Positions 1 to 57,203 of a stretch of DNA of 57,203 nt are shown here, piece by piece. Source of the DNA: an uncultured Granulosicoccaceae bacterium (GTDB taxonomy: Bacteria > Pseudomonadota > Gammaproteobacteria > Granulosicoccales > Granulosicoccaceae); NCBI GenBank assembly GCA_938003855.1, contig CALKXD010000109.1, positions 1 to 57,203 of the forward strand, read 5' to 3'. Below the pieces are notes generated by a model, which saw only the letters and a list, made by a program, of their open reading frames with translations, did not search any database and was not told the DNA's origin. Each line of letters begins with the position of its first letter. Position 1 is the first letter of the stretch. The position numbers and the translations under genes are program-made.

Positions 1-99
1 TCACTATTTTTAAAAGGCTTTAATTGATGAGGTGCGCCGAAAAAATTTACAGTCTTTCACAACAGCAACGAAAATTACCAATAAAAACACAAATTAATG

Positions 100-128
100 T
101 TGTTTTTATGCAAATACCTCGTTAGCAT
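100..128 (+). promoter_or_regulatory. possible sigma-70 promoter of the porin gene
   Basis: A weak -35-like hexamer TTGTTT (100-105) is followed after 17 bases by TAGCAT (123-128) in a very AT-rich stretch. Transcription from here would give a leader of about 200 bases before the porin start at 333. Both boxes are imperfect, so this is an inference; the AT-rich inverted repeat ATAAAAAC/GTTTTTAT (81-88, 102-109) overlaps the -35 box and could be a regulator site. Confidence 0.3.
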
Positions 129-145
129 TTGAATCACACACTGTG

Positions 146-295
146 TCGCTTGAGGCGCTGGTGGCGGCTTCGCCCAAGCAACTCGCTGATGCTTTTGACC
201 TTCGGGTCTCAATGTGTAGAGCCAGAAAACATTTTGTGTGTATGGGTTCTACAAAAAGGCGCAGCCGTGCTAGAGCGGCTCATTGTAAAAACAAT
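146..295 (+). other. hairpin-rich 5' leader of the porin mRNA
   Basis: Five consecutive inverted repeats can be read between the putative promoter and the porin gene: 148-152/175-179 extended by GGCG/CGCC; GACC-TTCG-GGTC (197-208, a UUCG tetraloop); 216-223 with 245-252 (one G-U pair); AGCCG/CGGCT (263-267, 276-280); and ATTGT/ACAAT (282-286, 291-295). Porin mRNAs of enterobacteria often carry structured leaders that small RNAs target, but no known sRNA or riboswitch family is recognised here. Short open frames across this stretch look non-coding. Confidence 0.45.
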
Positions 296-332
296 AAATT
301 TTCACACCTCAGATACGTGACTGGAGAAATAC

Positions 333-1205
333 ATGAAATACACTAAGACCGCAGCAGCCTTAGCACTGGCAGGTTTCGTTGCAATGCCAATGGCACAAGC
401 AGATGTAACATTGACCGGCTACCTGGGTATTGGCCTGGTTGGAAGCGACGCAGACGGCGACGCTGGCAACCTGAATATGTTCTCAGATGACTCGACTATC
501 AACGTTCGTGCGTCCCAGACTCTCGACAATGGTCTTGAAGGCTATGCTAACTACCGTACTGACTTTGGTCTGGCGAACGGTGGCGGCGGTGACGGCGACA
601 ACATCCACCTGGGTATCAAGGGTGACTTCGGTGACATCCGAATCGGTGAAGTTCCAGATGCGATTGAATACGGTCAGGTAGCTAACGATATCCTGTCTGA
701 TATCGGTGGTGAAGAGCGTGGCATCAGCTACACAGGTACATTCGGTAGCGCCACAATCGGTGTTAACGTTTCTCCAGAAGGTCTGTTGGCTGGTGATAAG
801 CTGGGCGGCGGTAGCGATCGAATCGGCGCAGGTATCAAGTTCAGCGCTGGTGGTTTCGGCATAGGCCTTGGTTTTGGTACTGTTGGTGACGACAGCAGAA
901 TGTCTGCCGGTGCTACTTTCGGTCTGGGCGGCGCTTCAATCGGTGTTGCTTTCAAAGATTTCGATAACGATCGTTCTACAATCAGTGCAAAGGGTAGCTA
1001 CTCAATCGGTAAAGCAACTCTGGCTCTGAGCTACGAAGCAGAAGCTGGCGACGTAAACGATGGCGACAACAAGATTCGCTTCGATGCAAGCTACTCACTC
1101 GGCGGTGCTATGACTATCAGCACTCGCTTCAACGCTTTCACTGATGACAGCGATAGCTCTGGTGACGTATCTGACTACCGCGTACTGCTGTCTAAAGACT
1201 TCTAA
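333..1205 (+). CDS. Gram-negative porin, outer-membrane beta-barrel
   Basis: This is a 290-residue outer-membrane porin that should form a diffusion channel for small hydrophilic solutes. Residues 1-23 are a classic Sec signal peptide ending A-Q-A, followed by a mature chain rich in Gly, Asp and Ser with alternating polar and hydrophobic residues typical of beta strands. The last residue is Phe (S-K-D-F end), the signal recognised by the BAM machinery. At about 267 mature residues it is shorter than the usual 16-strand general porins of about 330-370. The start has a good ribosome site (GGAG about 8 bases upstream). The gene stands alone with a long structured leader and its own terminator, which suggests high, regulated expression. 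Substrate specificity cannot be read. Confidence 0.9.
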   Translation: MKYTKTAAALALAGFVAMPMAQADVTLTGYLGIGLVGSDADGDAGNLNMFSDDSTINVRASQTLDNGLEGYANYRTDFGLANGGGGDGDNIHLGIKGDFGDIRIGEVPDAIEYGQVANDILSDIGGEERGISYTGTFGSATIGVNVSPEGLLAGDKLGGGSDRIGAGIKFSAGGFGIGLGFGTVGDDSRMSAGATFGLGGASIGVAFKDFDNDRSTISAKGSYSIGKATLALSYEAEAGDVNDGDNKIRFDASYSLGGAMTISTRFNAFTDDSDSSGDVSDYRVLLSKDF

Positions 1206-1232
1206 GTCGACTTTTCAGCGTAGTTAGTCAGT

Positions 1233-1263
1233 AAAAAAGGGAGCCGCAAGGCTCCCTTTTTTT
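1233..1263 (+). terminator. intrinsic terminator after the porin
   Basis: A GC stem GGGAGCC/GGCTCCC (1239-1245, 1250-1256) with a GCAA loop is extended by an A-tract on the left and followed by seven T residues. It lies 28 bases after the porin stop and is a textbook Rho-independent terminator. Confidence 0.92.
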
Positions 1264-1321
1264 GTATTCAGCATGTTTTGAAGAAACCAACAGGCGGTAG
1301 CGCTTGTTGCTGGATAGGCAT

Positions 1322-1493
1322 TAGCTAGTGCCCCATCCAGAAACAAATGCTACTGCGTACCATGCAGGCACGCAATGTTTTGTCTACCACAGGTAGTTAC
1401 TTAAGGATAACTAAGCACCTACCTGTGGTAGGCAAAATCTCACGCACCTGAATGATCCTCGCGACACCCTGTTTCTGGATAGGCACTGGCTAG
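1322..1493. repeat. long imperfect palindrome, MITE-like
   Basis: The sequence folds back on itself about a centre near 1407.5. The outer arms (about 1322-1345 and 1470-1493) match over roughly 23 bases with two or three differences and share ATCCAGAAACA / TGTTTCTGGAT. The innermost arms TACCACAGGTAG / CTACCTGTGGTA (1385-1396, 1419-1430) are perfect, and weaker matches continue between the two. The left end also has its own small hairpin (CTGGAT...ATCCAG). No coding frame is present. This architecture fits a miniature inverted-repeat element or a palindromic intergenic repeat. No second copy was seen in this window and no target-site duplication could be assigned. Confidence 0.6.
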
Positions 1494-1566
1494 CCCGGCT
1501 CAACATGCAACCTGTCGAGTTTTCAGTGAGGCGCTGTTGGCTGTCGATGCATGCGGTTTGTGATTA

Positions 1567-2574
1567 TCAGCACTTGTAGTAGCTGCGATACCAGTCGACA
1601 AATGCCGCTACGCCGTCTTCAACGGTGGTTTCCGGTTTGTAGCCGACATCTCTGATCAGATCAGAAACGTCTGCGTAGGTGTCTTGTACATCGCCGGGTT
1701 GCAGTGGCAGCAGATTGCGCTCTGCCTTTTTACCCAGGCATTCTTCCAGCACTTCGATATATCGCATCAGATTGACGGGCTCGCTATTGCCGATGTTGTA
1801 AACCCGGTACGGAGCGGCACTGGTTGCAGAGTCAGGTGCATCGCTGTCCCACTGGGCGTTTGCTGTGGCGACATTATCGACTGAACGAACCACGCCTTCT
1901 ACTATATCGTCGATAAACGTAAAGTCCCGTCGATGGTTGCCGTGGTTAAACACATCGATTGGCTCGCCGGCCAGAATTTTACGAGTGAACATGAACAGCG
2001 CCATATCCGGACGGCCCCACGGCCCGTAGACGGTAAAGAACCGCAGGCCAGTGGTTGGAATGTTGAACAAATGGCTGTAAGTGTGTGCCATTAATTCGTT
2101 GGATTTTTTGGTTGCCGCGTACAAGCTGACCGGGTGGTCGACATGGTCGTGAGTGGAAAACGGCATATTGGTATGAGCGCCGTAAACGGAGCTGGTCGAC
2201 GCATACACCAGATGCTCAATCTCATGGTTTCGGCAGTTTTCCAGAATATTCATAAAGCCGTAAATATTCGCCTCGACGTAGGCGTGGGGGTTCTCGATCG
2301 AGTATCTGACCCCTGCCTGCGCTGCCAGATTGACTACCCGGTCGGGTTTGTGTTCGGCAAACACTTTTTCCATTGCTTCGCGATCTTCAATAGAAATGCG
2401 CTGCTCGATGAACCCGTCGCGTGGGGTGAGACGTTGTAATCGGTCAAGTTTCAACGTGGTATCGTAATAGTCGTTGATGTTGTCGATACCAATAACCTGA
2501 TCCCCCCGATCAATAAAACGATGGGCGAGTGTTGAGCCGATGAACCCGGCTGTACCGGTGACTAGGATTTTCAT
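1567..2574 (-). CDS. UDP-glucuronate 4-epimerase, SDR family
   Basis: This 335-residue extended short-chain dehydrogenase should interconvert UDP-glucuronate and UDP-galacturonate for capsule, LPS or exopolysaccharide. Visible features are the NAD-binding glycine motif T-G-T-A-G-F-I-G (6-13), the D-N-I-N-D-Y-Y-D segment typical of UDP-GlcA epimerases (31-38), a Ser/Thr cluster at 126-129 and the catalytic Y152-x-x-x-K156. Full length for the CapI/WbpP-like group. It is monocistronic, with a short promoter region before it. UDP-glucose dehydrogenase, which supplies the substrate, lies in the same window at 45247-46578. Activity on UDP-GlcA rather than UDP-GlcNAc is inferred from overall similarity. 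Confidence 0.88.
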
Positions 2575-2824
2575 TAAGGCGTTGGGCTCACAAAAATTGT
2601 TGCTTGATAGAAGATGAGTATAGTGCCAGTTGCAGATTCGGTGGCAATAGTCGTATGGTTACCGTTTTTGGGTTTTCAGTGCCTGGGTGATATTTGCGGT
2701 CAGTCGGACACAGAGTGATGTTCCGGTGGTACTTCTTGTTGTTTTTTTGCAAATATCAGCCAGCGCTGCGCTAAAACCCCGCTTGAACAATTGACCATTG
2801 GTAATGTGCCGTGGTGGGTATGGG

Positions 2825-3643
2825 TTAGATTTTCCGGCGTAGTCCCGCCTTGTGCAATATGTACGCACCAATTTCTTCAACGGATTTCTTCGTCGTGTTT
2901 ACATAAGGCGTTGATGAGTTCCGATACATGGCCTCGGCCTGTGCAACCTCAAACTGGCATGTCTTTGCAGAAGCATAGGAGTCTCCGGAGAACCGCTCCT
3001 GCCTGATTTGCTGTAATCGAAACGGGTCGATCGTTAAACCAAATAGTTTATCGCTGTGGTCTGCCAGGGGTTGTGGCAGGTTAACGGACGTCAAATCACT
3101 GTCGGTCAGCGGGTAGTTGGCGGCAAACACACCGAACTGCAGTGACAAATATAAGCAGGTGGGAGTTTTACCGGCACGTGACGGACCGATAACAATCACC
3201 TCTGCTCTGGCGTAGTGGTCGGTCTCCATGCCGTCATCTGTGGTCATAGCAAAGTTGACCGCTGACATGCGCGCTGAATATTGAGCAAAATCAAGAACAC
3301 CGTGCGATTTCCCGACTGAATGCGACGACTCCACGCCAAGCTCGTTTTCCATCGGTCCGATAAATGTGTCAAAAAGATCGAAGAACACGGCGTTGGCGCC
3401 GGCGATGATAGCGCGGGTTTCATCGTTAACCAGGGTGGCGAACACCAGCGGTTTTACGCCTTGCTCCGCTGCTGTTCGATTGATAAGCGCGAGAGTATTC
3501 AGTGCTTTTTCTTTGGTATCAACAAACGGCAGATTTTCGACGTCAAATTTAACTTGTGGAAATTGGCTGAGCAGGCTGTGGCTGAGCGCTTCGGCAGTCA
3601 GACCGGTGCGATCGGAAATCACAAAGGTATAGCGTTGTTGCAT
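2825..3643 (-). CDS. ppsR: PEP synthase regulatory protein (kinase/pyrophosphorylase)
   Basis: This is a 272-residue member of the DUF299 family. In enterobacteria it inactivates PEP synthase by ADP-dependent phosphorylation of a threonine next to the catalytic histidine and reactivates it by Pi-dependent dephosphorylation. The P-loop G-P-S-R-A-G-K-T is at residues 153-160 and the family N-terminus V-I-S-D-R-T-G is at 8-14. It is divergent from ppsA (3897-6266) across about 250 bases, the usual arrangement, which makes the assignment nearly certain. Length is normal. Confidence 0.96.
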   Translation of the reverse strand: MQQRYTFVISDRTGLTAEALSHSLLSQFPQVKFDVENLPFVDTKEKALNTLALINRTAAEQGVKPLVFATLVNDETRAIIAGANAVFFDLFDTFIGPMENELGVESSHSVGKSHGVLDFAQYSARMSAVNFAMTTDDGMETDHYARAEVIVIGPSRAGKTPTCLYLSLQFGVFAANYPLTDSDLTSVNLPQPLADHSDKLFGLTIDPFRLQQIRQERFSGDSYASAKTCQFEVAQAEAMYRNSSTPYVNTTKKSVEEIGAYILHKAGLRRKI

Positions 3644-3896
3644 GAGTGGTTGGTCCTGGTAACGGAATGACTGATGCGCCGGTCGGTATAATAAGTGTAC
3701 GTCTAACGCTATTGACCGTTGCTACTCGCAGAGAAGTGCTGCGCTAATTGTAGTCAATTTGAAGTCTTTCTACTGCAGGGTAGCTTGTTGTCACGTTGGC
3801 CGTTTGATCTGGGAACAGGCCATGATTGTAATCTGTGTGGTAGCGATAACAGTGATAAATTGTGCGCGGTTTGCAACCTGAATATTAAACAAGAGA
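3644..3896. promoter_or_regulatory. divergent ppsR/ppsA promoter region
   Basis: This 253-base gap carries the start regions of two genes pointing away from each other. A perfect TATAAT is present at 3687-3692 on the plus strand, but no matching -35 box is seen at the proper distance, and a TTGACC (3712-3717) has no convincing -10 partner. No operator could be assigned. A 63-codon open frame crossing it (3719-3910) is judged non-coding. Confidence 0.4.
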
Positions 3897-6266
3897 ATGG
3901 TTTTGAATAATTACGTAATCTGGTTTGATCAACTCGGTATGGATGATGTTGCTGTGGTTGGTGGCAAGAATGCCTCTCTGGGCGAAATGATAAGCAACCT
4001 GTCTAATGCCGGCATAAAGGTGCCTGGTGGTTTTGCCACCACAGCCGAAGCGTTCCGTGCGTTTCTGGCGCACAACAATCTTGATCGGGATATTAACGCG
4101 TTGCTGGCGGACTTCGATGTTGAAGACGTGGACAAACTGACCGAGTTGGGTAGTCGTATCCGTCAGCGTGTCCTGGACACGCCCTTTCCGCAAGCGCTTG
4201 AGAAAGACGTGAGAGAAGCCTACGCGAAGTTACAAGCCGATAGCACAGCAGAGATTTCCGTGGCTGTGAGGTCCTCGGCGACGGCCGAAGATCTGCCGGA
4301 AGCCTCTTTCGCGGGGCAGCAGGAGACTTTCCTGAACGTAGAGGGAATCGACACGGTCTTAATGCGTATTAAAGAGGTGTTTGCATCACTCTATAATGAC
4401 CGTGCTATTTCTTATCGGGTGCATCAGGGCTTTGATCATGCCGATGTAGCGTTGTCTGCGGGAATTCAGCGTATGGTTCGCAGTGATGTGGGGGCCAGTG
4501 GTGTGCTTTTTTCAATTGATACCGAAACCGGGTTCGAAGATGTTGTGTTTATTACTTCGTCATGGGGCTTGGGTGAATGCGTAGTGCAGGGGTCTGTTAA
4601 TCCGGACGAGTTCTATGTACACAAGCATACCCTGGCTCAGGGTAAACCTGCGATTGTGCGGCGTAACCGCGGCAGCAAGCGTATAAAAATGGTGTACGGT
4701 GACAGCGTTGCTGTTGAAACTATAGATACCACGGAGGTAGAGAGAATGATGTTCTCTCTGACCGATGCTGATGTCACCTCACTTGCCGAAATGGCTGTGA
4801 CCATCGAAAAGCACTATGGCCGGCCGATGGATATCGAGTGGGGCAAAGATGGCAATGACGGTGCGCTGTATATATTGCAGGCGCGTCCGGAAACCGTAGA
4901 ATCCCGCAGCGATAAAAATGTTATCCGGCGCTACTCGCTTAACCAGAGCGACTCGACAGTGTTGGTGACCGGTCGCAGCATCGGACAAAGAATCGGCGCT
5001 GGTAAAGTGCGTAACATCCCCAGTCTGGATCAGCTTTCCAAGGTACAGGACGGTGATGTGCTGGTCACCGATATGACTGACCCTGACTGGGAGCCAGTCA
5101 TGAAGCGTGCGGCGGCTATTGTCACAAACCGTGGCGGGCGAACTTGTCATGCGGCAATCATAGCGAGAGAACTGGGTGTGCCCGCAGTTGTGGGTTGCAA
5201 TAACGCGACTGAACTACTCGAAGATGGTCTGGACGTGACGGTAAGTTGCGCCGAGGGGGATACCGGTAAGGTGTATCAAGGGCAGTTGAAATACGACGTC
5301 AATGAGATAAAGCTCGATAAACTCCCGGATCTGCCCTTTAAAATTACCATGAATGTTGGCAATCCGGAACGTGCGTTTGATTTTCAGCGTCTGCCTAACC
5401 ACGGGGTCGGGTTGCTGCGACTGGAATTTATGATCAGCAATACCATTGGCGTACACCCCAAGGCGCTGTTGAACTACGAAATGATGGAGGAGCCTGTAAA
5501 AGCGAAAATCAACGAGCGCTACGCGGGTTATGACTCACCCGTCAGGTTCTATGTGGAAAAGCTGGTTGAGGGTGTCGCAACACTTGCCGCCGCATTTGCC
5601 CCGCATCCGGTCATTGTGCGAATGAGTGATTTTAAATCTAATGAATACGCCAACATGATTGGTGGAGATCTGTTCGAGCCCGACGAAGAAAACCCGATGA
5701 TCGGCTTTCGTGGCGCGTCACGCTATATATCATCGTCCTTTCGTGAGTGCTTTGAGCTTGAATGCGAAGCGCTTCGAAAAGTGCGCGATGAAATGGGTCT
5801 GACGAACGTATGGATTATGATTCCGTTTGTTCGCACGTTGCAGGAAGCCGATGACGTACTGCAACTGTTGAAGGAAAACGGTCTTGAGCGTGGTAAGAAT
5901 GGCCTTAACATCGTGATGATGTGTGAGGTGCCCAGTAATGCCATACTCGCGGAAGAATTCCTCGAGAAATTTGACGGGTTTTCAATTGGTTCAAATGATC
6001 TCACGCAGTTGACCCTCGGTCTGGACCGGGATTCCGGATTGATAGCGCATTTGTTTGATGAACGGGATCCTGCCGTAAAGAAAATGCTCGCGTTAGCTAT
6101 CTCTGCTGCCAATAAAGCGGATAAGTATGTTGGTATCTGCGGGCAGGGACCATCAGATCATCCGGATCTGGCAAAGTGGTTGATGGAGCAGGGTATATCA
6201 AGTGTCTCTCTGAATCCGGATACCGTTGTTGAAACGTGGTTGTTTCTGGCCGGTGAGTCGGTCTAG
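3897..6266 (+). CDS. ppsA: phosphoenolpyruvate synthase
   Basis: This 789-residue cytoplasmic enzyme converts pyruvate, ATP and water to PEP, AMP and phosphate, the first step of gluconeogenesis from three-carbon compounds. Three domains are visible: an N-terminal ATP-grasp nucleotide-binding region beginning G-G-K-N-A-S-L-G-E (22-30), the central swivelling phosphohistidine domain with G-G-R-T-C-H-A-A (catalytic His418, target Thr416 for PpsR), and the C-terminal PEP/pyruvate TIM barrel ending with V-G-I-C-G-Q-G (Cys748). Length matches E. coli PpsA (792). The start is supported by alignment; the purine-rich AAGAG just before the ATG is unusually close for a ribosome site. The neighbouring divergent ppsR confirms identity. 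Confidence 0.97.
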
Positions 6267-6508
6267 GGATCTTGCAGATCGACGTCGTACGAGCCGTCAT
6301 CGGGGTGGCTCCTGTTGATTGGCTGGCGTGTGGTTGGCTGTGCCCGGGATTATGCATCTAACCTATAGACGCCTGGTTGTCTGGCAACGCTGTTCTATTC
6401 TGATCGGGTAGCCTTGGCAGCGTACGGGTATTTTTTTGTCAGCGCAGTTATTGCAACCCCCTTTTTTATTGCCGATGATAACGCCTCATTGCAGGTTGAG
6501 ATGCGCTG

Positions 6509-6946
6509 ATGACAACTGTCTTTTTACAGGCCGACGATGACGACAAAAACACGCTCGCCGATATTCGTGTGGCGGCCATGCGGGAGAGCCTGGAAGCGGT
6601 AGGACGCTTTGATCCGGTCAGAGCACGAGACCGGTTGCTGTCCAGATTCAATGCAAGTAACACCAGCAAGATTCTTGTCGATGGTGAGCTTGTTGGATTT
6701 TATACCTCCAAGCTAAGCAAGGATTGTCTCTGGGTTGATGATTTGTATATTCACCCATCCCGGCAAGGTGAGGGGTTGGGTACGGATGTCATCGACAGGT
6801 TAAAGAGGCAATCTGCTCAACTGGCCCTGCCGATCAGACTCGGGGCGCTGCGTGATAGCCCTGCCAATCGCTTCTATTTGTCTCACGGGTTTGTTGCAAC
6901 GCACGAGGATGCCTGGGATATTTTTTATCAGTTCAGCGCGTCATAG
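6509..6946 (+). CDS. GNAT-family N-acetyltransferase
   Basis: This 145-residue protein has the Gcn5-related acetyltransferase fold. The acetyl-CoA pyrophosphate-binding motif R-Q-G-E-G-L-G is at 85-91, preceded by the V-D-D-L-Y-I-H-P strand (76-83), and N-R-F-Y-L-S-H-G-F near residue 117 is the usual motif B. It should transfer an acetyl group from acetyl-CoA to an amine; the substrate cannot be read. It follows ppsA by about 240 bases and lies on the same strand, but there is no sign of co-transcription. Confidence 0.85.
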   Translation: MTTVFLQADDDDKNTLADIRVAAMRESLEAVGRFDPVRARDRLLSRFNASNTSKILVDGELVGFYTSKLSKDCLWVDDLYIHPSRQGEGLGTDVIDRLKRQSAQLALPIRLGALRDSPANRFYLSHGFVATHEDAWDIFYQFSAS

Positions 6947-7073
6947 CAAAGAAAGCACAGGAGCGCACAGCGGCTGTCAATTGCGGTAGTATCAAAATTG
7001 TAGATTGTCTGATGACCGGGCTTTCAACCGGTTGGCCACTGCGGGCCTTATACAATAGTCTGGAAGCGCTGCC

Positions 7074-8252
7074 ATGATCGATATTGAAACTGTCCGTCGG
7101 GATACTGCTGGTCTGCAGCACCGTGCGCATCTGCTTGCTTGTGGCTCAGCCGTGATGCCTGATGCGGTGTTATCGGCGGTAACTGATCACTTGATGCTGG
7201 AGGCCCGGACCGGGGGCTATGAAGCGGCCGATGCAAAAGCCGCTGAGCTTGATGATGTCTACAATCTTGTCGCCACTCTGATCGGAGCAGACAAGCAGGA
7301 AATAGCCCTGCTTGAGAGCGCGACGGCCGCCTGGTGTCATGCGTTTTATTCTTTGGAATTGAAACCGGGTGATCGGGTACTGACTTGTCAGGCGGAGTAC
7401 GCTGCAAACTATGTTGCCTTTTTGCATCGTGCCAGCCGTGATGGCATTGTGATTGATGTTGTGCCCGATGATGATGCCGGTGCGCTTGATGTCGAGGCAC
7501 TGGAAAAAATGATGGATGACCGTGTTGCGTTGATTGCCATTACCTGGATACCGACGAATGGCGGCTTGGTGAATCCCGCAGTGGCGGTCGGGGAGGTCGC
7601 CCGTCGCTATAAAGTGCCTTACCTGCTTGATGCGTGTCAGGCAGTAGGTCAGATGCCGGTTAATGTCCGTGAATTGCAGTGTGATTTCCTCTCCGCGACC
7701 GGCCGTAAATTTTTGCGAGGCCCGCGCGGTACCGGTTTTTTGTATGTTCGAGAGAGTGTATTACTGAACACCGAGCCGGCCATGCTTGATCACTTTGCCG
7801 CCCCCTGGGTGTCCAGCGATCAGTATCAACTGCGTTCTGATGCCCGCCGCTTTGAAAATTGGGAGAGTTCCTGCGCGCTGCGACTGGGCCTTGGTGTTGC
7901 TGTCTCTTATGCATTGTCTGTTGGACTGGAGAATATCCAGCAAAGAGCATGGGGGCTTGCAGGTACGCTTCGCCAGTTGCTTGAGTCAAAGGCCGGAGCC
8001 ACAATACTCGATGCGGGCTCAGAGCATTGTGCTATCGTCAGCTTTGCAATTGGCGGTAGAGATCCTGTGGCAACAGTGGCGAAGCTACGTCAGCAGGGAA
8101 TTAATATTGGTGTGTCGAACCCGGACAGCACACGTCTTGATTCGGAATCACGGGAGTTACCGGTGGTGTTGCGTGCCGCGCCGCATTATTACAACACCGA
8201 GGCTGAACTTGACCAACTGGTTGCAGGGTTGATCAAGCTTGAGAAAGTGTAG
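7074..8252 (+). CDS. class V aminotransferase-fold PLP enzyme
   Basis: This 392-residue PLP enzyme has the fold of cysteine desulfurases and isopenicillin-N epimerase/EgtE-like lyases. The cofactor aspartate lies in L-L-D-A-C-Q-A (D186) and the Schiff-base lysine in S-A-T-G-R-K (K212), followed by F-L-R-G-P-R-G-T-G-F. The mobile Cys loop typical of true cysteine desulfurases is not obvious, so it may be a C-S lyase, desulfhydrase, racemase or epimerase rather than an IscS-type enzyme. No ergothioneine genes are adjacent. It stands between a GNAT gene and hemJ. A second class V enzyme is encoded at 23183-24310, but the two are clearly different subfamilies. Confidence 0.83.
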   Translation: MIDIETVRRDTAGLQHRAHLLACGSAVMPDAVLSAVTDHLMLEARTGGYEAADAKAAELDDVYNLVATLIGADKQEIALLESATAAWCHAFYSLELKPGDRVLTCQAEYAANYVAFLHRASRDGIVIDVVPDDDAGALDVEALEKMMDDRVALIAITWIPTNGGLVNPAVAVGEVARRYKVPYLLDACQAVGQMPVNVRELQCDFLSATGRKFLRGPRGTGFLYVRESVLLNTEPAMLDHFAAPWVSSDQYQLRSDARRFENWESSCALRLGLGVAVSYALSVGLENIQQRAWGLAGTLRQLLESKAGATILDAGSEHCAIVSFAIGGRDPVATVAKLRQQGINIGVSNPDSTRLDSESRELPVVLRAAPHYYNTEAELDQLVAGLIKLEKV

Positions 8253-8425
8253 TCAGCTAAAGCGCCGATGACTGAGTTGCAGGGCTTGCTATCGGTAACA
8301 ATTGTCGGGCACTTTTGAATCCGGCAACAGTCGAAATGTGTGATCCGGCAGCGGATGTTGAGCGAGGCGTTTCTTTTTGCGCTGAGATCGGTCACCATAA
8401 TCAATTTAATAGGGTGTCCAGTTCA

Positions 8426-8854
8426 GTGTTATATCTTTGGGTAAAGGCGTTTCATATTATTGCGGTGGTTTCGTGGGTGGCGGCATTGTTGATCTACCCT
8501 CGCTATAAATTGCACCAGCTTGCCAGCAAGCCTGGAGACGAGTTGTTTGATCGCATGCAGAAGGCCTCGGGTCAGTTGCGCCGCATCATACTTACCCCGG
8601 GAATGCTGGCAACCTGGATTCTCGGTGTCTCTCTGGTGATGATTAATCCGGCAATTGCATCGTCGAAATGGCTATGGGTGAAGCTCGTATTGGTGCTGGG
8701 GATTACCGCGATTCACGGAATCTTCGTAGGCATTGGCAAAAAGATTGATGCACAGGATGCGGCTGTCTCTGATAAAAAACTGCGCCTGCTGAATGAAGTG
8801 CCCTTTATTCTTTTTGCGATTATTACCATCCTGGTGGTGGTGAGGCCGTTCTAG
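8426..8854 (+). CDS. hemJ: protoporphyrinogen IX oxidase, HemJ family
   Basis: HemJ is the membrane protoporphyrinogen oxidase used by many proteobacteria that lack HemG/HemY; it takes part in the penultimate step of haem synthesis. The 142-residue product from the GTG at 8426 matches the family N-terminus (L-W-V-K-A-F-H-I-I, with conserved His10) and Y-P-R (Arg26). Four hydrophobic helices are visible at about 8-25, 55-75, 83-103 and 122-140. The frame is open upstream to 8315, but the extra N-terminus is unlike the family; the GTG at 8414 is an alternative. An AGGG sits about 11 bases upstream of 8426. Confidence 0.85.
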   Translation: MLYLWVKAFHIIAVVSWVAALLIYPRYKLHQLASKPGDELFDRMQKASGQLRRIILTPGMLATWILGVSLVMINPAIASSKWLWVKLVLVLGITAIHGIFVGIGKKIDAQDAAVSDKKLRLLNEVPFILFAIITILVVVRPF

Positions 8855-8881
8855 GGCTTGCTGCAGGCATTGAAGGGTCGG

Positions 8882-10129
8882 TTAGTTTGTCAGCCGCCTG
8901 TGGTAGAACCGGAAGTTACCGGTCTGCGATACCTCTTCGGGCAGTGACACTACCGGTTTGTCAACGCCGGCAACGGTGGTGGGTCTTGTGACAGAAATTA
9001 CCGCGTCGTCGGACGGCAGGGGGATGCGCAGCAGGGTCAGGTGTCGCGGTAAGCTCTGCCAGCTGCGAGTGTCTGCTTCTTCCAGCGCGAAGAACAGCAG
9101 TCGGACGAGTTCACCGGCGAGTTCGTCTTTGTCAGCGATTGCGTCTGCCACCGAGTCCTTGGAGGCGGCTCGGATCAGGGCTTTTGCGGTAACGCGAGTG
9201 GCGCGCTGCCGCAGCGAATCGTTGATCAGGTGGCCAAGGTCACTGCTCACTTGCAGGCAGTCGCACTGGATTCCGTTTACGTTGCTGAGTATGGCTGGCG
9301 TCTGCTGGCGAGGTATGTAGTATTCGGGGAAAGCGATTCGGGTTTTGTTGCTCGTGAGCAAAGTGCCGCTGCTCTTGTGAGGGATTTGCCCGCTCGCTAC
9401 AAACACAATGGCTTCTTTGCCGGCCGGTTGCCTGATGGCTATCCCGGCGCTGTCCAGGCGCTGTCGGATTTCTCTTGCATCACTGGCAAATCCCAGACGA
9501 TTTGCCTGTGCCAGCAGTAGTTGATCAAGTGCGGGTGGATGATTGGTGCGAACGGCGAGCTTACGATATTCTATATAGGCGTCATTGAGTTGCCCGGCGG
9601 CTTCAAAGCTCAGCGCGATCAATGCCCGGCTGAAGTTGTCATTGTCGAGCACCTGGTGATGAGAGTCTATTTGCTCCAGCGCTCTGCGGGCTTCAACCGC
9701 GGCGCTGTCGGGCTTGCCGAGCGCGAGGAAGTTCATCATTAAATAGCTGTGAATCCACAACCGCTCAGTGTACTCACCCGGGTACCGGGCTGCCCAGTCA
9801 TTAGCAAGCAAAGTACGCGCTTGCTCGCTCAGGCTGATGTAGTCGTTGTCTGCCAGGTACTCTGCAGCTTGCAGGAGTTCACGGGTGCTGGCTTCGAAGT
9901 TGCCGGCGTCATGCAGAATCAAGCCTTTTTCAAGCCAGTAGAGAACCAGATCCTGCGATGACACCACGCTGCTGTCGGCCAGTGTTGCCAGTGCCGCGTT
10001 ACTGTCGCCGCTGTAGAACTGCTCGCGTGCCTGATACAACGCCGAGGTACTGCATCCGGCCAGCAGCAGTGCTGGCAGTACGATTGCTGACAGTAAACAG
10101 CGCTTTATGAGGTGCGACAGAAACAGCAC
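8882..10129 (-). CDS. TPR-like outer-membrane lipoprotein, partner of LpoB-like gene
   Basis: This predicted lipoprotein has about 415 residues. Starting at the GTG (10127-10129), a signal peptide ends with the lipobox L-L-A-G-C (lipidated Cys26). Helical repeats of TPR type follow (about 30-220: A-R-E-Q-F-Y-S-G-D, W-L-E-K-G-L-I-L-H-D, A-L-I-A-L-S-F-E-A), then a C-terminal domain of unknown fold. The frame stays open to an ATG at 10201, but that start would overlap the previous gene by 68 bases and put the signal peptide too far in. It lies immediately downstream of the LpoB-like gene, with almost no gap, so the two are probably co-translated. The role is inferred: an envelope factor, perhaps assembling with the LpoB-like partner. 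Confidence 0.75.
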   Translation of the reverse strand: MLFLSHLIKRCLLSAIVLPALLLAGCSTSALYQAREQFYSGDSNAALATLADSSVVSSQDLVLYWLEKGLILHDAGNFEASTRELLQAAEYLADNDYISLSEQARTLLANDWAARYPGEYTERLWIHSYLMMNFLALGKPDSAAVEARRALEQIDSHHQVLDNDNFSRALIALSFEAAGQLNDAYIEYRKLAVRTNHPPALDQLLLAQANRLGFASDAREIRQRLDSAGIAIRQPAGKEAIVFVASGQIPHKSSGTLLTSNKTRIAFPEYYIPRQQTPAILSNVNGIQCDCLQVSSDLGHLINDSLRQRATRVTAKALIRAASKDSVADAIADKDELAGELVRLLFFALEEADTRSWQSLPRHLTLLRIPLPSDDAVISVTRPTTVAGVDKPVVSLPEEVSQTGNFRFYHRRLTN

Positions 10130-10133
10130 TGAC

Positions 10134-10742
10134 TTACCAGCCGATGATGGGCCGTGATTGTTCGCGTGCGATTTCGACTTTATCAGCCCAGCTGATCGCA
10201 CCGGTTTCTGTATTGGTCAGTTCCAGGTTGAGGCTGTAGTGCACCAGTTTTTTCTTGTTGAGTCGAAACTGACGTTGCTGCTTCTTGACGATCGAGCGCA
10301 GGGTGCCGGCCAGAATATAGTCAGCACCCAATTGGCGGCCTTGCAGAATGCGATCAGCGGGTGACACGCTTCCACTTTGCTGGTGTGTCGACTCCCGGTC
10401 AATGTTACTGCGTTGCGCCTCGTTGATCAGTTGGTAACGGCCCGATTGCACCAGCGCAAGACGGATGTCGTCGCTGATGCCGCCGGTATTGATATGCTCT
10501 GATGTTTCGTTGCCAATGCCGTAGCTGATGACCACAGGCCGGTTGTTTGAGCCATCGACAAAGTTGACCAGATTCTGGCTCAGATGATCGACAATTTGCT
10601 GTTTGTCTGAAAAATCGTAGTAGGCGTCGTAGTGAATTTCGGAGTCGGGGTCGACGACCCGCGTGGTGGCACACCCATTGATGATGAGGGTAGTGCTGAG
10701 CAGCAACAGGCTGATAAATAGGCTTAGAGGGCGTTGTGACAT
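10134..10742 (-). CDS. LpoB-like penicillin-binding protein activator lipoprotein
   Basis: The 202-residue product resembles LpoB, the outer-membrane lipoprotein that crosses the periplasm to stimulate PBP1b. The signal peptide ends I-I-N-G-C (lipidated Cys24). The folded domain shows the family pattern: S-Y-G-I-G-N-E near residue 75 where LpoB has its N-R-T strand, G-A-D-Y-I-L-A-G-T-L near 141, and a C-terminal T-E-T-G-A-I-S-W-A-D strand. The long Pro-rich linker of E. coli LpoB is absent. The start is set by AGGAG nine bases upstream of the ATG at 10742; an earlier ATG at 10769 is less likely. It is followed directly by the TPR lipoprotein gene. No PBP gene is in the window. Confidence 0.78.
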   Translation of the reverse strand: MSQRPLSLFISLLLLSTTLIINGCATTRVVDPDSEIHYDAYYDFSDKQQIVDHLSQNLVNFVDGSNNRPVVISYGIGNETSEHINTGGISDDIRLALVQSGRYQLINEAQRSNIDRESTHQQSGSVSPADRILQGRQLGADYILAGTLRSIVKKQQRQFRLNKKKLVHYSLNLELTNTETGAISWADKVEIAREQSRPIIGW

Positions 10743-11220
10743 GGCTTTCGCTCCTGGATGCAAATGCAACTGAAGATCATAGACGGAATCCCGGACAGTG
10801 TTTGTAACAAGATATTCAGGGTTTCGGTGCGGTGGTTAAATGCCGTCACTTTGCCCGGTATTCGACAAGGGTTTAGTGACGCATGGCAGCGGTGAGACGT
10901 GACGCCTCAGTCGGGGTTGAACAACACCCTGTTAGCAAGATGGTGACCCTGCGTCGGGTTGCAAGTGTGTTTTTGCCTGTCCTGGCAGGGTTATGTTACC
11001 GGTTTGTGTGGGCTTTGAGTGGGCCCTGTGTCCACAGTGGTCTCGATGTTACCTCAGACGCACCTGCAACGGGGCGCGTGCTGTGGTGCGTTTATTAAGT
11101 GATTGTCGACATTACCCTACCTGGCTGCGATCAATCTGAAAGATCAGGAAGCCCGAAGAATTTTTCATATCAGTGTGACTGAATGCTCTATAAACAGTCC
11201 TGCGCAGCCGAAATCGTTAT
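10743..11220. other. non-coding stretch upstream of the cheV relic
   Basis: This stretch of about 480 bases contains no convincing gene. It includes the promoter region of the LpoB-like operon at its left end. The single open frame (10883-11098, plus strand) has an unusual composition and no recognisable domain or ribosome site. Because the next kilobase is clearly a decayed gene, this may also be old, eroded coding sequence, but nothing can be identified. Confidence 0.5.
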
Positions 11221-12107
11221 TGAGAGAATCTAACAAAAGGCGATCGTTTCTGTGGTCTCAGACTGCAGCATGAAGAAGAGGTCGTGATGACGCCGCTGTA
11301 CGGTAAAAACGTTTGAGGTCCGTGAGTTGAGGGTATTACCGTCGCTGATGCCAGTGCCCAACCCTCATGAGTGTGTCGCCGGCGCCGCAAACATTCGCGG
11401 TAAAGCGGTACCGGTAATCGACATACCTCAATAATCCGGCCACGAACAAGAAAACGAGAATACCTCAAACATCTTGATTGTTACCCGATTCAATGGCAGC
11501 ACGCGGGCCTTTCTGGTTCAGGAGGTCGATGGCATCATCCGGTTGGCGTGGAGTGAAATTGGGGAAACGCATAGCAACACGGTGACGGCCATGGGTCAGT
11601 TGGCAGACGTCCGTGCACTGTTGATTAATGATGTCGAGAAAGTGATTCACGAAGTGCTGAGCTCAAGTTCTGATGTCATTGAAGCCACCGATATGGCGGA
11701 TCAAAACAAAGGCAAAATAGTGTTCTATGCTGATGATTCGCTGGTCGCGAGAACGCCTATCGAGCGCATTCTCGGCAAAATGGGTATTACCCCGCAGAGT
11801 GCCGGCAACGGGCCGGGGCCTCTGGATGCTTTGCGCAAAAAGGTGGATGCGGAAGATGAATCGGGCCGGCGTTTGTCGGGCGCAGTGGGCGCGCTTATCA
11901 CTGGCGTTGAAATGCCGAAGTTGGACGGCTATGTGCTGACCGCAAAGGTCTAAGGAGGATTATCGTTTCGACGGTATTCCGGTGATGATGCATGCGTTTT
12001 AGTCGACGGTCGAAAACAAGCGTCTGGGAAAGAAGCACAGTGCTGATACGTAAATCGCCAAAACTTCAGCCCCGGGGGATTTTCTGGAACACTTGACGGG
12101 CTGCTGA
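11221..12107 (+). pseudogene. cheV: decayed cheV chemotaxis coupling gene
   Basis: The remains of a CheV protein (CheW domain fused to a receiver domain) can be followed through several frames. Around 11310-11432 one frame reads F-E-V-R-E-L-R-V-L-P then G-A-A-N-I-R-G-K-A-V-P-V-I-D, the core of a CheW domain, and ends in a stop. From about 11455 another frame gives the second half of CheW (F-N-G-S-T-R-A-F-L-V) and the receiver start (Y-A-D-D-S-L-V-A-R). The expected phospho-acceptor Asp is Gly (T-G-V-E-M-P-K-L-D-G-Y), and a stop follows at 11951. After a further shift, R-F-D-G-I-P-V-M-M-H and F-L-E-H-L-T complete the C-terminus with in-frame stops. At least three disruptions make it non-functional. 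No other chemotaxis genes are nearby. Confidence 0.92.
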
Positions 12108-12482
12108 ATTCTACGTTTAAAGAGGCCAGCCAGCCGTTAGCTCCGGTCTGACAATCCGCCCACATCACGGAATCGTAGGAGTTGCCGACCTCGTGTGTCA
12201 GATAGCGGCAGGTATCTGCCTGTCGCGGTGGCGATCGTCAAGTTGCCGATGTCGATTGGGTCAATTATGATGGCCGTAGCGTCGCAGAATCGGCGCTGTC
12301 GATGCAAGCGGTGCACCCGTAACCAGGGTGGGCTGGACAGAGCTCTGATTAAACACGGAGTCAGATCGCCGCCGGCGAGGCAGTCTTGTTACCAGGCTCT
12401 GTCAGAGGACAATAGCGACGCATTGACTTGTACCCGGACTCAAATCACGACCGGGCCTGTTACTCTGGTGATGCGCTGAACA
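12108..12482. other. unassigned stretch after the cheV relic
   Basis: No supported gene lies between the cheV relic and the Rieske oxygenase. One frame from about 12236 to 12322 has coding-like composition (reads V-A-D-V-D-W-V-N-Y-D), but it is closed by stops on both sides and matches no family I can name. It may be a fragment of a second decayed gene. A 94-codon open frame (12195-12479) in another phase looks accidental. Confidence 0.4.
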
Positions 12483-13616
12483 ATGACTGAAAACCCTTTA
12501 CCGCTGCTTAAAAAACCGTTAACCGAACTGGTAACCGAGTCCTGGACGCTGCCATCGAGTTGGTACACCAATGCCGATATTTTCGAACTGGAAAAGCAAA
12601 AGATTTTTCAGCGCAGCTGGCAGTACGTCGCCCACACAACGCAATTTGCAGAAGCGGGTGACTACGTCACCTTGAGCATTTTTGATCAGAATGTGTTTGT
12701 CATAAAAGACAAAAGCGGCAACCTGAACGCATTTTATAATGTTTGCCGGCATCGCGCTCACGAGCTATTGACCGGCAGCGGCAATGTAAAGTCGGTAATC
12801 GTCTGTCCCTATCACGCCTGGACCTATGAGCAGGATGGCCGGCTGCGCGGTGCACGTTTCAGTCAGGATCGTGAAGATTTTAATCGGGATGACTTCGGGT
12901 TGCGCTCAGTGCGACTGGAAATCTTCTGCGGCTGTGTTTTTGTTAATCTCGACGACAATGCAATATCACTGGCGGACTCGGCGGGTGATCTAGAGGCGGA
13001 TATGCGATCCCGTATTCCCTGGCTGGATGAGGTCAGCGTGCCGCAGGCAAACCAGTTAGGTGAAACCAGAATCAAGGCGGGTTGGAAGGTGGTGGTAGAC
13101 AACTACGTGGAGTGTTACCACTGCGATCATGCGCATCCGGCGTTTGCAGAGTTGATCTGCATGGATGCGTATAAGCAGGACACCTTTGGCTTATGGTCTC
13201 GCCAGCTTGGCAACGATACACGGGCAGAGAACAGCGCATACTCATTGGCCGATGATGAGCTTGGTGAAGGGGCATCCTTCTGGTTTCTGTGGCCGAATAC
13301 TACATTTAACGTTTTGCCCGGGAGTCGGGAATTATCAGTGTTTGCGGTGCGTCCTATATCGCTGGACGTGACGGAATTTGAAGGCCACAGTCTCACCGCT
13401 GATAGCATTACTAATCAGGCGCGTACAGATTACACGGCCAATGTACTGGTGCCTGAAGACATCAGTCTGTGTGAGTCCGTGCAACGGGGTTTGCACTCGC
13501 ATGGTTATGAGCAAGGCCCGATAATGACCGACGCGGCGCGTTCCGGTAGTGGTGAGCATGCGCTGCATCATTTTCACCGTTTGGTGCACGATGCTCTGAC
13601 GGAAGATGCCCGCTAG
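12483..13616 (+). CDS. Rieske non-haem iron oxygenase, CntA/GbcA-like
   Basis: This 377-residue oxygenase large subunit has an N-terminal Rieske domain (C88-x-H90 and C108-x2-H111) and a C-terminal mononuclear iron domain with ligands H213, H218 and probably D326. The residue three before the first iron histidine, which bridges the two centres, is Glu210 rather than the usual Asp. This is the feature described for carnitine monooxygenase CntA and relatives acting on quaternary amines such as glycine betaine or carnitine. Length fits that group. The electron-donating reductase that such enzymes need is not adjacent, so it must come from elsewhere. The substrate is inferred only at the level of 'quaternary ammonium compound'. 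The gene starts just after the decayed cheV region. Confidence 0.85.
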   Translation: MTENPLPLLKKPLTELVTESWTLPSSWYTNADIFELEKQKIFQRSWQYVAHTTQFAEAGDYVTLSIFDQNVFVIKDKSGNLNAFYNVCRHRAHELLTGSGNVKSVIVCPYHAWTYEQDGRLRGARFSQDREDFNRDDFGLRSVRLEIFCGCVFVNLDDNAISLADSAGDLEADMRSRIPWLDEVSVPQANQLGETRIKAGWKVVVDNYVECYHCDHAHPAFAELICMDAYKQDTFGLWSRQLGNDTRAENSAYSLADDELGEGASFWFLWPNTTFNVLPGSRELSVFAVRPISLDVTEFEGHSLTADSITNQARTDYTANVLVPEDISLCESVQRGLHSHGYEQGPIMTDAARSGSGEHALHHFHRLVHDALTEDAR

Positions 13617-13740
13617 CAGAGATGTCCGATAAACAGGCTATCCGATAGGTAGTCGGGTAATGGCGTTGTTGCAAGAGCGTCGGCTTGTCGTTGGCAACGG
13701 TGCTGAAAACGTCTTTGGCGGCTACCGGTCCGGTGCGGCC

Positions 13741-14499
13741 TTAAGTCGAATCACTCTGCGTAAACTCTTCGCGTTCCAGTTCCTTGAAGGCTTCGAACAT
13801 CCAGTGGCGGATCGCCAGTACCATGGTGGTGCCCTGACGTTGCTCTATGGCGATCTTGCGTTCTTCGCGGACGATGTCGTCAAACTGCTGTCCGATAGAA
13901 TGCAGCCGCTCCAGAAGGTTCTGCCGTGCGACGACGGAGATATCGCCGTTTTTTACCAGCCGCAAGCATCCGTCTTCGGCGAAGTTTGACTGGAAAAAAG
14001 GCCCTTGAACCTCCCTTTGAAAGTACTGCTCTATCGGACCGTCGGCTTGCCAGGCAAAGTTACTGGCAATTAACGGCTTGACCCGGTTACCCGGCAGCAG
14101 CTCAATCAGTTTCATCCGATCGAGCCGTGCCAGATAGCGAATCCCTTCTACCTCCGTAAGCGTGTAGCGCGTCAGAATCTCGCTGAAGCTCCAGTGGTTT
14201 ACCAGGCAATAGGCCATAAGCAGGAGTTTGGGATCACTGACCAGTTCGGCTTCCTGATCCAGAGATAACGCCTGTAGCTGACGAGCGGACTGATCACTCA
14301 ACTGCACCAGATCGCCAATCTCCAGAGACAGAATAGCGCAGATTTTATCGAGCCTGGTCAGTGTCATGTTGCCACTGGCAAACATCTGCTTGATCGCCGA
14401 TTCGGAGAGTTCCAGTTCGTGACTTAGTTCACGGTAGGTGACGCCGTGCAGTTTCAGCTGATTTTTCAGTTCTTGTACGAGTCGAGAGGCTTGAGCCAT
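13741..14499 (-). CDS. XRE-type helix-turn-helix transcriptional regulator
   Basis: This 252-residue protein has an N-terminal XRE/Cro-like DNA-binding domain (about 10-65; T-Y-R-E-L-S-H-E-L-E-L-S-E-S-A-I-K is the helix-turn-helix). A second, winged-helix-like region follows (about 90-135, Y-T-L-T-E-V-E-G-I-R-Y-L-A-R-L) and then an alpha-helical C-terminal domain of unknown function. It is divergently transcribed from the PspA-like gene; the 115-base gap holds a 17-base palindrome at 14541-14557 that is a natural candidate for its operator. It probably controls itself and the PspA-like pair, but the effector is unknown. Confidence 0.85.
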   Translation of the reverse strand: MAQASRLVQELKNQLKLHGVTYRELSHELELSESAIKQMFASGNMTLTRLDKICAILSLEIGDLVQLSDQSARQLQALSLDQEAELVSDPKLLLMAYCLVNHWSFSEILTRYTLTEVEGIRYLARLDRMKLIELLPGNRVKPLIASNFAWQADGPIEQYFQREVQGPFFQSNFAEDGCLRLVKNGDISVVARQNLLERLHSIGQQFDDIVREERKIAIEQRQGTTMVLAIRHWMFEAFKELEREEFTQSDST

Positions 14500-14540
14500 G
14501 GAAGTGCAGTTATTTAGTCTGTGTGAGCCAATTATATTAG

Positions 14541-14557
14541 ACCTTTTTTAAAAAGGT
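14541..14557. promoter_or_regulatory. palindrome between XRE regulator and PspA-like gene
   Basis: ACCTTTTT-T-AAAAAGGT is an almost perfect palindrome with 8-base arms, 43 bases upstream of the regulator start and 58 bases upstream of the PspA-like start. Its central position in a divergent regulator/target gap suggests an operator. It has no following T-run and is not placed to act as a terminator. Confidence 0.45.
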
Positions 14558-14614
14558 GGCGAATAACAGTTCCTCAGCCGACACTAGCGCCACATTCAAC
14601 ACAGGAAGGGTTCC

Positions 14615-15286
14615 ATGAGTCTATTCAAACGATTTGTTACTACCGTGTCTGCCACGGTCGATCGCACCGTCGCCAGTATCGAAAATCATCAGGCGATTGT
14701 GGATGTTGCTCTGCGTGATAGCCGGCTGGCCGTGTCACGGGCAAAAGTTCGCTTGTTGGGCCTGCAGAAAGATGGCAACCGGCATCGCAACCGCCTAACT
14801 GAATTGCGCAGCGAGATAGATCTATGGAGTGATCGCGCTCGGGCCGTGGCCGAGGCGGATCGACCTAAAGCGCTTGAGTGTCTGCAACGTCGAAAGCAGC
14901 GTGAAGCAGAACTGGCGGCAGTGCAGCAGCAGTTGGCTGACCACGAGAAGATCGAGCAAAGTGTTAAACGCAGCGTTGAGGAATCTCAACAGCGCGTGGA
15001 GACATTGCAGCAGCAGCGCAATCAAATGCGAACTCGTGAGTCCGCTGCAGAGGCCCGCCGTATTGTTCAGTCGATGGAAGGGCGTGATGGTGGTGGCGTC
15101 GAAGATGTGATCGAGCGCTGGGAAGTTTCGGTCGGTGAAGCGGAGTTTCTTACCGATACGCTGGCGCCGATGGACAGCGATATAGATGACCTGGCGTCGG
15201 AATTTATAAGTCGCGAACAGAGTATCGAGCTGGAAGGGGAGCTTGATAAATTACTGGCTTCGAACGGAGGAAACAGTCATGAGTAG
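14615..15286 (+). CDS. PspA/IM30-like coiled-coil protein
   Basis: This 223-residue protein is almost entirely alpha-helical. It starts with the short amphipathic helix typical of PspA (M-S-L-F-K-R-F) and continues with a long coiled coil (about 30-155, rich in Gln, Arg, Glu) and a helical C-terminal tail. PspA/IM30 family proteins bind stressed inner membranes and form ESCRT-III-like rods. The ribosome site AGGAAGG is well placed. It overlaps the start of the following membrane-protein gene by 8 bases, so the two are translationally coupled. There is no PspF, PspB or PspC nearby, so this is not the classical phage-shock operon; the divergent XRE gene is the likely regulator. Confidence 0.8.
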   Translation: MSLFKRFVTTVSATVDRTVASIENHQAIVDVALRDSRLAVSRAKVRLLGLQKDGNRHRNRLTELRSEIDLWSDRARAVAEADRPKALECLQRRKQREAELAAVQQQLADHEKIEQSVKRSVEESQQRVETLQQQRNQMRTRESAAEARRIVQSMEGRDGGGVEDVIERWEVSVGEAEFLTDTLAPMDSDIDDLASEFISREQSIELEGELDKLLASNGGNSHE

Positions 15287-16694
15287 CGCCGGTATGGTTG
15301 ATGATTGTCGATTGAAACACCGCCTCGCTGACCACGTTGAGCCGGTCGACAAGACAGCAAATGTCGTCTCTGCGTCCGAAGACAACACAGCCGCTACCAC
15401 GGAATCCAAACAGACGATCTTTCAGCTGGTGCGGCGTTTTGGATCTGTCTCAGATGCCTTGCGGGTATTCGGCGCATTGGCGGTGGCGGCGGGTATGGGG
15501 TTCTTTCTGCTCGACGGGGTACAGGTTGGCAATGACTTGCATCGATTCTATACCTCTCTGGGGTTTGCCGGATCGTTAACGGCAGCGGGATTGGCGATGA
15601 GTATGCTGCTGCGGGAGCAACGTGGTAGCCGGGTTTTTATTGGTCTGGCGCTGTTGTCGGTGCCGGTTAATTTTACCGTGTTCGGTGCGTTGATCTATTC
15701 GCTTGTACCGCTGGATAGTTTGGCGAATTCTTATCCGCAGTTTGCACTCTGGCAGGCACCGGGGGCTACCAGCCTGACACTGGCGGCGGCTGCAGGCTTT
15801 GCTGTATTGCTGCCGGTCGTCTGGTTTGGACTGTCTGTGCTGGCGCGTCCGGTCAGGCACTGGCTAAGTGTTGCGTTGTTGCTAAGCAGTGCGGTACTGC
15901 TGGTGCCGCTGCGTCAGGAGATGTGGGCCGGATTGCTGGCACTGTCGTCGGTTGTCGGGCTTTGTTACCTGTGCTTGCGCAAGGCACCCGATGAGCTGGC
16001 ATTAAAAACGACCGAAGGACGTTTTGCTATCGCGTTGTTGTTTGTGGCTCCGGTCATTGTCGTTGCACGCAGTTTGTTTTTGTATCAGGTCAGTGGTTTT
16101 CTGGTGTTGGCATTGTGTGTCAGTCTCTATATCTGTGTACGTCAGGTGATGCAGGGAAGAGCGGCAAACTCGTTAGCATCGGTGCTGTTAACGATGGGTA
16201 CAGCGTTGGCAATTTCACTGGTAAGCTTGTCATTGTTCGATCTGTTATTGAATGTACTGTCGTTTAGCTGGGCGATAATCGCCTGTGGTGTCTGTACCTT
16301 GTTGTTGGCCGCCGATCTATTGCATGCGGCATCGAGCAACGTAACTGCACGCCGATGTGCCAGCATACTTGCCGTACTGACTATCATGGCCCTGGCTGTA
16401 AATACGATATTTGCATTTCAGAGCCTGATTGCACTGGTAACTGTCGCCATTCTGGTGGTAATAGCACTTCATAGTCACTACAACAAACTGGTGCTAACAG
16501 GCACAACGGCACTGCTTGGTATTGCGTTGATCGTTTTCACCAATGCCGATACCCTGTGGGATGCAATCGCCACAACAGGCTGGTGGGGTATAGCCATCGC
16601 CGGTGCGGCGGCGATCTTTGCGGGGTCGATGCTTGATCGGGCAGGTACGGTTGTTGAAGTCGAGGGCAGGGCGGTAAGCCAGTCGCCTCAATAG
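15279..16694 (+). CDS. polytopic membrane protein coupled to PspA-like protein
   Basis: This inner-membrane protein has about 471 residues: a hydrophilic N-terminus of roughly 55 residues followed by some 12-13 hydrophobic segments of about 20 residues each, with very short loops. It has no motif I recognise; it recalls the large DUF2157-type predicted membrane proteins only in layout. The start at 15279 has GGAGG eight bases upstream and lies within the end of the PspA-like gene. It probably acts with the PspA-like protein at the membrane; the function is unknown. Confidence 0.75.
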   Translation: MSSAGMVDDCRLKHRLADHVEPVDKTANVVSASEDNTAATTESKQTIFQLVRRFGSVSDALRVFGALAVAAGMGFFLLDGVQVGNDLHRFYTSLGFAGSLTAAGLAMSMLLREQRGSRVFIGLALLSVPVNFTVFGALIYSLVPLDSLANSYPQFALWQAPGATSLTLAAAAGFAVLLPVVWFGLSVLARPVRHWLSVALLLSSAVLLVPLRQEMWAGLLALSSVVGLCYLCLRKAPDELALKTTEGRFAIALLFVAPVIVVARSLFLYQVSGFLVLALCVSLYICVRQVMQGRAANSLASVLLTMGTALAISLVSLSLFDLLLNVLSFSWAIIACGVCTLLLAADLLHAASSNVTARRCASILAVLTIMALAVNTIFAFQSLIALVTVAILVVIALHSHYNKLVLTGTTALLGIALIVFTNADTLWDAIATTGWWGIAIAGAAAIFAGSMLDRAGTVVEVEGRAVSQSPQ

Positions 16695-16742
16695 CGTATC
16701 GTCAGTGCAGGCTGTTGGACAATCCCGCTCGACAACTGTAAG

Positions 16743-16768
16743 AATCCGGAGCAGTCATGCTCCGGATT
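16743..16768. terminator. bidirectional hairpin between convergent genes
   Basis: A perfect 11-base stem AATCCGGAGCA / TGCTCCGGATT with a GTCA loop sits between the stops of the membrane-protein gene (16694) and the minus-strand peptidase (16782). T residues follow the stem weakly on both strands, so it can serve both directions. Confidence 0.75.
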
Positions 16769-16781
16769 TCCGCGTTAAGAG

Positions 16782-18611
16782 TCAGTTGTTGATTGCGATT
16801 CTATTTGCCAGAGCTTCAAATTTTTCTATAGATGCCTCTACGATATCGAGACTGTTGTTCCAGAACCCGGGCTCGCTGATATCCTGCTGCAGGTATTTTT
16901 CAACCAGCGTCTCTGCGGTCATAGAGCCAGTGTCGCGAAGGATGTCGCGGTAGAGTTTTTCGAATTGCGTGCCGTGCTGGTTTTTCTGCGCATAGATACC
17001 CAGACTGAAAAGGTAGCCAAACAGATAAGGATAGTTGTAAAAGCCGAAGCCTGAAATCGAAAAATGCAGTTTGCTGGCCCAGAACATTTCGTCGTACTCG
17101 CTTAATGAGTTTTCGTACCACATGGCCCAGCTGTCGCGCATGGTTGCTTTCAGGTGCTCTGCGGTGACAAATTTACTGTGGCGCGCTTCGACCAACCGCT
17201 GCTCGAATTCAAACCGTGCCGGTATGTTGAGCATTAATACTGCCGCAGTAGAGGCTTCTGCCCACAATATCTCAAGCCGTTGGGCATCGTTCTGTGCATT
17301 CTCGAGCAGGGTATCCCGCACCAGTGTCTCGGCGAAAATACTGGCGGTTTCAGCAAGCGTCATCGGGTAGCCGGTTCTGGCCTCGGGGATATCCTGCATA
17401 ACCCGGTTGTGCCAGGCATGCCCTAGCTCATGGGCCAGCGTAATGACGTTGGTCATTGTGCCGGTAAAGGTGATAAAAATGCGTGGCTCGCGTGGTTCGG
17501 CGAAAGACCCGCAATAAGCACCGGTACTGCGGTTGTCAGTCTCTTCGCAGTCAATCCAGCCACGCTCGGCCATTTCAATGGCGAACGCACCCATCTCTGC
17601 TGAGAAGGTGGCGAAGGAGTCGGCAATGATTTTTATAGCCTCGGCAAACTCTATGGTGCCGCTGGCCTGTACTGGCGCTGGAGCCATTAAGTCCCAGGGG
17701 CCGAGTGTGTCAATCCCCAGTGCATTGGCCATTGTGCCAAGTGCACGCTGCGGCAGGTGCCGACGCTGGTAGGTGACGTCCATCATGGTATCGAGGGTGC
17801 GGCGGCTTATACGGCTGGTGTGACAACTGCGGTCCAGCGCATCAAGCGCACGGGTGTGTGATCTGCTGGCGGCCTCTTCAATGCGCCAGCCGTTGATATT
17901 GTTCAGTATCGCGGCAACAGCTTGCTCTTGCTCAACCCATGCGTTGTTGATACCGCGCCACGCTAGCTCGCGCTTAGGGCGTTCGATTGAGCTCAGGTAA
18001 TTGGCGGCATTGGCCAGACCGGTCGATTCTTCGCCAACTGAGCATTTTAAGGTACCGGCGAGGTTTTTATACAGGTTGCCCCAGCCATGCAAACCGGTCA
18101 CTGCCAGTTTTGTTAGTTGCTGTTCTTGTGCCACGGGTAGCAGCTGATCACTGATGGCGCGCATTTGCTGCAATCTAAAGTGCAGGTCACCAAGCGTGTG
18201 ATGTGCGTTGGTGATCTCAATGAGATCTGTGGCTGCGCGAGCCAGAAATCCGTACATTGGCTGGGTGGCACTGCTGAGCTTTGCGCCAAGTTGCTGCAGC
18301 ATTGGAAGCCAGGTGCTGGCGGCAGTGTCGCGCGCGTTCACGCTAAGACAGCTGTGGATAAACATCGAGGTGTTGCGAAATTGCCGGCCAATCGTAACCT
18401 CTCGGGTATAGCAGGCTGACAATTGCTCGATGATGTCGGTGTAGTCAGCGGGTTCGGGCGGGGCAGCATCGATCCATGGCGAGAAGTGCTGGCAATGGCT
18501 GGCAAGCGTGGCGATTTCCTGCTCCATGCTCGTGACACATTGAGAAATCTTTGGATCTTCGCTATCAGTGTAGAAAACGGAATTGTCCCAGCGCGTCTGT
18601 ATGGTGGTCAT
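16782..18611 (-). CDS. pepF: oligoendopeptidase F, M3B metallopeptidase
   Basis: This 609-residue cytoplasmic zinc peptidase cleaves short peptides. The zinc motif H-E-L-G-H is near residue 391 (A-H-E-L-G-H-A-W-H), and the third ligand Glu follows in L-A-E-T-A-S-I-F-A-E about 25 residues later, as in PepF. The helical N-terminal half and the length fit the M3B family. The ATG at 18611 (M-T-T-I-Q-T-R-W-D) is preferred over the upstream GTG at 18632 because AAAGG precedes it and the family begins near this point. It is a single gene, convergent with the PspA-like pair. Confidence 0.9.
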   Translation of the reverse strand: MTTIQTRWDNSVFYTDSEDPKISQCVTSMEQEIATLASHCQHFSPWIDAAPPEPADYTDIIEQLSACYTREVTIGRQFRNTSMFIHSCLSVNARDTAASTWLPMLQQLGAKLSSATQPMYGFLARAATDLIEITNAHHTLGDLHFRLQQMRAISDQLLPVAQEQQLTKLAVTGLHGWGNLYKNLAGTLKCSVGEESTGLANAANYLSSIERPKRELAWRGINNAWVEQEQAVAAILNNINGWRIEEAASRSHTRALDALDRSCHTSRISRRTLDTMMDVTYQRRHLPQRALGTMANALGIDTLGPWDLMAPAPVQASGTIEFAEAIKIIADSFATFSAEMGAFAIEMAERGWIDCEETDNRSTGAYCGSFAEPREPRIFITFTGTMTNVITLAHELGHAWHNRVMQDIPEARTGYPMTLAETASIFAETLVRDTLLENAQNDAQRLEILWAEASTAAVLMLNIPARFEFEQRLVEARHSKFVTAEHLKATMRDSWAMWYENSLSEYDEMFWASKLHFSISGFGFYNYPYLFGYLFSLGIYAQKNQHGTQFEKLYRDILRDTGSMTAETLVEKYLQQDISEPGFWNNSLDIVEASIEKFEALANRIAINN

Positions 18612-18869
18612 TGCAGGCCTTTGTATTAGCACAGAGAAAAAACTAACAGTGTATCAGCGGGTGCCGGCTGAGTCACAGTGCCCGCCGTAGCGCGTGCCAT
18701 TGCGTCTGTCGGTTTACCCGGCGCACGTGGTTTTTGCGCGACCAATAACGTTGATGCTGTCCGCAAAAAGCTAAAGTAATGTGTGCCGGTAGACGCTACT
18801 TTCCGGAGTTGCGGTAAGAATGCGCGGTGGCTTGTGAGTCCGTGAAAACTCAGTCCATGGGGCAAGAAG

Positions 18870-20399
18870 GTGGCAGGAAAGTCAGCATCGAAGATTCACC
18901 CGGGTGGTTTTGCCAATACCCTTGAGTTTCCAGCCGTGGGTACCGAATTGGAACTGCGGTGCGAGCAAGAGCTGAGCGTTGAGGTGCTGGAGTCAATGGA
19001 GCAGGGTATCATCGTCTGGTCGGACGATGGCATTTGCGAGTTGGTTAATTCGCGCTACTACAGCATGCTGAATCAGGGCATGGACTCATTGGTTGTCGGC
19101 ATGAGTCGTGGTACCTATTTTCAGCGCTTGGTTGATCGTGGTGAAGCCACAGAGGAAATGGTAAACGGCCTTGAAGCAAACCTTCTGAAACGGCAGCCGT
19201 TTAGCATCGAGCGCAAAACCGCTGCTGGTGTCGTGGTGGCGGTGGATGTTCGGCCGATGCAGTCGGGTGGTCATGTGGTGACTTATTCTGACATCACGGT
19301 TTCCAAAAACAATCAGGACATTTTATCGCGCACCATCAAGCGTGCCGAGACCGCAGAGGTGAGCGCCCGTGACGCGCTGACGCTGGAGCAGGAGCGCAAA
19401 GCGGAAGCGCGCGGCCTGGCTGAGCTCAGTGATTGGCTGCAATGCTGTAAATCTATAGATGAACTCTACGAGATCGTCAGCCAGGCGCTGTCGGGAATGA
19501 TTCCCGATACCAGCGGGCAGCTGTTTATCTATAGCAATTCGAGAGACGTACTTGATGGCGCGGTGGTTTGGGGCCGCACAGAATTGTCTCGTAGCATACA
19601 GCCACAGGATTGCTGGTCACTGCGCCGTGGACGCACTTTTCAATACGGTGACGGCGTCGTGAAATTTCCCTGCAATCACGTCAATATTGATGAAAACTCT
19701 CGCGATGAGGCGCATTACCTTTGCCTGCCGATTATCGCGCAGGGAGATACCGTCGGTATGCTGCACATCGATTTTACAGAGCGGGAATGTGAAAACAATC
19801 TGTTGCCGATTGATGACGTCACGGTGGCGTTTGCACAGCGCTGCGCCGAGCAGATCAGTATGGCCATTGCCAATGTAAAGTTGCGTGATGAGTTACACGA
19901 GCAATCCACCCGCGATCCGCTGACGGGATTGTTCAACCGCCGGTACTTTCTTGAGCGTTGCCGGTCTGCGTTATCGCAGGTTGAGCGCGAGTCCGGCTCG
20001 GTGGCTCTGATCTCTTTTGATGCAGACAATTTTAAAAGCTATAACGATCAATTTGGCCATGATGCGGGTGACTCGTTGCTGTGCATTGTCGGGGAGTTAA
20101 CTGGCCGCTTTTTTAGCAACAATGAAGTCTGTTGCCGGACCGGGGGCGAGGAGTTTTCTATCCTGTTGCCTGACACAACTGCCGCACAGGCTCTGACCAA
20201 AGCGGAGGAATTTATCCACGTGATTGAACAGCATGAATTCAGATACCGTGATCAGCTGTTGCCCACGGTAACTGTCTCGGCCGGTGTGGCTGCCTATCCG
20301 GAAAATGCCGATTCCCTTGCAGAGCTGAGTCGTGCTGCCGATCTTGCGATGTATGATGCAAAGGAACTCGGCAAGAACTGTGTTTGCTCGACGAAGTAA
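18870..20399 (+). CDS. PAS-GAF-GGDEF diguanylate cyclase
   Basis: This soluble 509-residue protein should make cyclic di-GMP. An N-terminal PAS domain (about 30-140, M-E-Q-G-I-I-V-W-S-D-D-G) is followed by a short coiled coil, a GAF domain (about 185-335) and a GGDEF domain (about 340-508) opening D-P-L-T-G-L-F-N-R-R-Y-F. The catalytic signature is G-G-E-E-F (near 426), an active variant. The product-inhibition I-site R-x-x-D is absent: the aligned residues are S-N-N-E. No transmembrane segment or signal peptide is present, so it senses something in the cytoplasm. The start is a GTG with a purine-rich stretch just before it; the exact start is uncertain. Confidence 0.9.
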   Translation: MAGKSASKIHPGGFANTLEFPAVGTELELRCEQELSVEVLESMEQGIIVWSDDGICELVNSRYYSMLNQGMDSLVVGMSRGTYFQRLVDRGEATEEMVNGLEANLLKRQPFSIERKTAAGVVVAVDVRPMQSGGHVVTYSDITVSKNNQDILSRTIKRAETAEVSARDALTLEQERKAEARGLAELSDWLQCCKSIDELYEIVSQALSGMIPDTSGQLFIYSNSRDVLDGAVVWGRTELSRSIQPQDCWSLRRGRTFQYGDGVVKFPCNHVNIDENSRDEAHYLCLPIIAQGDTVGMLHIDFTERECENNLLPIDDVTVAFAQRCAEQISMAIANVKLRDELHEQSTRDPLTGLFNRRYFLERCRSALSQVERESGSVALISFDADNFKSYNDQFGHDAGDSLLCIVGELTGRFFSNNEVCCRTGGEEFSILLPDTTAAQALTKAEEFIHVIEQHEFRYRDQLLPTVTVSAGVAAYPENADSLAELSRAADLAMYDAKELGKNCVCSTK

Positions 20400-20546
20400 A
20401 ACATCGCGGCTGTAACGTCAATCTGTTTGGTGATTGTTTGTCGCCCGGTTCGGTTGCGGTAGCCCGTCAGCCTTGTACCAAGGGTGAGTGCTATTGTCGG
20501 ACAGGGCAGGTAGAATCGCGGGTCTGCCCGCTGGAGCCGCCGCCGT

Positions 20547-21680
20547 TTGAATATTCTCAATACACCGTTCGGTGACTTAACACTCGCGCGCTGGTCAGAG
20601 CGTGAGGACGAACACCTACGCGCCTGGGATGCTGCAGACGAGTATCTGCTGCAACACCTGAGCGACAACAATCTGCTTGCCGCCAACCCCCCGCCACGGG
20701 TATTGATTGTTAATGATTCCTTCGGGGCATTGACCTGTGCGCTGAATCGGTATGCGCCGGTCAGCTGGTCGGATTCAGTCATCAGTCACCGGGCGACTAC
20801 CAATAACTGCGGGCGCAATGGAATGATTGCAGAGCACACCTTGCTGTCTTCCATGGAGCCGCTTGAGGGGCTTTTTGATTTAGTGCTGATCAAAGTGCCG
20901 AAGGCGAATGCTTTTCTGGAAGATCATTTGCACAAACTGAAGCCTCATTTGCATGCCCGGTCGGTGGTGGTCGCCGCTTCCATGGTTAAGCATTTACCGC
21001 GCACAGCCTATCAGTGTTTTGAGGCCATTATTGGATCGACGGTACCGTCGCGAGCGCTAAAAAAAGCACGTTTGCTGCAGGTCACACCGGACGACTCGAT
21101 TGTGGCTGGAGAAAACCCGAATCCCACGTCCTATACTGATCCGCAGATTGATATGGAATTGATTAATCATGCCGGGGTCTTCTCACGAGAGCATCTCGAC
21201 CATGGGTCACGTTTTTTATTACAGCACTACGGTGAGATGCCCGACGCTCAACGGGTGGTGGATCTGGGCTGTGGCAACGGCGTACTTGGTATTGTTTATC
21301 AACAGCAACACGCAGCGGCGCAACTGCAATTTATAGATGAGTCCTACATGGCGGTTGCATCGGCCCGGGAGAATTATCAAAAGGCGTTTCCGCAGTCGAC
21401 CGCGTCTTTCGAGGCGGCTGACGGATTATCAGATAGTGAACCGGAATCGCTGGATCTTATCCTGTGCAATCCGCCATTTCATCAGCAGTATATTGTCGGC
21501 AGTCAGATCGCTGTGGGAATGTTTCGTCAGAGTAAGCGCTGCCTGAGGCAGCATGGTGAATTATGGATAGTGGCAAATCGCCATCTAACCTATGCCGGTG
21601 ATTTAAAAAGGTTGTTTGGCAATTGCCGGGCTGTCGCCGCGAATAAAAAATTTGTTGTACTGCGTGCGATCAAACGTTGA
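20547..21680 (+). CDS. rlmG: 23S rRNA (guanine1835-N2)-methyltransferase
   Basis: RlmG methylates G1835 of 23S rRNA. The 377-residue product has the two-part layout of the family: an N-terminal pseudo-methyltransferase domain (A-A-D-E-Y-L-L near 29 and V-N-D-S-F-G-A-L near 55) and a catalytic C-terminal domain with SAM motif V-V-D-L-G-C-G-N-G (near 236) and the N-P-P-F catalytic motif (near 307). Length matches E. coli RlmG (378). The start is a TTG with CTGGAG ten bases upstream, the only start that fits the family N-terminus. It follows the diguanylate cyclase on the same strand after about 150 bases. Confidence 0.93.
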   Translation: MNILNTPFGDLTLARWSEREDEHLRAWDAADEYLLQHLSDNNLLAANPPPRVLIVNDSFGALTCALNRYAPVSWSDSVISHRATTNNCGRNGMIAEHTLLSSMEPLEGLFDLVLIKVPKANAFLEDHLHKLKPHLHARSVVVAASMVKHLPRTAYQCFEAIIGSTVPSRALKKARLLQVTPDDSIVAGENPNPTSYTDPQIDMELINHAGVFSREHLDHGSRFLLQHYGEMPDAQRVVDLGCGNGVLGIVYQQQHAAAQLQFIDESYMAVASARENYQKAFPQSTASFEAADGLSDSEPESLDLILCNPPFHQQYIVGSQIAVGMFRQSKRCLRQHGELWIVANRHLTYAGDLKRLFGNCRAVAANKKFVVLRAIKR

Positions 21681-21859
21681 GAGTCTATTTCTGTTGGCGC
21701 AATATCTATGGCGCAGATCTGACCATTACCCTGCTGCCGTGTCGCTAAGGTAGCGTGCTGCAATTGTCGCAGACCTCGCGAGTTGCGCTGTGGACTCTGG
21801 TGTAAGACTGACCGCAGTAATACTGTCTCTTCAGACTGCCAGCATCGGTGACTGTGAGG

Positions 21860-22990
21860 CTATAATTCATTGTGTTTTCGATCGATAAACTCACGAAACG
21901 CGTCGAGGCCTTCTTCTAGATTTTGCCGTCCAAAACCGATGCGAAAATAGTTATCCGGTGCTTCTATGAGCTCGGAGTGGTAGATCGAGGCTGGCAGCAG
22001 CAATACTCCGCTTTCTTCAACCAGAGTTTTACAGAAATTCTCGACGTCGCCACGGCCTTTGAAAGGTAGATAAGCTATGCAGCTGCCATCCGGTCGCTGC
22101 CAATCGAACAAGTCGGGGTAGTCGGCAAAAAAGTTGTCGAGTAATGTTGCGTTGTGTTGCAGCAAGGCCCGGGTGCGCTGCAAAATTTTATCTTTCACAC
22201 CGAGTGCGATTTCGGCCAGCCGCTCACTGGGCGCTGAATTGCATATAGACAGGTAGTGCTTGTAACGTTCCATCTTCAGCAGTACGTCTTTATCCTGACT
22301 GGCTATCCAACCGATACGCAGGCCCGGCAGTCCATAGGCCTTTGACATCACGTTCAGTGATAGTGCCTTTTCATAAACATCGGCGGCTTGATCTATCCGC
22401 TTTGACTCGTCGAGTTCGACCAGTCGATAGACCTCATCGCTAAACAGATACAGTCCGTGTTTCCGGCACAGTGCAATTAATTCCCGATAGTCGTCTGCCG
22501 GCATGATAGCGCCGGTGGGGTTGTTGGGAAAATTAATTGATACCAGCTTGGTGTTCGGTTTGATAGCGCGGCGCAATTCATCAAGATCCATTCGCCAGTG
22601 GTTGTCGGCATGCAGGGGGACCCCGGTGACTTCGCAGATATCCAGCGGAATAGTCTCAGCGGCCTGGTAGTTCGGGACCGCTACGATGGCGTGATCGTCT
22701 TTTTTCAGCAGCACCCGCATGGCGGTGTACACGCCTTCTTCGGCACCGGCAAAGCAGAGAATGTTATCGGCGGTCATGTTGTCGTAGGTGGCTGCAATGG
22801 CGGTACGCAATGTAGGGGCACCGAAGGTCTCGGTGTAACCCAGGTAGACGTCATCGATAGACAGCGACGGATTGTCTGCCAGGTCGAGCAGTTGTCGAAT
22901 GGTCAGGCTTTGCGCATCGGAGGCGGTCAGGTGATGCTTAGCGCTGAATTCCCATTTAGCAAAGTGTGTTTCAAGGATAAAATTGCGCAT
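21860..22990 (-). CDS. class I/II PLP-dependent aminotransferase
   Basis: The 376-residue enzyme has the fold-type I aminotransferase pattern: N-N-P-T-G-A (near 160), a cofactor Asp/Tyr region (F-S-D-E-V-Y-R-L), the Schiff-base lysine in M-S-K-A-Y-G-L-P-G-L-R-I-G-W (near residue 215), and R-I-G-F-G-R near the C-terminus for the carboxylate-binding Arg. The start is taken at 22990 (M-R-N-F-I-L-E) because the extra 29 residues from an upstream TTG are not family-like. The substrate cannot be read. It may be co-transcribed with the class V enzyme upstream (23183-24310), about 190 bases away. Confidence 0.85.
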   Translation of the reverse strand: MRNFILETHFAKWEFSAKHHLTASDAQSLTIRQLLDLADNPSLSIDDVYLGYTETFGAPTLRTAIAATYDNMTADNILCFAGAEEGVYTAMRVLLKKDDHAIVAVPNYQAAETIPLDICEVTGVPLHADNHWRMDLDELRRAIKPNTKLVSINFPNNPTGAIMPADDYRELIALCRKHGLYLFSDEVYRLVELDESKRIDQAADVYEKALSLNVMSKAYGLPGLRIGWIASQDKDVLLKMERYKHYLSICNSAPSERLAEIALGVKDKILQRTRALLQHNATLLDNFFADYPDLFDWQRPDGSCIAYLPFKGRGDVENFCKTLVEESGVLLLPASIYHSELIEAPDNYFRIGFGRQNLEEGLDAFREFIDRKHNEL

Positions 22991-23182
22991 GCGTCCGTCC
23001 GGTAAGTGTGTAAGAGATAAAGCATTTGCGCGCTCGGTAACGGGGCTTGCGCGCTGGGTAAAATACCATTTTTCCAAGTGCTGCGGCTATTGGCTTGTAC
23101 AGAATATTAGCGCCAGTTGCCCGCTTGTCTGATAACGTTGAGCGGCCGCTGCGCAATACCGTTATTGTGGGTGATGATCGGG

Positions 23183-24310
23183 TTATCGGGCGGGCAAATC
23201 ATCGAGTGCCTGCAGGCAGATATCGACATCTGCCGGGGTGTTATAGACATGGCAGGATATTCTAAGTCTGGCGTCGCCGGCATAGGTTCCCCACACCAGT
23301 ACGTCTCTGGCTTTCAGGGCGGCGGCTACTTCGGCGACGCGATCGGTCATCAGGCAGATGTTACCGGCACGCGATGGCTCGTCGAATGGTGTCATGATCT
23401 CCCAGCCACCCAGGGATGCGAGGCCCGTCCACAGTTGCCCGGTCAGGGACAATGCGTGACGTTCGATGTTGTCTATCCCCAGCTTGAGTAGAGTATTCAG
23501 TGCGTTGTGCAGAATATAAATACTCAGAAAGGCGGGATTACCCGGTGTAAAACGCAGCGCATCGGGATGCAGAGACATCTGCGTCGGCTGCTGCCATCCA
23601 CCCGCTGCGCTAACACTGTTCCAGCCTAGAAATGGCGGTTTGAGTTGCGGCAGACGGTGTCGGTTCCAGTAGAACACGGCGGTGCCATGGATACCGAGTA
23701 GCCACTTGTAACAGCTGGTGACGACGACATCGGCCAGGCTTGCGTCAACAGTAACAACCCCCGCTGCATGGGTGGTATCGAGCACCAGCGCTGCGTTGGA
23801 TTGTCTAACCAGTTTCGACAGGGCAGGCAGAGAAATGCGTTGCCCGGTAAACATACTAACGTGGCTTATCAGCACTACCCGGGTGCGGTTGTCGATGTGG
23901 GCCGAGATATCGTCTAGAGATATCTGCCAGTTCCGGTGCTTTACAATGCGCAACTCGACACCACGTGACTGTAGTGCCAGCCACGGATAGATGCCCGAGG
24001 CAAACTCCACGTCGGCGATGACGATGTTGTCACCGGCTGCCCAGTCGAGCCCGTAAGCAACGATGTTAATGCCCTCAGAGGCCGAACTGACGAAGCCGAT
24101 GTCTGAGGCGTCGACGGACAGCAACTCAGCGCACTGTGTGCGAGTGGCCTCGATGATGTCGGCCTGACGGCTTCGGGCCATTTCCCCCATCGCTTTATCG
24201 TGCGTAAATTGCTCGATAGCGCTTTGATGACTGCGTAACATCGGTGCTTCGCCACCTGCGCATAAGTGCGTGGTGTCGTCAATGCCGATAAAGTCTGATC
24301 TGCTCAGCAT
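23183..24310 (-). CDS. class V PLP enzyme, cysteine desulfurase/kynureninase-like
   Basis: This 375-residue PLP enzyme has the class V fold. The cofactor aspartate lies in L-V-L-D-T-T-H-A-A (near 154) and the Schiff-base lysine in S-C-Y-K-W-L-L-G (near 200), a kynureninase- or Csd-like arrangement. The true reaction cannot be inferred. Its start codon overlaps the end of the Tat Rieske-like gene by 7 bases, a sign of translational coupling and perhaps a joint function, for instance redox chemistry on an amino-acid-derived substrate. It is distinct from the class V enzyme at 7074-8252. Confidence 0.82.
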   Translation of the reverse strand: MLSRSDFIGIDDTTHLCAGGEAPMLRSHQSAIEQFTHDKAMGEMARSRQADIIEATRTQCAELLSVDASDIGFVSSASEGINIVAYGLDWAAGDNIVIADVEFASGIYPWLALQSRGVELRIVKHRNWQISLDDISAHIDNRTRVVLISHVSMFTGQRISLPALSKLVRQSNAALVLDTTHAAGVVTVDASLADVVVTSCYKWLLGIHGTAVFYWNRHRLPQLKPPFLGWNSVSAAGGWQQPTQMSLHPDALRFTPGNPAFLSIYILHNALNTLLKLGIDNIERHALSLTGQLWTGLASLGGWEIMTPFDEPSRAGNICLMTDRVAEVAAALKARDVLVWGTYAGDARLRISCHVYNTPADVDICLQALDDLPAR

Positions 24311-25032
24311 TTGATGGTTTGTCGGCTGTAGTCAGTTAGTTTCCGCACCAGAGTCTTGCTGCCAACTAACTCAGCCGGATCATTGACCTTGTGTTCTATC
24401 GCGGCTCTGAAGCCGAATTTTTCAAAAAATCGATCATACATATCGCCACCATAGCTGGCCGCCGCAGATATAGCGCCGGTGTTGTTATCGTAGCTGAGTT
24501 CGATCGCGGCCAATGGTTGCGGGGCAGGGCCACCGAGAACGCGCGCACCGTCGGCAGGATCGTACACGCTACGCTCGGAGCAGCACGAAATAACGCGCTG
24601 TTTTTTTTCTGACTTTCCGGCATTGCTATAGAATGACACGGCATCGTGTCGATAGTTGATAAAAGAGATCTCACGGGCGGGGTGGCTCATCTTGTGGCTG
24701 CAGATTGCCGAAAAAGCCACGATTGAGCTGTTGGGTCCGACACCGCCCAGCCACGTGTAGGGCTCGCCGGTGCGGGGATCGTGATGTGTCGGCCCGGATC
24801 GGGCCTCCGTGTCGAGATCGATCAGAAAGCAGGGTGTGGATATGTAGGGGTAGAAAAAGACGTAAGGGACACCGGGTTCGAGTGTTTCACCTGTGACAGT
24901 CTGGTGGTTCTCTGTGTGCAGTCCGGACAGCGGGTAGCTTTCCCGTTGTGAGGCCAGCGCGACCGGCGGCCCCCCGGCGACGGCAGTTGCTGCCATGGAT
25001 GCGCAGATTTTTCCGAAATCTCTTCTTTTCAT
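24304..25032 (-). CDS. Tat-exported Rieske-like protein with abnormal ligand motif
   Basis: The 242-residue product begins with a twin-arginine signal (R-R-D-F-G-K, 3-8, then a hydrophobic stretch ending A-L-A near 27), so it is exported folded. The mature part looks like a Rieske 2Fe-2S domain: first motif I-C-S-H-K-M (C111-x-H113) and second motif C150-C151-S-E-R-S-V-Y-D. In a standard Rieske domain the second motif is C-x-C-H-G-S-x-F-D. Here the aligned histidine position holds Glu153 (or Arg154 if shifted by one), so no second His ligand is seen. It could hold a non-canonical cluster or none. The start has AGAGG seven bases upstream. It is the first gene of a coupled pair with the class V enzyme. 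Confidence 0.78.
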   Translation of the reverse strand: MKRRDFGKICASMAATAVAGGPPVALASQRESYPLSGLHTENHQTVTGETLEPGVPYVFFYPYISTPCFLIDLDTEARSGPTHHDPRTGEPYTWLGGVGPNSSIVAFSAICSHKMSHPAREISFINYRHDAVSFYSNAGKSEKKQRVISCCSERSVYDPADGARVLGGPAPQPLAAIELSYDNNTGAISAAASYGGDMYDRFFEKFGFRAAIEHKVNDPAELVGSKTLVRKLTDYSRQTIKC

Positions 25033-25544
25033 TGCTTCCTCTGATGTCTCTGTACTGACCTGCGTCTGCCGGTGAAGTCCGCTTGGCTTACGCGTTAAGT
25101 TGAGCGGGACAGTACCCTTTACAGTGGCCTCTACTGATCGCCTGAGTGTGGCGCTGTCTGCACCGTGAGTTGAACTATCCGCAGCACATCATCTGTCCGG
25201 TTATCCTTTTGGTAACGCACAGTCCGGACTGTGCAACGCGAAAAACCGACGAATGAACGACGCCGGTATTGGCGACGATGATTCAGCTTTTATGACGGCA
25301 ACCTATTGTTTAACAGTGTATTCGCTGCGTACAGGCAAGCCAAGTGTTATCGGTTAGGGGAGGGCTGCAAGCGATTGTCATTGAATTGTAAATTACTGTA
25401 ACGCCTATTGTCTTGGCTGGCGACTTAATTGATTCTGAGGGAGTACACGGTGCTGGTTCTAAACACCCGGGTTCAGTAGTTTCGTGTCATCACAATAAAA
25501 AAAATAAATAGTTAGTAACTCTAATAACAATAAATGGTGTATCA
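25033..25544. other. 512-base divergent intergenic region
   Basis: No gene was found. The left part is the upstream region of the Tat Rieske-like gene and the right end, very AT-rich, is the promoter region of the DUF481 gene. The one clear structure is the 18-base palindrome at 25217-25234. No open frame of note exists on either strand. Confidence 0.55.
25217..25234. promoter_or_regulatory. perfect 18-base palindrome, possible operator
   Basis: GCACAGTCC/GGACTGTGC is perfectly self-complementary with no loop. It lies about 185 bases upstream of the Tat Rieske-like gene and about 310 bases upstream of the DUF481 gene. A loop-less palindrome fits a dimeric regulator site better than a terminator. 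The regulator is unknown. Confidence 0.45.
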
Positions 25545-26303
25545 ATGAAAAAATCTCTTCTATCCCTGGCAGTGGCCTTCTCCTTAGTTTCAGCCTCACA
25601 GGTTATCGCGCAAGATGGCTTGTCTGACTCCTGGTCGGGCGCGGCGGCGTTTGGTGCTGTGATTACAGCAGGAAACAGCGACACTCGAAATATCAGCGGT
25701 TCACTGAATGTCTCACGGCAATCCACTATCTATCGTCACAATATGTTCGGCAGTATTTTCAACGCTGAAGAGAATGACAACGAAACAGCAAACCGGTTTG
25801 ATCTGGGGTATAAGCTGGATCGACAATTTAATGATGTTATGTATGGCTTTGGTCGCTTACGATTTGATTCCGACGACTACGGCAATATAGACGGGCGGTT
25901 TAGTGGCACGGTCGGTGTTGGTCGTAATTTCATTGACAACGGTAAGGTCCGGTTTGATGGTGAGATTGGCATCGGGGCTCACTCTACTGACTACCTGAGC
26001 CTTGACGCCGACGCTGACGGCGTCAACGAACTCACCGAACTGGATGCCAGTGGCGGGCTGGTTTTCCTGGGGCTCAGCTACAGTAATATCCTTAGTGATA
26101 ACGTGTCGTTTAACTCGAAATTCAACGCCGAAATTGCAGACAGCAATACCTACACTGTTTGGGATAACAGCCTTGACTTCAGAATGTCCGAGCGTTTGTC
26201 ATTGTCGGTGGGACTGCTGAGTCGCAACAACTCCGATATCGTTGGAACACTTGGTGAAAAATCTGATACCTCGACCAGAATCGGTATTGTGTACGGTATC
26301 TGA
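25545..26303 (+). CDS. DUF481 outer-membrane protein
   Basis: This 252-residue protein has a signal peptide (1-22, ending V-I-A-Q-D) and a beta-rich mature chain with the DUF481 signature: G-A-A-A-F-G-A-V-I-T-A-G-N-S-D-T early on and repeated aromatic-flanked strands. E. coli YdiY is a distant relative; such proteins are salt- or acid-induced outer-membrane barrels of unknown role. There is a long AT-rich upstream region. The gene is not in an operon. Confidence 0.87.
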   Translation: MKKSLLSLAVAFSLVSASQVIAQDGLSDSWSGAAAFGAVITAGNSDTRNISGSLNVSRQSTIYRHNMFGSIFNAEENDNETANRFDLGYKLDRQFNDVMYGFGRLRFDSDDYGNIDGRFSGTVGVGRNFIDNGKVRFDGEIGIGAHSTDYLSLDADADGVNELTELDASGGLVFLGLSYSNILSDNVSFNSKFNAEIADSNTYTVWDNSLDFRMSERLSLSVGLLSRNNSDIVGTLGEKSDTSTRIGIVYGI

Positions 26304-26335
26304 TCTGGTTATACCCAGTCTCACGGTGTGTCTTG

Positions 26336-26380
26336 CCCGATCCCCTTTGATACGCACCTCCAGGCGTCGAGGGGATCGGG
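26336..26380. terminator. hairpin downstream of the DUF481 gene
   Basis: CCCGATCCCCT (26336-26346) pairs perfectly with AGGGGATCGGG (26370-26380), with partial extension inside. It starts 33 bases after the DUF481 stop. No T-run follows, so it may be a weak terminator or an mRNA 3'-end stabiliser. Confidence 0.45.
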
Positions 26381-26572
26381 GTGTTTACCGGGTAGGTCGA
26401 TACACACCTCACCGAACAACCGCAACGCCGACGAAGTGGTACCCCCGGACGCGTGCAGCGGCAATAGGTTTGCGCAGGCACAGTCAGGTCGGGGGAAAAC
26501 AAAGTTCAGCTAATGTATCCGGATGTAGTTCCTGATGATGCGCAACGCACCGTGCACGCAGATACCTTGGTT

Positions 26573-27799
26573 TTACTTTGCGGCTTGCTTGTCTAGCAGC
26601 TGAATCCAGTGGACCACCGGGGTGGCACCGGCCGCCGATTGCAAGTGAAGCAGGCAGCCGATATTGGCCGTCGCTATGGTTGCTGGTTTGTTTTGAAGCA
26701 GCGACGAAATTTTTCGCTTAAGTAAGCTGGTTGACAGCTTTTTCTGCGTTATTGAATAGGTACCGGCAGAGCCACAGCAAAAATGCGCGTCTTTAACGTT
26801 GACCAGGTTAAACCCGAGCGAAGTCAGTAAGGATTCAGTGGTGCCCATTTGCTTTTGACCATGCTGTAGTGTGCAGGGTGGATGAAACGCCAGCGGCGAT
26901 TTAGCGTGGTTTTGGTCTATCAGTGCCGTGGTGTCTTCGGCGGCGATAATCTCACTGATATCTTTGCACAGGTCAGTGATCTTTGCGGCCTTGCCGGCAT
27001 AGTCCGGGTCATCTTTCAGCAAGTTGCCGTAGTCTTTGACAAACACACCGCAACCGCTTGCGGTCGTGACGATAGCCTCGGCGCCTGCCTCAATATGCGG
27101 CCACCAGGCATCAATATTAGCGCGGGCGAAATCGAGACCTTCCGATTGAGCGTTCAGGTGAAAGCTCACGGCACCACAGCAGCCTGCTTCTTTAACAGCA
27201 ACCAGGCTGATTTTGAGTGTATCCAGAACGCGTGCTGTAGCGGCGTTGATGGCAGGGGCCATTGCGGGTTGGACGCAGCCGTCGAGCACCAGCATTTTAC
27301 GGTCGTGTCGTGCTTCGGGCCAGTGGCCCGCCTGTTGCCGCGGCGGCACGTGTGAGGCAATGCCTTTGGGTAAGATGGCAGAAAACAGCTGGCCCAGTTT
27401 TATCAACGGCTTCACACGATTGGTGTATGGCAGCACGGTGCGCAGGGTTTTTCGCAGGGCTTGCTGACTGAAACTGCGTGGTACGCTTTCTTCGACGATG
27501 GCGCGACCTGCGTCGACCAGGTGACCGTACTCAACGCCGCTCGGGCAGGTGGTTTCACAGTTGCGGCAGGTCAGGCAGCGATCGAGGTGCAACTGTGTTT
27601 TCTTTGAGGGTTCTACGCCTTCCAGAACCTGCTTTATCTGGTAAATGCGACCGCGGGGGCTGTCGAGTTCGTTACCGAGTAGGTCATAAGTGGGGCAGGT
27701 TGCCAGACAGAACCCGCAATGCACACACTTGCGTAAGATGTTCTCGGCTTGCTGGCCAAGGTCTGAGGCTTTGTATTTTTCTAACAGCGAGGTTTGCAT
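26573..27799 (-). CDS. glcF: glycolate oxidase iron-sulfur subunit
   Basis: GlcF carries electrons from the FAD subunits of glycolate oxidase to the quinone pool. The 408-residue product has two 4Fe-4S motifs (C25-x2-C28-x2-C31-x3-C35 and C75-x2-C78-x2-C81-x3-C85) and two C-terminal Cys-Cys-Gly repeats of the CCG domain (E-A-G-C-C-G and H-F-C-C-G-S). Length equals E. coli GlcF. It is the last gene of glcDEF, starting 50 bases after glcE. Confidence 0.96.
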   Translation of the reverse strand: MQTSLLEKYKASDLGQQAENILRKCVHCGFCLATCPTYDLLGNELDSPRGRIYQIKQVLEGVEPSKKTQLHLDRCLTCRNCETTCPSGVEYGHLVDAGRAIVEESVPRSFSQQALRKTLRTVLPYTNRVKPLIKLGQLFSAILPKGIASHVPPRQQAGHWPEARHDRKMLVLDGCVQPAMAPAINAATARVLDTLKISLVAVKEAGCCGAVSFHLNAQSEGLDFARANIDAWWPHIEAGAEAIVTTASGCGVFVKDYGNLLKDDPDYAGKAAKITDLCKDISEIIAAEDTTALIDQNHAKSPLAFHPPCTLQHGQKQMGTTESLLTSLGFNLVNVKDAHFCCGSAGTYSITQKKLSTSLLKRKISSLLQNKPATIATANIGCLLHLQSAAGATPVVHWIQLLDKQAAK

Positions 27800-27849
27800 G
27801 GTTGGTTCTGTTTAGTTCTGACGGCACGGCATACGTGGTTAATTGACAG

Positions 27850-28947
27850 TTATAGATCGGCGTACAGTCGGCTGGGGTTAAAGAGTCCGGCCGGGTCGAA
27901 TTCCTGCTTGATGTTGCGGTGAAGATTCATCAGGTGATCGCCGGGTGGGTGAAAAACACCGACCAGGGCTTTGAGTTGATCATCGGCTCTAAACAGTTGC
28001 GCATGGCCTCCGGCAGATTGCGCAGTACTGCGGATAGTGGCAGCGTCATCGGTACTGAATAACCAGCGCTGCATGCCGGCCCAGTCGTATAGGCAGTCGC
28101 CTTTTATTTCCAGTGGGGGTGTCAGAGGCGGTACGCTGATGCGCCATAGCGGCGCGCTTTGCTGGAAAAATTTGTGTTGATGCTCACGCAGGTCTGTCCA
28201 GAACTGCGCACTGATTGCTGGATCATCAGTTAAGGGGTCACCGTCTAGTGTGGCTGCGGATGCAATCACAGCACTGCGCGCGCCAGCCAGTCTGGTATAG
28301 AGTGTCCCGTCAATCCATGCGGCAGCCGTTACCGGTTGAGATTTACCCCCCAGCGCCTGCATTTTATGCAGAGCGTCTTCTACGCTGGAGGGGCAGGCCA
28401 GAGTTAACTGATACTCGGGCAGTGGCAGCACTTTCAGGGAGAAGTCGAGTATCAGGCCCAGTGTTCCCATTGCTCCGGTCATCAGTCTGGTGACATCGTA
28501 GCCGGCGACATTTTTCATAACCTCACCGCCAAAGCGCAGTGACTGGGCCTGACCGTTGATAATGCGGCAGCCCAGTGCATAGTCTCGGGCCGCGCCGGCA
28601 TAGGGCCGTGCGGGTCCGGACAGTGCGCAGGCCATAGTGCCGCCAAGTGTGGCGTTTGCACTATAGGCGGGTGGCTCAAACGGCAGCATCTGGTTTTGGT
28701 CGGCGAGCACCCGGTTGAGTGTCGAGAGGAGCGTGCCGCTGCGAGCTGTGATAACAAGCTCTGTGGGTTCATACGAGACAATGCCACGGTGTTCGGTGGT
28801 GTGTATCGGATGAGCGTTGCTTCCTACACCGAGGAAGGACTTACTGCTGCCGCCGCAGATGTTCAGTGGCTGACCGCGGCTATAGGCCTCGGCAACTTGT
28901 TGTTGCAGTTGCTCGCCGATGTCCTGATTTTGCTCTGCTGAAGTCAT
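27850..28947 (-). CDS. glcE: glycolate oxidase FAD-binding subunit
   Basis: GlcE is the second flavin subunit of glycolate oxidase. The 365-residue protein shows a PCMH-type FAD-binding region (N-I-C-G-G-S-S-K near 29, A-N-A-T-L-G-G-T near 105, V-A-G-Y-D-V-T-R-L near 146) and ends F-N-P-S-R-L-Y, typical of the family. The start at 28947 lies 5 bases after the glcD stop, so the pair is co-translated. Length fits E. coli GlcE (350). Confidence 0.95.
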   Translation of the reverse strand: MTSAEQNQDIGEQLQQQVAEAYSRGQPLNICGGSSKSFLGVGSNAHPIHTTEHRGIVSYEPTELVITARSGTLLSTLNRVLADQNQMLPFEPPAYSANATLGGTMACALSGPARPYAGAARDYALGCRIINGQAQSLRFGGEVMKNVAGYDVTRLMTGAMGTLGLILDFSLKVLPLPEYQLTLACPSSVEDALHKMQALGGKSQPVTAAAWIDGTLYTRLAGARSAVIASAATLDGDPLTDDPAISAQFWTDLREHQHKFFQQSAPLWRISVPPLTPPLEIKGDCLYDWAGMQRWLFSTDDAATIRSTAQSAGGHAQLFRADDQLKALVGVFHPPGDHLMNLHRNIKQEFDPAGLFNPSRLYADL

Positions 28948-28952
28948 AGAAA

Positions 28953-30452
28953 TTAGAAACGCTCGATATCGGGGTGGGGTAATTCACCGTGGTGAACATG
29001 CAGCGCACCGAACTCGGCGCAGCGGTTCAAGGTAGGTATTGCCTTACCCGGGTTGAGCAGTGCGTCTGGGTCGAAAGCATTTTTCAGGGCATGGAACTGG
29101 GTAATCTCATCACTGCCGAACTGTACACACATCTGGTTGATTTTCTCCATGCCGACACCGTGTTCACCGGTAATCGTTCCGCCTACCTCAACGCACAGTT
29201 CCAGTATTTTACCGCCAAGTTCTTCTGTGCGCTCGAGCTCGCCCTCGACGTTTCCATCGAACAGGATCAGTGGGTGCAAGTTGCCGTCACCGGCGTGGAA
29301 GACATTGGCGATGCGCAGCCCGTACTGTTCAGACCATTCATTCATACGTTGCAGAACGGTGGACAGGTGTCGTCGCGGGATGGTGCCGTCGATACAGTAG
29401 TAGTCGGGGGAAAGTCGTCCGACCGCTGGAAATGCCGATTTGCGTCCCTTCCATAGCAGCAGTCGTTCTGTTTCATCACCTGCTACATGCAGGCGGGTAA
29501 CGCCATTGTTGCGTATCAGTGTTTCTACCTTGCTGATTTGGTCGGCTACTTCTTCTGCGGTGCCATCAAGCTCGCACAGGAAAAGCGCTTCGGCGTCGGT
29601 CGGGTAGCCGCACTGTGCAAAAGCCTCAGCAGCGATGATGGCGGGTTTGTCCATCATTTCGAGACCCGCTGGAATGATGCCACTGCCGATAATAGCGGCC
29701 ACTGCATCACCGGCCTGCTCAACCGAGTCGAAGGCGGCCATCAGCAGTTTGGTTGATGAGGGTTTTGGCAGAAGTTTGACGGTGATTTCGACGGTGACGG
29801 CAAGCATGCCTTCTGAGCCATGCAGAACGCCGAGGAGATCATACCCGGGTGAATCAAGGCAGGTTCCCCCCAACGTTATCAGATCGCCTTGTATCGTAAT
29901 TGCCTTTACCTGTAGCACATTGTGTACGGTTAAGCCGTACTTAAGACAATGTACCCCGCCGGAGTTCTCGGCCACATTTCCGCCAATGGTACAGGCGATC
30001 TGCGAGGACGGGTCGGGTGCATAATAGAGGTTGAAGTCAGATGCCGCCTCCGAGATTGCTAGATTACGCACGCCGGGTTGTACAACTGCGGTTCGTGCCT
30101 GTTCGTCGATGTGCACAATTTTATTGAATTTGGCCATACCCAGTACTATGCCGTTTACCAGCGGCAGTGCTCCGCCTGATAACCCGGTGCCTGCGCCCCG
30201 TGCAACAACAGGAATTTGTCGTGCGCTGCAGATACGCAGTATGGTTTGAACCTGCTCGATGGTTTCAGGTAGGACGACAACCGGTGGTTTCTGCCGGTAA
30301 ACAGACAAACCGTCTGATTCGTAGGGCAGCAAGTCTTCATCGACATGCAGCACTGATTCGTCTGGCAGGAACTTTAAAAACTCTTGAACCAGCGACATAC
30401 GGGCTGACTCTTCAAGAGGGGTTTGCGGTTCGCTGAACAAAGCGGTAGACAT
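28953..30452 (-). CDS. glcD: glycolate oxidase FAD-linked subunit
   Basis: GlcD is the catalytic flavoprotein that oxidises glycolate (and D-lactate) to glyoxylate. The 499-residue product has G-A-G-T-G-L-S-G-G (FAD-binding, near 87), P-D-P-S-S-Q (near 146), and the C-terminal F-H-A-G-D-G-N-L-H-P and G-E-H-G-V-G motifs of the FAD-linked oxidase family. Length equals E. coli GlcD. It is the first gene of the minus-strand operon; the promoter must lie in the 30453-30676 region. No GlcC regulator is adjacent. Confidence 0.96.
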   Translation of the reverse strand: MSTALFSEPQTPLEESARMSLVQEFLKFLPDESVLHVDEDLLPYESDGLSVYRQKPPVVVLPETIEQVQTILRICSARQIPVVARGAGTGLSGGALPLVNGIVLGMAKFNKIVHIDEQARTAVVQPGVRNLAISEAASDFNLYYAPDPSSQIACTIGGNVAENSGGVHCLKYGLTVHNVLQVKAITIQGDLITLGGTCLDSPGYDLLGVLHGSEGMLAVTVEITVKLLPKPSSTKLLMAAFDSVEQAGDAVAAIIGSGIIPAGLEMMDKPAIIAAEAFAQCGYPTDAEALFLCELDGTAEEVADQISKVETLIRNNGVTRLHVAGDETERLLLWKGRKSAFPAVGRLSPDYYCIDGTIPRRHLSTVLQRMNEWSEQYGLRIANVFHAGDGNLHPLILFDGNVEGELERTEELGGKILELCVEVGGTITGEHGVGMEKINQMCVQFGSDEITQFHALKNAFDPDALLNPGKAIPTLNRCAEFGALHVHHGELPHPDIERF

Positions 30453-30688
30453 GGCTAATCTCTGGATTTGCAGTAGGCGGGCAAGTTATAGGAGCATTGT
30501 GCGTAGGTTTCGGGGAGGTCTGAACCTAAACAGACTAAAAAGAAGTTGTGCGCTAGGTTAGCATCTCATGAATGTGAAATGAATCACAAGCGATGATCAG
30601 TATGTCGCTTAGACTTGCCATAACGCAGCCTCGATTCCTGACGTCAGTAGCAGGTGCGGGGCCATAGCAGTAGTCTATGGGGAAGAGT

Positions 30689-31360
30689 ATGTACGCAGTT
30701 AAGAACCGGTATTACAAGCATTCCAAATTGGACGAGCAGTGCTTTCGCCGTATCTTGGAATTGTTCGCAATGGACCTCACAGCCGTACAATGCGCCAAGT
30801 TAACTGGTGTGAATGTACGGTCTGTAAATTCAATCTACCTGAAACTTCGCGATCGTATCTCACAATGGTCGGAGTCCAACGCCTCTGGTACACCCGGGCT
30901 TAATGCCGGGACACAGGCGGTTGATCCGCAGGAAAAACCTTCGGGTTATCTGGAGAGCCAGAGTGACGGTGTAATAGGCGTGCGGTTGTTTGTTCAGGAA
31001 GAGCAGGTGTATTGCGCGCTGCTGAACCCGAACGCTAATCCGCCTTCTATCGGTGATAATAATATTGTGGTGGCGGCTGACAGTGCCGAGTGGCGCGAGT
31101 ATTCAATTGGCATAGATGTACGTCGCGACATGCGCTTGAAACTGAAAAGTGCCACGTTTCAGAAAGCTTACCACGCAAACGATTTGCAGCGGGTTGAGGC
31201 GTTCGGTTTATTCCTGCGGCTCAGGCTGAGCAAGTTCAAAGGACTGCGCAGAGAAAAATTCTATTACCACTTGAAAGAGAGTGAGTATCGATACAATCAC
31301 CGACGCGAAGAACTGTACGCCCTGTTATTGGGAATGTTGGGCGAAGCGCCCATCGAGTAA
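30689..31360 (+). CDS. IS1595-transposase-derived protein without visible DDE triad
   Basis: This 223-residue protein resembles transposases of the IS1595 (ISXO2-like) family at both ends. The N-terminal helix-turn-helix (about 10-60, A-K-L-T-G-V-N-V-R-S-V-N) and the C-terminal block (L-S-K-F-K-G-L-R-R-E-K-F-Y-Y-H-L-K-E-S-E-Y then N-H-R) match that family. The central part, where active enzymes have D-E-S-Y-F-G and D-x-F/Y-x-x-Y around the catalytic acids, has no such motifs. The frame is intact, it has its own ribosome site (GGGGAAG) and a strong terminator, and no terminal inverted repeats were found. This fits a domesticated DNA-binding protein rather than an active transposase. The frame opens at 30677 with an earlier ATG. 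Confidence 0.7.
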   Translation: MYAVKNRYYKHSKLDEQCFRRILELFAMDLTAVQCAKLTGVNVRSVNSIYLKLRDRISQWSESNASGTPGLNAGTQAVDPQEKPSGYLESQSDGVIGVRLFVQEEQVYCALLNPNANPPSIGDNNIVVAADSAEWREYSIGIDVRRDMRLKLKSATFQKAYHANDLQRVEAFGLFLRLRLSKFKGLRREKFYYHLKESEYRYNHRREELYALLLGMLGEAPIE

Positions 31361-31369
31361 TGTCACAGC

Positions 31370-31403
31370 AAACGCCGATCAGCATTGATCGGCGTTTTTT
31401 TTT
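31370..31403 (+). terminator. intrinsic terminator of the IS1595-derived gene
   Basis: The 12-base perfect stem AAACGCCGATCA / TGATCGGCGTTT (31370-31381, 31386-31397) with a GCAT loop runs into nine T residues. It is ten bases after the stop and works on the plus strand. Confidence 0.92.
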
Positions 31404-31476
31404 GCCGCGACCGATTAAGGCTTTTGAGCCTGTTGCGAATGTACCGGGTGTCACCGGGATTACCATTATCGCAGGG

Positions 31477-32136
31477 TCAGGGCGCTAAGCGGTCAATCGA
31501 CCAACTCTGCTCAGCGTTCAGGGTGTAGCGAAAGCGATCGTGCAGGCGACTGGGCCTGCCTTGCCAGAATTCAAAACTGTGCGGCTTCAATCGATACCCT
31601 CCCCAGTTTTCGGGCCGTTGTAGTGTTTCGGCGTTGTATTTTTCCTCGAGCTTTTGCTTTTCGGTCATCAGCCAGTGTTGATCGGGTACCACCTGGGATT
31701 GTGGTGACGCTGCTGCACTGAATTTACTGCCAGCGGGGCGGGAGTCAAAATAGTCACCAGATTGCTCGGCAGAGGTTTTCTCGACAGTGCCTTCGATACG
31801 GATTTGCCGCTCAAGCTCCCGCCAGTAAAATAATAGCGCGGCCCGCGGGTTTTCGAGAAGCTCTCTGCCTTTGCGACTGTCGTAGCTTGTGTACCAGCAC
31901 AGTCCAGATTCATCGTATTGTTTGAGCAATACAATGCGAACGCTGGGCAAGCCGCTGGCTGTGGTGGTGGCTAGCGACATGGCGGTGGCATCAATGAGCT
32001 TGCGGTCCAGCGCGTTTTGCATCCAGTTGGAGAACATCTGAAAAGGATTGGCTTGCAGGTCTCTGCGATTGAGTTGGTCGCGTTGGTAGTCAGTGCGCTC
32101 ATCGTGCAGATCGCCGTCTGTCTTTGCTGTTGTCAT
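31477..32136 (-). CDS. pdxH: pyridoxamine/pyridoxine 5'-phosphate oxidase
   Basis: PdxH uses FMN and oxygen to make pyridoxal 5'-phosphate. The 219-residue product shows the family pattern R-I-V-L-L-K-Q-Y-D (near 64), Y-T-S-Y-D-S-R-K-G-R-E-L (near 79), F-Y-W-R-E-L-E-R-Q-I-R-I-E-G and ends W-S-I-D-R-L-A-P, almost as E. coli (218 aa). The ATG at 32136 gives the family length; a TTG upstream at 32163 is unlikely. It is a single gene. Several PLP enzymes in this window depend on the cofactor it makes. Confidence 0.97.
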   Translation of the reverse strand: MTTAKTDGDLHDERTDYQRDQLNRRDLQANPFQMFSNWMQNALDRKLIDATAMSLATTTASGLPSVRIVLLKQYDESGLCWYTSYDSRKGRELLENPRAALLFYWRELERQIRIEGTVEKTSAEQSGDYFDSRPAGSKFSAAASPQSQVVPDQHWLMTEKQKLEEKYNAETLQRPENWGGYRLKPHSFEFWQGRPSRLHDRFRYTLNAEQSWSIDRLAP

Positions 32137-32294
32137 TGGGAGGTTACCTGGCGAGTGGTGCAACGGCCGACACCGGGCGATAGGTCCTGAGCGGTCGGGT
32201 AAGTGGCGACAGCAAAGGGCGCCTGCCAGGCGATGTCGGCGGATGCGGAACAGTTAAGGTATCATAAGCGATTTATACACTGACTGGAGAGAGC

Positions 32295-32777
32295 ATGCCT
32301 TCATTTGATGTGGTGTCCGAGATCGATGCACACGAACTCGCTAACGCTGTGGATCAGGCCAATCGTGAGATTTCCAACCGTTTTGACTTTAAGGGTTCTG
32401 ACGCCAAAATTGAATTAACCGACGAGGCCATGACACTGTCGGCTGACAGTGATTTCCAGATCCAGCAAATGCAACCGATTGTGCTGCAGAAGCTAACCAA
32501 GCGTGGAATCGATATATCCTGCCTCGATCAGGGTGAAATCCAGCGCAGTGGCCAGCACGCCAAACAGGTGATTCTGGTCAGGCAGGGCATCGATAAAGAA
32601 ACGGCCTCGAAGATTGTCAAAACAATGAAAGCATCGAAGGTCAAGGTACAGGCAGCCATACAGGGTGAGCAGGTGCGTATCAGCGGAAAAAAACGCGATG
32701 ACCTGCAGGAGGCGATTGCGATGCTGAAGCAATCCGAGTTGGGTATTCCCATGCAATACACTAATTTCAGGGATTAG
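32295..32777 (+). CDS. yajQ: YajQ family nucleotide-binding protein
   Basis: The 160-residue product is a typical YajQ: two ferredoxin-like folds, beginning M-P-S-F-D-V-V-S-E-I-D and including R-F-D-F-K-G-S and Q-V-R-I-S-G-K-K-R-D-D-L-Q. Family members bind cyclic di-GMP or other nucleotides (shown for Xanthomonas YajQ) and act as adaptors. A diguanylate cyclase is encoded at 18870-20399, but there is no operon link. GGAGAG precedes the start. Confidence 0.95.
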   Translation: MPSFDVVSEIDAHELANAVDQANREISNRFDFKGSDAKIELTDEAMTLSADSDFQIQQMQPIVLQKLTKRGIDISCLDQGEIQRSGQHAKQVILVRQGIDKETASKIVKTMKASKVKVQAAIQGEQVRISGKKRDDLQEAIAMLKQSELGIPMQYTNFRD

Positions 32778-32845
32778 CCGCTTTTACTGAGGGGGCTGGT
32801 ACTGTTGCCGGTAGAGGCTTTGGCAGCCGGTTAAGCCGCGAGTGA

Positions 32846-33652
32846 TCAGCCCTGACCGCGATACAGATCATATCGGGTGTTCGGCGATCGAATATCACCG
32901 ACACGCCGGTGGCCGGGCAGGGGTGGGGCACGCAGTGGCCGCTTTACCACCACGCGTGATCTCGCGGTGGCGATAGCGGCAGTCAGTAAATCTGCTTCGT
33001 CGTTCTGATCATCGATACCCCGCGGCAGTACCCGTTGCAGGATCTGCATGCCTTTTTTAGCGGCCGCTCTCTTTTTGTTATCCGGGTACATCGGGTCGAG
33101 GTAGACGGTTGTCGGTTTGTCTGGTCGTGACCAGCAGGCGGGTAGATCGCGGCTGTCGAGATGGCAGGCGGTCATGCGTTGTGCGATGTCGCGGGTGTCG
33201 CTGCATTCACGCGCTCGGCGCAAGCCATCCTGCAGTAACGCAAAAACGATTGCTGAACGCTCCAGCAATAAGACCTGGCAACCCAGAGTGGCAAATACAA
33301 ATGCGTCGCCGCCGAGCCCGCCGGTGGCATCGCAAACCGATGGGCAATCATCCGGTTTGATGTTCATGGCGCGAGCCAGCGGCTGTCCGAAACCTCCACC
33401 GAACTGACGGCGATGTCGATGCCTGCCCTGTACAAAGTCAACACAGATATCTGCTGGCTGACGGGTGCTTTTATCCCGCAGTAGCAACCGCCCATCCAGC
33501 CACAGCAGGCAGAACGGTGCTGCGCCGATGGCGTCACCTTCAACCATCGACAGGTTGGTCTGGTGGGCGAGATGCTCGGCCAGCATTTCCGTAGCCGTTG
33601 TGCGGGCAATCACTACCTCAGGTGTTAGCTCGGAGACTGTTGCCTGGCTCAT
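32846..33652 (-). CDS. rsmJ: 16S rRNA (guanine1516-N2)-methyltransferase
   Basis: RsmJ methylates G1516 of 16S rRNA. The 268-residue product has the SAM-binding motif V-C-D-A-T-G-G-L-G-G-D-A (near 105), the acidic end of the next strand in L-L-L-E-R-S, and the catalytic-loop sequence Y-L-D-P-M-Y-P (near 187). These are the family signatures and the length is normal. It is divergent from the Rieske-derived gene at 33716. Confidence 0.94.
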   Translation of the reverse strand: MSQATVSELTPEVVIARTTATEMLAEHLAHQTNLSMVEGDAIGAAPFCLLWLDGRLLLRDKSTRQPADICVDFVQGRHRHRRQFGGGFGQPLARAMNIKPDDCPSVCDATGGLGGDAFVFATLGCQVLLLERSAIVFALLQDGLRRARECSDTRDIAQRMTACHLDSRDLPACWSRPDKPTTVYLDPMYPDNKKRAAAKKGMQILQRVLPRGIDDQNDEADLLTAAIATARSRVVVKRPLRAPPLPGHRRVGDIRSPNTRYDLYRGQG

Positions 33653-33715
33653 AGAGGGTTCGGGGACCTTAAATAGTTGCGGCCGGCCGGGCAGCTATGT
33701 CCCGGAGAAAGGGGC

Positions 33716-34447
33716 TTGAGTGTCACGATTCAAAATAATGAGGTGCGATGGCTGGCTGTAGTGTCTGCAATGAATGCGCGCGGTTTGCGGTTTCCATTGG
33801 CTGCGCGATACGTATATTCTTGTCGGCGTCATTCTGCAAGTCAATGGTCGAGAGCTGTTTTGCCACCTGAAAGTCTACCCGCTGATAACCCGCGCCGGCT
33901 CGCTCTGCGACTGTCGGTGAAGATCATGCTTTGGCTGGCTGTGCTAATGACCGTCTGGGTACTTTTTTCACCGTTTGGCAGGGAGACGCAAACCAGACCT
34001 CTTTCCGAGCAGATCAGTTTTCCGGTAGGCGATATGCAGATCGGCGAGGTACGGATAGTGGAGTGGCTCAGCAAACCATTGATTATTGTGCGCCGATCAA
34101 GTGCGCTTGAAGCGCAATTGATCGCAGCCGACGAGGTGCTGTATCGGGATCCGCTCAGTCAGGCATCGGTGCAGCCCGAGTCAGCCCTGAATGCACAGCG
34201 CTCACACACCGACAACTGGTTTGTCGCGCTGGGGCTGGGTACCGGGATGGGTTGTGCGTTGACCTATAAGCCAGCTGCAGCGGAAATTTTTCAGGGTAAG
34301 CCCTGGTCAGGTGGCTTTGTCGATGGCTGTGATGCGGCACATTATGATCTGGCCGGTCGTGTGTACGCTGATCAAAAGGCCCGACTTAACCTGACCGTGC
34401 CGGTGTGGGAGCTGGTGGATCAGCAACTGGTGCTGAAGCCGCAGTAA
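33716..34447 (+). CDS. PetA-derived Rieske-fold protein lacking all cluster ligands
   Basis: The C-terminal 140 residues clearly derive from the Rieske subunit of the cytochrome bc1 complex (PetA): V-E-W-L-S-K-P-L-I-I-V-R-R, then the two ligand loops and H-Y-D-L-A-G-R-V-Y. In PetA the loops read G-I-C-T-H-L-G-C and C-P-C-H-G-S. Here they read G-L-G-T-G-M-G-C and D-G-C-D-A-A. Both Cys and both His ligands of the 2Fe-2S cluster are gone, but the two cysteines that form the structural disulfide remain. One transmembrane helix (K-I-M-L-W-L-A-V-L-M-T-V-W-V-L-F) precedes the domain, as in PetA. The N-terminal 60 residues are unfamiliar and the start is uncertain: a TTG at 33716 with GGAG upstream is chosen; the frame opens at 33677. 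Function unknown. Confidence 0.78.
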   Translation: MSVTIQNNEVRWLAVVSAMNARGLRFPLAARYVYSCRRHSASQWSRAVLPPESLPADNPRRLALRLSVKIMLWLAVLMTVWVLFSPFGRETQTRPLSEQISFPVGDMQIGEVRIVEWLSKPLIIVRRSSALEAQLIAADEVLYRDPLSQASVQPESALNAQRSHTDNWFVALGLGTGMGCALTYKPAAAEIFQGKPWSGGFVDGCDAAHYDLAGRVYADQKARLNLTVPVWELVDQQLVLKPQ

Positions 34448-34466
34448 CCTGTTATTCGAAGTCCAC

Positions 34467-34667
34467 TTAGTAGTGCGGAGGCGGTGGTTCGTCAGCGAGA
34501 TTGGCGATCGGCGTGTCGAGCGATTGCAGCTGTGCGCGGTAAGCATCAACCTTCTGCAACAACTGCTCGATTGTTTGCTCGTGGCGGATAATCACCTGGT
34601 TTAGTTGCTCCACAGCCAACTCCATATCCATCAGTTTCAGTTCAACTGTCTGTAGACGAGATTCCAC
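34467..34667 (-). CDS. slyX: SlyX family protein
   Basis: This 66-residue protein is a single coiled coil (V-E-L-K-L-M-D-M-E-L-A-V-E-Q-L-N) ending with the family hallmark P-P-P-P-H-Y. SlyX has no known function. It lies 61 bases downstream of the MreB-like gene on the same strand and is probably co-transcribed with it. Confidence 0.92.
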   Translation of the reverse strand: MESRLQTVELKLMDMELAVEQLNQVIIRHEQTIEQLLQKVDAYRAQLQSLDTPIANLADEPPPPHY

Positions 34668-34728
34668 TGGTTATTTGCCCACCGCTATAAAACACCAGTC
34701 TATGTCGAAGTGTCGGTGTCGGCAATGG

Positions 34729-35778
34729 TCAAGCAGGTTGGGCGACAGGGGAGTCGTCGTAAATGCGGGAAAACAACACTCCGCATCCTGTCACGGTGGT
34801 GGTGGTCGGTTGCCTGGCGATCTCGACCGGTACTGTGGTGGCTTCCATCACCAGTTGATCAATCTGCGCCAATTGTGCACCACCACCCGTCAGCATGACA
34901 CCGTGCTCTGCCAGGGTTCCCTGCAGTGAGTCAGGCAGGTCAGCGATGGCGCTGTTAATTGAAGCTGACAACCGGTGCATGGTGGTTTGCAGTATTTTAC
35001 CGATGCTTTCGGTACTGACCCTGAAGCTCAATTGCTGATTGGTGGCAATCTCCAGGCCGCTGAGCAGGTACGACGAACCCACTTGCGGGCTATAGCCGGC
35101 CGGCATAGCGTTGCCAACCTGGTGTTTTACGTTGCGTGCCTCGCTGGTCGTGACTAAAACGCCGAACTGACTGCGGATGCCATCGACGAGTTGCTGATCA
35201 AGGTAGTCGCCGCCACAAAACAATGATGTGGCGGCGATGATCTCATCGTTGTCAACCGCATACACGCGTGAGCCGCGACTGCCAAAATCGATCGCCACTG
35301 AGGGATTTCGCTGCTCTGTTTCGGCGGCTAGCCCGAGGGCGATGGCCATACCATTGTCGAGTTGATGGACTCTCGAGGCACCGGCATCGAAGCAGGCCCG
35401 GTGCAGCTGTTCGGCGAGTAACGAGTCAATGCCGCAGGGGAGTGTCAGAGCTATCTGTGGCTTGCGTGCGATCAGTTTCTGCTTGATTGATTTTTGTAGA
35501 AAATTGCTGAGCATGGCGGCGCTGTAACCGAGATTGTTGCGTGTGTCGGCCTGCAGAGGGTTGATCAGCCGCAGGCCCGCAGGTGACTTCTGATACTGTT
35601 CGATGGCGGCGTGCCCGTAACAGCGGATGGCTCGATGGTCAGCGTGCATGGTGTCGAGATCAAGCAGTGCAACAGAGGGTGCGTCCATCAGCACCCCATT
35701 GGCCGCACAGTAAAACCGTGTGGCGAATGCACCCACATCAATGGCAACACCATTGGTGCGAGAAAATCCTTGTATCAT
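34729..35778 (-). CDS. divergent MreB-like actin homologue
   Basis: The 349-residue protein aligns end to end with MreB, the actin-like scaffold of lateral wall synthesis, but is strongly diverged. The phosphate-1 loop D-L-G-T-A-N-T of MreB reads D-V-G-A-F-A-T (15-21), and phosphate-2 D-I-G-G-G-T reads D-F-G-S-R-G-S. The adenosine motif L-T-G-G-G-A is kept (near 307), as are N-G-M-A-I-A-L-G (the E-P-M-A-A-A-I-G region) and the C-terminal V-P-V-E-I-A-R-Q-P. The usual N-terminal amphipathic stretch is short. It sits divergent from gatCAB, exactly where mreBCD is found in many gammaproteobacteria, but mreC and mreD are missing; slyX follows instead. It may be the organism's MreB under relaxed constraint or a paralogue with a different role. 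Nucleotide hydrolysis is doubtful. Confidence 0.82.
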   Translation of the reverse strand: MIQGFSRTNGVAIDVGAFATRFYCAANGVLMDAPSVALLDLDTMHADHRAIRCYGHAAIEQYQKSPAGLRLINPLQADTRNNLGYSAAMLSNFLQKSIKQKLIARKPQIALTLPCGIDSLLAEQLHRACFDAGASRVHQLDNGMAIALGLAAETEQRNPSVAIDFGSRGSRVYAVDNDEIIAATSLFCGGDYLDQQLVDGIRSQFGVLVTTSEARNVKHQVGNAMPAGYSPQVGSSYLLSGLEIATNQQLSFRVSTESIGKILQTTMHRLSASINSAIADLPDSLQGTLAEHGVMLTGGGAQLAQIDQLVMEATTVPVEIARQPTTTTVTGCGVLFSRIYDDSPVAQPA

Positions 35779-35822
35779 CCTAATCTCATGCGCGTAAGTC
35801 TCATTACAGTAGTGTAGTAGGT

Positions 35823-35835
35823 CGGTCGACGACCG
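35823..35835. promoter_or_regulatory. short palindrome between mreB-like gene and gatC
   Basis: CGGTCG-A-CGACCG is a perfect palindrome with 6-base arms about midway in the 152-base divergent gap. It might be an operator; at this length chance is a real possibility. Confidence 0.25.
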
Positions 35836-35930
35836 CTACCCATACGGGACTGATTCTGCAGCGTCTGCGTGGTCGGCTGACGGCGGCTGAATGTGCTAAA
35901 GTTGCGGGCTTTGATAATCGGGAGTTCTCC

Positions 35931-36218
35931 ATGGCCGTGGATGCCAAAATCGTTGCGCAGGTAGCCCATTTGGCGCGCGTTGAGATCGACGATGCGTCGG
36001 TGGCTGGCTTTGCCACAGAGATGACCAATGTGCTGGATTTGGCCGGTCAGATGGATGAGGTCGACACCTCGCAGGTCGAGCCGATGGCACACCCGCTACA
36101 CGCGGTTCAAAGGCTTCGGCCGGATGTTGTTACTGAGTCCGATCAGCGCGAGGCTTTCCAGTCGCAGGCACCGGCTGTCGATGGCGGTTATTACCTGGTA
36201 CCGCAGGTTATCGAGTAA
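35931..36218 (+). CDS. gatC: Asp-tRNA(Asn)/Glu-tRNA(Gln) amidotransferase subunit C
   Basis: GatC is the small subunit that stabilises GatA in the amidotransferase making Gln-tRNA(Gln) and Asn-tRNA(Asn). The 95-residue product has the family pattern V-A-H-L-A-R-V-E-I-D near the start, V-L-D-L-A-G-Q-M-D-E-V-D-T in the middle and V-P-Q-V-I-E at the end. GGGAG precedes the ATG. It is first in gatC-gatA-gatB. Confidence 0.96.
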   Translation: MAVDAKIVAQVAHLARVEIDDASVAGFATEMTNVLDLAGQMDEVDTSQVEPMAHPLHAVQRLRPDVVTESDQREAFQSQAPAVDGGYYLVPQVIE

Positions 36219-36308
36219 AGTCGCCATCCCGTTCTATTTCGTCCGCAATTAGTCCTTGCGGTAACCCGTCGGTCCGCGCACATCGCGGTCTGTACAGATA
36301 ATTGAAAA

Positions 36309-37763
36309 ATGCATAAAGATACTATTGCCCAGATGCGGCAAAACCTGAAATCAGGCGCTTACAGCAGTGTGGAGCTGTGCGAAACTTTTCTGCAGCGGAT
36401 TGAAAGCAGCAACCCTGCGTTGAATGCCTTCATCAGTGTCATGGGCGAGTCTGCGATGGATCAGGCACGTGCCGCAGACAAGCGTCTGGCCAGCGGTGAT
36501 AACGCCGCGTTGCTCGGTGTGCCGATTGCGCACAAAGATATCTTTTGTACCGAGGGTGTTCGTACCAGCTGCGGGTCCCGTATGCTGGAAAACTTCGCAC
36601 CTCCCTACAACGCGACCGTTGTCAGCAAGCTGGATGCAGCCGGGGTTGTTTGCCTTGGCAAAACCAACATGGACGAGTTTGCCATGGGCTCGTCGAATGA
36701 AAACAGCTATTTCGGGCCGGTTGCAAATCCGTGGAATACCGCGCACGTGCCGGGTGGGTCATCCGGCGGCAGTGCGGCTGCGGTCGCAGCACGGCTGGTG
36801 CCGGGCTGTACCGGAACGGATACGGGAGGTTCCATTCGTCAGCCTGCCGCATTCTGCGGCATCACCGGTATTAAACCGACGTATGGTCGGGTATCCCGCT
36901 ATGGCATGATCGCTTTTGCCTCGAGCCTGGATCAGGCCGGACCGATGGCCACCAGCGCTGAAGATTGCGCGCTGATGCTCGATGCTATGGCCGGATTTGA
37001 CGAGCGCGATTCAACCAGTATCGATGAGCCGGTCGACGACTACAGCGTTGGTCTGGATAAACCCCTGGACGGGTTAAAGATTGGCTTGCCAAAGCAGTAT
37101 TTTACGCAGGATCTGGCAGCACCGATTGCCGCATCGCTGCAGGCCGCGATAGCCGAGTACGAAAAACTGGGTGTGACTTTTGTCGACATAGAACTGAAAA
37201 ACCAGCACCTTGCGGTGCCGGCCTATTATGTGGTGGCGCCGGCGGAGTGCTCGTCTAATTTATCGCGCTTTGATGGCGTGCGTTATGGCTATCGCTGCGA
37301 GGATCCCGTTGATCTCGAAGACCTCTACAAGCGCTCGCGCGGGGAAGGTTTTGGCCGGGAGGTGAAGCGGCGGATATTAATCGGTACTTATGCGTTGTCG
37401 GCGGGCTACTACGATGCCTATTACATCAAGGCGCAAAAGATTCGCAATCTGATCTCGCAGGACTTCACCGACGCGTTTAAAGAGGTTGATATGATTCTCG
37501 GTCCCACCACACCGACGCCGGCGTTTTCACTGGGTGAAAAAACCAGTGACCCGGTGGCGATGTACCTGAATGATATTTACACCATTCCAGCCAACCTGGC
37601 CGGTCTGCCCGGTATTTCGTTGCCCTGCGGGACTATTGACGGATTGCCGGTCGGGTTGCAGCTGGTGGGTAATTATTTTAGTGAGCAGCGTTTGCTTAAT
37701 GCAGCGCATCGCTTTCAGCAAGCCACCGACTGGCACAGGCAAGTGCCGGCTGACTTTGCTTAA
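36309..37763 (+). CDS. gatA: Asp-tRNA(Asn)/Glu-tRNA(Gln) amidotransferase subunit A
   Basis: GatA hydrolyses glutamine to supply ammonia. The 484-residue amidase has the Ser-cisSer-Lys triad: Lys in P-I-A-H-K-D (near 76), cis-Ser in P-G-G-S-S-G-G-S (near 152) and the nucleophile Ser in [10 protein letters not shown] (near 176). Full length. It is separated from gatC by 90 bases and from gatB by about 58. Confidence 0.98.
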
Positions 37764-37821
37764 AAACCACCACTGAACCCTAATTTAACCAGTACTCTGT
37801 CGAGTGCGATTGGAGCATGAC

Positions 37822-39258
37822 ATGCAGTGGGAAACTGTCATTGGACTTGAAATTCACGCGCAGCTTGCGACGCGCAGTAAGATCTTTTCTGCTAGTTCTA
37901 CGCAATTCGGCGCCGAGGTAAATTCGCAGGCGAATGCGGTGGACCTGGGCATGCCGGGAGTGTTGCCGGTATTGAATATCGAGGCGGTGCACATGGCGAT
38001 AAAATTTGCCCTTGCGACCAATGCGGAAATTGGCAAGCGTAGTGTATTTGCGCGTAAAAACTACTTCTACCCCGATCTTCCCAAAGGCTATCAGATATCG
38101 CAAATGGCACTGCCAATCGTCGGACAGGGTACCGTAGAGGTTACCCTTGATGATGGCGTGGTAAAGACCGTCGGGCTGACGCGTGCCCACCTGGAAGAAG
38201 ATGCCGGTAAGTCAGTGCACGATTTGTTTCACGGCCAGACCGGTGTAGATCTGAACCGGGCTGGTACGCCGTTGCTGGAGATTGTCTCCGAGCCCGACAT
38301 GCGCAGTGCCAGGGAGGCGGTGGCCTACGCCCGCAAGATACATTCTATCGTGCGCTACATTGATATCTGTGACGGCAATATGCAGGAGGGGTCGTTTCGT
38401 TGTGATGCGAACGTATCGGTGCGGCCCGTGGGCACTGAAACGCTGGGCACACGTGCGGAGATAAAAAACGTCAACTCGTTTCGGTTTCTGGAAAGGGCGA
38501 TAAACTTCGAAGTCGAGCGCCAGATAGATGTGCTTGAGTCCGGTGGCACAGTCGTGCAGGAAACCCGGCTCTATGATGCCGATAACGACGAAACAAGATC
38601 CATGCGCAGCAAAGAGGAAGCAAACGACTACCGCTACTTCCCCGACCCCGATTTGTTACCCGTAGTTGTCGAGGACTCCCTGATTGAGGAGCTCAGTCAA
38701 TCGATGCCGGAATTACCAGAGGCGCGGTGCGGCCGTTTTGTCAGTGAGTTTCAGCTTTCCGAGTACGATGCCGGTGTGCTGACAGCCGACCGGGCCACGG
38801 CAGATTATTTCGAGTCAGTGCTGGCGACCAGTGGCGCGAGCGCGAAGCTTGTCAGCAGCTGGATTGGCGGAGAATTGTTTTCAAGGCTGAACAAAGACGG
38901 TCTTGAGCTACCCGAGTCGCCGGTGACTGCAGACCGCTTCAGCGGGTTGATGTCGCGCATACATGACAACACTATCTCGGGGAAAATTGCCAAACAGATT
39001 CTTGATCATATGTGGGGCAGCGATGCCGATGTCGACGCGATTATCGACCGCGAAGGGTTGCGCCAGATTTCTGATTCGTCCGAGATCGAAAAGATGATTG
39101 ACGATGTCATTGAAGCCAATCCATCGCAACTGGCTGAGTATCGTCAGGGCAAAGAGAAACTGCTGGCCTACTTTGTTGGACAGGTGATGAAAGCGTCTCG
39201 CGGAAAGGCCAACCCGGGCCAGTTGAATGAGATGCTGCGAGAAAAGCTCAAGGGGTAA
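37822..39258 (+). CDS. gatB: Asp-tRNA(Asn)/Glu-tRNA(Gln) amidotransferase subunit B
   Basis: GatB binds the mischarged tRNA and activates and amidates its amino acid. The 478-residue product begins [13 protein letters not shown], has [16 protein letters not shown], the catalytic-domain D-A-N-V-S-V-R and E-I-K-N-V-N-S-F, and a C-terminal YqeY-like tail ending with K-A-N-P-G-Q-L-N. The ATG at 37822 has GGAG six bases upstream and fits the family; a GTG at 37804 is in frame but less likely. Confidence 0.98.
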
Positions 39259-39371
39259 ACGGGGGCCTGCCGGGCAGACGACCTTTTACTGTTTGGGAAA
39301 CGTTACACTTTGACTGAGTAGGGTTAAACAAATGGTACACTGCGTGGGTCGATAACTGGAATTCCACCATC

Positions 39372-39923
39372 GTGCATCCTCGCAGATTACTATTTCTCCT
39401 GCTCCTGGTGTTGCCAGCCGCCACTGTGGCGCAAACGCAGAATCTTTACTTCGCAGCTTCCGCTGATCGACAAACCTTCGGAGTGGCGAATAGTGAGTTC
39501 ACCACTTATGTCGGCGCGTTATCGATTGGCTACTGGGTGATGGCGGGTGTTGGCGTGGAGCTTGAAGTCGGTACCGGGCTAAGCGATGACACGATCAATA
39601 CCCTGGATTTGTCGGTGACTTCGATGCTCGCGGTAAATCTGAGGCTTGAATCCCCGCCACTTGATGATGTTTCAGCGTATGTGCTGTTTGGTGCCTCTGC
39701 GATGGCGTTGGACAGTGGTTTCCGCGATGTCGCAAACTCCAGTGACGATCACGCCTTCACCGGCATTCGCGGGGCGATCGGATTATCACTGAAGCTGACG
39801 CCACAGCTGCGACTGGATGGAGGATTTACCCGCCACCAGTACGATGATGAGATCGGGGTTAACAGCTTCCGCTTCGGGGTGCGCTGGGTAATGGAGCCGA
39901 CCGGGCTGGGAGAATTGCAATGA
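39372..39923 (+). CDS. small outer-membrane beta-barrel protein
   Basis: The 183-residue product has a signal peptide (about 1-20, ending A-T-V-A-Q) and eight or so amphipathic strands with G-A-L-S-I-G-Y-W and F-G-V-R-W-V-M, typical of OmpA/OmpW-like small barrels. The start is a GTG. Its stop overlaps the ATG of the following lipoprotein (ATGA), so the two are coupled and probably act together at the outer membrane. Function unknown. Confidence 0.75.
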   Translation: MHPRRLLFLLLLVLPAATVAQTQNLYFAASADRQTFGVANSEFTTYVGALSIGYWVMAGVGVELEVGTGLSDDTINTLDLSVTSMLAVNLRLESPPLDDVSAYVLFGASAMALDSGFRDVANSSDDHAFTGIRGAIGLSLKLTPQLRLDGGFTRHQYDDEIGVNSFRFGVRWVMEPTGLGELQ

Positions 39924-41149
39924 GAGCATTGACTGTTGCACTGCTGGCTATGGTGCTGTCGGCCTGTGATGCGGGCAGAGATGGGCGCGAGCTGGAAACC
40001 CGTGTGGTAGTGGCGCGCGGTGGGTACACCACCGTGGCGATCAACACTGAGGCTCAGGTGATGGAAACCGGCAGTCAGTTGCAAGTGCGGCTGCTGGCTG
40101 GTGATGACAGCGCCATCCCCAGCGAGAATGTCAGCGACACGGCCATCTGGCGAAGTAGTAACTCTGCCGTCGCGACAGTATCAGACAGTGGCATCGTAAC
40201 CGGGCTGACCGATGGTACGGTGCGCATAGTGGGCGAACTCGGACCTCTGCGCGATGAAGTCGACATACGCGTGTCGTCTGCAGAATTGTCGGAAATTCGG
40301 GTGTCCACTGACAATGCTTTGATCAATGAATGTAGCAGTGCGTCGTTTACAGCGATGGGGGTTTATGGCGGCGATGCAGAACTTCGCAATATAACTGGAC
40401 TGGTGGATTGGTCAGTGTCGGCGGCTTCCGGGGTGGGGGTCTTTAGCAGTACTGACACCGACGGTCTGTTTCGTTCGAGTAATGCCGGTGCGGCTACGGT
40501 AACAGCCGCTCGTAATGGGGTTACGGGATCAACACCGGTTACGGTGCTTGATAACCTGAGTCAGATAACTCTGCCGGTGCCGGCAGACCAGCTAACGCCC
40601 TCCAAGTCTGTGCAGTATTTGGCTACGGCGGCATTCACTGACAGCGAAGAGACCATTGGTATCACCAACAATGCCACTTGGTCGCTTACCAGTGACGTCA
40701 GCGGTTTTGGCACGATAGACAATACACTACCGGTGAAAGGGTTAGTGACGGCGTCACGCACCGGATCGGCGACTGTCACTGCTGCCTGCGGTGGACTCAC
40801 GACGAGCCTGGCTGTCCTTTCAGGCAGTTCGACCGAAGTAGTGGACTTTTTCTTTGATCCCTCTGGAAATTCTATCCGGCGGGTTTTTGTGGGAGCGACC
40901 ACACTGCAACTGAGATCATTTGTTCGTTTCGAAGACCGCACTGCCAGTGACGTGACCGAAGATTCCATTTGGACGGTATCCTCGACAACGAGCTCCTCGC
41001 TGACACTGAGCAATCTGTCCGGTACAAAGGGGCTGCTGACGATTCAGGGTGCCGGTACGATAACTGTGCAGGCGGACTACATCGACGATAGCACCGATAT
41101 TACCGTACCGTATCGGCGATCAATAGAAGTAGAGATTTTTTCGCCCTAG
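39920..41149 (+). CDS. Ig-like (Big_2) repeat lipoprotein
   Basis: The 409-residue product has a lipoprotein signal ending V-L-S-A-C (Cys16) and three or four bacterial Ig-like repeats recognisable by W-R-S-S-N-S-A-V-A-T-V, G-I-V-T-G-L and G-A-A-T-V-T-A. Residue 17 is Asp, the inner-membrane retention residue in E. coli, though this rule does not hold everywhere. Such proteins often serve in adhesion or as periplasmic/outer-surface scaffolds. It is coupled to the small beta-barrel gene by a four-base overlap. Confidence 0.8.
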   Translation: MRALTVALLAMVLSACDAGRDGRELETRVVVARGGYTTVAINTEAQVMETGSQLQVRLLAGDDSAIPSENVSDTAIWRSSNSAVATVSDSGIVTGLTDGTVRIVGELGPLRDEVDIRVSSAELSEIRVSTDNALINECSSASFTAMGVYGGDAELRNITGLVDWSVSAASGVGVFSSTDTDGLFRSSNAGAATVTAARNGVTGSTPVTVLDNLSQITLPVPADQLTPSKSVQYLATAAFTDSEETIGITNNATWSLTSDVSGFGTIDNTLPVKGLVTASRTGSATVTAACGGLTTSLAVLSGSSTEVVDFFFDPSGNSIRRVFVGATTLQLRSFVRFEDRTASDVTEDSIWTVSSTTSSSLTLSNLSGTKGLLTIQGAGTITVQADYIDDSTDITVPYRRSIEVEIFSP

Positions 41150-41164
41150 AAGCTCGCGAGAAGT

Positions 41165-41195
41165 CCGGGGTGGGATTACCGGCGACACACCCCGG
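41165..41195. terminator. hairpin between convergent genes
   Basis: CCGGGGTG (41165-41172) pairs with CACCCCGG (41188-41195) across a 15-base loop, just after the lipoprotein stop and before the minus-strand malonyl-CoA decarboxylase stop. No T-run is present, so the terminator call is tentative. Confidence 0.35.
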
Positions 41196-41275
41196 GTACT
41201 AACGCACTATAGTTCTGACTGACAGCCGGTTTCCGGGGATTGCGTGATGCGCAGAGCGCTTGTTGAGATTCGCAG

Positions 41276-42688
41276 CTATGAGCAAAGGGCTTCGACGGTT
41301 TTTGATTTCGCAATCTTGCCGTCTTTGATATAGAGCTCATGATTCGACTCTATCTTGTCCAGGTTATACAGGTAGTTAACCATCATCGTGTAGGACTGTT
41401 CCTTGCCACGGACGCTGGTGTCGGCAAGCCAGTTGATGCGCTCGACGATAGCGCCGTTTGACAGGTGAAAATGTGCCACGGGATCCAGTGCACGGGTACT
41501 GCCGTTTTTTTCCTGCGTGATATATTTTGCTGCCAGACGCTGCAATATTTTTTGCATGGCGGTGGCGATCGCGACATTCTCGAGCCAGTCCATTTCATTG
41601 AGTAACTGCTCGATGCTGTGATCTGTGCTGCTGGCAACCAACTTGCGGTCGTTGTCGCTGAATACTTGTGTGTCGTTGTTTTCCAGTTCCATAGTGAGCC
41701 ATTTGGCAAAACCGGGAATCGGCGAAAGCGTCGAGAAAACGACCAGCTGCGGTAGTTCACGGCGCAGTTCATCGGTAACCCTTTTGATTAGAAAATCACC
41801 CAGACTGACACCGCTCAGGCCGTGTTGAGTGCTGGTAATAGAATAAAAAATGGCCGTGTTGACGTCACTGCTGACTTCTTCGCTTTGAGTCGTGTCGAGT
41901 AATTTATCGACGTTGCTGGATAGCTCCGATACCAGCGCGACCCAGACAAAGATTAGTGGCTCGTCCGGCATACTGGGGTGGAAAAAAGCGAAGCAACGTC
42001 TGTTGTCTGCCAGGCGATGATGCAGGTCATTCCACGATTCGATACGATGCACTGCCTCGTACTCGATGAGCTTTTCGAGCAGCGATGCCGGGGCATTCCA
42101 GTCGATGCATTTGAGTTCGAGAAAGCCGATATCAAACCAGCTGGACAACTGGCGGCGCAATTCTCCGTCGATAGGGCTGAGTTCCGGATTTTTGCGTTTG
42201 AGTGACAGAAGATCGGACCGCATGTCGACCAGAAATTTCACCCCCTGTGGAAGTGCATTGAATTGCGTAAGTAACGTGAGGAACGGTGGGCGGAGTTGCT
42301 CGCGAAGTTGCTGCTCAACGATACTGCGCGTGTCGGCATCGAGATCGGAGAACAAGGCCTCGGCGGTTTCGCGGACTTTGTCATGATCAATGCCGAATTC
42401 TTCAACCAGCATGCGCAGGTACTTTTGCTTGCCCTCGTTGTTAAGGCCGAGATAAGCCTGCCCGAGTTCTGCTGCGTGTGCTCGCGCTGATACCTGTCCG
42501 CCTTTTGATTCCAGGCATCCCTGTATTTTCTCCCGCAATGGCTGCATTTCGTTTTCGTGCAGATACGGGCTGAGTTCCAGTCGTTTACCGGTAAACGGGC
42601 TTGAAATGCCCTTCCACGCTCCAAGTAAATTAACGATTAAACGGTTACTCATGCTTTTGCTATTTTGCGTCAACGAATTGTTCTTCAC
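41276..42688 (-). CDS. malonyl-CoA decarboxylase
   Basis: This 470-residue enzyme converts malonyl-CoA to acetyl-CoA and CO2. The helical N-terminal tetramerisation domain (about 40-165) is followed by a GNAT-like catalytic domain. Conserved segments are F-F-H-P-S-M-P-D-E-P-L-I-F-V (near 233), A-I-F-Y-S-I-T-S-T-Q-H-G-L-S-G-V (near 279) and the catalytic-His region P-V-A-H-F-H-L-S-N-G-A (near 402). Length is that of bacterial MCD. No malonate transport or malonyl-CoA synthetase genes are adjacent, so a role in malonate use or in limiting malonyl-CoA is open. The GTG start is uncertain; an ATG 36 bases downstream is possible. Confidence 0.92.
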   Translation of the reverse strand: MKNNSLTQNSKSMSNRLIVNLLGAWKGISSPFTGKRLELSPYLHENEMQPLREKIQGCLESKGGQVSARAHAAELGQAYLGLNNEGKQKYLRMLVEEFGIDHDKVRETAEALFSDLDADTRSIVEQQLREQLRPPFLTLLTQFNALPQGVKFLVDMRSDLLSLKRKNPELSPIDGELRRQLSSWFDIGFLELKCIDWNAPASLLEKLIEYEAVHRIESWNDLHHRLADNRRCFAFFHPSMPDEPLIFVWVALVSELSSNVDKLLDTTQSEEVSSDVNTAIFYSITSTQHGLSGVSLGDFLIKRVTDELRRELPQLVVFSTLSPIPGFAKWLTMELENNDTQVFSDNDRKLVASSTDHSIEQLLNEMDWLENVAIATAMQKILQRLAAKYITQEKNGSTRALDPVAHFHLSNGAIVERINWLADTSVRGKEQSYTMMVNYLYNLDKIESNHELYIKDGKIAKSKTVEALCS

Positions 42689-42730
42689 TGATGGATGAGT
42701 TCTAGCCGAGGTGCCACACAGCGATGGCAG

Positions 42731-43744
42731 TTAGTAGAGTCCGGGTTCCCGCTCCAGTTCGATATTGTACTTTGTCTTGATGTCTTGTTGAATGTCAGTA
42801 GCGAGCCTTGCAATCTGCTGACCATTACCACCGCCATGGTTTACCAGCACCAGCGCCTGGCGATTATGCACTCCGACTGCACCGGACCGGTGTCCTTTCC
42901 AGCCGGCTTTTTCGATCAGCCAGGCGGCAGGTATTTTAAAGTGATCATCCGCTTGCGGATAGACCGGGATACCGGCGCAGTTACTCTGTAGTTGCGCTAA
43001 TTGCTGTTTATTTAGTGTCGGGTTCTTAAAAAAACTACCGGCGTTGCCGATTTGTTGTGGGTCGGGCAGCTTTGATGCACGCACCGCACACACGCAGTTG
43101 AAGACGTCGTGCGCGTTTGGCGTCGTGATACCACGTTGTTGCAGTGCATCTTTCAGCGCCTGATAGTTGACGCTGGTGTGGTCGGTGGCAGACAGGTTCA
43201 GCGTCACTGAGGTAATAACGAAATTCCGCCCCGCGTCGGTTTTAAACAGGCTGTGGCGATAACCGAATCCGCAATCTGAATGACTCAGTGTCAGCGATTT
43301 ACCGTCGTGTCTGTCGATGACGTCGACACTGTGCAGACGATCGCTGATTTCAACCCCGTAGGCACCGATATTCTGAATCGGGGCAGCACCGGCAAGCCCC
43401 GGAATCAGTGCCAGGTTCTCCAATCCGTAGTAGCCCTGCTGCAGGGTGTCGACAACCAATTTGTGCCAGTTGCAACCAGCGCCGATATCTATAGAAATAG
43501 TGTCATCGGCGGCCGTGGTCCGGATGCCGGTAATACCGACATGAATCACCAGGCCCGCGACGTTTTTGGTAAACACAGTATTGCTGCCACCACCCAGAAT
43601 AAATACCGGGAGTGCTTTTCGGCGACTCCATTCAAGTGCTTCGGTGAGTTCGGCCACCGAGCCCACACTTGTAAAGTACTCTGCAGTGACGTCGAAACCG
43701 AAGCTGTTGTGATGACGCAGAGACTTGTTGATTTCAGGCTGCAT
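42731..43744 (-). CDS. murB: UDP-N-acetylenolpyruvoylglucosamine reductase
   Basis: MurB reduces UDP-GlcNAc-enolpyruvate to UDP-MurNAc in peptidoglycan synthesis. The 337-residue type I enzyme has the FAD-binding L-G-G-G-S-N-T-V-F (near 50), P-G-L-A-G-A-A-P-I-Q-N-I-G-A-Y-G (near 115), the catalytic Ser in N-A-G-S-F-F-K-N-P (near 230) and the C-terminal V-H-N-R-Q-A-L-V-L-V-N. The start at 43744 (M-Q-P-E-I-N-K-S-L) overlaps the upstream MATE gene by 11 bases; upstream extension is not family-like. Confidence 0.96.
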   Translation of the reverse strand: MQPEINKSLRHHNSFGFDVTAEYFTSVGSVAELTEALEWSRRKALPVFILGGGSNTVFTKNVAGLVIHVGITGIRTTAADDTISIDIGAGCNWHKLVVDTLQQGYYGLENLALIPGLAGAAPIQNIGAYGVEISDRLHSVDVIDRHDGKSLTLSHSDCGFGYRHSLFKTDAGRNFVITSVTLNLSATDHTSVNYQALKDALQQRGITTPNAHDVFNCVCAVRASKLPDPQQIGNAGSFFKNPTLNKQQLAQLQSNCAGIPVYPQADDHFKIPAAWLIEKAGWKGHRSGAVGVHNRQALVLVNHGGGNGQQIARLATDIQQDIKTKYNIELEREPGLY

Positions 43745-45074
43745 GCGCGTTGATAGACCTGTAGATTCGTGGCAGAAATAGTAGCAGTGTCGCGGCTCGC
43801 AGCACCATGAAGATGGAAAAGGCAAGCCACAGGGCGTGGTTGTTGTGGTGTGGCAACAACCACTCAGTAAGAACTACAAACAGGATCGCCGAGATGATCA
43901 TTGCGTTGCGCATTTCGCTTGTGTGGGTTGTGCCTATAAAAATACCGTCGAGTTGATAGCACCAGACCGATAGCAATGGCAGTGCAATCAGCCAGGGCAG
44001 GCTCTGTCGAGCGATCTCTATAATGTCCTGTTGATTGGTGAATGCCAAAATAAGGTGGTCACCAAAAGCAAATATCACGAGTGAAAGCACGGTGGCGACA
44101 ACGCAGGACTGTACGCTTGAAACGATCACTGCCTGATTGAAATCTGTTTTTCGTTTGCTGCCCCAGGCGTGTCCTACCAACGTTTCAGCTGCATGGGCAA
44201 AGCCGTCGAGTGCGTAGGCGCAGATGTGCAGCATTTGCATCAGGATGGCGTTGGCGGCGAGTGTCGTCGCACCGAGGCGGGTACTGGCCGCATTGAAATA
44301 GAAAAACGACAACACCAGTAACAGTGTACGTACAAAAATATTAGTGTTTAGATCGAGCAGCCGGCGCAGTTCAGTGCGTTGCAGTAGCTTGTCGAGTTGC
44401 ACGTGCTGTATGGCCTTGCGGAGCGTATCGCGAATCAAATAGAGACTGAAGCCAAAGGCGGCGTACTCACTGATGACTGATGCCGCCGCGACGCCGCTGA
44501 TACCCCACTGCAATACGGGGACAAACAGCAGATCGAGTACGATATTCAAGAGGTTTAAAAAAAGCTGAAAAACAAATACTGCCGAGGTTCGCTGCAGGCC
44601 TATCAGTACGCCCAGGACAACATAGTTGCCCAGGGTTGCCGGTGCCGACCATATGCGAATGGCATAGTATTGCGTGGTGAGTTCATCGAGTCGAGCGGTG
44701 CCATCGAACATCCGCAGACTGATTGACAACAGCGGTTGCTGCAGGGCAATGACCAGGGCGCCGAGCGCAAACGCTAGAAGCAGCGATCGCAGCAGGGTAG
44801 TGCCAATGGAAGTGCTGTCACGAGCTCCGAGTGCCTGTGCCACTATGCCACTTGTACCCATGCGCAGGAAACCGAATGTCCAGAACACCAGGCTGAAGAT
44901 AGAAGCGCCGAGTGCAACTGCACCGACCAGTTCGACTTCATCCAGATGGCCGACAATAGCGGTATCGACAGCACCGACCAGTGGCACCGTGATGTTGGAT
45001 AAGATGATAGGAGCGGCGAGTAGCCAGACACGTTTGTGCCAATCGACTTGCGGCAGATCAGGGGGAGGCGTCAA
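43734..45074 (-). CDS. MATE family efflux transporter, DinF-like
   Basis: This 446-residue inner-membrane protein has 12 hydrophobic segments in two halves, with the MATE hallmarks P-I-I-L-S-N (near 17), V-D-T-A-I-V-G-H-L (near 36) and G-Y-Q-like mirrored sequence in the second half (A-H-A-A-E-T-L-V-G-H near 289). It exports drugs or metabolites driven by Na+ or H+. DinF-subfamily membership is inferred from the T-A-I-V-G-H-L motif. The start is a TTG. It overlaps murB and is probably co-transcribed with it. Confidence 0.9.
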   Translation of the reverse strand: MTPPPDLPQVDWHKRVWLLAAPIILSNITVPLVGAVDTAIVGHLDEVELVGAVALGASIFSLVFWTFGFLRMGTSGIVAQALGARDSTSIGTTLLRSLLLAFALGALVIALQQPLLSISLRMFDGTARLDELTTQYYAIRIWSAPATLGNYVVLGVLIGLQRTSAVFVFQLFLNLLNIVLDLLFVPVLQWGISGVAAASVISEYAAFGFSLYLIRDTLRKAIQHVQLDKLLQRTELRRLLDLNTNIFVRTLLLVLSFFYFNAASTRLGATTLAANAILMQMLHICAYALDGFAHAAETLVGHAWGSKRKTDFNQAVIVSSVQSCVVATVLSLVIFAFGDHLILAFTNQQDIIEIARQSLPWLIALPLLSVWCYQLDGIFIGTTHTSEMRNAMIISAILFVVLTEWLLPHHNNHALWLAFSIFMVLRAATLLLFLPRIYRSINAHAA

Positions 45075-45188
45075 CCCGGTAATCCATGATTAATACAGTG
45101 AAATTAGCGCCAGAGGCGAAGGTGTATCGTATCAGGATGTCGGGGGAGCGTGCTGAAGGGATTGCAGGTTCGGGGAGCCGTGCTCTAA

Positions 45189-45239
45189 CCGGACAGCAAG
45201 CCTTGTCCGGGTCAGGGTGCGGGTGCATGGCGCACCCGC
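45189..45239 (-). terminator. two tandem hairpins after ugd
   Basis: GCGGGTGC/GCACCCGC (45219-45226, 45232-45239) begins 8 bases after the ugd stop, and CCGGACA/TGTCCGG (45189-45195, 45204-45210) follows. Stems are strong but no T-run follows on the minus strand, so termination is plausible rather than certain. Confidence 0.5.
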
Positions 45240-45246
45240 GATTTGA

Positions 45247-46578
45247 TCAGGCAGCCTGACGGCGTCCGATGCAGTAGTAGGTAATGCCGTGCTCAGACAA
45301 AACCTCGGGTTCGTAGAGGTTGCGTCCGTCGAAGATAACCGGCTCGGTGAGGCCTTTCTTCAGTCCGCTCCAGTTGGGGCTTCGGAACTCATGCCATTCG
45401 GTGCAGATGATCAATGCATCTGCGCCTTGTGTGGCATCGTTTGCCGAGTCGACCAGCTTGAGGTTGTTCTGGCCCGGATAGATCTTACGAGTCTCGTCCA
45501 TCGCAACCGGATCATACGCCTGTACCGTGGCGCCTTGCTCCCACAGAGCTTCCATCAGCACACGACTGGGGGCTTCGCGCATATCGTCGGTGTTGGGTTT
45601 GAACGCCAGACCCCACAGAGCGAAGGTTTTGCCGGACAAGTCACCCTTGAAATGCTTGCTCAGTTTGTCGTAAAGCACGTGCTTCTGTCGCTCGTTTACG
45701 CTCTCTACAGACTCGAGTAGTTCTGCGTGGTAGCCCACTTCGCGCGCGGTGGCGACCAGAGCTTTGACGTCTTTCGGAAAGCATGAGCCGCCGTAACCGC
45801 AACCGGGATAAATAAAGCTGTAGCCGATACGCGGATCGGAGCCAATGCCGATACGTACATTTTCGATGTCGGCACCGAGTGCATCAGCCAGGTTTGATAG
45901 TTCGTTCATGAAGCTGATTTTGGTAGCCAGCATGGAGTTTGCGGCGTACTTAGTCAGCTCGGATGAGCGAATGTCCATAAAAATCAGTCGATCATGATTG
46001 CGGCAGAACGGCGCGTAGAGCTTGCGCATTTGCTCCATCGCATACGGCTCCTGCGTGCCGACCACGATACGGTCAGGTTTGCGAAAATCCTCGATGGCAG
46101 CGCCTTCTTTGAGAAATTCGGGGTTGGATATAGTGGTGTATTCGAAGTTGGCATTGCGTTTGGTCAGCACTTCCTGAATACGCGCGCCGACCTTATCTGA
46201 TGTACCCACCGGGACGGTCGATTTAGTAACCACCAGTTTGCGACCGTCCATACGTTCAGCGATGGTCTGTGCTACTGCCAGTACATGCTGCAGGTCGGCT
46301 GAGCCATCTTCGCCAGGCGGTGTTCCGACGGCGATGAACTGCATTTCGCTGTGGCTGACAGCGCGATCCATATCGGTGGTGAAGCTCAGCCGACCGATTT
46401 CAACGTTGCGCAGGATCACGGCATCGAGCCCGGGCTCATGAATTGGAATAATACCGTTGTTGAGGTCGGCTACTTTCTTTTCGTCTATGTCAACGCAGAG
46501 TACATGGTTGCCGACATCCGCAAGCAAGGATCCGGTGACCAGGCCCACGTAGCCTGAACCATAAACTGTTACATTCAT
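45247..46578 (-). CDS. ugd: UDP-glucose 6-dehydrogenase
   Basis: Ugd oxidises UDP-glucose twice with NAD+ to give UDP-glucuronate for surface polysaccharides. The 443-residue product starts with the NAD-binding G-S-G-Y-V-G-L-V (7-14), has V-G-T-P-P (near 83), K-S-T-V-P-V-G-T (near 118) and the catalytic cysteine in [12 protein letters not shown] (near residue 263), followed by [13 protein letters not shown]. Length is typical. It stands alone; the epimerase that uses its product is at 1567-2574. Confidence 0.97.
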
Positions 46579-46855
46579 TTGTTGTGATCCGTATCTAAAT
46601 TACTGGAGGGAATAGTTGTATAAAGAATAGCGGCAGCTATCGGATGGAGGGAAGGCAATTATTGATCGTACTGCTAGCTGGTACAACTACCTTGTCGGGT
46701 GTATTGCCAAGCCGCCACGTGAGATATCGCAGTGGGTCCCCAATGATTACAAGGTGTTGCAAGCACCTTGCCGGGTTCTGAAAACGTCCACAGAGGTTGT
46801 GGCGCTGGTGTAAAATTGTAGGCAAACCGAGGGTTTTGTGACCCTGTAGAGAAAT

Positions 46856-47494
46856 ATGGCAAGGCAATTGGAAAGCAGTCGCTTCGACGCTGTCTGGAAG
46901 CGCAACACATTGACCGGTGACGCTGACGCAGGTATCGGTGCTCGACTGCTGGAGCGTTACAGCGAAAGCGGACGGTATTACCACACTGTGGATCACATCG
47001 GCTTTTGTCTGTCTGTGTTTGATCAGGCACGTTCGTTGTGCCTGAATCCGGATGCGGTAGAACTGGCACTGTGGTTCCACGATGCGGTGTTTAATTTTCC
47101 AGTTGATAACAACGAGCGCATGAGTGCCGAGTTATTTCTGCAGGTTAGCGAATCCGCACTGCCGGATGATCTTCGCGACCGTGTCTACCGGTTGGTAATG
47201 GCGACCCGTCATCTGGGACCCCCAGTTGATCCTGATGAGCAAATAATGGTGGACATCGATTTATCGAGCTTTGGTCAGCGATGGGAGCTTTTTAATACCG
47301 ATGGAGAAAACGTGCGTCGAGAATTGGATTATCTGACGGACAGCGAGTTTTTTCCGAACCAGATCGAGTTCATGAGCAAGCTGGTGGCCCGGCAGCACTT
47401 TTACAATACGCACTGGTTCAGAGAGCAGTTTGAGGCCACAGCCCGCGAAAATGTTGCCCGTTATCTTAAGGATCTCAAGCAGCGGGGCTATTGA
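46856..47494 (+). CDS. HD-superfamily metal-dependent phosphohydrolase (COG4339-like)
   Basis: This 212-residue protein resembles the predicted HD-domain hydrolases of the COG4339 type: Y-Y-H-T-V-D-H-I (near 41) provides the first metal His, and A-L-W-F-H-D-A-V-F-N (near 69) carries the H-D pair. A conserved Y-N-T-H-W-F-R block lies near the C-terminus. It probably cleaves a phosphomonoester or nucleotide, but the substrate is unknown. Its 3' end overlaps that of the convergent mnmD gene by 7 bases. Confidence 0.83.
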   Translation: MARQLESSRFDAVWKRNTLTGDADAGIGARLLERYSESGRYYHTVDHIGFCLSVFDQARSLCLNPDAVELALWFHDAVFNFPVDNNERMSAELFLQVSESALPDDLRDRVYRLVMATRHLGPPVDPDEQIMVDIDLSSFGQRWELFNTDGENVRRELDYLTDSEFFPNQIEFMSKLVARQHFYNTHWFREQFEATARENVARYLKDLKQRGY

Positions 47495-48192
47495 CGACGC
47501 CAGGCGGTTAGTACTTCTCGCTTGCCGGGCGGCCCACGATGCTTTTTCCAGTCGAACCCGCTCACCGTCAGCGCATCACGAAAACTACGATTTACGCTGT
47601 AGGTGGCCAATACTCCCTCTACCGCCAGCATCGAATGCAATTTCTCCAGGTAGCTGGCCTGCCACAACAGCGGATTGTTTTTACTGCTGAAAGCGTCCAG
47701 GTAGATGGCATCAAAGGTGGCAGTGCCGCAGTCTGTCTGCAAAGCGTCCTGGAGTAACAGGGTCAATTGCGTGTACTGGTTGATCTGACTGGCGCCCGGG
47801 CTTTGTTGTTGGTTGCGTGTTTTTGCGATGGTGTGCTCGGTCGCCTGAATACTGTCGTGTGCATCGGGGAAAGTATCGCGCAGAATAGTGGAAATCGACT
47901 CACGGGGTAGTAATCGATTTTCAACCGATGTGTAGTTGATCGCGCAGCGGTACGCGAGAGCCGCAGTGGCGCTGAGCAGGAAGTTCATGCCGGTACCGAA
48001 TCCGACTTCAAAGATACGGGTGGGACGCTGCTGCCGAAGCCTTTCTTCGACGCCGGAATTTTGCAGAAATACCACCTGCGATTCAGTCAGCGCGCCGAAT
48101 GTTGAATGGTAGGTTTCTGCGCAGTCGGCGTCTTTCAGCGTCAGGCTGCCGTCGGCAGTACGCACGCATTGCGGTATGAGTGAGGGCGACAT
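47488..48192 (-). CDS. mnmD: tRNA mnm5s2U34 methyltransferase, MnmD-type
   Basis: The 234-residue product equals the methyltransferase half of MnmC, which completes the 5-methylaminomethyl-2-thiouridine of the tRNA wobble base. The SAM-binding motif F-E-V-G-F-G-T-G-M-N-F (near 61) and the catalytic-region Y-L-D-A-F-S-S-K-N-N-P (near 170) are clear. The C-terminal FAD oxidoreductase domain of bifunctional MnmC is absent, so this is a stand-alone MnmD; another enzyme may supply the oxidase step. Confidence 0.92.
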   Translation of the reverse strand: MSPSLIPQCVRTADGSLTLKDADCAETYHSTFGALTESQVVFLQNSGVEERLRQQRPTRIFEVGFGTGMNFLLSATAALAYRCAINYTSVENRLLPRESISTILRDTFPDAHDSIQATEHTIAKTRNQQQSPGASQINQYTQLTLLLQDALQTDCGTATFDAIYLDAFSSKNNPLLWQASYLEKLHSMLAVEGVLATYSVNRSFRDALTVSGFDWKKHRGPPGKREVLTAWRRQ

Positions 48193-48225
48193 GCGGACGG
48201 ATCTGCGAAGAAAGGCCGGGGAGGA

Positions 48226-49239
48226 CTAGCGTCGTTGCTGCTTCAGTGGCCGGGTGACCCGTAAAGTAGCGGCCTTAAACTCGTCGCACTCCGCACTGAA
48301 CAGGTCAGTGCTGGCGGGCATCGGCACACGGGCGAGTGCAATCCATTCAATCAGGCTTTTGCCGTCGTAAATCAGTTTGGTGCCGGTGCTGTGCAACCAG
48401 GCCGGCATGTGTGGGTCACGGTACGGTTGGCCGGGGAATTCGGCCAGTTGCTCGCTGGCAGAGATAAATTCCGGCCAGATCATGAAGTTATTGACCGAAT
48501 CGCTTCGCATGGTTTCACACTCGTATTTCGCCGCGGTGGCGAAGTGGTCAATGAGCTTGTCGGCATCGGCGAACGATAACAGCGGGGCGAGTACACCTTT
48601 AAGGCGATCGGCGACGCAATCAATGTTGTGCATTGCCTGAGCGATTTTTATAAATCGGGACTCGTAGAATTGCTCGATCGGCACGGTGAAAGCGCGGAAA
48701 GGCTCGCCCCAGAGTTCATCAATGCCTTCCTGACCGCTGTAATGCTTAACCTGCTTGCCCAGTTCCAGGGCTTCTTTGAAGCATTGCCCGCACTCTTGCA
48801 TTAGTTCGTTGCTTCGGCTGATTTTTACGCCTTTCCCGCCAAGTTCAACAACTGTTCGGAATATGTCAGTCGCACGATTGAACAGGGCGCCCGCGAGCAT
48901 CGCTGCGTTAACGCGCTTTTTGCGTTCGTCGGTTTCGTTCTCATAGGCGGCACGAGCCCCTTCCAGCGCGTGGCCCGGCGTATTGATGCCGTGCTCGGTG
49001 TGATGAAAGGTACGGCGGGTGAGGGATTCAATGAGGTTTTTGCGGGCGATCAGGGATTCCGCTGGCGGTTGGTAGTAGCGAATCCAGTAGCCGTCGTAAT
49101 AGACAAACCGCTGGTTTTCGATTTCTTTCTTGGTACCGTTTTCTGGCGGTGTGGATTCTGCCCACCAGAGCGGCCCGCGACGGAACGTTGCGGAATTACA
49201 TGAGAAATCAATCGATTTCTGCTTTCTTGCATTGAGCAT
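48226..49239 (-). CDS. uncharacterised conserved-looking protein
   Basis: I do not recognise this protein of about 337 residues. The frame opens at 49347, but the ATG at 49239 (M-L-N-A-R-K-Q-K) is the likelier start because the upstream part has a different composition. It is rich in charged and aromatic residues, has no signal peptide or transmembrane segment, and looks like a soluble alpha-helical enzyme or structural protein. Segments such as R-F-V-Y-Y-D-G-Y-W-I-R-Y-Y, R-F-I-K-I-A-Q-A-M-H-N-I-D and F-M-I-W-P-E-F-I have no nucleotide- or metal-binding look. It lies 33 bases upstream of mnmD and could share its transcript. Confidence 0.65.
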   Translation of the reverse strand: MLNARKQKSIDFSCNSATFRRGPLWWAESTPPENGTKKEIENQRFVYYDGYWIRYYQPPAESLIARKNLIESLTRRTFHHTEHGINTPGHALEGARAAYENETDERKKRVNAAMLAGALFNRATDIFRTVVELGGKGVKISRSNELMQECGQCFKEALELGKQVKHYSGQEGIDELWGEPFRAFTVPIEQFYESRFIKIAQAMHNIDCVADRLKGVLAPLLSFADADKLIDHFATAAKYECETMRSDSVNNFMIWPEFISASEQLAEFPGQPYRDPHMPAWLHSTGTKLIYDGKSLIEWIALARVPMPASTDLFSAECDEFKAATLRVTRPLKQQRR

Positions 49240-49337
49240 TGGATTGCTTGTCAAGTGTTGGCTCAGGTGTCCAGCGTACAGTGGCGCGGCGCGCATTATT
49301 GCACACTGGATAACGTAATGCAGTGGTTGATCAATGA

Positions 49338-49426
49338 AAGGCCACAAATTGTGCCGGCCTTAGGTGTCAGTTAATCCCAAACCGCTGCCATGCCGGTCTC
49401 ACCATCGCTTTCGGGCGTGATGCCCG
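49338..49426. other. small inverted repeats between cmoB and the unknown gene
   Basis: AAGGCC (49338-49343) pairs with GGCCTT (49356-49361) around a near-palindromic CACAAATTGTG, and CGGGC/GCCCG (49412-49416, 49422-49426) forms a second small hairpin. On the minus strand this lies downstream of cmoB, so it may end cmoB transcription; it lacks a T-run. Confidence 0.3.
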
Positions 49427-49502
49427 TGGCAGAGAGGGCAGCGCGGCGGCTGCAGCGCAAGTGACGATGGCGAGAGTCGGCTGCGAGCGGCTAGTCGTGC
49501 AG

Positions 49503-50558
49503 TCAATGGTTTGTGTCTGCATTTGTGCTGGCGCGTTTTGCTGTGACTATGGCTCGCAGCGGAGCCGGATGTCCTTCAATGGTTTTATCGTGGTTGTGAG
49601 GATCAAGTGCTTGTTCCAGTGAGTGGAAATTCATCCAGTCGGTGGTTCGTTGCTCGGTCAGAGGGGTTTGAGTAACATCGACGCAATTGATGTCGTAAAA
49701 GCCGGTGCTGATCAGTTGTTGTTTCAAAAGTGATACGGTGGGCAGTGACCAGACATTTCGCATATTGGCATAGCGACCCTCGGGAACAAGATCCGTGGCC
49801 GTTGGTCCGTCGATAATCAGGGTCTCGAGAATTAGTTCGCCGTCGGCTTTCAGCAATGTTGCCAGCGCCTGCAGGTGCTCCAGCGGTTGTCGGCGATGAT
49901 ACAGCACGCCCATCGAAAAAACCGTATCGAACGGATAGGGGTGATCTTGCAGATCATCGATACCGAGCGGCAGCACGCAGGCGCGGTTCTGTTGTATAAA
50001 ATGATTGACGGCGAGAAACTGTGTGCCAAACAGCAGGTTCGGATCAATGCCGATGACGGTTTTTGCACCGCTGCCTAGCATGCGCATACAGTAGTAGCCG
50101 TTACCGCAACCGACATCGAGTATGGTGCGATCCGTTAAATCGATATGCGGGGCGAGCCGCGACCACTTATTATTGCAGCGCCATTCTGAATCAATGGTCA
50201 CATCGTGTAGTCGAAACGGTCCCTTGCGCCAGGGGTGCAATTTGAGTAGTGACTCTCTTATTAAGCGTTGGACGTCGGCGGGCAGCGACGCGGTGAGCGA
50301 GCTGACGTGCTCGCCGTCAAGCAAAACATCGTCGGTAGTGACAGCGGGTAACTCCTGCAGAGCCGTTATCCAGCGCGGTAAATCACCATGACGTTGCGGG
50401 TCGACGCGCTGCTCGATCAGTGGTCTAAGTGCTGCCAGCCAATCGTCGAGTGCCGATGGTTTGTCTGAGTTGTAAAAATAGTCGTAGTTCAGGGTCTTCA
50501 ACGCATCACTCGCCGCGGCGTAATTGATTGAGGTTCGGTTGTCTGGCTGTTCTTGCAA
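49503..50558 (-). CDS. cmoB: tRNA U34 carboxymethyltransferase
   Basis: CmoB uses carboxy-SAM to turn 5-hydroxyuridine-34 into uridine 5-oxyacetic acid. The 351-residue product has P-W-R-K-G-P-F (near 110), the SAM motif I-L-D-V-G-C-G-N-G-Y-Y (near 145), V-F-S-M-G-V-L-Y-H-R-R (near 214) and the C-terminal D-P-H-N-H-D-K-T-I-E-G-H-P-A-P block, all family hallmarks. It is slightly longer than E. coli CmoB (323), mostly at the N-terminus. CmoA, which makes carboxy-SAM and usually neighbours cmoB, is not in this window. Confidence 0.96.
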   Translation of the reverse strand: MQEQPDNRTSINYAAASDALKTLNYDYFYNSDKPSALDDWLAALRPLIEQRVDPQRHGDLPRWITALQELPAVTTDDVLLDGEHVSSLTASLPADVQRLIRESLLKLHPWRKGPFRLHDVTIDSEWRCNNKWSRLAPHIDLTDRTILDVGCGNGYYCMRMLGSGAKTVIGIDPNLLFGTQFLAVNHFIQQNRACVLPLGIDDLQDHPYPFDTVFSMGVLYHRRQPLEHLQALATLLKADGELILETLIIDGPTATDLVPEGRYANMRNVWSLPTVSLLKQQLISTGFYDINCVDVTQTPLTEQRTTDWMNFHSLEQALDPHNHDKTIEGHPAPLRAIVTAKRASTNADTNH

Positions 50559-50694
50559 GCGTCACTGTCTGGAACCTGTGCCGCGTCTTTCTGTGGCTGC
50601 GGACAGTGGTGTCGCCTTGCGGCTGTGGTATCTGTAATGCCGTGCGAGAGAGCAGTGGCAGTATGGTAACGGATCGTCCAATGGAGTTTCACTT

Positions 50695-51330
50695 TTGTCT
50701 GAAAAACCCGTGCACTATTCACTCGTCGCGGCACAGAAGCATTTGCGGAAAGTGGACAAGACGATGGGCTCATTGATGCGCAAGGTCGGCAACACCGAAA
50801 TTCGTAACGAGGCAGAGTTGTCCGTGTATGAGTCGCTTGTGCGTGCCATTGTCTACCAGATGTTATCAACCCGATCTGCTGCGGCAATTCACAAGCGATT
50901 GCTCGATAGCTGTGAGCAACAGGTGTCACCAACGAGAATTACCAGACTGGGTGAAGCGCGCTTGCGTGAAATCGGCTTCTCGCGAGCCAAGGTTGCGTCG
51001 GTACTGGATCTGACTGAGAAAGTACAGAATGGCTCGATACCACCCGACGATGAATTAATCCATGCAACTGATGATGAACTGGTACGCTGCCTGACTGCTG
51101 TTAAAGGTATTGGTGTGTGGTCAGTAGAGATGTTGATGGTGTTTAATCTTGGCCGTGCAGATATCCTGCCTGCGACGGATCTTGGCGTGCGAAAAGGTCA
51201 TATGATGGCGTACAGTCTTGACGAAATGCTGTCACCGGCGCAATTGCTGGCGGCCGGAGAGGTGTGGCGTCCCTATCGCTCAGTGGCTGCGTGGTATCTG
51301 TGGCGGGCGACGGACAGTGTGGACTGGTGA
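50695..51330 (+). CDS. AlkA-type DNA-3-methyladenine glycosylase (HhH-GPD)
   Basis: The 211-residue protein is a helix-hairpin-helix base-excision glycosylase that removes alkylated bases from DNA. The hairpin motif is L-T-A-V-K-G-I-G-V-W-S-V-E (near 144) and the catalytic Asp follows in L-P-A-T-D-L-G-V-R-K-G (near 170). It lacks the N-terminal domain of E. coli AlkA, as do many bacterial homologues. The TTG start is chosen because GGAG lies eight bases upstream. The Nmad3 gene follows after 46 bases and may be co-transcribed. Confidence 0.88.
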   Translation: MSEKPVHYSLVAAQKHLRKVDKTMGSLMRKVGNTEIRNEAELSVYESLVRAIVYQMLSTRSAAAIHKRLLDSCEQQVSPTRITRLGEARLREIGFSRAKVASVLDLTEKVQNGSIPPDDELIHATDDELVRCLTAVKGIGVWSVEMLMVFNLGRADILPATDLGVRKGHMMAYSLDEMLSPAQLLAAGEVWRPYRSVAAWYLWRATDSVDW

Positions 51331-51376
51331 GCGGTTATTGCTATCCGGCGTTGAGTGAGTTCAGGGCGGTGGTCGG

Positions 51377-52228
51377 GTGAAAATCATCTTAAGTCGCAAG
51401 GGGGTTGATAGCAGTGCTGGAGGATTTGCCAGTCCTATATTCAGTGACGGCTCCATGCAGTCTATTGCTATCCCCGACAGCCGCGCTCCGCTTGAGTATC
51501 GATCGGTAATTTCCACCATAGATACCGGTAAACTGATCAGCCACCTCAGTGGTGGCAAAGTAAAAGGTCGCCATCGTGTTCACCTTGATCCGGATATTGA
51601 TGCCCGGCAGTTACCTCGAAAATCCAACTGGCGAGCGCTGTTCGGGCAGTGCGGCGCGGCACAAAGCCACCTGGTGTCTCAGGGGGTTGGGCCAGGAGAT
51701 ATATTTCTATTTTTTGGTTGGTTTAGACAAGTCGAATACCTGAAACGCCGTTGGCGCTACGTCACTTCGGCACCGGATCGGCACGTGATTTTTGGCTGGC
51801 TACAGGTGAATACTATCCATGATATAGCAGTGATCAATACCAGATCCCGATCATCGCGCCTGCAGTATCATCCACATTTTCATGGCGATTTCAGTGGCCA
51901 GAACACACTGTATGAGGCAGGCCGGCGGCTCGATATTGATGGATTGCAAGCGTTTACCGGAGGCGGTGTATTTCGTCAGTATCAGTCGCAACGTTGCCTG
52001 ACGGCTGCGGGGTATAGTCGTTCAATCTGGCAGTTACCGGAATGGATGCACCCTACGGGACGCAACAGTGTATTGAGCTACCACAGTGACCCTAAACGAT
52101 GGCAGTCTCTAGATGGAAAAGTACAGCTGAGGTCAGCGGCGCGCGGACAGGAGTTTGTCCTTGATCTCAACGACTATCCCGAAGGGTATCAGTGGATGAG
52201 AGAGTTGTTCGGTGCTGACTCCGGCTGA
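51377..52228 (+). CDS. nucleotide modification associated domain 3 (Nmad3) protein
   Basis: The 283-residue product has the look of the Nmad3 family: it starts K-I-I-L-S-R-K-G-V-D-S-S-A-G-G (2-16), continues with H-L-D-P-D-I-D (near 70), G-Q-C-G-A-A-Q-S-H-L (near 91), G-D-I-F-L-F-F-G-W-F-R (near 106), H-V-I-F-G-W-L-Q-V and ends R-G-Q-E-F-V-L-D. The family was defined by genome context as linked to modified-base metabolism, largely in phages and selfish DNA; its chemistry is not established. Here it is in an otherwise ordinary chromosomal setting just downstream of an AlkA-type glycosylase. The start is a GTG. Confidence 0.8.
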   Translation: MKIILSRKGVDSSAGGFASPIFSDGSMQSIAIPDSRAPLEYRSVISTIDTGKLISHLSGGKVKGRHRVHLDPDIDARQLPRKSNWRALFGQCGAAQSHLVSQGVGPGDIFLFFGWFRQVEYLKRRWRYVTSAPDRHVIFGWLQVNTIHDIAVINTRSRSSRLQYHPHFHGDFSGQNTLYEAGRRLDIDGLQAFTGGGVFRQYQSQRCLTAAGYSRSIWQLPEWMHPTGRNSVLSYHSDPKRWQSLDGKVQLRSAARGQEFVLDLNDYPEGYQWMRELFGADSG

Positions 52229-52245
52229 ACAACAACGCCAGGTTT

Positions 52246-52890
52246 CTAGGTTTTTTTTGTGACGATTTCCGCATCCACGATGCTAGGCTCTGCCGCGTTG
52301 GAATCTGTCGCCCTGCTTGCTTTGGCGGTGCCCGGGTGGGTTGCTGCTGGTGCGGGCAGGCTGGATTGAGGAGCGCTGTCTATTTCCTCTGCTTCGATCA
52401 ACTTGTAATCCGGGCCGGCAAGTAGATCCTGTTCCCGTCTAGTGCGTGCCAGATAACCGCCTATGGCGCCACCGGCAGTCGTCAGAGTGAGCAAGCCCAG
52501 CGTGATAAACTGGGTGAACATCATCATCACCCCGAAGCCGGCCGCCACCGCCACTGCTGCGCCAACCTTAAAATTGGCTCCGGTGTTGACCCGGCGGGCA
52601 TTGGACTCGATCTCTCTCTGCGTTTTTTTCACCAGTCTGGTTTTAGCGCGCTCGGCGTTTACGTTGATTTTTTCACGCTCGGCTGCGAATTTCTCTTTGA
52701 GTGCAGCAATCCGCTGGTCGCCGGACTGGCGTGAAATTGTGGCGAACCACAAGGTGACAATGCCAGACAGCAGCGTCACGGTGAATGCCATCAACATCAG
52801 TTTCTCGATGCCGCTGGCGCCGGAATACAGCGTGTAGATTAGTAGAGAAGTGATCTGTGCCAGGATCAGTCCGAGGAAAAACCTGAGCAT
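52246..52890 (-). CDS. membrane protein with coiled-coil middle
   Basis: This protein of about 214 residues has two N-terminal transmembrane helices (about 2-22 and 30-50), a highly charged coiled coil (about 55-97, rich in Lys, Arg and Glu), two more hydrophobic segments (about 104-140) and a disordered Ala/Pro/Ser-rich tail. No known family is recognised. The start at 52890 (M-L-R-F-F-L-G-L) has AGGAGA upstream; a longer frame to 53166 is unlikely because it would overlap the divergent gene at 53072. Confidence 0.7.
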   Translation of the reverse strand: MLRFFLGLILAQITSLLIYTLYSGASGIEKLMLMAFTVTLLSGIVTLWFATISRQSGDQRIAALKEKFAAEREKINVNAERAKTRLVKKTQREIESNARRVNTGANFKVGAAVAVAAGFGVMMMFTQFITLGLLTLTTAGGAIGGYLARTRREQDLLAGPDYKLIEAEEIDSAPQSSLPAPAATHPGTAKASRATDSNAAEPSIVDAEIVTKKT

Positions 52891-53071
52891 GATGTCTCCT
52901 ATGAAAAAGCGCTCGTCAAAAGTGTAACGTACCCAATGGATATTAATTGAGTCGTGTCGAGTTTGTATAAGCGTAAACGTGGTCTCAGGCGTCAATTTAT
53001 CGACTAAAGATTGAATATTGACGGACGATGTAGTGTTACGTCCCGCAAGCGCGCTTACCTGGAACCCTTTG

Positions 53072-53359
53072 ATGAAATACAAATTACTGCAGGCGGTCTG
53101 CCTCGTTTCAGCCACGTTGTCCGCTAATGTTGCTGTTGGTGAAATACTGGCTGTGCCGGGTGGCAATTACTCGGTCACTCAGAATATCGCTACCCCTCGA
53201 CGCGGTGCCAACGTCGCTGATGTGCTGGCAAAGTTCGGTGAGCCGGTCCATCGCCATCGTGCGGTTGGTACCCCGGCTATCTCCAGTTGGGAGTATCAGG
53301 GCTTTGCGGTTTATTTTGAGGAGGGCTTTGTAATACACTCAGTGGTTGACCGTAGCTGA
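53072..53359 (+). CDS. small exported protein, SmpA/OmlA-like fold
   Basis: The 95-residue product has a signal peptide (about 1-24) and a short domain with D-V-L-A-K-F-G-E-P followed by S-W-E-Y-Q-G-F-A-V-Y-F-E, the pattern of small periplasmic proteins in many gammaproteobacteria related to the BamE/SmpA-like fold. Function unknown. The ATG at 53072 has GGAA seven bases before it and places the signal peptide correctly; the frame is open upstream to 53018. Confidence 0.72.
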   Translation: MKYKLLQAVCLVSATLSANVAVGEILAVPGGNYSVTQNIATPRRGANVADVLAKFGEPVHRHRAVGTPAISSWEYQGFAVYFEEGFVIHSVVDRS

Positions 53360-53375
53360 TCCTGATCTGAATCAT

Positions 53376-53400
53376 CGCAAGTGGCGCAACGCCACTTGCG
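53376..53400 (+). terminator. hairpin after the small exported protein
   Basis: A perfect 10-base stem CGCAAGTGGC / GCCACTTGCG with a five-base loop lies 17 bases after the stop. No long T-run follows, but the stem is strong and its position fits a terminator. Confidence 0.55.
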
Positions 53401-53556
53401 CTTCAGAGGTGACCTCTGACACCGGCCGTCGGCGTTACACCGGTGATGCGATCTGTGTCCGGGCAATACCGGCTGCCGCACACAGGGCAGGATATACCTT
53501 TACCTGGTGTAATGAATCTGCTCTTATAGCGGTCGGTTGAATAACATGTACGGTTT

Positions 53557-54276
53557 ATGTCTGTGGATGCCGCATCGCGCCGGGTAGAGTTTCTGCTCGG
53601 TGCCCGCGATACAATCCCGATGGTTATCGGTGCAACTCCCTTCGCAATACTATTTGGTGCACTTGCCACCAGTGCCGGTTTGTCACTTGCTGCAACGGTG
53701 GGTATGTCGTTGTTTGTGTTTGCGGGATCGGCGCAGTTTGTGGCAGCCAGCCTGCTGGTGCAGGGCACCGGTATAGCCGTCATTATACTCACCACATTCA
53801 TTGTCAACTTACGCCACGCACTATATTCCGCTGCACTGGGTCCGCATGTTCGTGGCCTGCCTCAGCGCTGGCTGATGCCGTTGGGGTTCCTGCTTACCGA
53901 TGAAACCTTTGCGGTGGTGATCAAGCGCTATCGCGAGACACCTGGTGTCGCTTTTGGCCATTGGTATTTTCTGGGGTCAGCCTGCGCAATGTATTTCAAC
54001 TGGCAGGTATTCACGTTGGTGGGCATCTTTGCCGGTCATCAGATGCAGGGTCTGGCAGACTGGGGGCTCGAGTTTGCCATGGTGGTTACATTTATAGGGA
54101 TCGTGGTGCCTTTGATCACCGACAAGCCTATGGTGATATGTGCCGTGGTAGCGATTGTGGTCGCACTTGCCGCGCGCGATTTACCGCATAACCTGGGCTT
54201 GATCCTGGCCTCGCTGCTTGGCATTGCCAGTGGCTACCTGGCTGAAAATGCACAATCGGTGGTCGCTCATGACTGA
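53557..54276 (+). CDS. azlC: AzlC-family branched-chain amino-acid exporter subunit
   Basis: The 239-residue inner-membrane protein is the large subunit of an AzlCD/YgaZH-type exporter of branched-chain amino acids. Family marks are P-F-A-I-L-F-G-A (near 26), F-A-G-S-A-Q-F (near 51), [11 protein letters not shown] (near 81) and T-D-E-T-F-A (near 109). Its end overlaps the azlD start by 8 bases. Confidence 0.93.
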
Positions 54277-54583
54277 AGTACTGTTAATTGTCGGAATGAT
54301 GGTGGTAACTTTCGGTGTTCGTTATCCGGTGCTGGCACTACTTGGCAGAATAGAAATACCTCAGCGGCTGCAGCGGGCACTGCGTTTTGTGCCTGTCGCC
54401 GTGCTGAGCGCACTAGCCGCGCCACTGTCCGTGATAGCCGATGGACAGTGGTTTGTTTCTTTTCACAACCCTGCGTTTGCGGGCAGTGTCGCCGCGGTCG
54501 TGGTCGCTGTTGTCAGCAGGCATCTGCTATTGACGATGGCAACCGGGATGCTGGTGTTTGTATTGGTCAAACTCTTTTACTGA
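54269..54583 (+). CDS. azlD: AzlD-family branched-chain amino-acid exporter subunit
   Basis: The 104-residue membrane protein has four hydrophobic helices and the AzlD features R-Y-P-V-L-A-L-L-G (near 17) and [14 protein letters not shown] (near 38). It starts within the end of azlC, so the two subunits are translated together. Confidence 0.92.
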
Positions 54584-54629
54584 AACACTGCCTGATACAC
54601 GATGTGCTGCACAGTGGCTTAAGCGTTAC

Positions 54630-55112
54630 TCAGTCTTTGCGGTCCACCAGTGGGCTGGAATAGTTTAGCTCCATGTCCCACGGAAAATTGATCCAGGTGT
54701 CCTGCGGCACTTCTTTGATGAAGTCATCGACTTCCTGGCGTCCCTCCGGTTTGGCATAGACGGTAACAAAACGTGCATTCGGTACCACGGCTTTGACAGC
54801 GCGAGCGGTTTTGCCGGTGTCGACCAGATCGTCAATGAGTAACATACGCGTACCATCAGAATTGCATTTTTTTATTATTTCGCTGTCACCGCGCTCCTGG
54901 TAGTCATAGGTTTTGATGCAAATGGTATCAATCAGGCGGATGTTTAGCTCGCGAGCGATGATGGCGGCCGGAATCAGCCCGCCACGGGTTATCGCGATAG
55001 CACCGTCCCATTGCTCGGCCGGCAGCAGACGCTGTGCCAGCCTGCGGGTATCCCGATGCAGTTCTTCCCACGATACAAAAAACTTTTCATGTGTGCTGAA
55101 TGTCTCTGACAC
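54630..55112 (-). CDS. gpt: xanthine-guanine phosphoribosyltransferase
   Basis: Gpt converts guanine, xanthine and hypoxanthine with PRPP to their nucleotides. The 160-residue product has the PRPP-binding motif L-L-I-D-D-L-V-D-T-G-K-T (near 90) and the family segments A-I-T-R-G-G-L-I-P and P-Q-D-T-W-I-N-F-P-W-D. The start is the GTG at 55112, whose G is the last base of the apt stop (TAGTG), with GAGGG seven bases upstream; the TTG at 55133 is an alternative. Confidence 0.93.
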   Translation of the reverse strand: MSETFSTHEKFFVSWEELHRDTRRLAQRLLPAEQWDGAIAITRGGLIPAAIIARELNIRLIDTICIKTYDYQERGDSEIIKKCNSDGTRMLLIDDLVDTGKTARAVKAVVPNARFVTVYAKPEGRQEVDDFIKEVPQDTWINFPWDMELNYSSPLVDRKD

Positions 55113-55672
55113 TATTCGCCCTCGAATTCGCAAATACTGAAAACATCAATGCCCGCTTCGCGCAGTTTACTGGAGCCGTTCAGATCTGGCAGATCTATAA
55201 TGGCCGCGGCTTCTTGAATGGTTCCGCCCAGACGGGTGATGAGTGCCGCCGCCGCCAGCATGGTGCCGCCGGTGGCGATCAGATCATCGAGCAGGAGTAC
55301 TTTCTGCCCCGCAGATATTGCATCTTTGTGCAGTTCAACCTCTGCGCTACCGTACTCAAGCTGGTACGATTCACAGACAGTTTCGAAGGGCAGCTTACCG
55401 CGTTTTCTGATAGGCACGAGGCTTGTGCTCAGCTCGTAGGCAAGGGCCCCGCCGATGATAAATCCGCGCGCATCTATACAGGCCAGTACGTCTATATCGT
55501 GGTCATAGTAGCGATGCACGAAGCAGTCGACCAGCCGTCTGAAGGTTGCCGGATTCTGCAGCAGTGGTGTGATATCACGAAACTGTACTCCCGGCACCGG
55601 CCAGTCCGAAATAGTTCGAACCCGCGTATGGATGTAGTCACTGAAGTATTTAGATTGATCGGCTTTTTGCAT
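55112..55672 (-). CDS. apt: adenine phosphoribosyltransferase
   Basis: Apt salvages adenine to AMP with PRPP. The 186-residue product has [12 protein letters not shown] (near 25), the purine-binding A-R-G-F-I-I-G (near 68) and the PRPP motif [12 protein letters not shown] (near 126). It lies 11 bases downstream of the DAHP synthase gene and overlaps gpt, giving a three-gene transcript. Confidence 0.95.
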
Positions 55673-55683
55673 GAGTGGTGTGA

Positions 55684-56751
55684 TTATGAAACGCGTTGTG
55701 CCAGCGGGGCGGCTAATTGTTCAGCCAGCGAGGCCATTAGTGTCTCTGTTGTGCCCCAGTCAATGCACTGATCGGTGATAGAGACACCGTAGGTCAGGTC
55801 GTCCGGGTTGTCGCCGAGTTTCTGGTTGCCGCTGCCGATGTGACTCTCCAGCATGATGCCAATGATGGATCGGTTACCTTCGGAGATTTGCTTGCAGACG
55901 TTGTCTGCGACCAGCGGCTGCAGCTCGAAGTTTTTATGCGAGTTGGCGTGGCTGCAATCGATGATCAGGTTGTCGGCAAGGTTTGCCTTAGCCAGTGCCT
56001 GTTCGGCAAGGGCGACGTTGACTGAGTCATAGTTGGGCTCTGATCCACCCCGCAGAATCACATGCCCGAAGGGGTTGCCACGGGTTTCCAGCCTTGTCAC
56101 CTGGCCATCGCCGTTGATGCCGAGAAAACGGTGTGGTGAGGAGGCCGATTTCATTGCATTGATGGCGATGTCGAGACTGCCGTCAGTGCCGTTTTTAAAT
56201 CCCACAGGAGTTGACAATCCGCTGGACATTTCGCGGTGAGTCTGGGACTCAGAGGTGCGTGCACCGATGGCGGTCCAGGAAAACAAATCCGACAAATACT
56301 GTGGGCTGATAGGGTCGAGTGCTTCGGTGCCGGCCGGCAGGCCGAGTTCTGCCAACCACAATAGTAGCTCCCGTGCTTTGTGCAGCCCTTTGTCGATATC
56401 AAATGAGTCATTGAGATCGGGGTCGTTTATAAAGCCTTTCCAGCCAACGGTGGTACGTGGTTTTTCAAAATACACCCGCATCACGATGTAGAGAGAATCA
56501 GCGTGTTTGTCGTGTATTTCCTTAAGCCGTTTTGCGTAGTCCTTGGCGGCGTCGATATCGTGTATCGAGCAAGGCCCCACCACCACTAACAGGCGCGGGT
56601 CACGACGCCCAAGTATGGCTTCTATGGTGTCGCGCGCGGTGTTCACCGTTTGCGTTGCCGTCTCGGAGCGGGGTAGTTCGCTGCGCAGTTCACGGGGTGT
56701 GATCAGTACAGATTCTGAAACGATATTTACGTTGCTGAGTTTTGTCGACAT
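55684..56751 (-). CDS. 3-deoxy-7-phosphoheptulonate synthase, class I
   Basis: DAHP synthase condenses PEP and erythrose 4-phosphate, the first step of the shikimate pathway. The 355-residue class I (AroF/G/H-type) enzyme shows V-V-G-P-C-S-I-H-D (with the metal Cys), [16 protein letters not shown] and D-C-S-H-A-N-S-H-K. The amino-acid effector (Phe, Tyr or Trp) cannot be decided by eye. The start at 56751 (M-S-T-K-L-S) fits the family length; a longer frame to 56817 is unlikely. PpsA in this window makes one of its substrates. Confidence 0.94.
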
Positions 56752-57033
56752 AGCGTGCTGTTGTGCAAGTGGGTATGGCGTGCAGTGTATGGAAATCTGG
56801 CAATGAATAACAGCCAAATTGTTGGCTGCGTGCGGTGCGGGAGTGGCGCGCCGCTGAGGATGGCGGTTGATGCCGCCGCTGTTCCGCAGCGTCGGGTTCA
56901 GTGCCGGCCGTGTAGCGCAGCGGCTTGATAGTCGACGCCGCGCTTGTTTTACGACGCTTTGGGGCCTACCCGTAGCGCCAGCGCCGGAAATGATCGACCG
57001 ATAGACTGTTGGCCGGAGGCGGGTTACTGGCGA
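56752..57033. other. intergenic region upstream of the DAHP synthase gene
   Basis: This gap of about 280 bases separates the rnd end from the DAHP synthase start. It should contain the promoter of the DAHP synthase/apt/gpt unit, but no clear -10/-35 pair or terminator was read. The open frame 56944-57180 on the plus strand is the antisense of the rnd end and is not a gene. Confidence 0.4.
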
Positions 57034-57203
57034 CTATTGGCTGATTTGCAGCTTTCCGTCGACGAAATGTATGTGTCCTTTGCCATCGAGGACCGAGCAG
57101 ATCGGGCCACCGATCAGCGATTCCCGCCAGCCCCTCATCATTGTTGTGTCGCGATTTCCACGGATCAGATCTTCCAGTGATTTTCGCGGTGCCAGAATTG
57201 ATG
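57034..57203 (-). CDS. rnd: C-terminal end of ribonuclease D (partial)
   Basis: The last 170 bases encode, on the minus strand, the C-terminus of a gene that begins beyond the window. The frame reads L-A-P-R-K-S-L-E-D-L-I-R-G then M-R-G-W-R-E-S-L-I-G-G-P and stops at 57034. The pattern (L-A-S-R-R...L-I-S-G-W-R in E. coli) fits the second helical domain of RNase D, the 3'-5' exoribonuclease of tRNA maturation. The identification rests on about 55 residues. Confidence 0.68.
   Translation of the reverse strand, partial: SILAPRKSLEDLIRGNRDTTMMRGWRESLIGGPICSVLDGKGHIHFVDGKLQISQ

Follow-up and report, generated by a model that had tools for sequence, protein, structure and literature searches.

The window (the whole stretch of DNA that was analysed, 57,203 nucleotides, contig CALKXD010000109.1 of an uncultured Granulosicoccaceae bacterium) harbors a gene that lies outside petABC, between rsmJ and slyX, and whose predicted product resembles PetA, the Rieske iron-sulfur subunit of the bc1 complex. 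The features of this locus, in the coordinates of the window, are as follows:

32846 to 33652, minus strand: rsmJ-like 16S rRNA methyltransferase gene, a divergent neighbour whose position is conserved in several families
33860 to 34447, plus strand: likely coding sequence of the putative cluster-free PetA paralogue, delimited by orthologue ends and upstream in-frame stops
33890 to 33979, plus strand: predicted single N-terminal membrane helix (residues 11-40 of the model, by DSSP), Leu-rich and not Tat-like by hydrophobicity and motif counts
34238 to 34255, plus strand: former ligand box I, reading GTGMGC where the aligned PetA has CTHLGC, with a disulfide Cys at 34253-34255
34322 to 34348, plus strand: former ligand box II, reading DGCDAAHYD where the aligned PetA has CPCHGSRFD, with a disulfide Cys at 34328-34330

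The divergent neighbour is one that we take to be rsmJ from a reading of its sequence. On the other side, a small slyX-like frame that was not listed (about 34460-34700, minus strand) converges on the paralogue, with only a few bases between the two ends.

An earlier, sequence-only reading of this DNA had placed the gene at 33716-34447. Its frame is indeed open through 34447 and reads ...VALGLGTGMGCALTY...GGFVDGCDAAHYDLAGRVY, but the start at 33716 is doubtful, since alignments with orthologues begin only at about residue 42-57 of the frame called from there, and since several of them have an in-frame stop just upstream. Translation probably starts instead at a TTG at 33860, or at another start near the membrane helix, and the frame as first called is probably 48 codons too long. 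The residue numbers of the protein given below (C132, C157 and so on) count from this TTG.

The predicted protein is matched by TIGR01416, the NCBIfam equivalog model for the bc1 Rieske subunit, with E = 2e-23, and by bc1 Rieske chains of the PDB with E values down to 4.8e-22, a degree of sequence similarity that puts its homology to PetA beyond chance and bears out the descent that the sequence-only reading had proposed; a Pfam search with the same protein gave no match. The genome also holds a canonical petA, found on contig C17, where it adjoins petB (cytochrome b). Aligned with this same-genome PetA, the loops of the window protein read GLGTGMGC and DGCDAAHYD against GICTHLGC and FFCPCHGSRFD, such that the four 2Fe-2S ligands (C, H, C and H) are replaced by G127, G129, D155 and D158, with none of the four left, while the Cys pair that forms the structural disulfide of PetA is present as C132 and C157. 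The replacement of all ligands together with retention of both disulfide Cys, as it had been read from the letters, is thus confirmed.

An AlphaFold2 model of the protein, started from the TTG at 33860 and aligned with 20 relatives, reached a mean pLDDT of 90.5, a confidence that partly reflects the well-known fold to which these relatives belong. The model comprises a helix at residues 11-40, in agreement with the single membrane anchor that had been noted before, followed by the Rieske sheets, with the three antiparallel sheets and the cluster-binding subdomain that define the fold all present in the prediction. Foldseek matched it to bc1 Rieske chains over its full length, including the anchor (8smr_Z, E 1.1e-15, TM 0.77, 185 columns), and VIA-align superposed it on 7yr9_A (TtPetA) with Z 22.4 and an rmsd of 1.8 over 143 residues. 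The window protein is confidently predicted to adopt a Rieske fold from end to end.

A search of 143 genomes revealed orthologues throughout Granulosicoccaceae, and an intact orthologue with the same ligand loss, its loops verified by sequence, was found in 38 of 48 genomes of this family (a count that leaves out the fragmentary G042 and the second matches of G029, G031 and G039). Six of the 48 apparently hold a canonical-like match alone, suggesting that the job of the paralogue is dispensable in places. When 369 gammaproteobacterial genomes were scanned with a DNA pattern of the altered box II, 16 further carrier genomes came to light in 11 other families (f20, f33, f52, f57, f81, f85, f87, f107, f123, f127 and f135), among them the named species Ectothiorhodospira mobilis, E. 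marina and E. shaposhnikovii. Two pattern matches were rejected: neither genome, G264 or G313, yields a second full-length member when searched with alignment A1, and the match in G264 has a stop codon inside the motif. The window gene ranked first when 120 genomes of the phylum were searched with a profile, and all 26 other sequences that were read from this search had canonical ligands. The nearest congener of the window genome is Chromatiales bacterium (ex Bugula neritina AB1) AB1-2. The cluster-free paralogue is kept intact in more than 50 bacterial species; its orthologues share the ligand loss within the family and outside it, as well as the Cys pair, and a sequencing error in the loops, which would have undone the original claim, was tested and failed, the altered loops occurring in more than 50 independent genomes. 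In one assembly the gene occurs twice, on separate contigs (L011, G017:C149, and L043, G017:C474) and with about 91% identity between the copies, representing either a duplication or mixed strains.

The replacements follow a pattern, as seen when 56 aligned members are compared position by position with 54 canonical PetA proteins. Gly takes the place of the first Cys ligand in 49 of the 56 members, and Asp that of the second in 50; the first His position is Asp in 33 and Gly in 12, and the second is Arg in 33 and Asp in 17. No member keeps a Cys ligand, and a single one (L100) keeps both His. Of the P-A-P in the Pro-loop, which hardly varies among the 54 canonical proteins, the members mostly keep no more than the Ala. 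The disulfide Cys pair, by contrast, is invariant in both sets (56/56 and 54/54), and also in all 41 sequences of alignment A1. An apparently strong coupling between the residues at the former His sites (D with R, G with D) comes down to only 4-5 independent pairs, with a median p of 0.5, and carries no claim here.

Such invariance could suggest that the Cys pair serves as a redox switch or a thiol relay, making the paralogue a periplasmic disulfide-active protein built on a Rieske scaffold, all the more as these are the sole two Cys in 44 of the 56 aligned segments. We regard this as very unlikely: the same residues form the structural disulfide of ordinary Rieske proteins, so no new role is needed to account for them, and they lie in separate loops and form no CXXC motif. 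It is similarly far-fetched, in our judgement, that the former site binds another metal or a small ligand through its new Asp residues. We know of no metal or ligand site that is composed of this set of residues, and the frequent Arg at the second His position would better fit a salt bridge, even though Asp is nearly fixed in place of the second Cys, most members have another acidic residue where one of the two His used to be, and the empty site of TtPetA can hold ZnCl2 via its two Cys ligands (PMC10492824). In the yeast Rieske protein the cluster is largely stable after removal of the disulfide (PMC3119413).

Two unusual members were observed along the way. L100 (G131:C5, about 3976-4827) is the distant member with both ligand His and no Cys ligand (GPHYGC / YDPCHD); it seems to be secreted rather than anchored, and is possibly an intermediate or the bearer of a mononuclear metal site. 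L094 (G079:C281, 3683-4852) joins ankyrin-like repeats to a cluster-free Rieske-like domain whose N-terminus is signal-like.

The paralogue is under purifying selection. dN/dS values of close pairs, calculated by NG86, were 0.13 (L019/L020), 0.17 (L019/L026), 0.12 (L012/L014), 0.14 (L072/L107; 0.26 by YN00), 0.15 (L127/L135) and 0.12 (L011/L043), i.e., about 0.1-0.25 and well under 1. The one observation that would fit a decaying pseudogene or an assembly error is that the paralogue evolves faster than PetA, the window genome and AB1-2 being 64% identical in the former but 92% in the latter; yet the frames are intact across the carrier species, selection constrains them, the replacement residues are themselves conserved across members, which decay would not bring about, and the place beside rsmJ is conserved in several families. 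This explanation, to which we give next to no credence, is refuted, and the argument against random decay put forward in the sequence-only reading holds on the same grounds.

The N-terminal anchor and the hinge have changed along with the cluster site. When the 56 members were compared with 40 canonical PetA proteins, a Tat-like RRx[FLMIV][LIVMT] motif was found in 13 members versus 39 of the canonical proteins; the Gly+Ala share of the helix was 0.19 versus 0.46, its mean Kyte-Doolittle hydrophobicity 2.37 versus 1.88, and the hinge motif AxGAP was present in none of the members versus 31 of the 40. Rieske proteins are exported by Tat because their cluster is loaded in the cytoplasm, and the h-regions of Tat signals are Gly-richer and less hydrophobic than those of Sec signals (PMC7317946). 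With presumably no cofactor to load in the cytoplasm, the paralogue is probably inserted by Sec/SRP and not by Tat, as its helix suggests. A protein that has ceased to carry electrons would be expected to lose the cluster, the hinge and the Tat features together, as seen here.

Trees built from 88 and from 110 proteins placed the cluster-free members on one side of a branch, with SH-aLRT values of 98 and 89. Because several distant members had long branches, a single origin is likely but not certain; it is supported by rsmJ being the common neighbour across families: it lies beside the paralogue in nearly all Granulosicoccaceae loci, in f107 (Ectothiorhodospira), in f127 and in f87 (tblastn). 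rsmJ is no operon partner of the paralogue, as the gene is divergent in the window but convergent in E. mobilis. In f52 the neighbour is presumably SohB, judging from its sequence. Farther along the window, an mreB-like gene (34729-35778, minus strand) lies beside gatC, with no mreCD seen next to it; a search of the whole genome at E 1e-5 found no match besides the gene itself, and its counterpart in AB1-2 shares just 56% identity, which is unusually divergent for MreB.

No petABC, bc1 or oxidase operon was found beside the paralogue in the loci read, a point that bears on whether it might still be a bc1 protein, namely a non-redox accessory subunit, an assembly placeholder or a competitor at the Rieske position that regulates the assembly or activity of the complex. 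We consider this possible but unlikely. In its favour, the paralogue descends from PetA, has the same length and topology, and finds its best full-length structural match in the bc1 Rieske protein of Pseudomonas aeruginosa; moreover, all 16 carrier genomes outside Granulosicoccaceae, each at least 90% complete, encode a canonical petA. However, 117 of the 143 relatives have a PetA-like match anyway, making this co-occurrence weak evidence, and the surfaces that have changed are the very ones that dock to bc1: the cluster tip, the Pro-loop, the hinge and the Gly/Ala-rich helix. Yeast points both ways, in that a study there, as far as its citation in PMC3119413 tells, addressed the import, processing and bc1 assembly of a cluster-less Rieske protein, whereas assembly of the Rieske protein into bc1 is impaired when cluster insertion fails (PMC3119413). 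Only tentatively, then, might one think of a dedicated bacterial pseudo-Rieske protein, comparable to a pseudoenzyme, that would bind bc1 or intermediates on its assembly pathway, regulating this assembly or acting as its template.

The account that we favour, and hold to be probable though by no means secure, is that an ancient petA duplicate became a disulfide-locked, redox-inactive and probably Sec-inserted periplasmic module that acts by protein contacts. petA would have been duplicated anciently in Gammaproteobacteria, and the copy would have lost its 2Fe-2S site and been retained for a non-redox job. One helix, inserted probably by Sec/SRP, would tether the paralogue in the inner membrane, the C132-C157 disulfide would close the periplasmic Rieske domain in place of the cluster, and the former cluster tip would have turned into a polar surface (mostly Gly, Asp, Asp and Arg/Asp). 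With a polar tip, and with the mobile Ala-rich hinge gone, the most likely role would be that of a fixed protein-protein contact module, serving some inner-membrane complex as an accessory factor or in its assembly. We infer the lack of cofactor, the disulfide state, the Sec route and the contact function alike, and the structural job suggested by the sequence-only reading appears compatible with the data.

Compared with known systems, the paralogue resembles PetA (TIGR01416; 8smr chains C/Z, 7yr9) in length, in its single N-terminal membrane helix, in the Rieske fold and in the disulfide Cys pair, and shares with gammaproteobacterial PetA an insert with a conserved QP and RS; it differs in lacking the cluster ligands, the Pro-loop, the Tat-type anchor and the Ala-rich hinge, and in lying outside petABC. 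E. coli NirD likewise has a Rieske fold with neither ligands nor cluster, but it is a cytosolic nitrite reductase subunit of a different subfamily and has no membrane anchor. The closest solved fold is that of Zn-bound, putatively immature TtPetA (7yr9, PMC10492824), also a Rieske fold solved without a 2Fe-2S cluster, which unlike the paralogue retains all four ligands and is still able to take up the cluster.

None of the HMM libraries searched contains a dedicated family for the cluster-free paralogue, and no description of it was found in the literature searched (most subscription journals being outside its scope). Pfam, searched with 41 members, returned nothing but one weak, unrelated match, whereas TIGR01416 matched all 41, with full-length homology. 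The window gene scores 84.4 bits with this model, under its cut-off of 97.4 bits, while four of eight other distinct members scored singly pass it: L124 (L101 is the same gene, from E. mobilis), L125, L013 and L027. As half of those scored lie above the cut-off, such members are probably named bc1 iron-sulfur subunits by NCBI, and hence misannotated. Some cluster-free proteins are taken for functional respiratory subunits by NCBI's bc1 Rieske model, and counts of petA copies in genomes may therefore be wrong.

Rieske proteins are textbook electron carriers, and in this family evolution apparently reused one of them as a plain membrane-tethered protein module. Its members have lost the cluster site along with the Tat anchor and the mobile hinge but have kept the fold and the disulfide, and the family thus offers a natural experiment on the purpose of each of these features. 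It fits the idea that PetA needs Tat export solely for the sake of its cofactor, and makes that idea testable.
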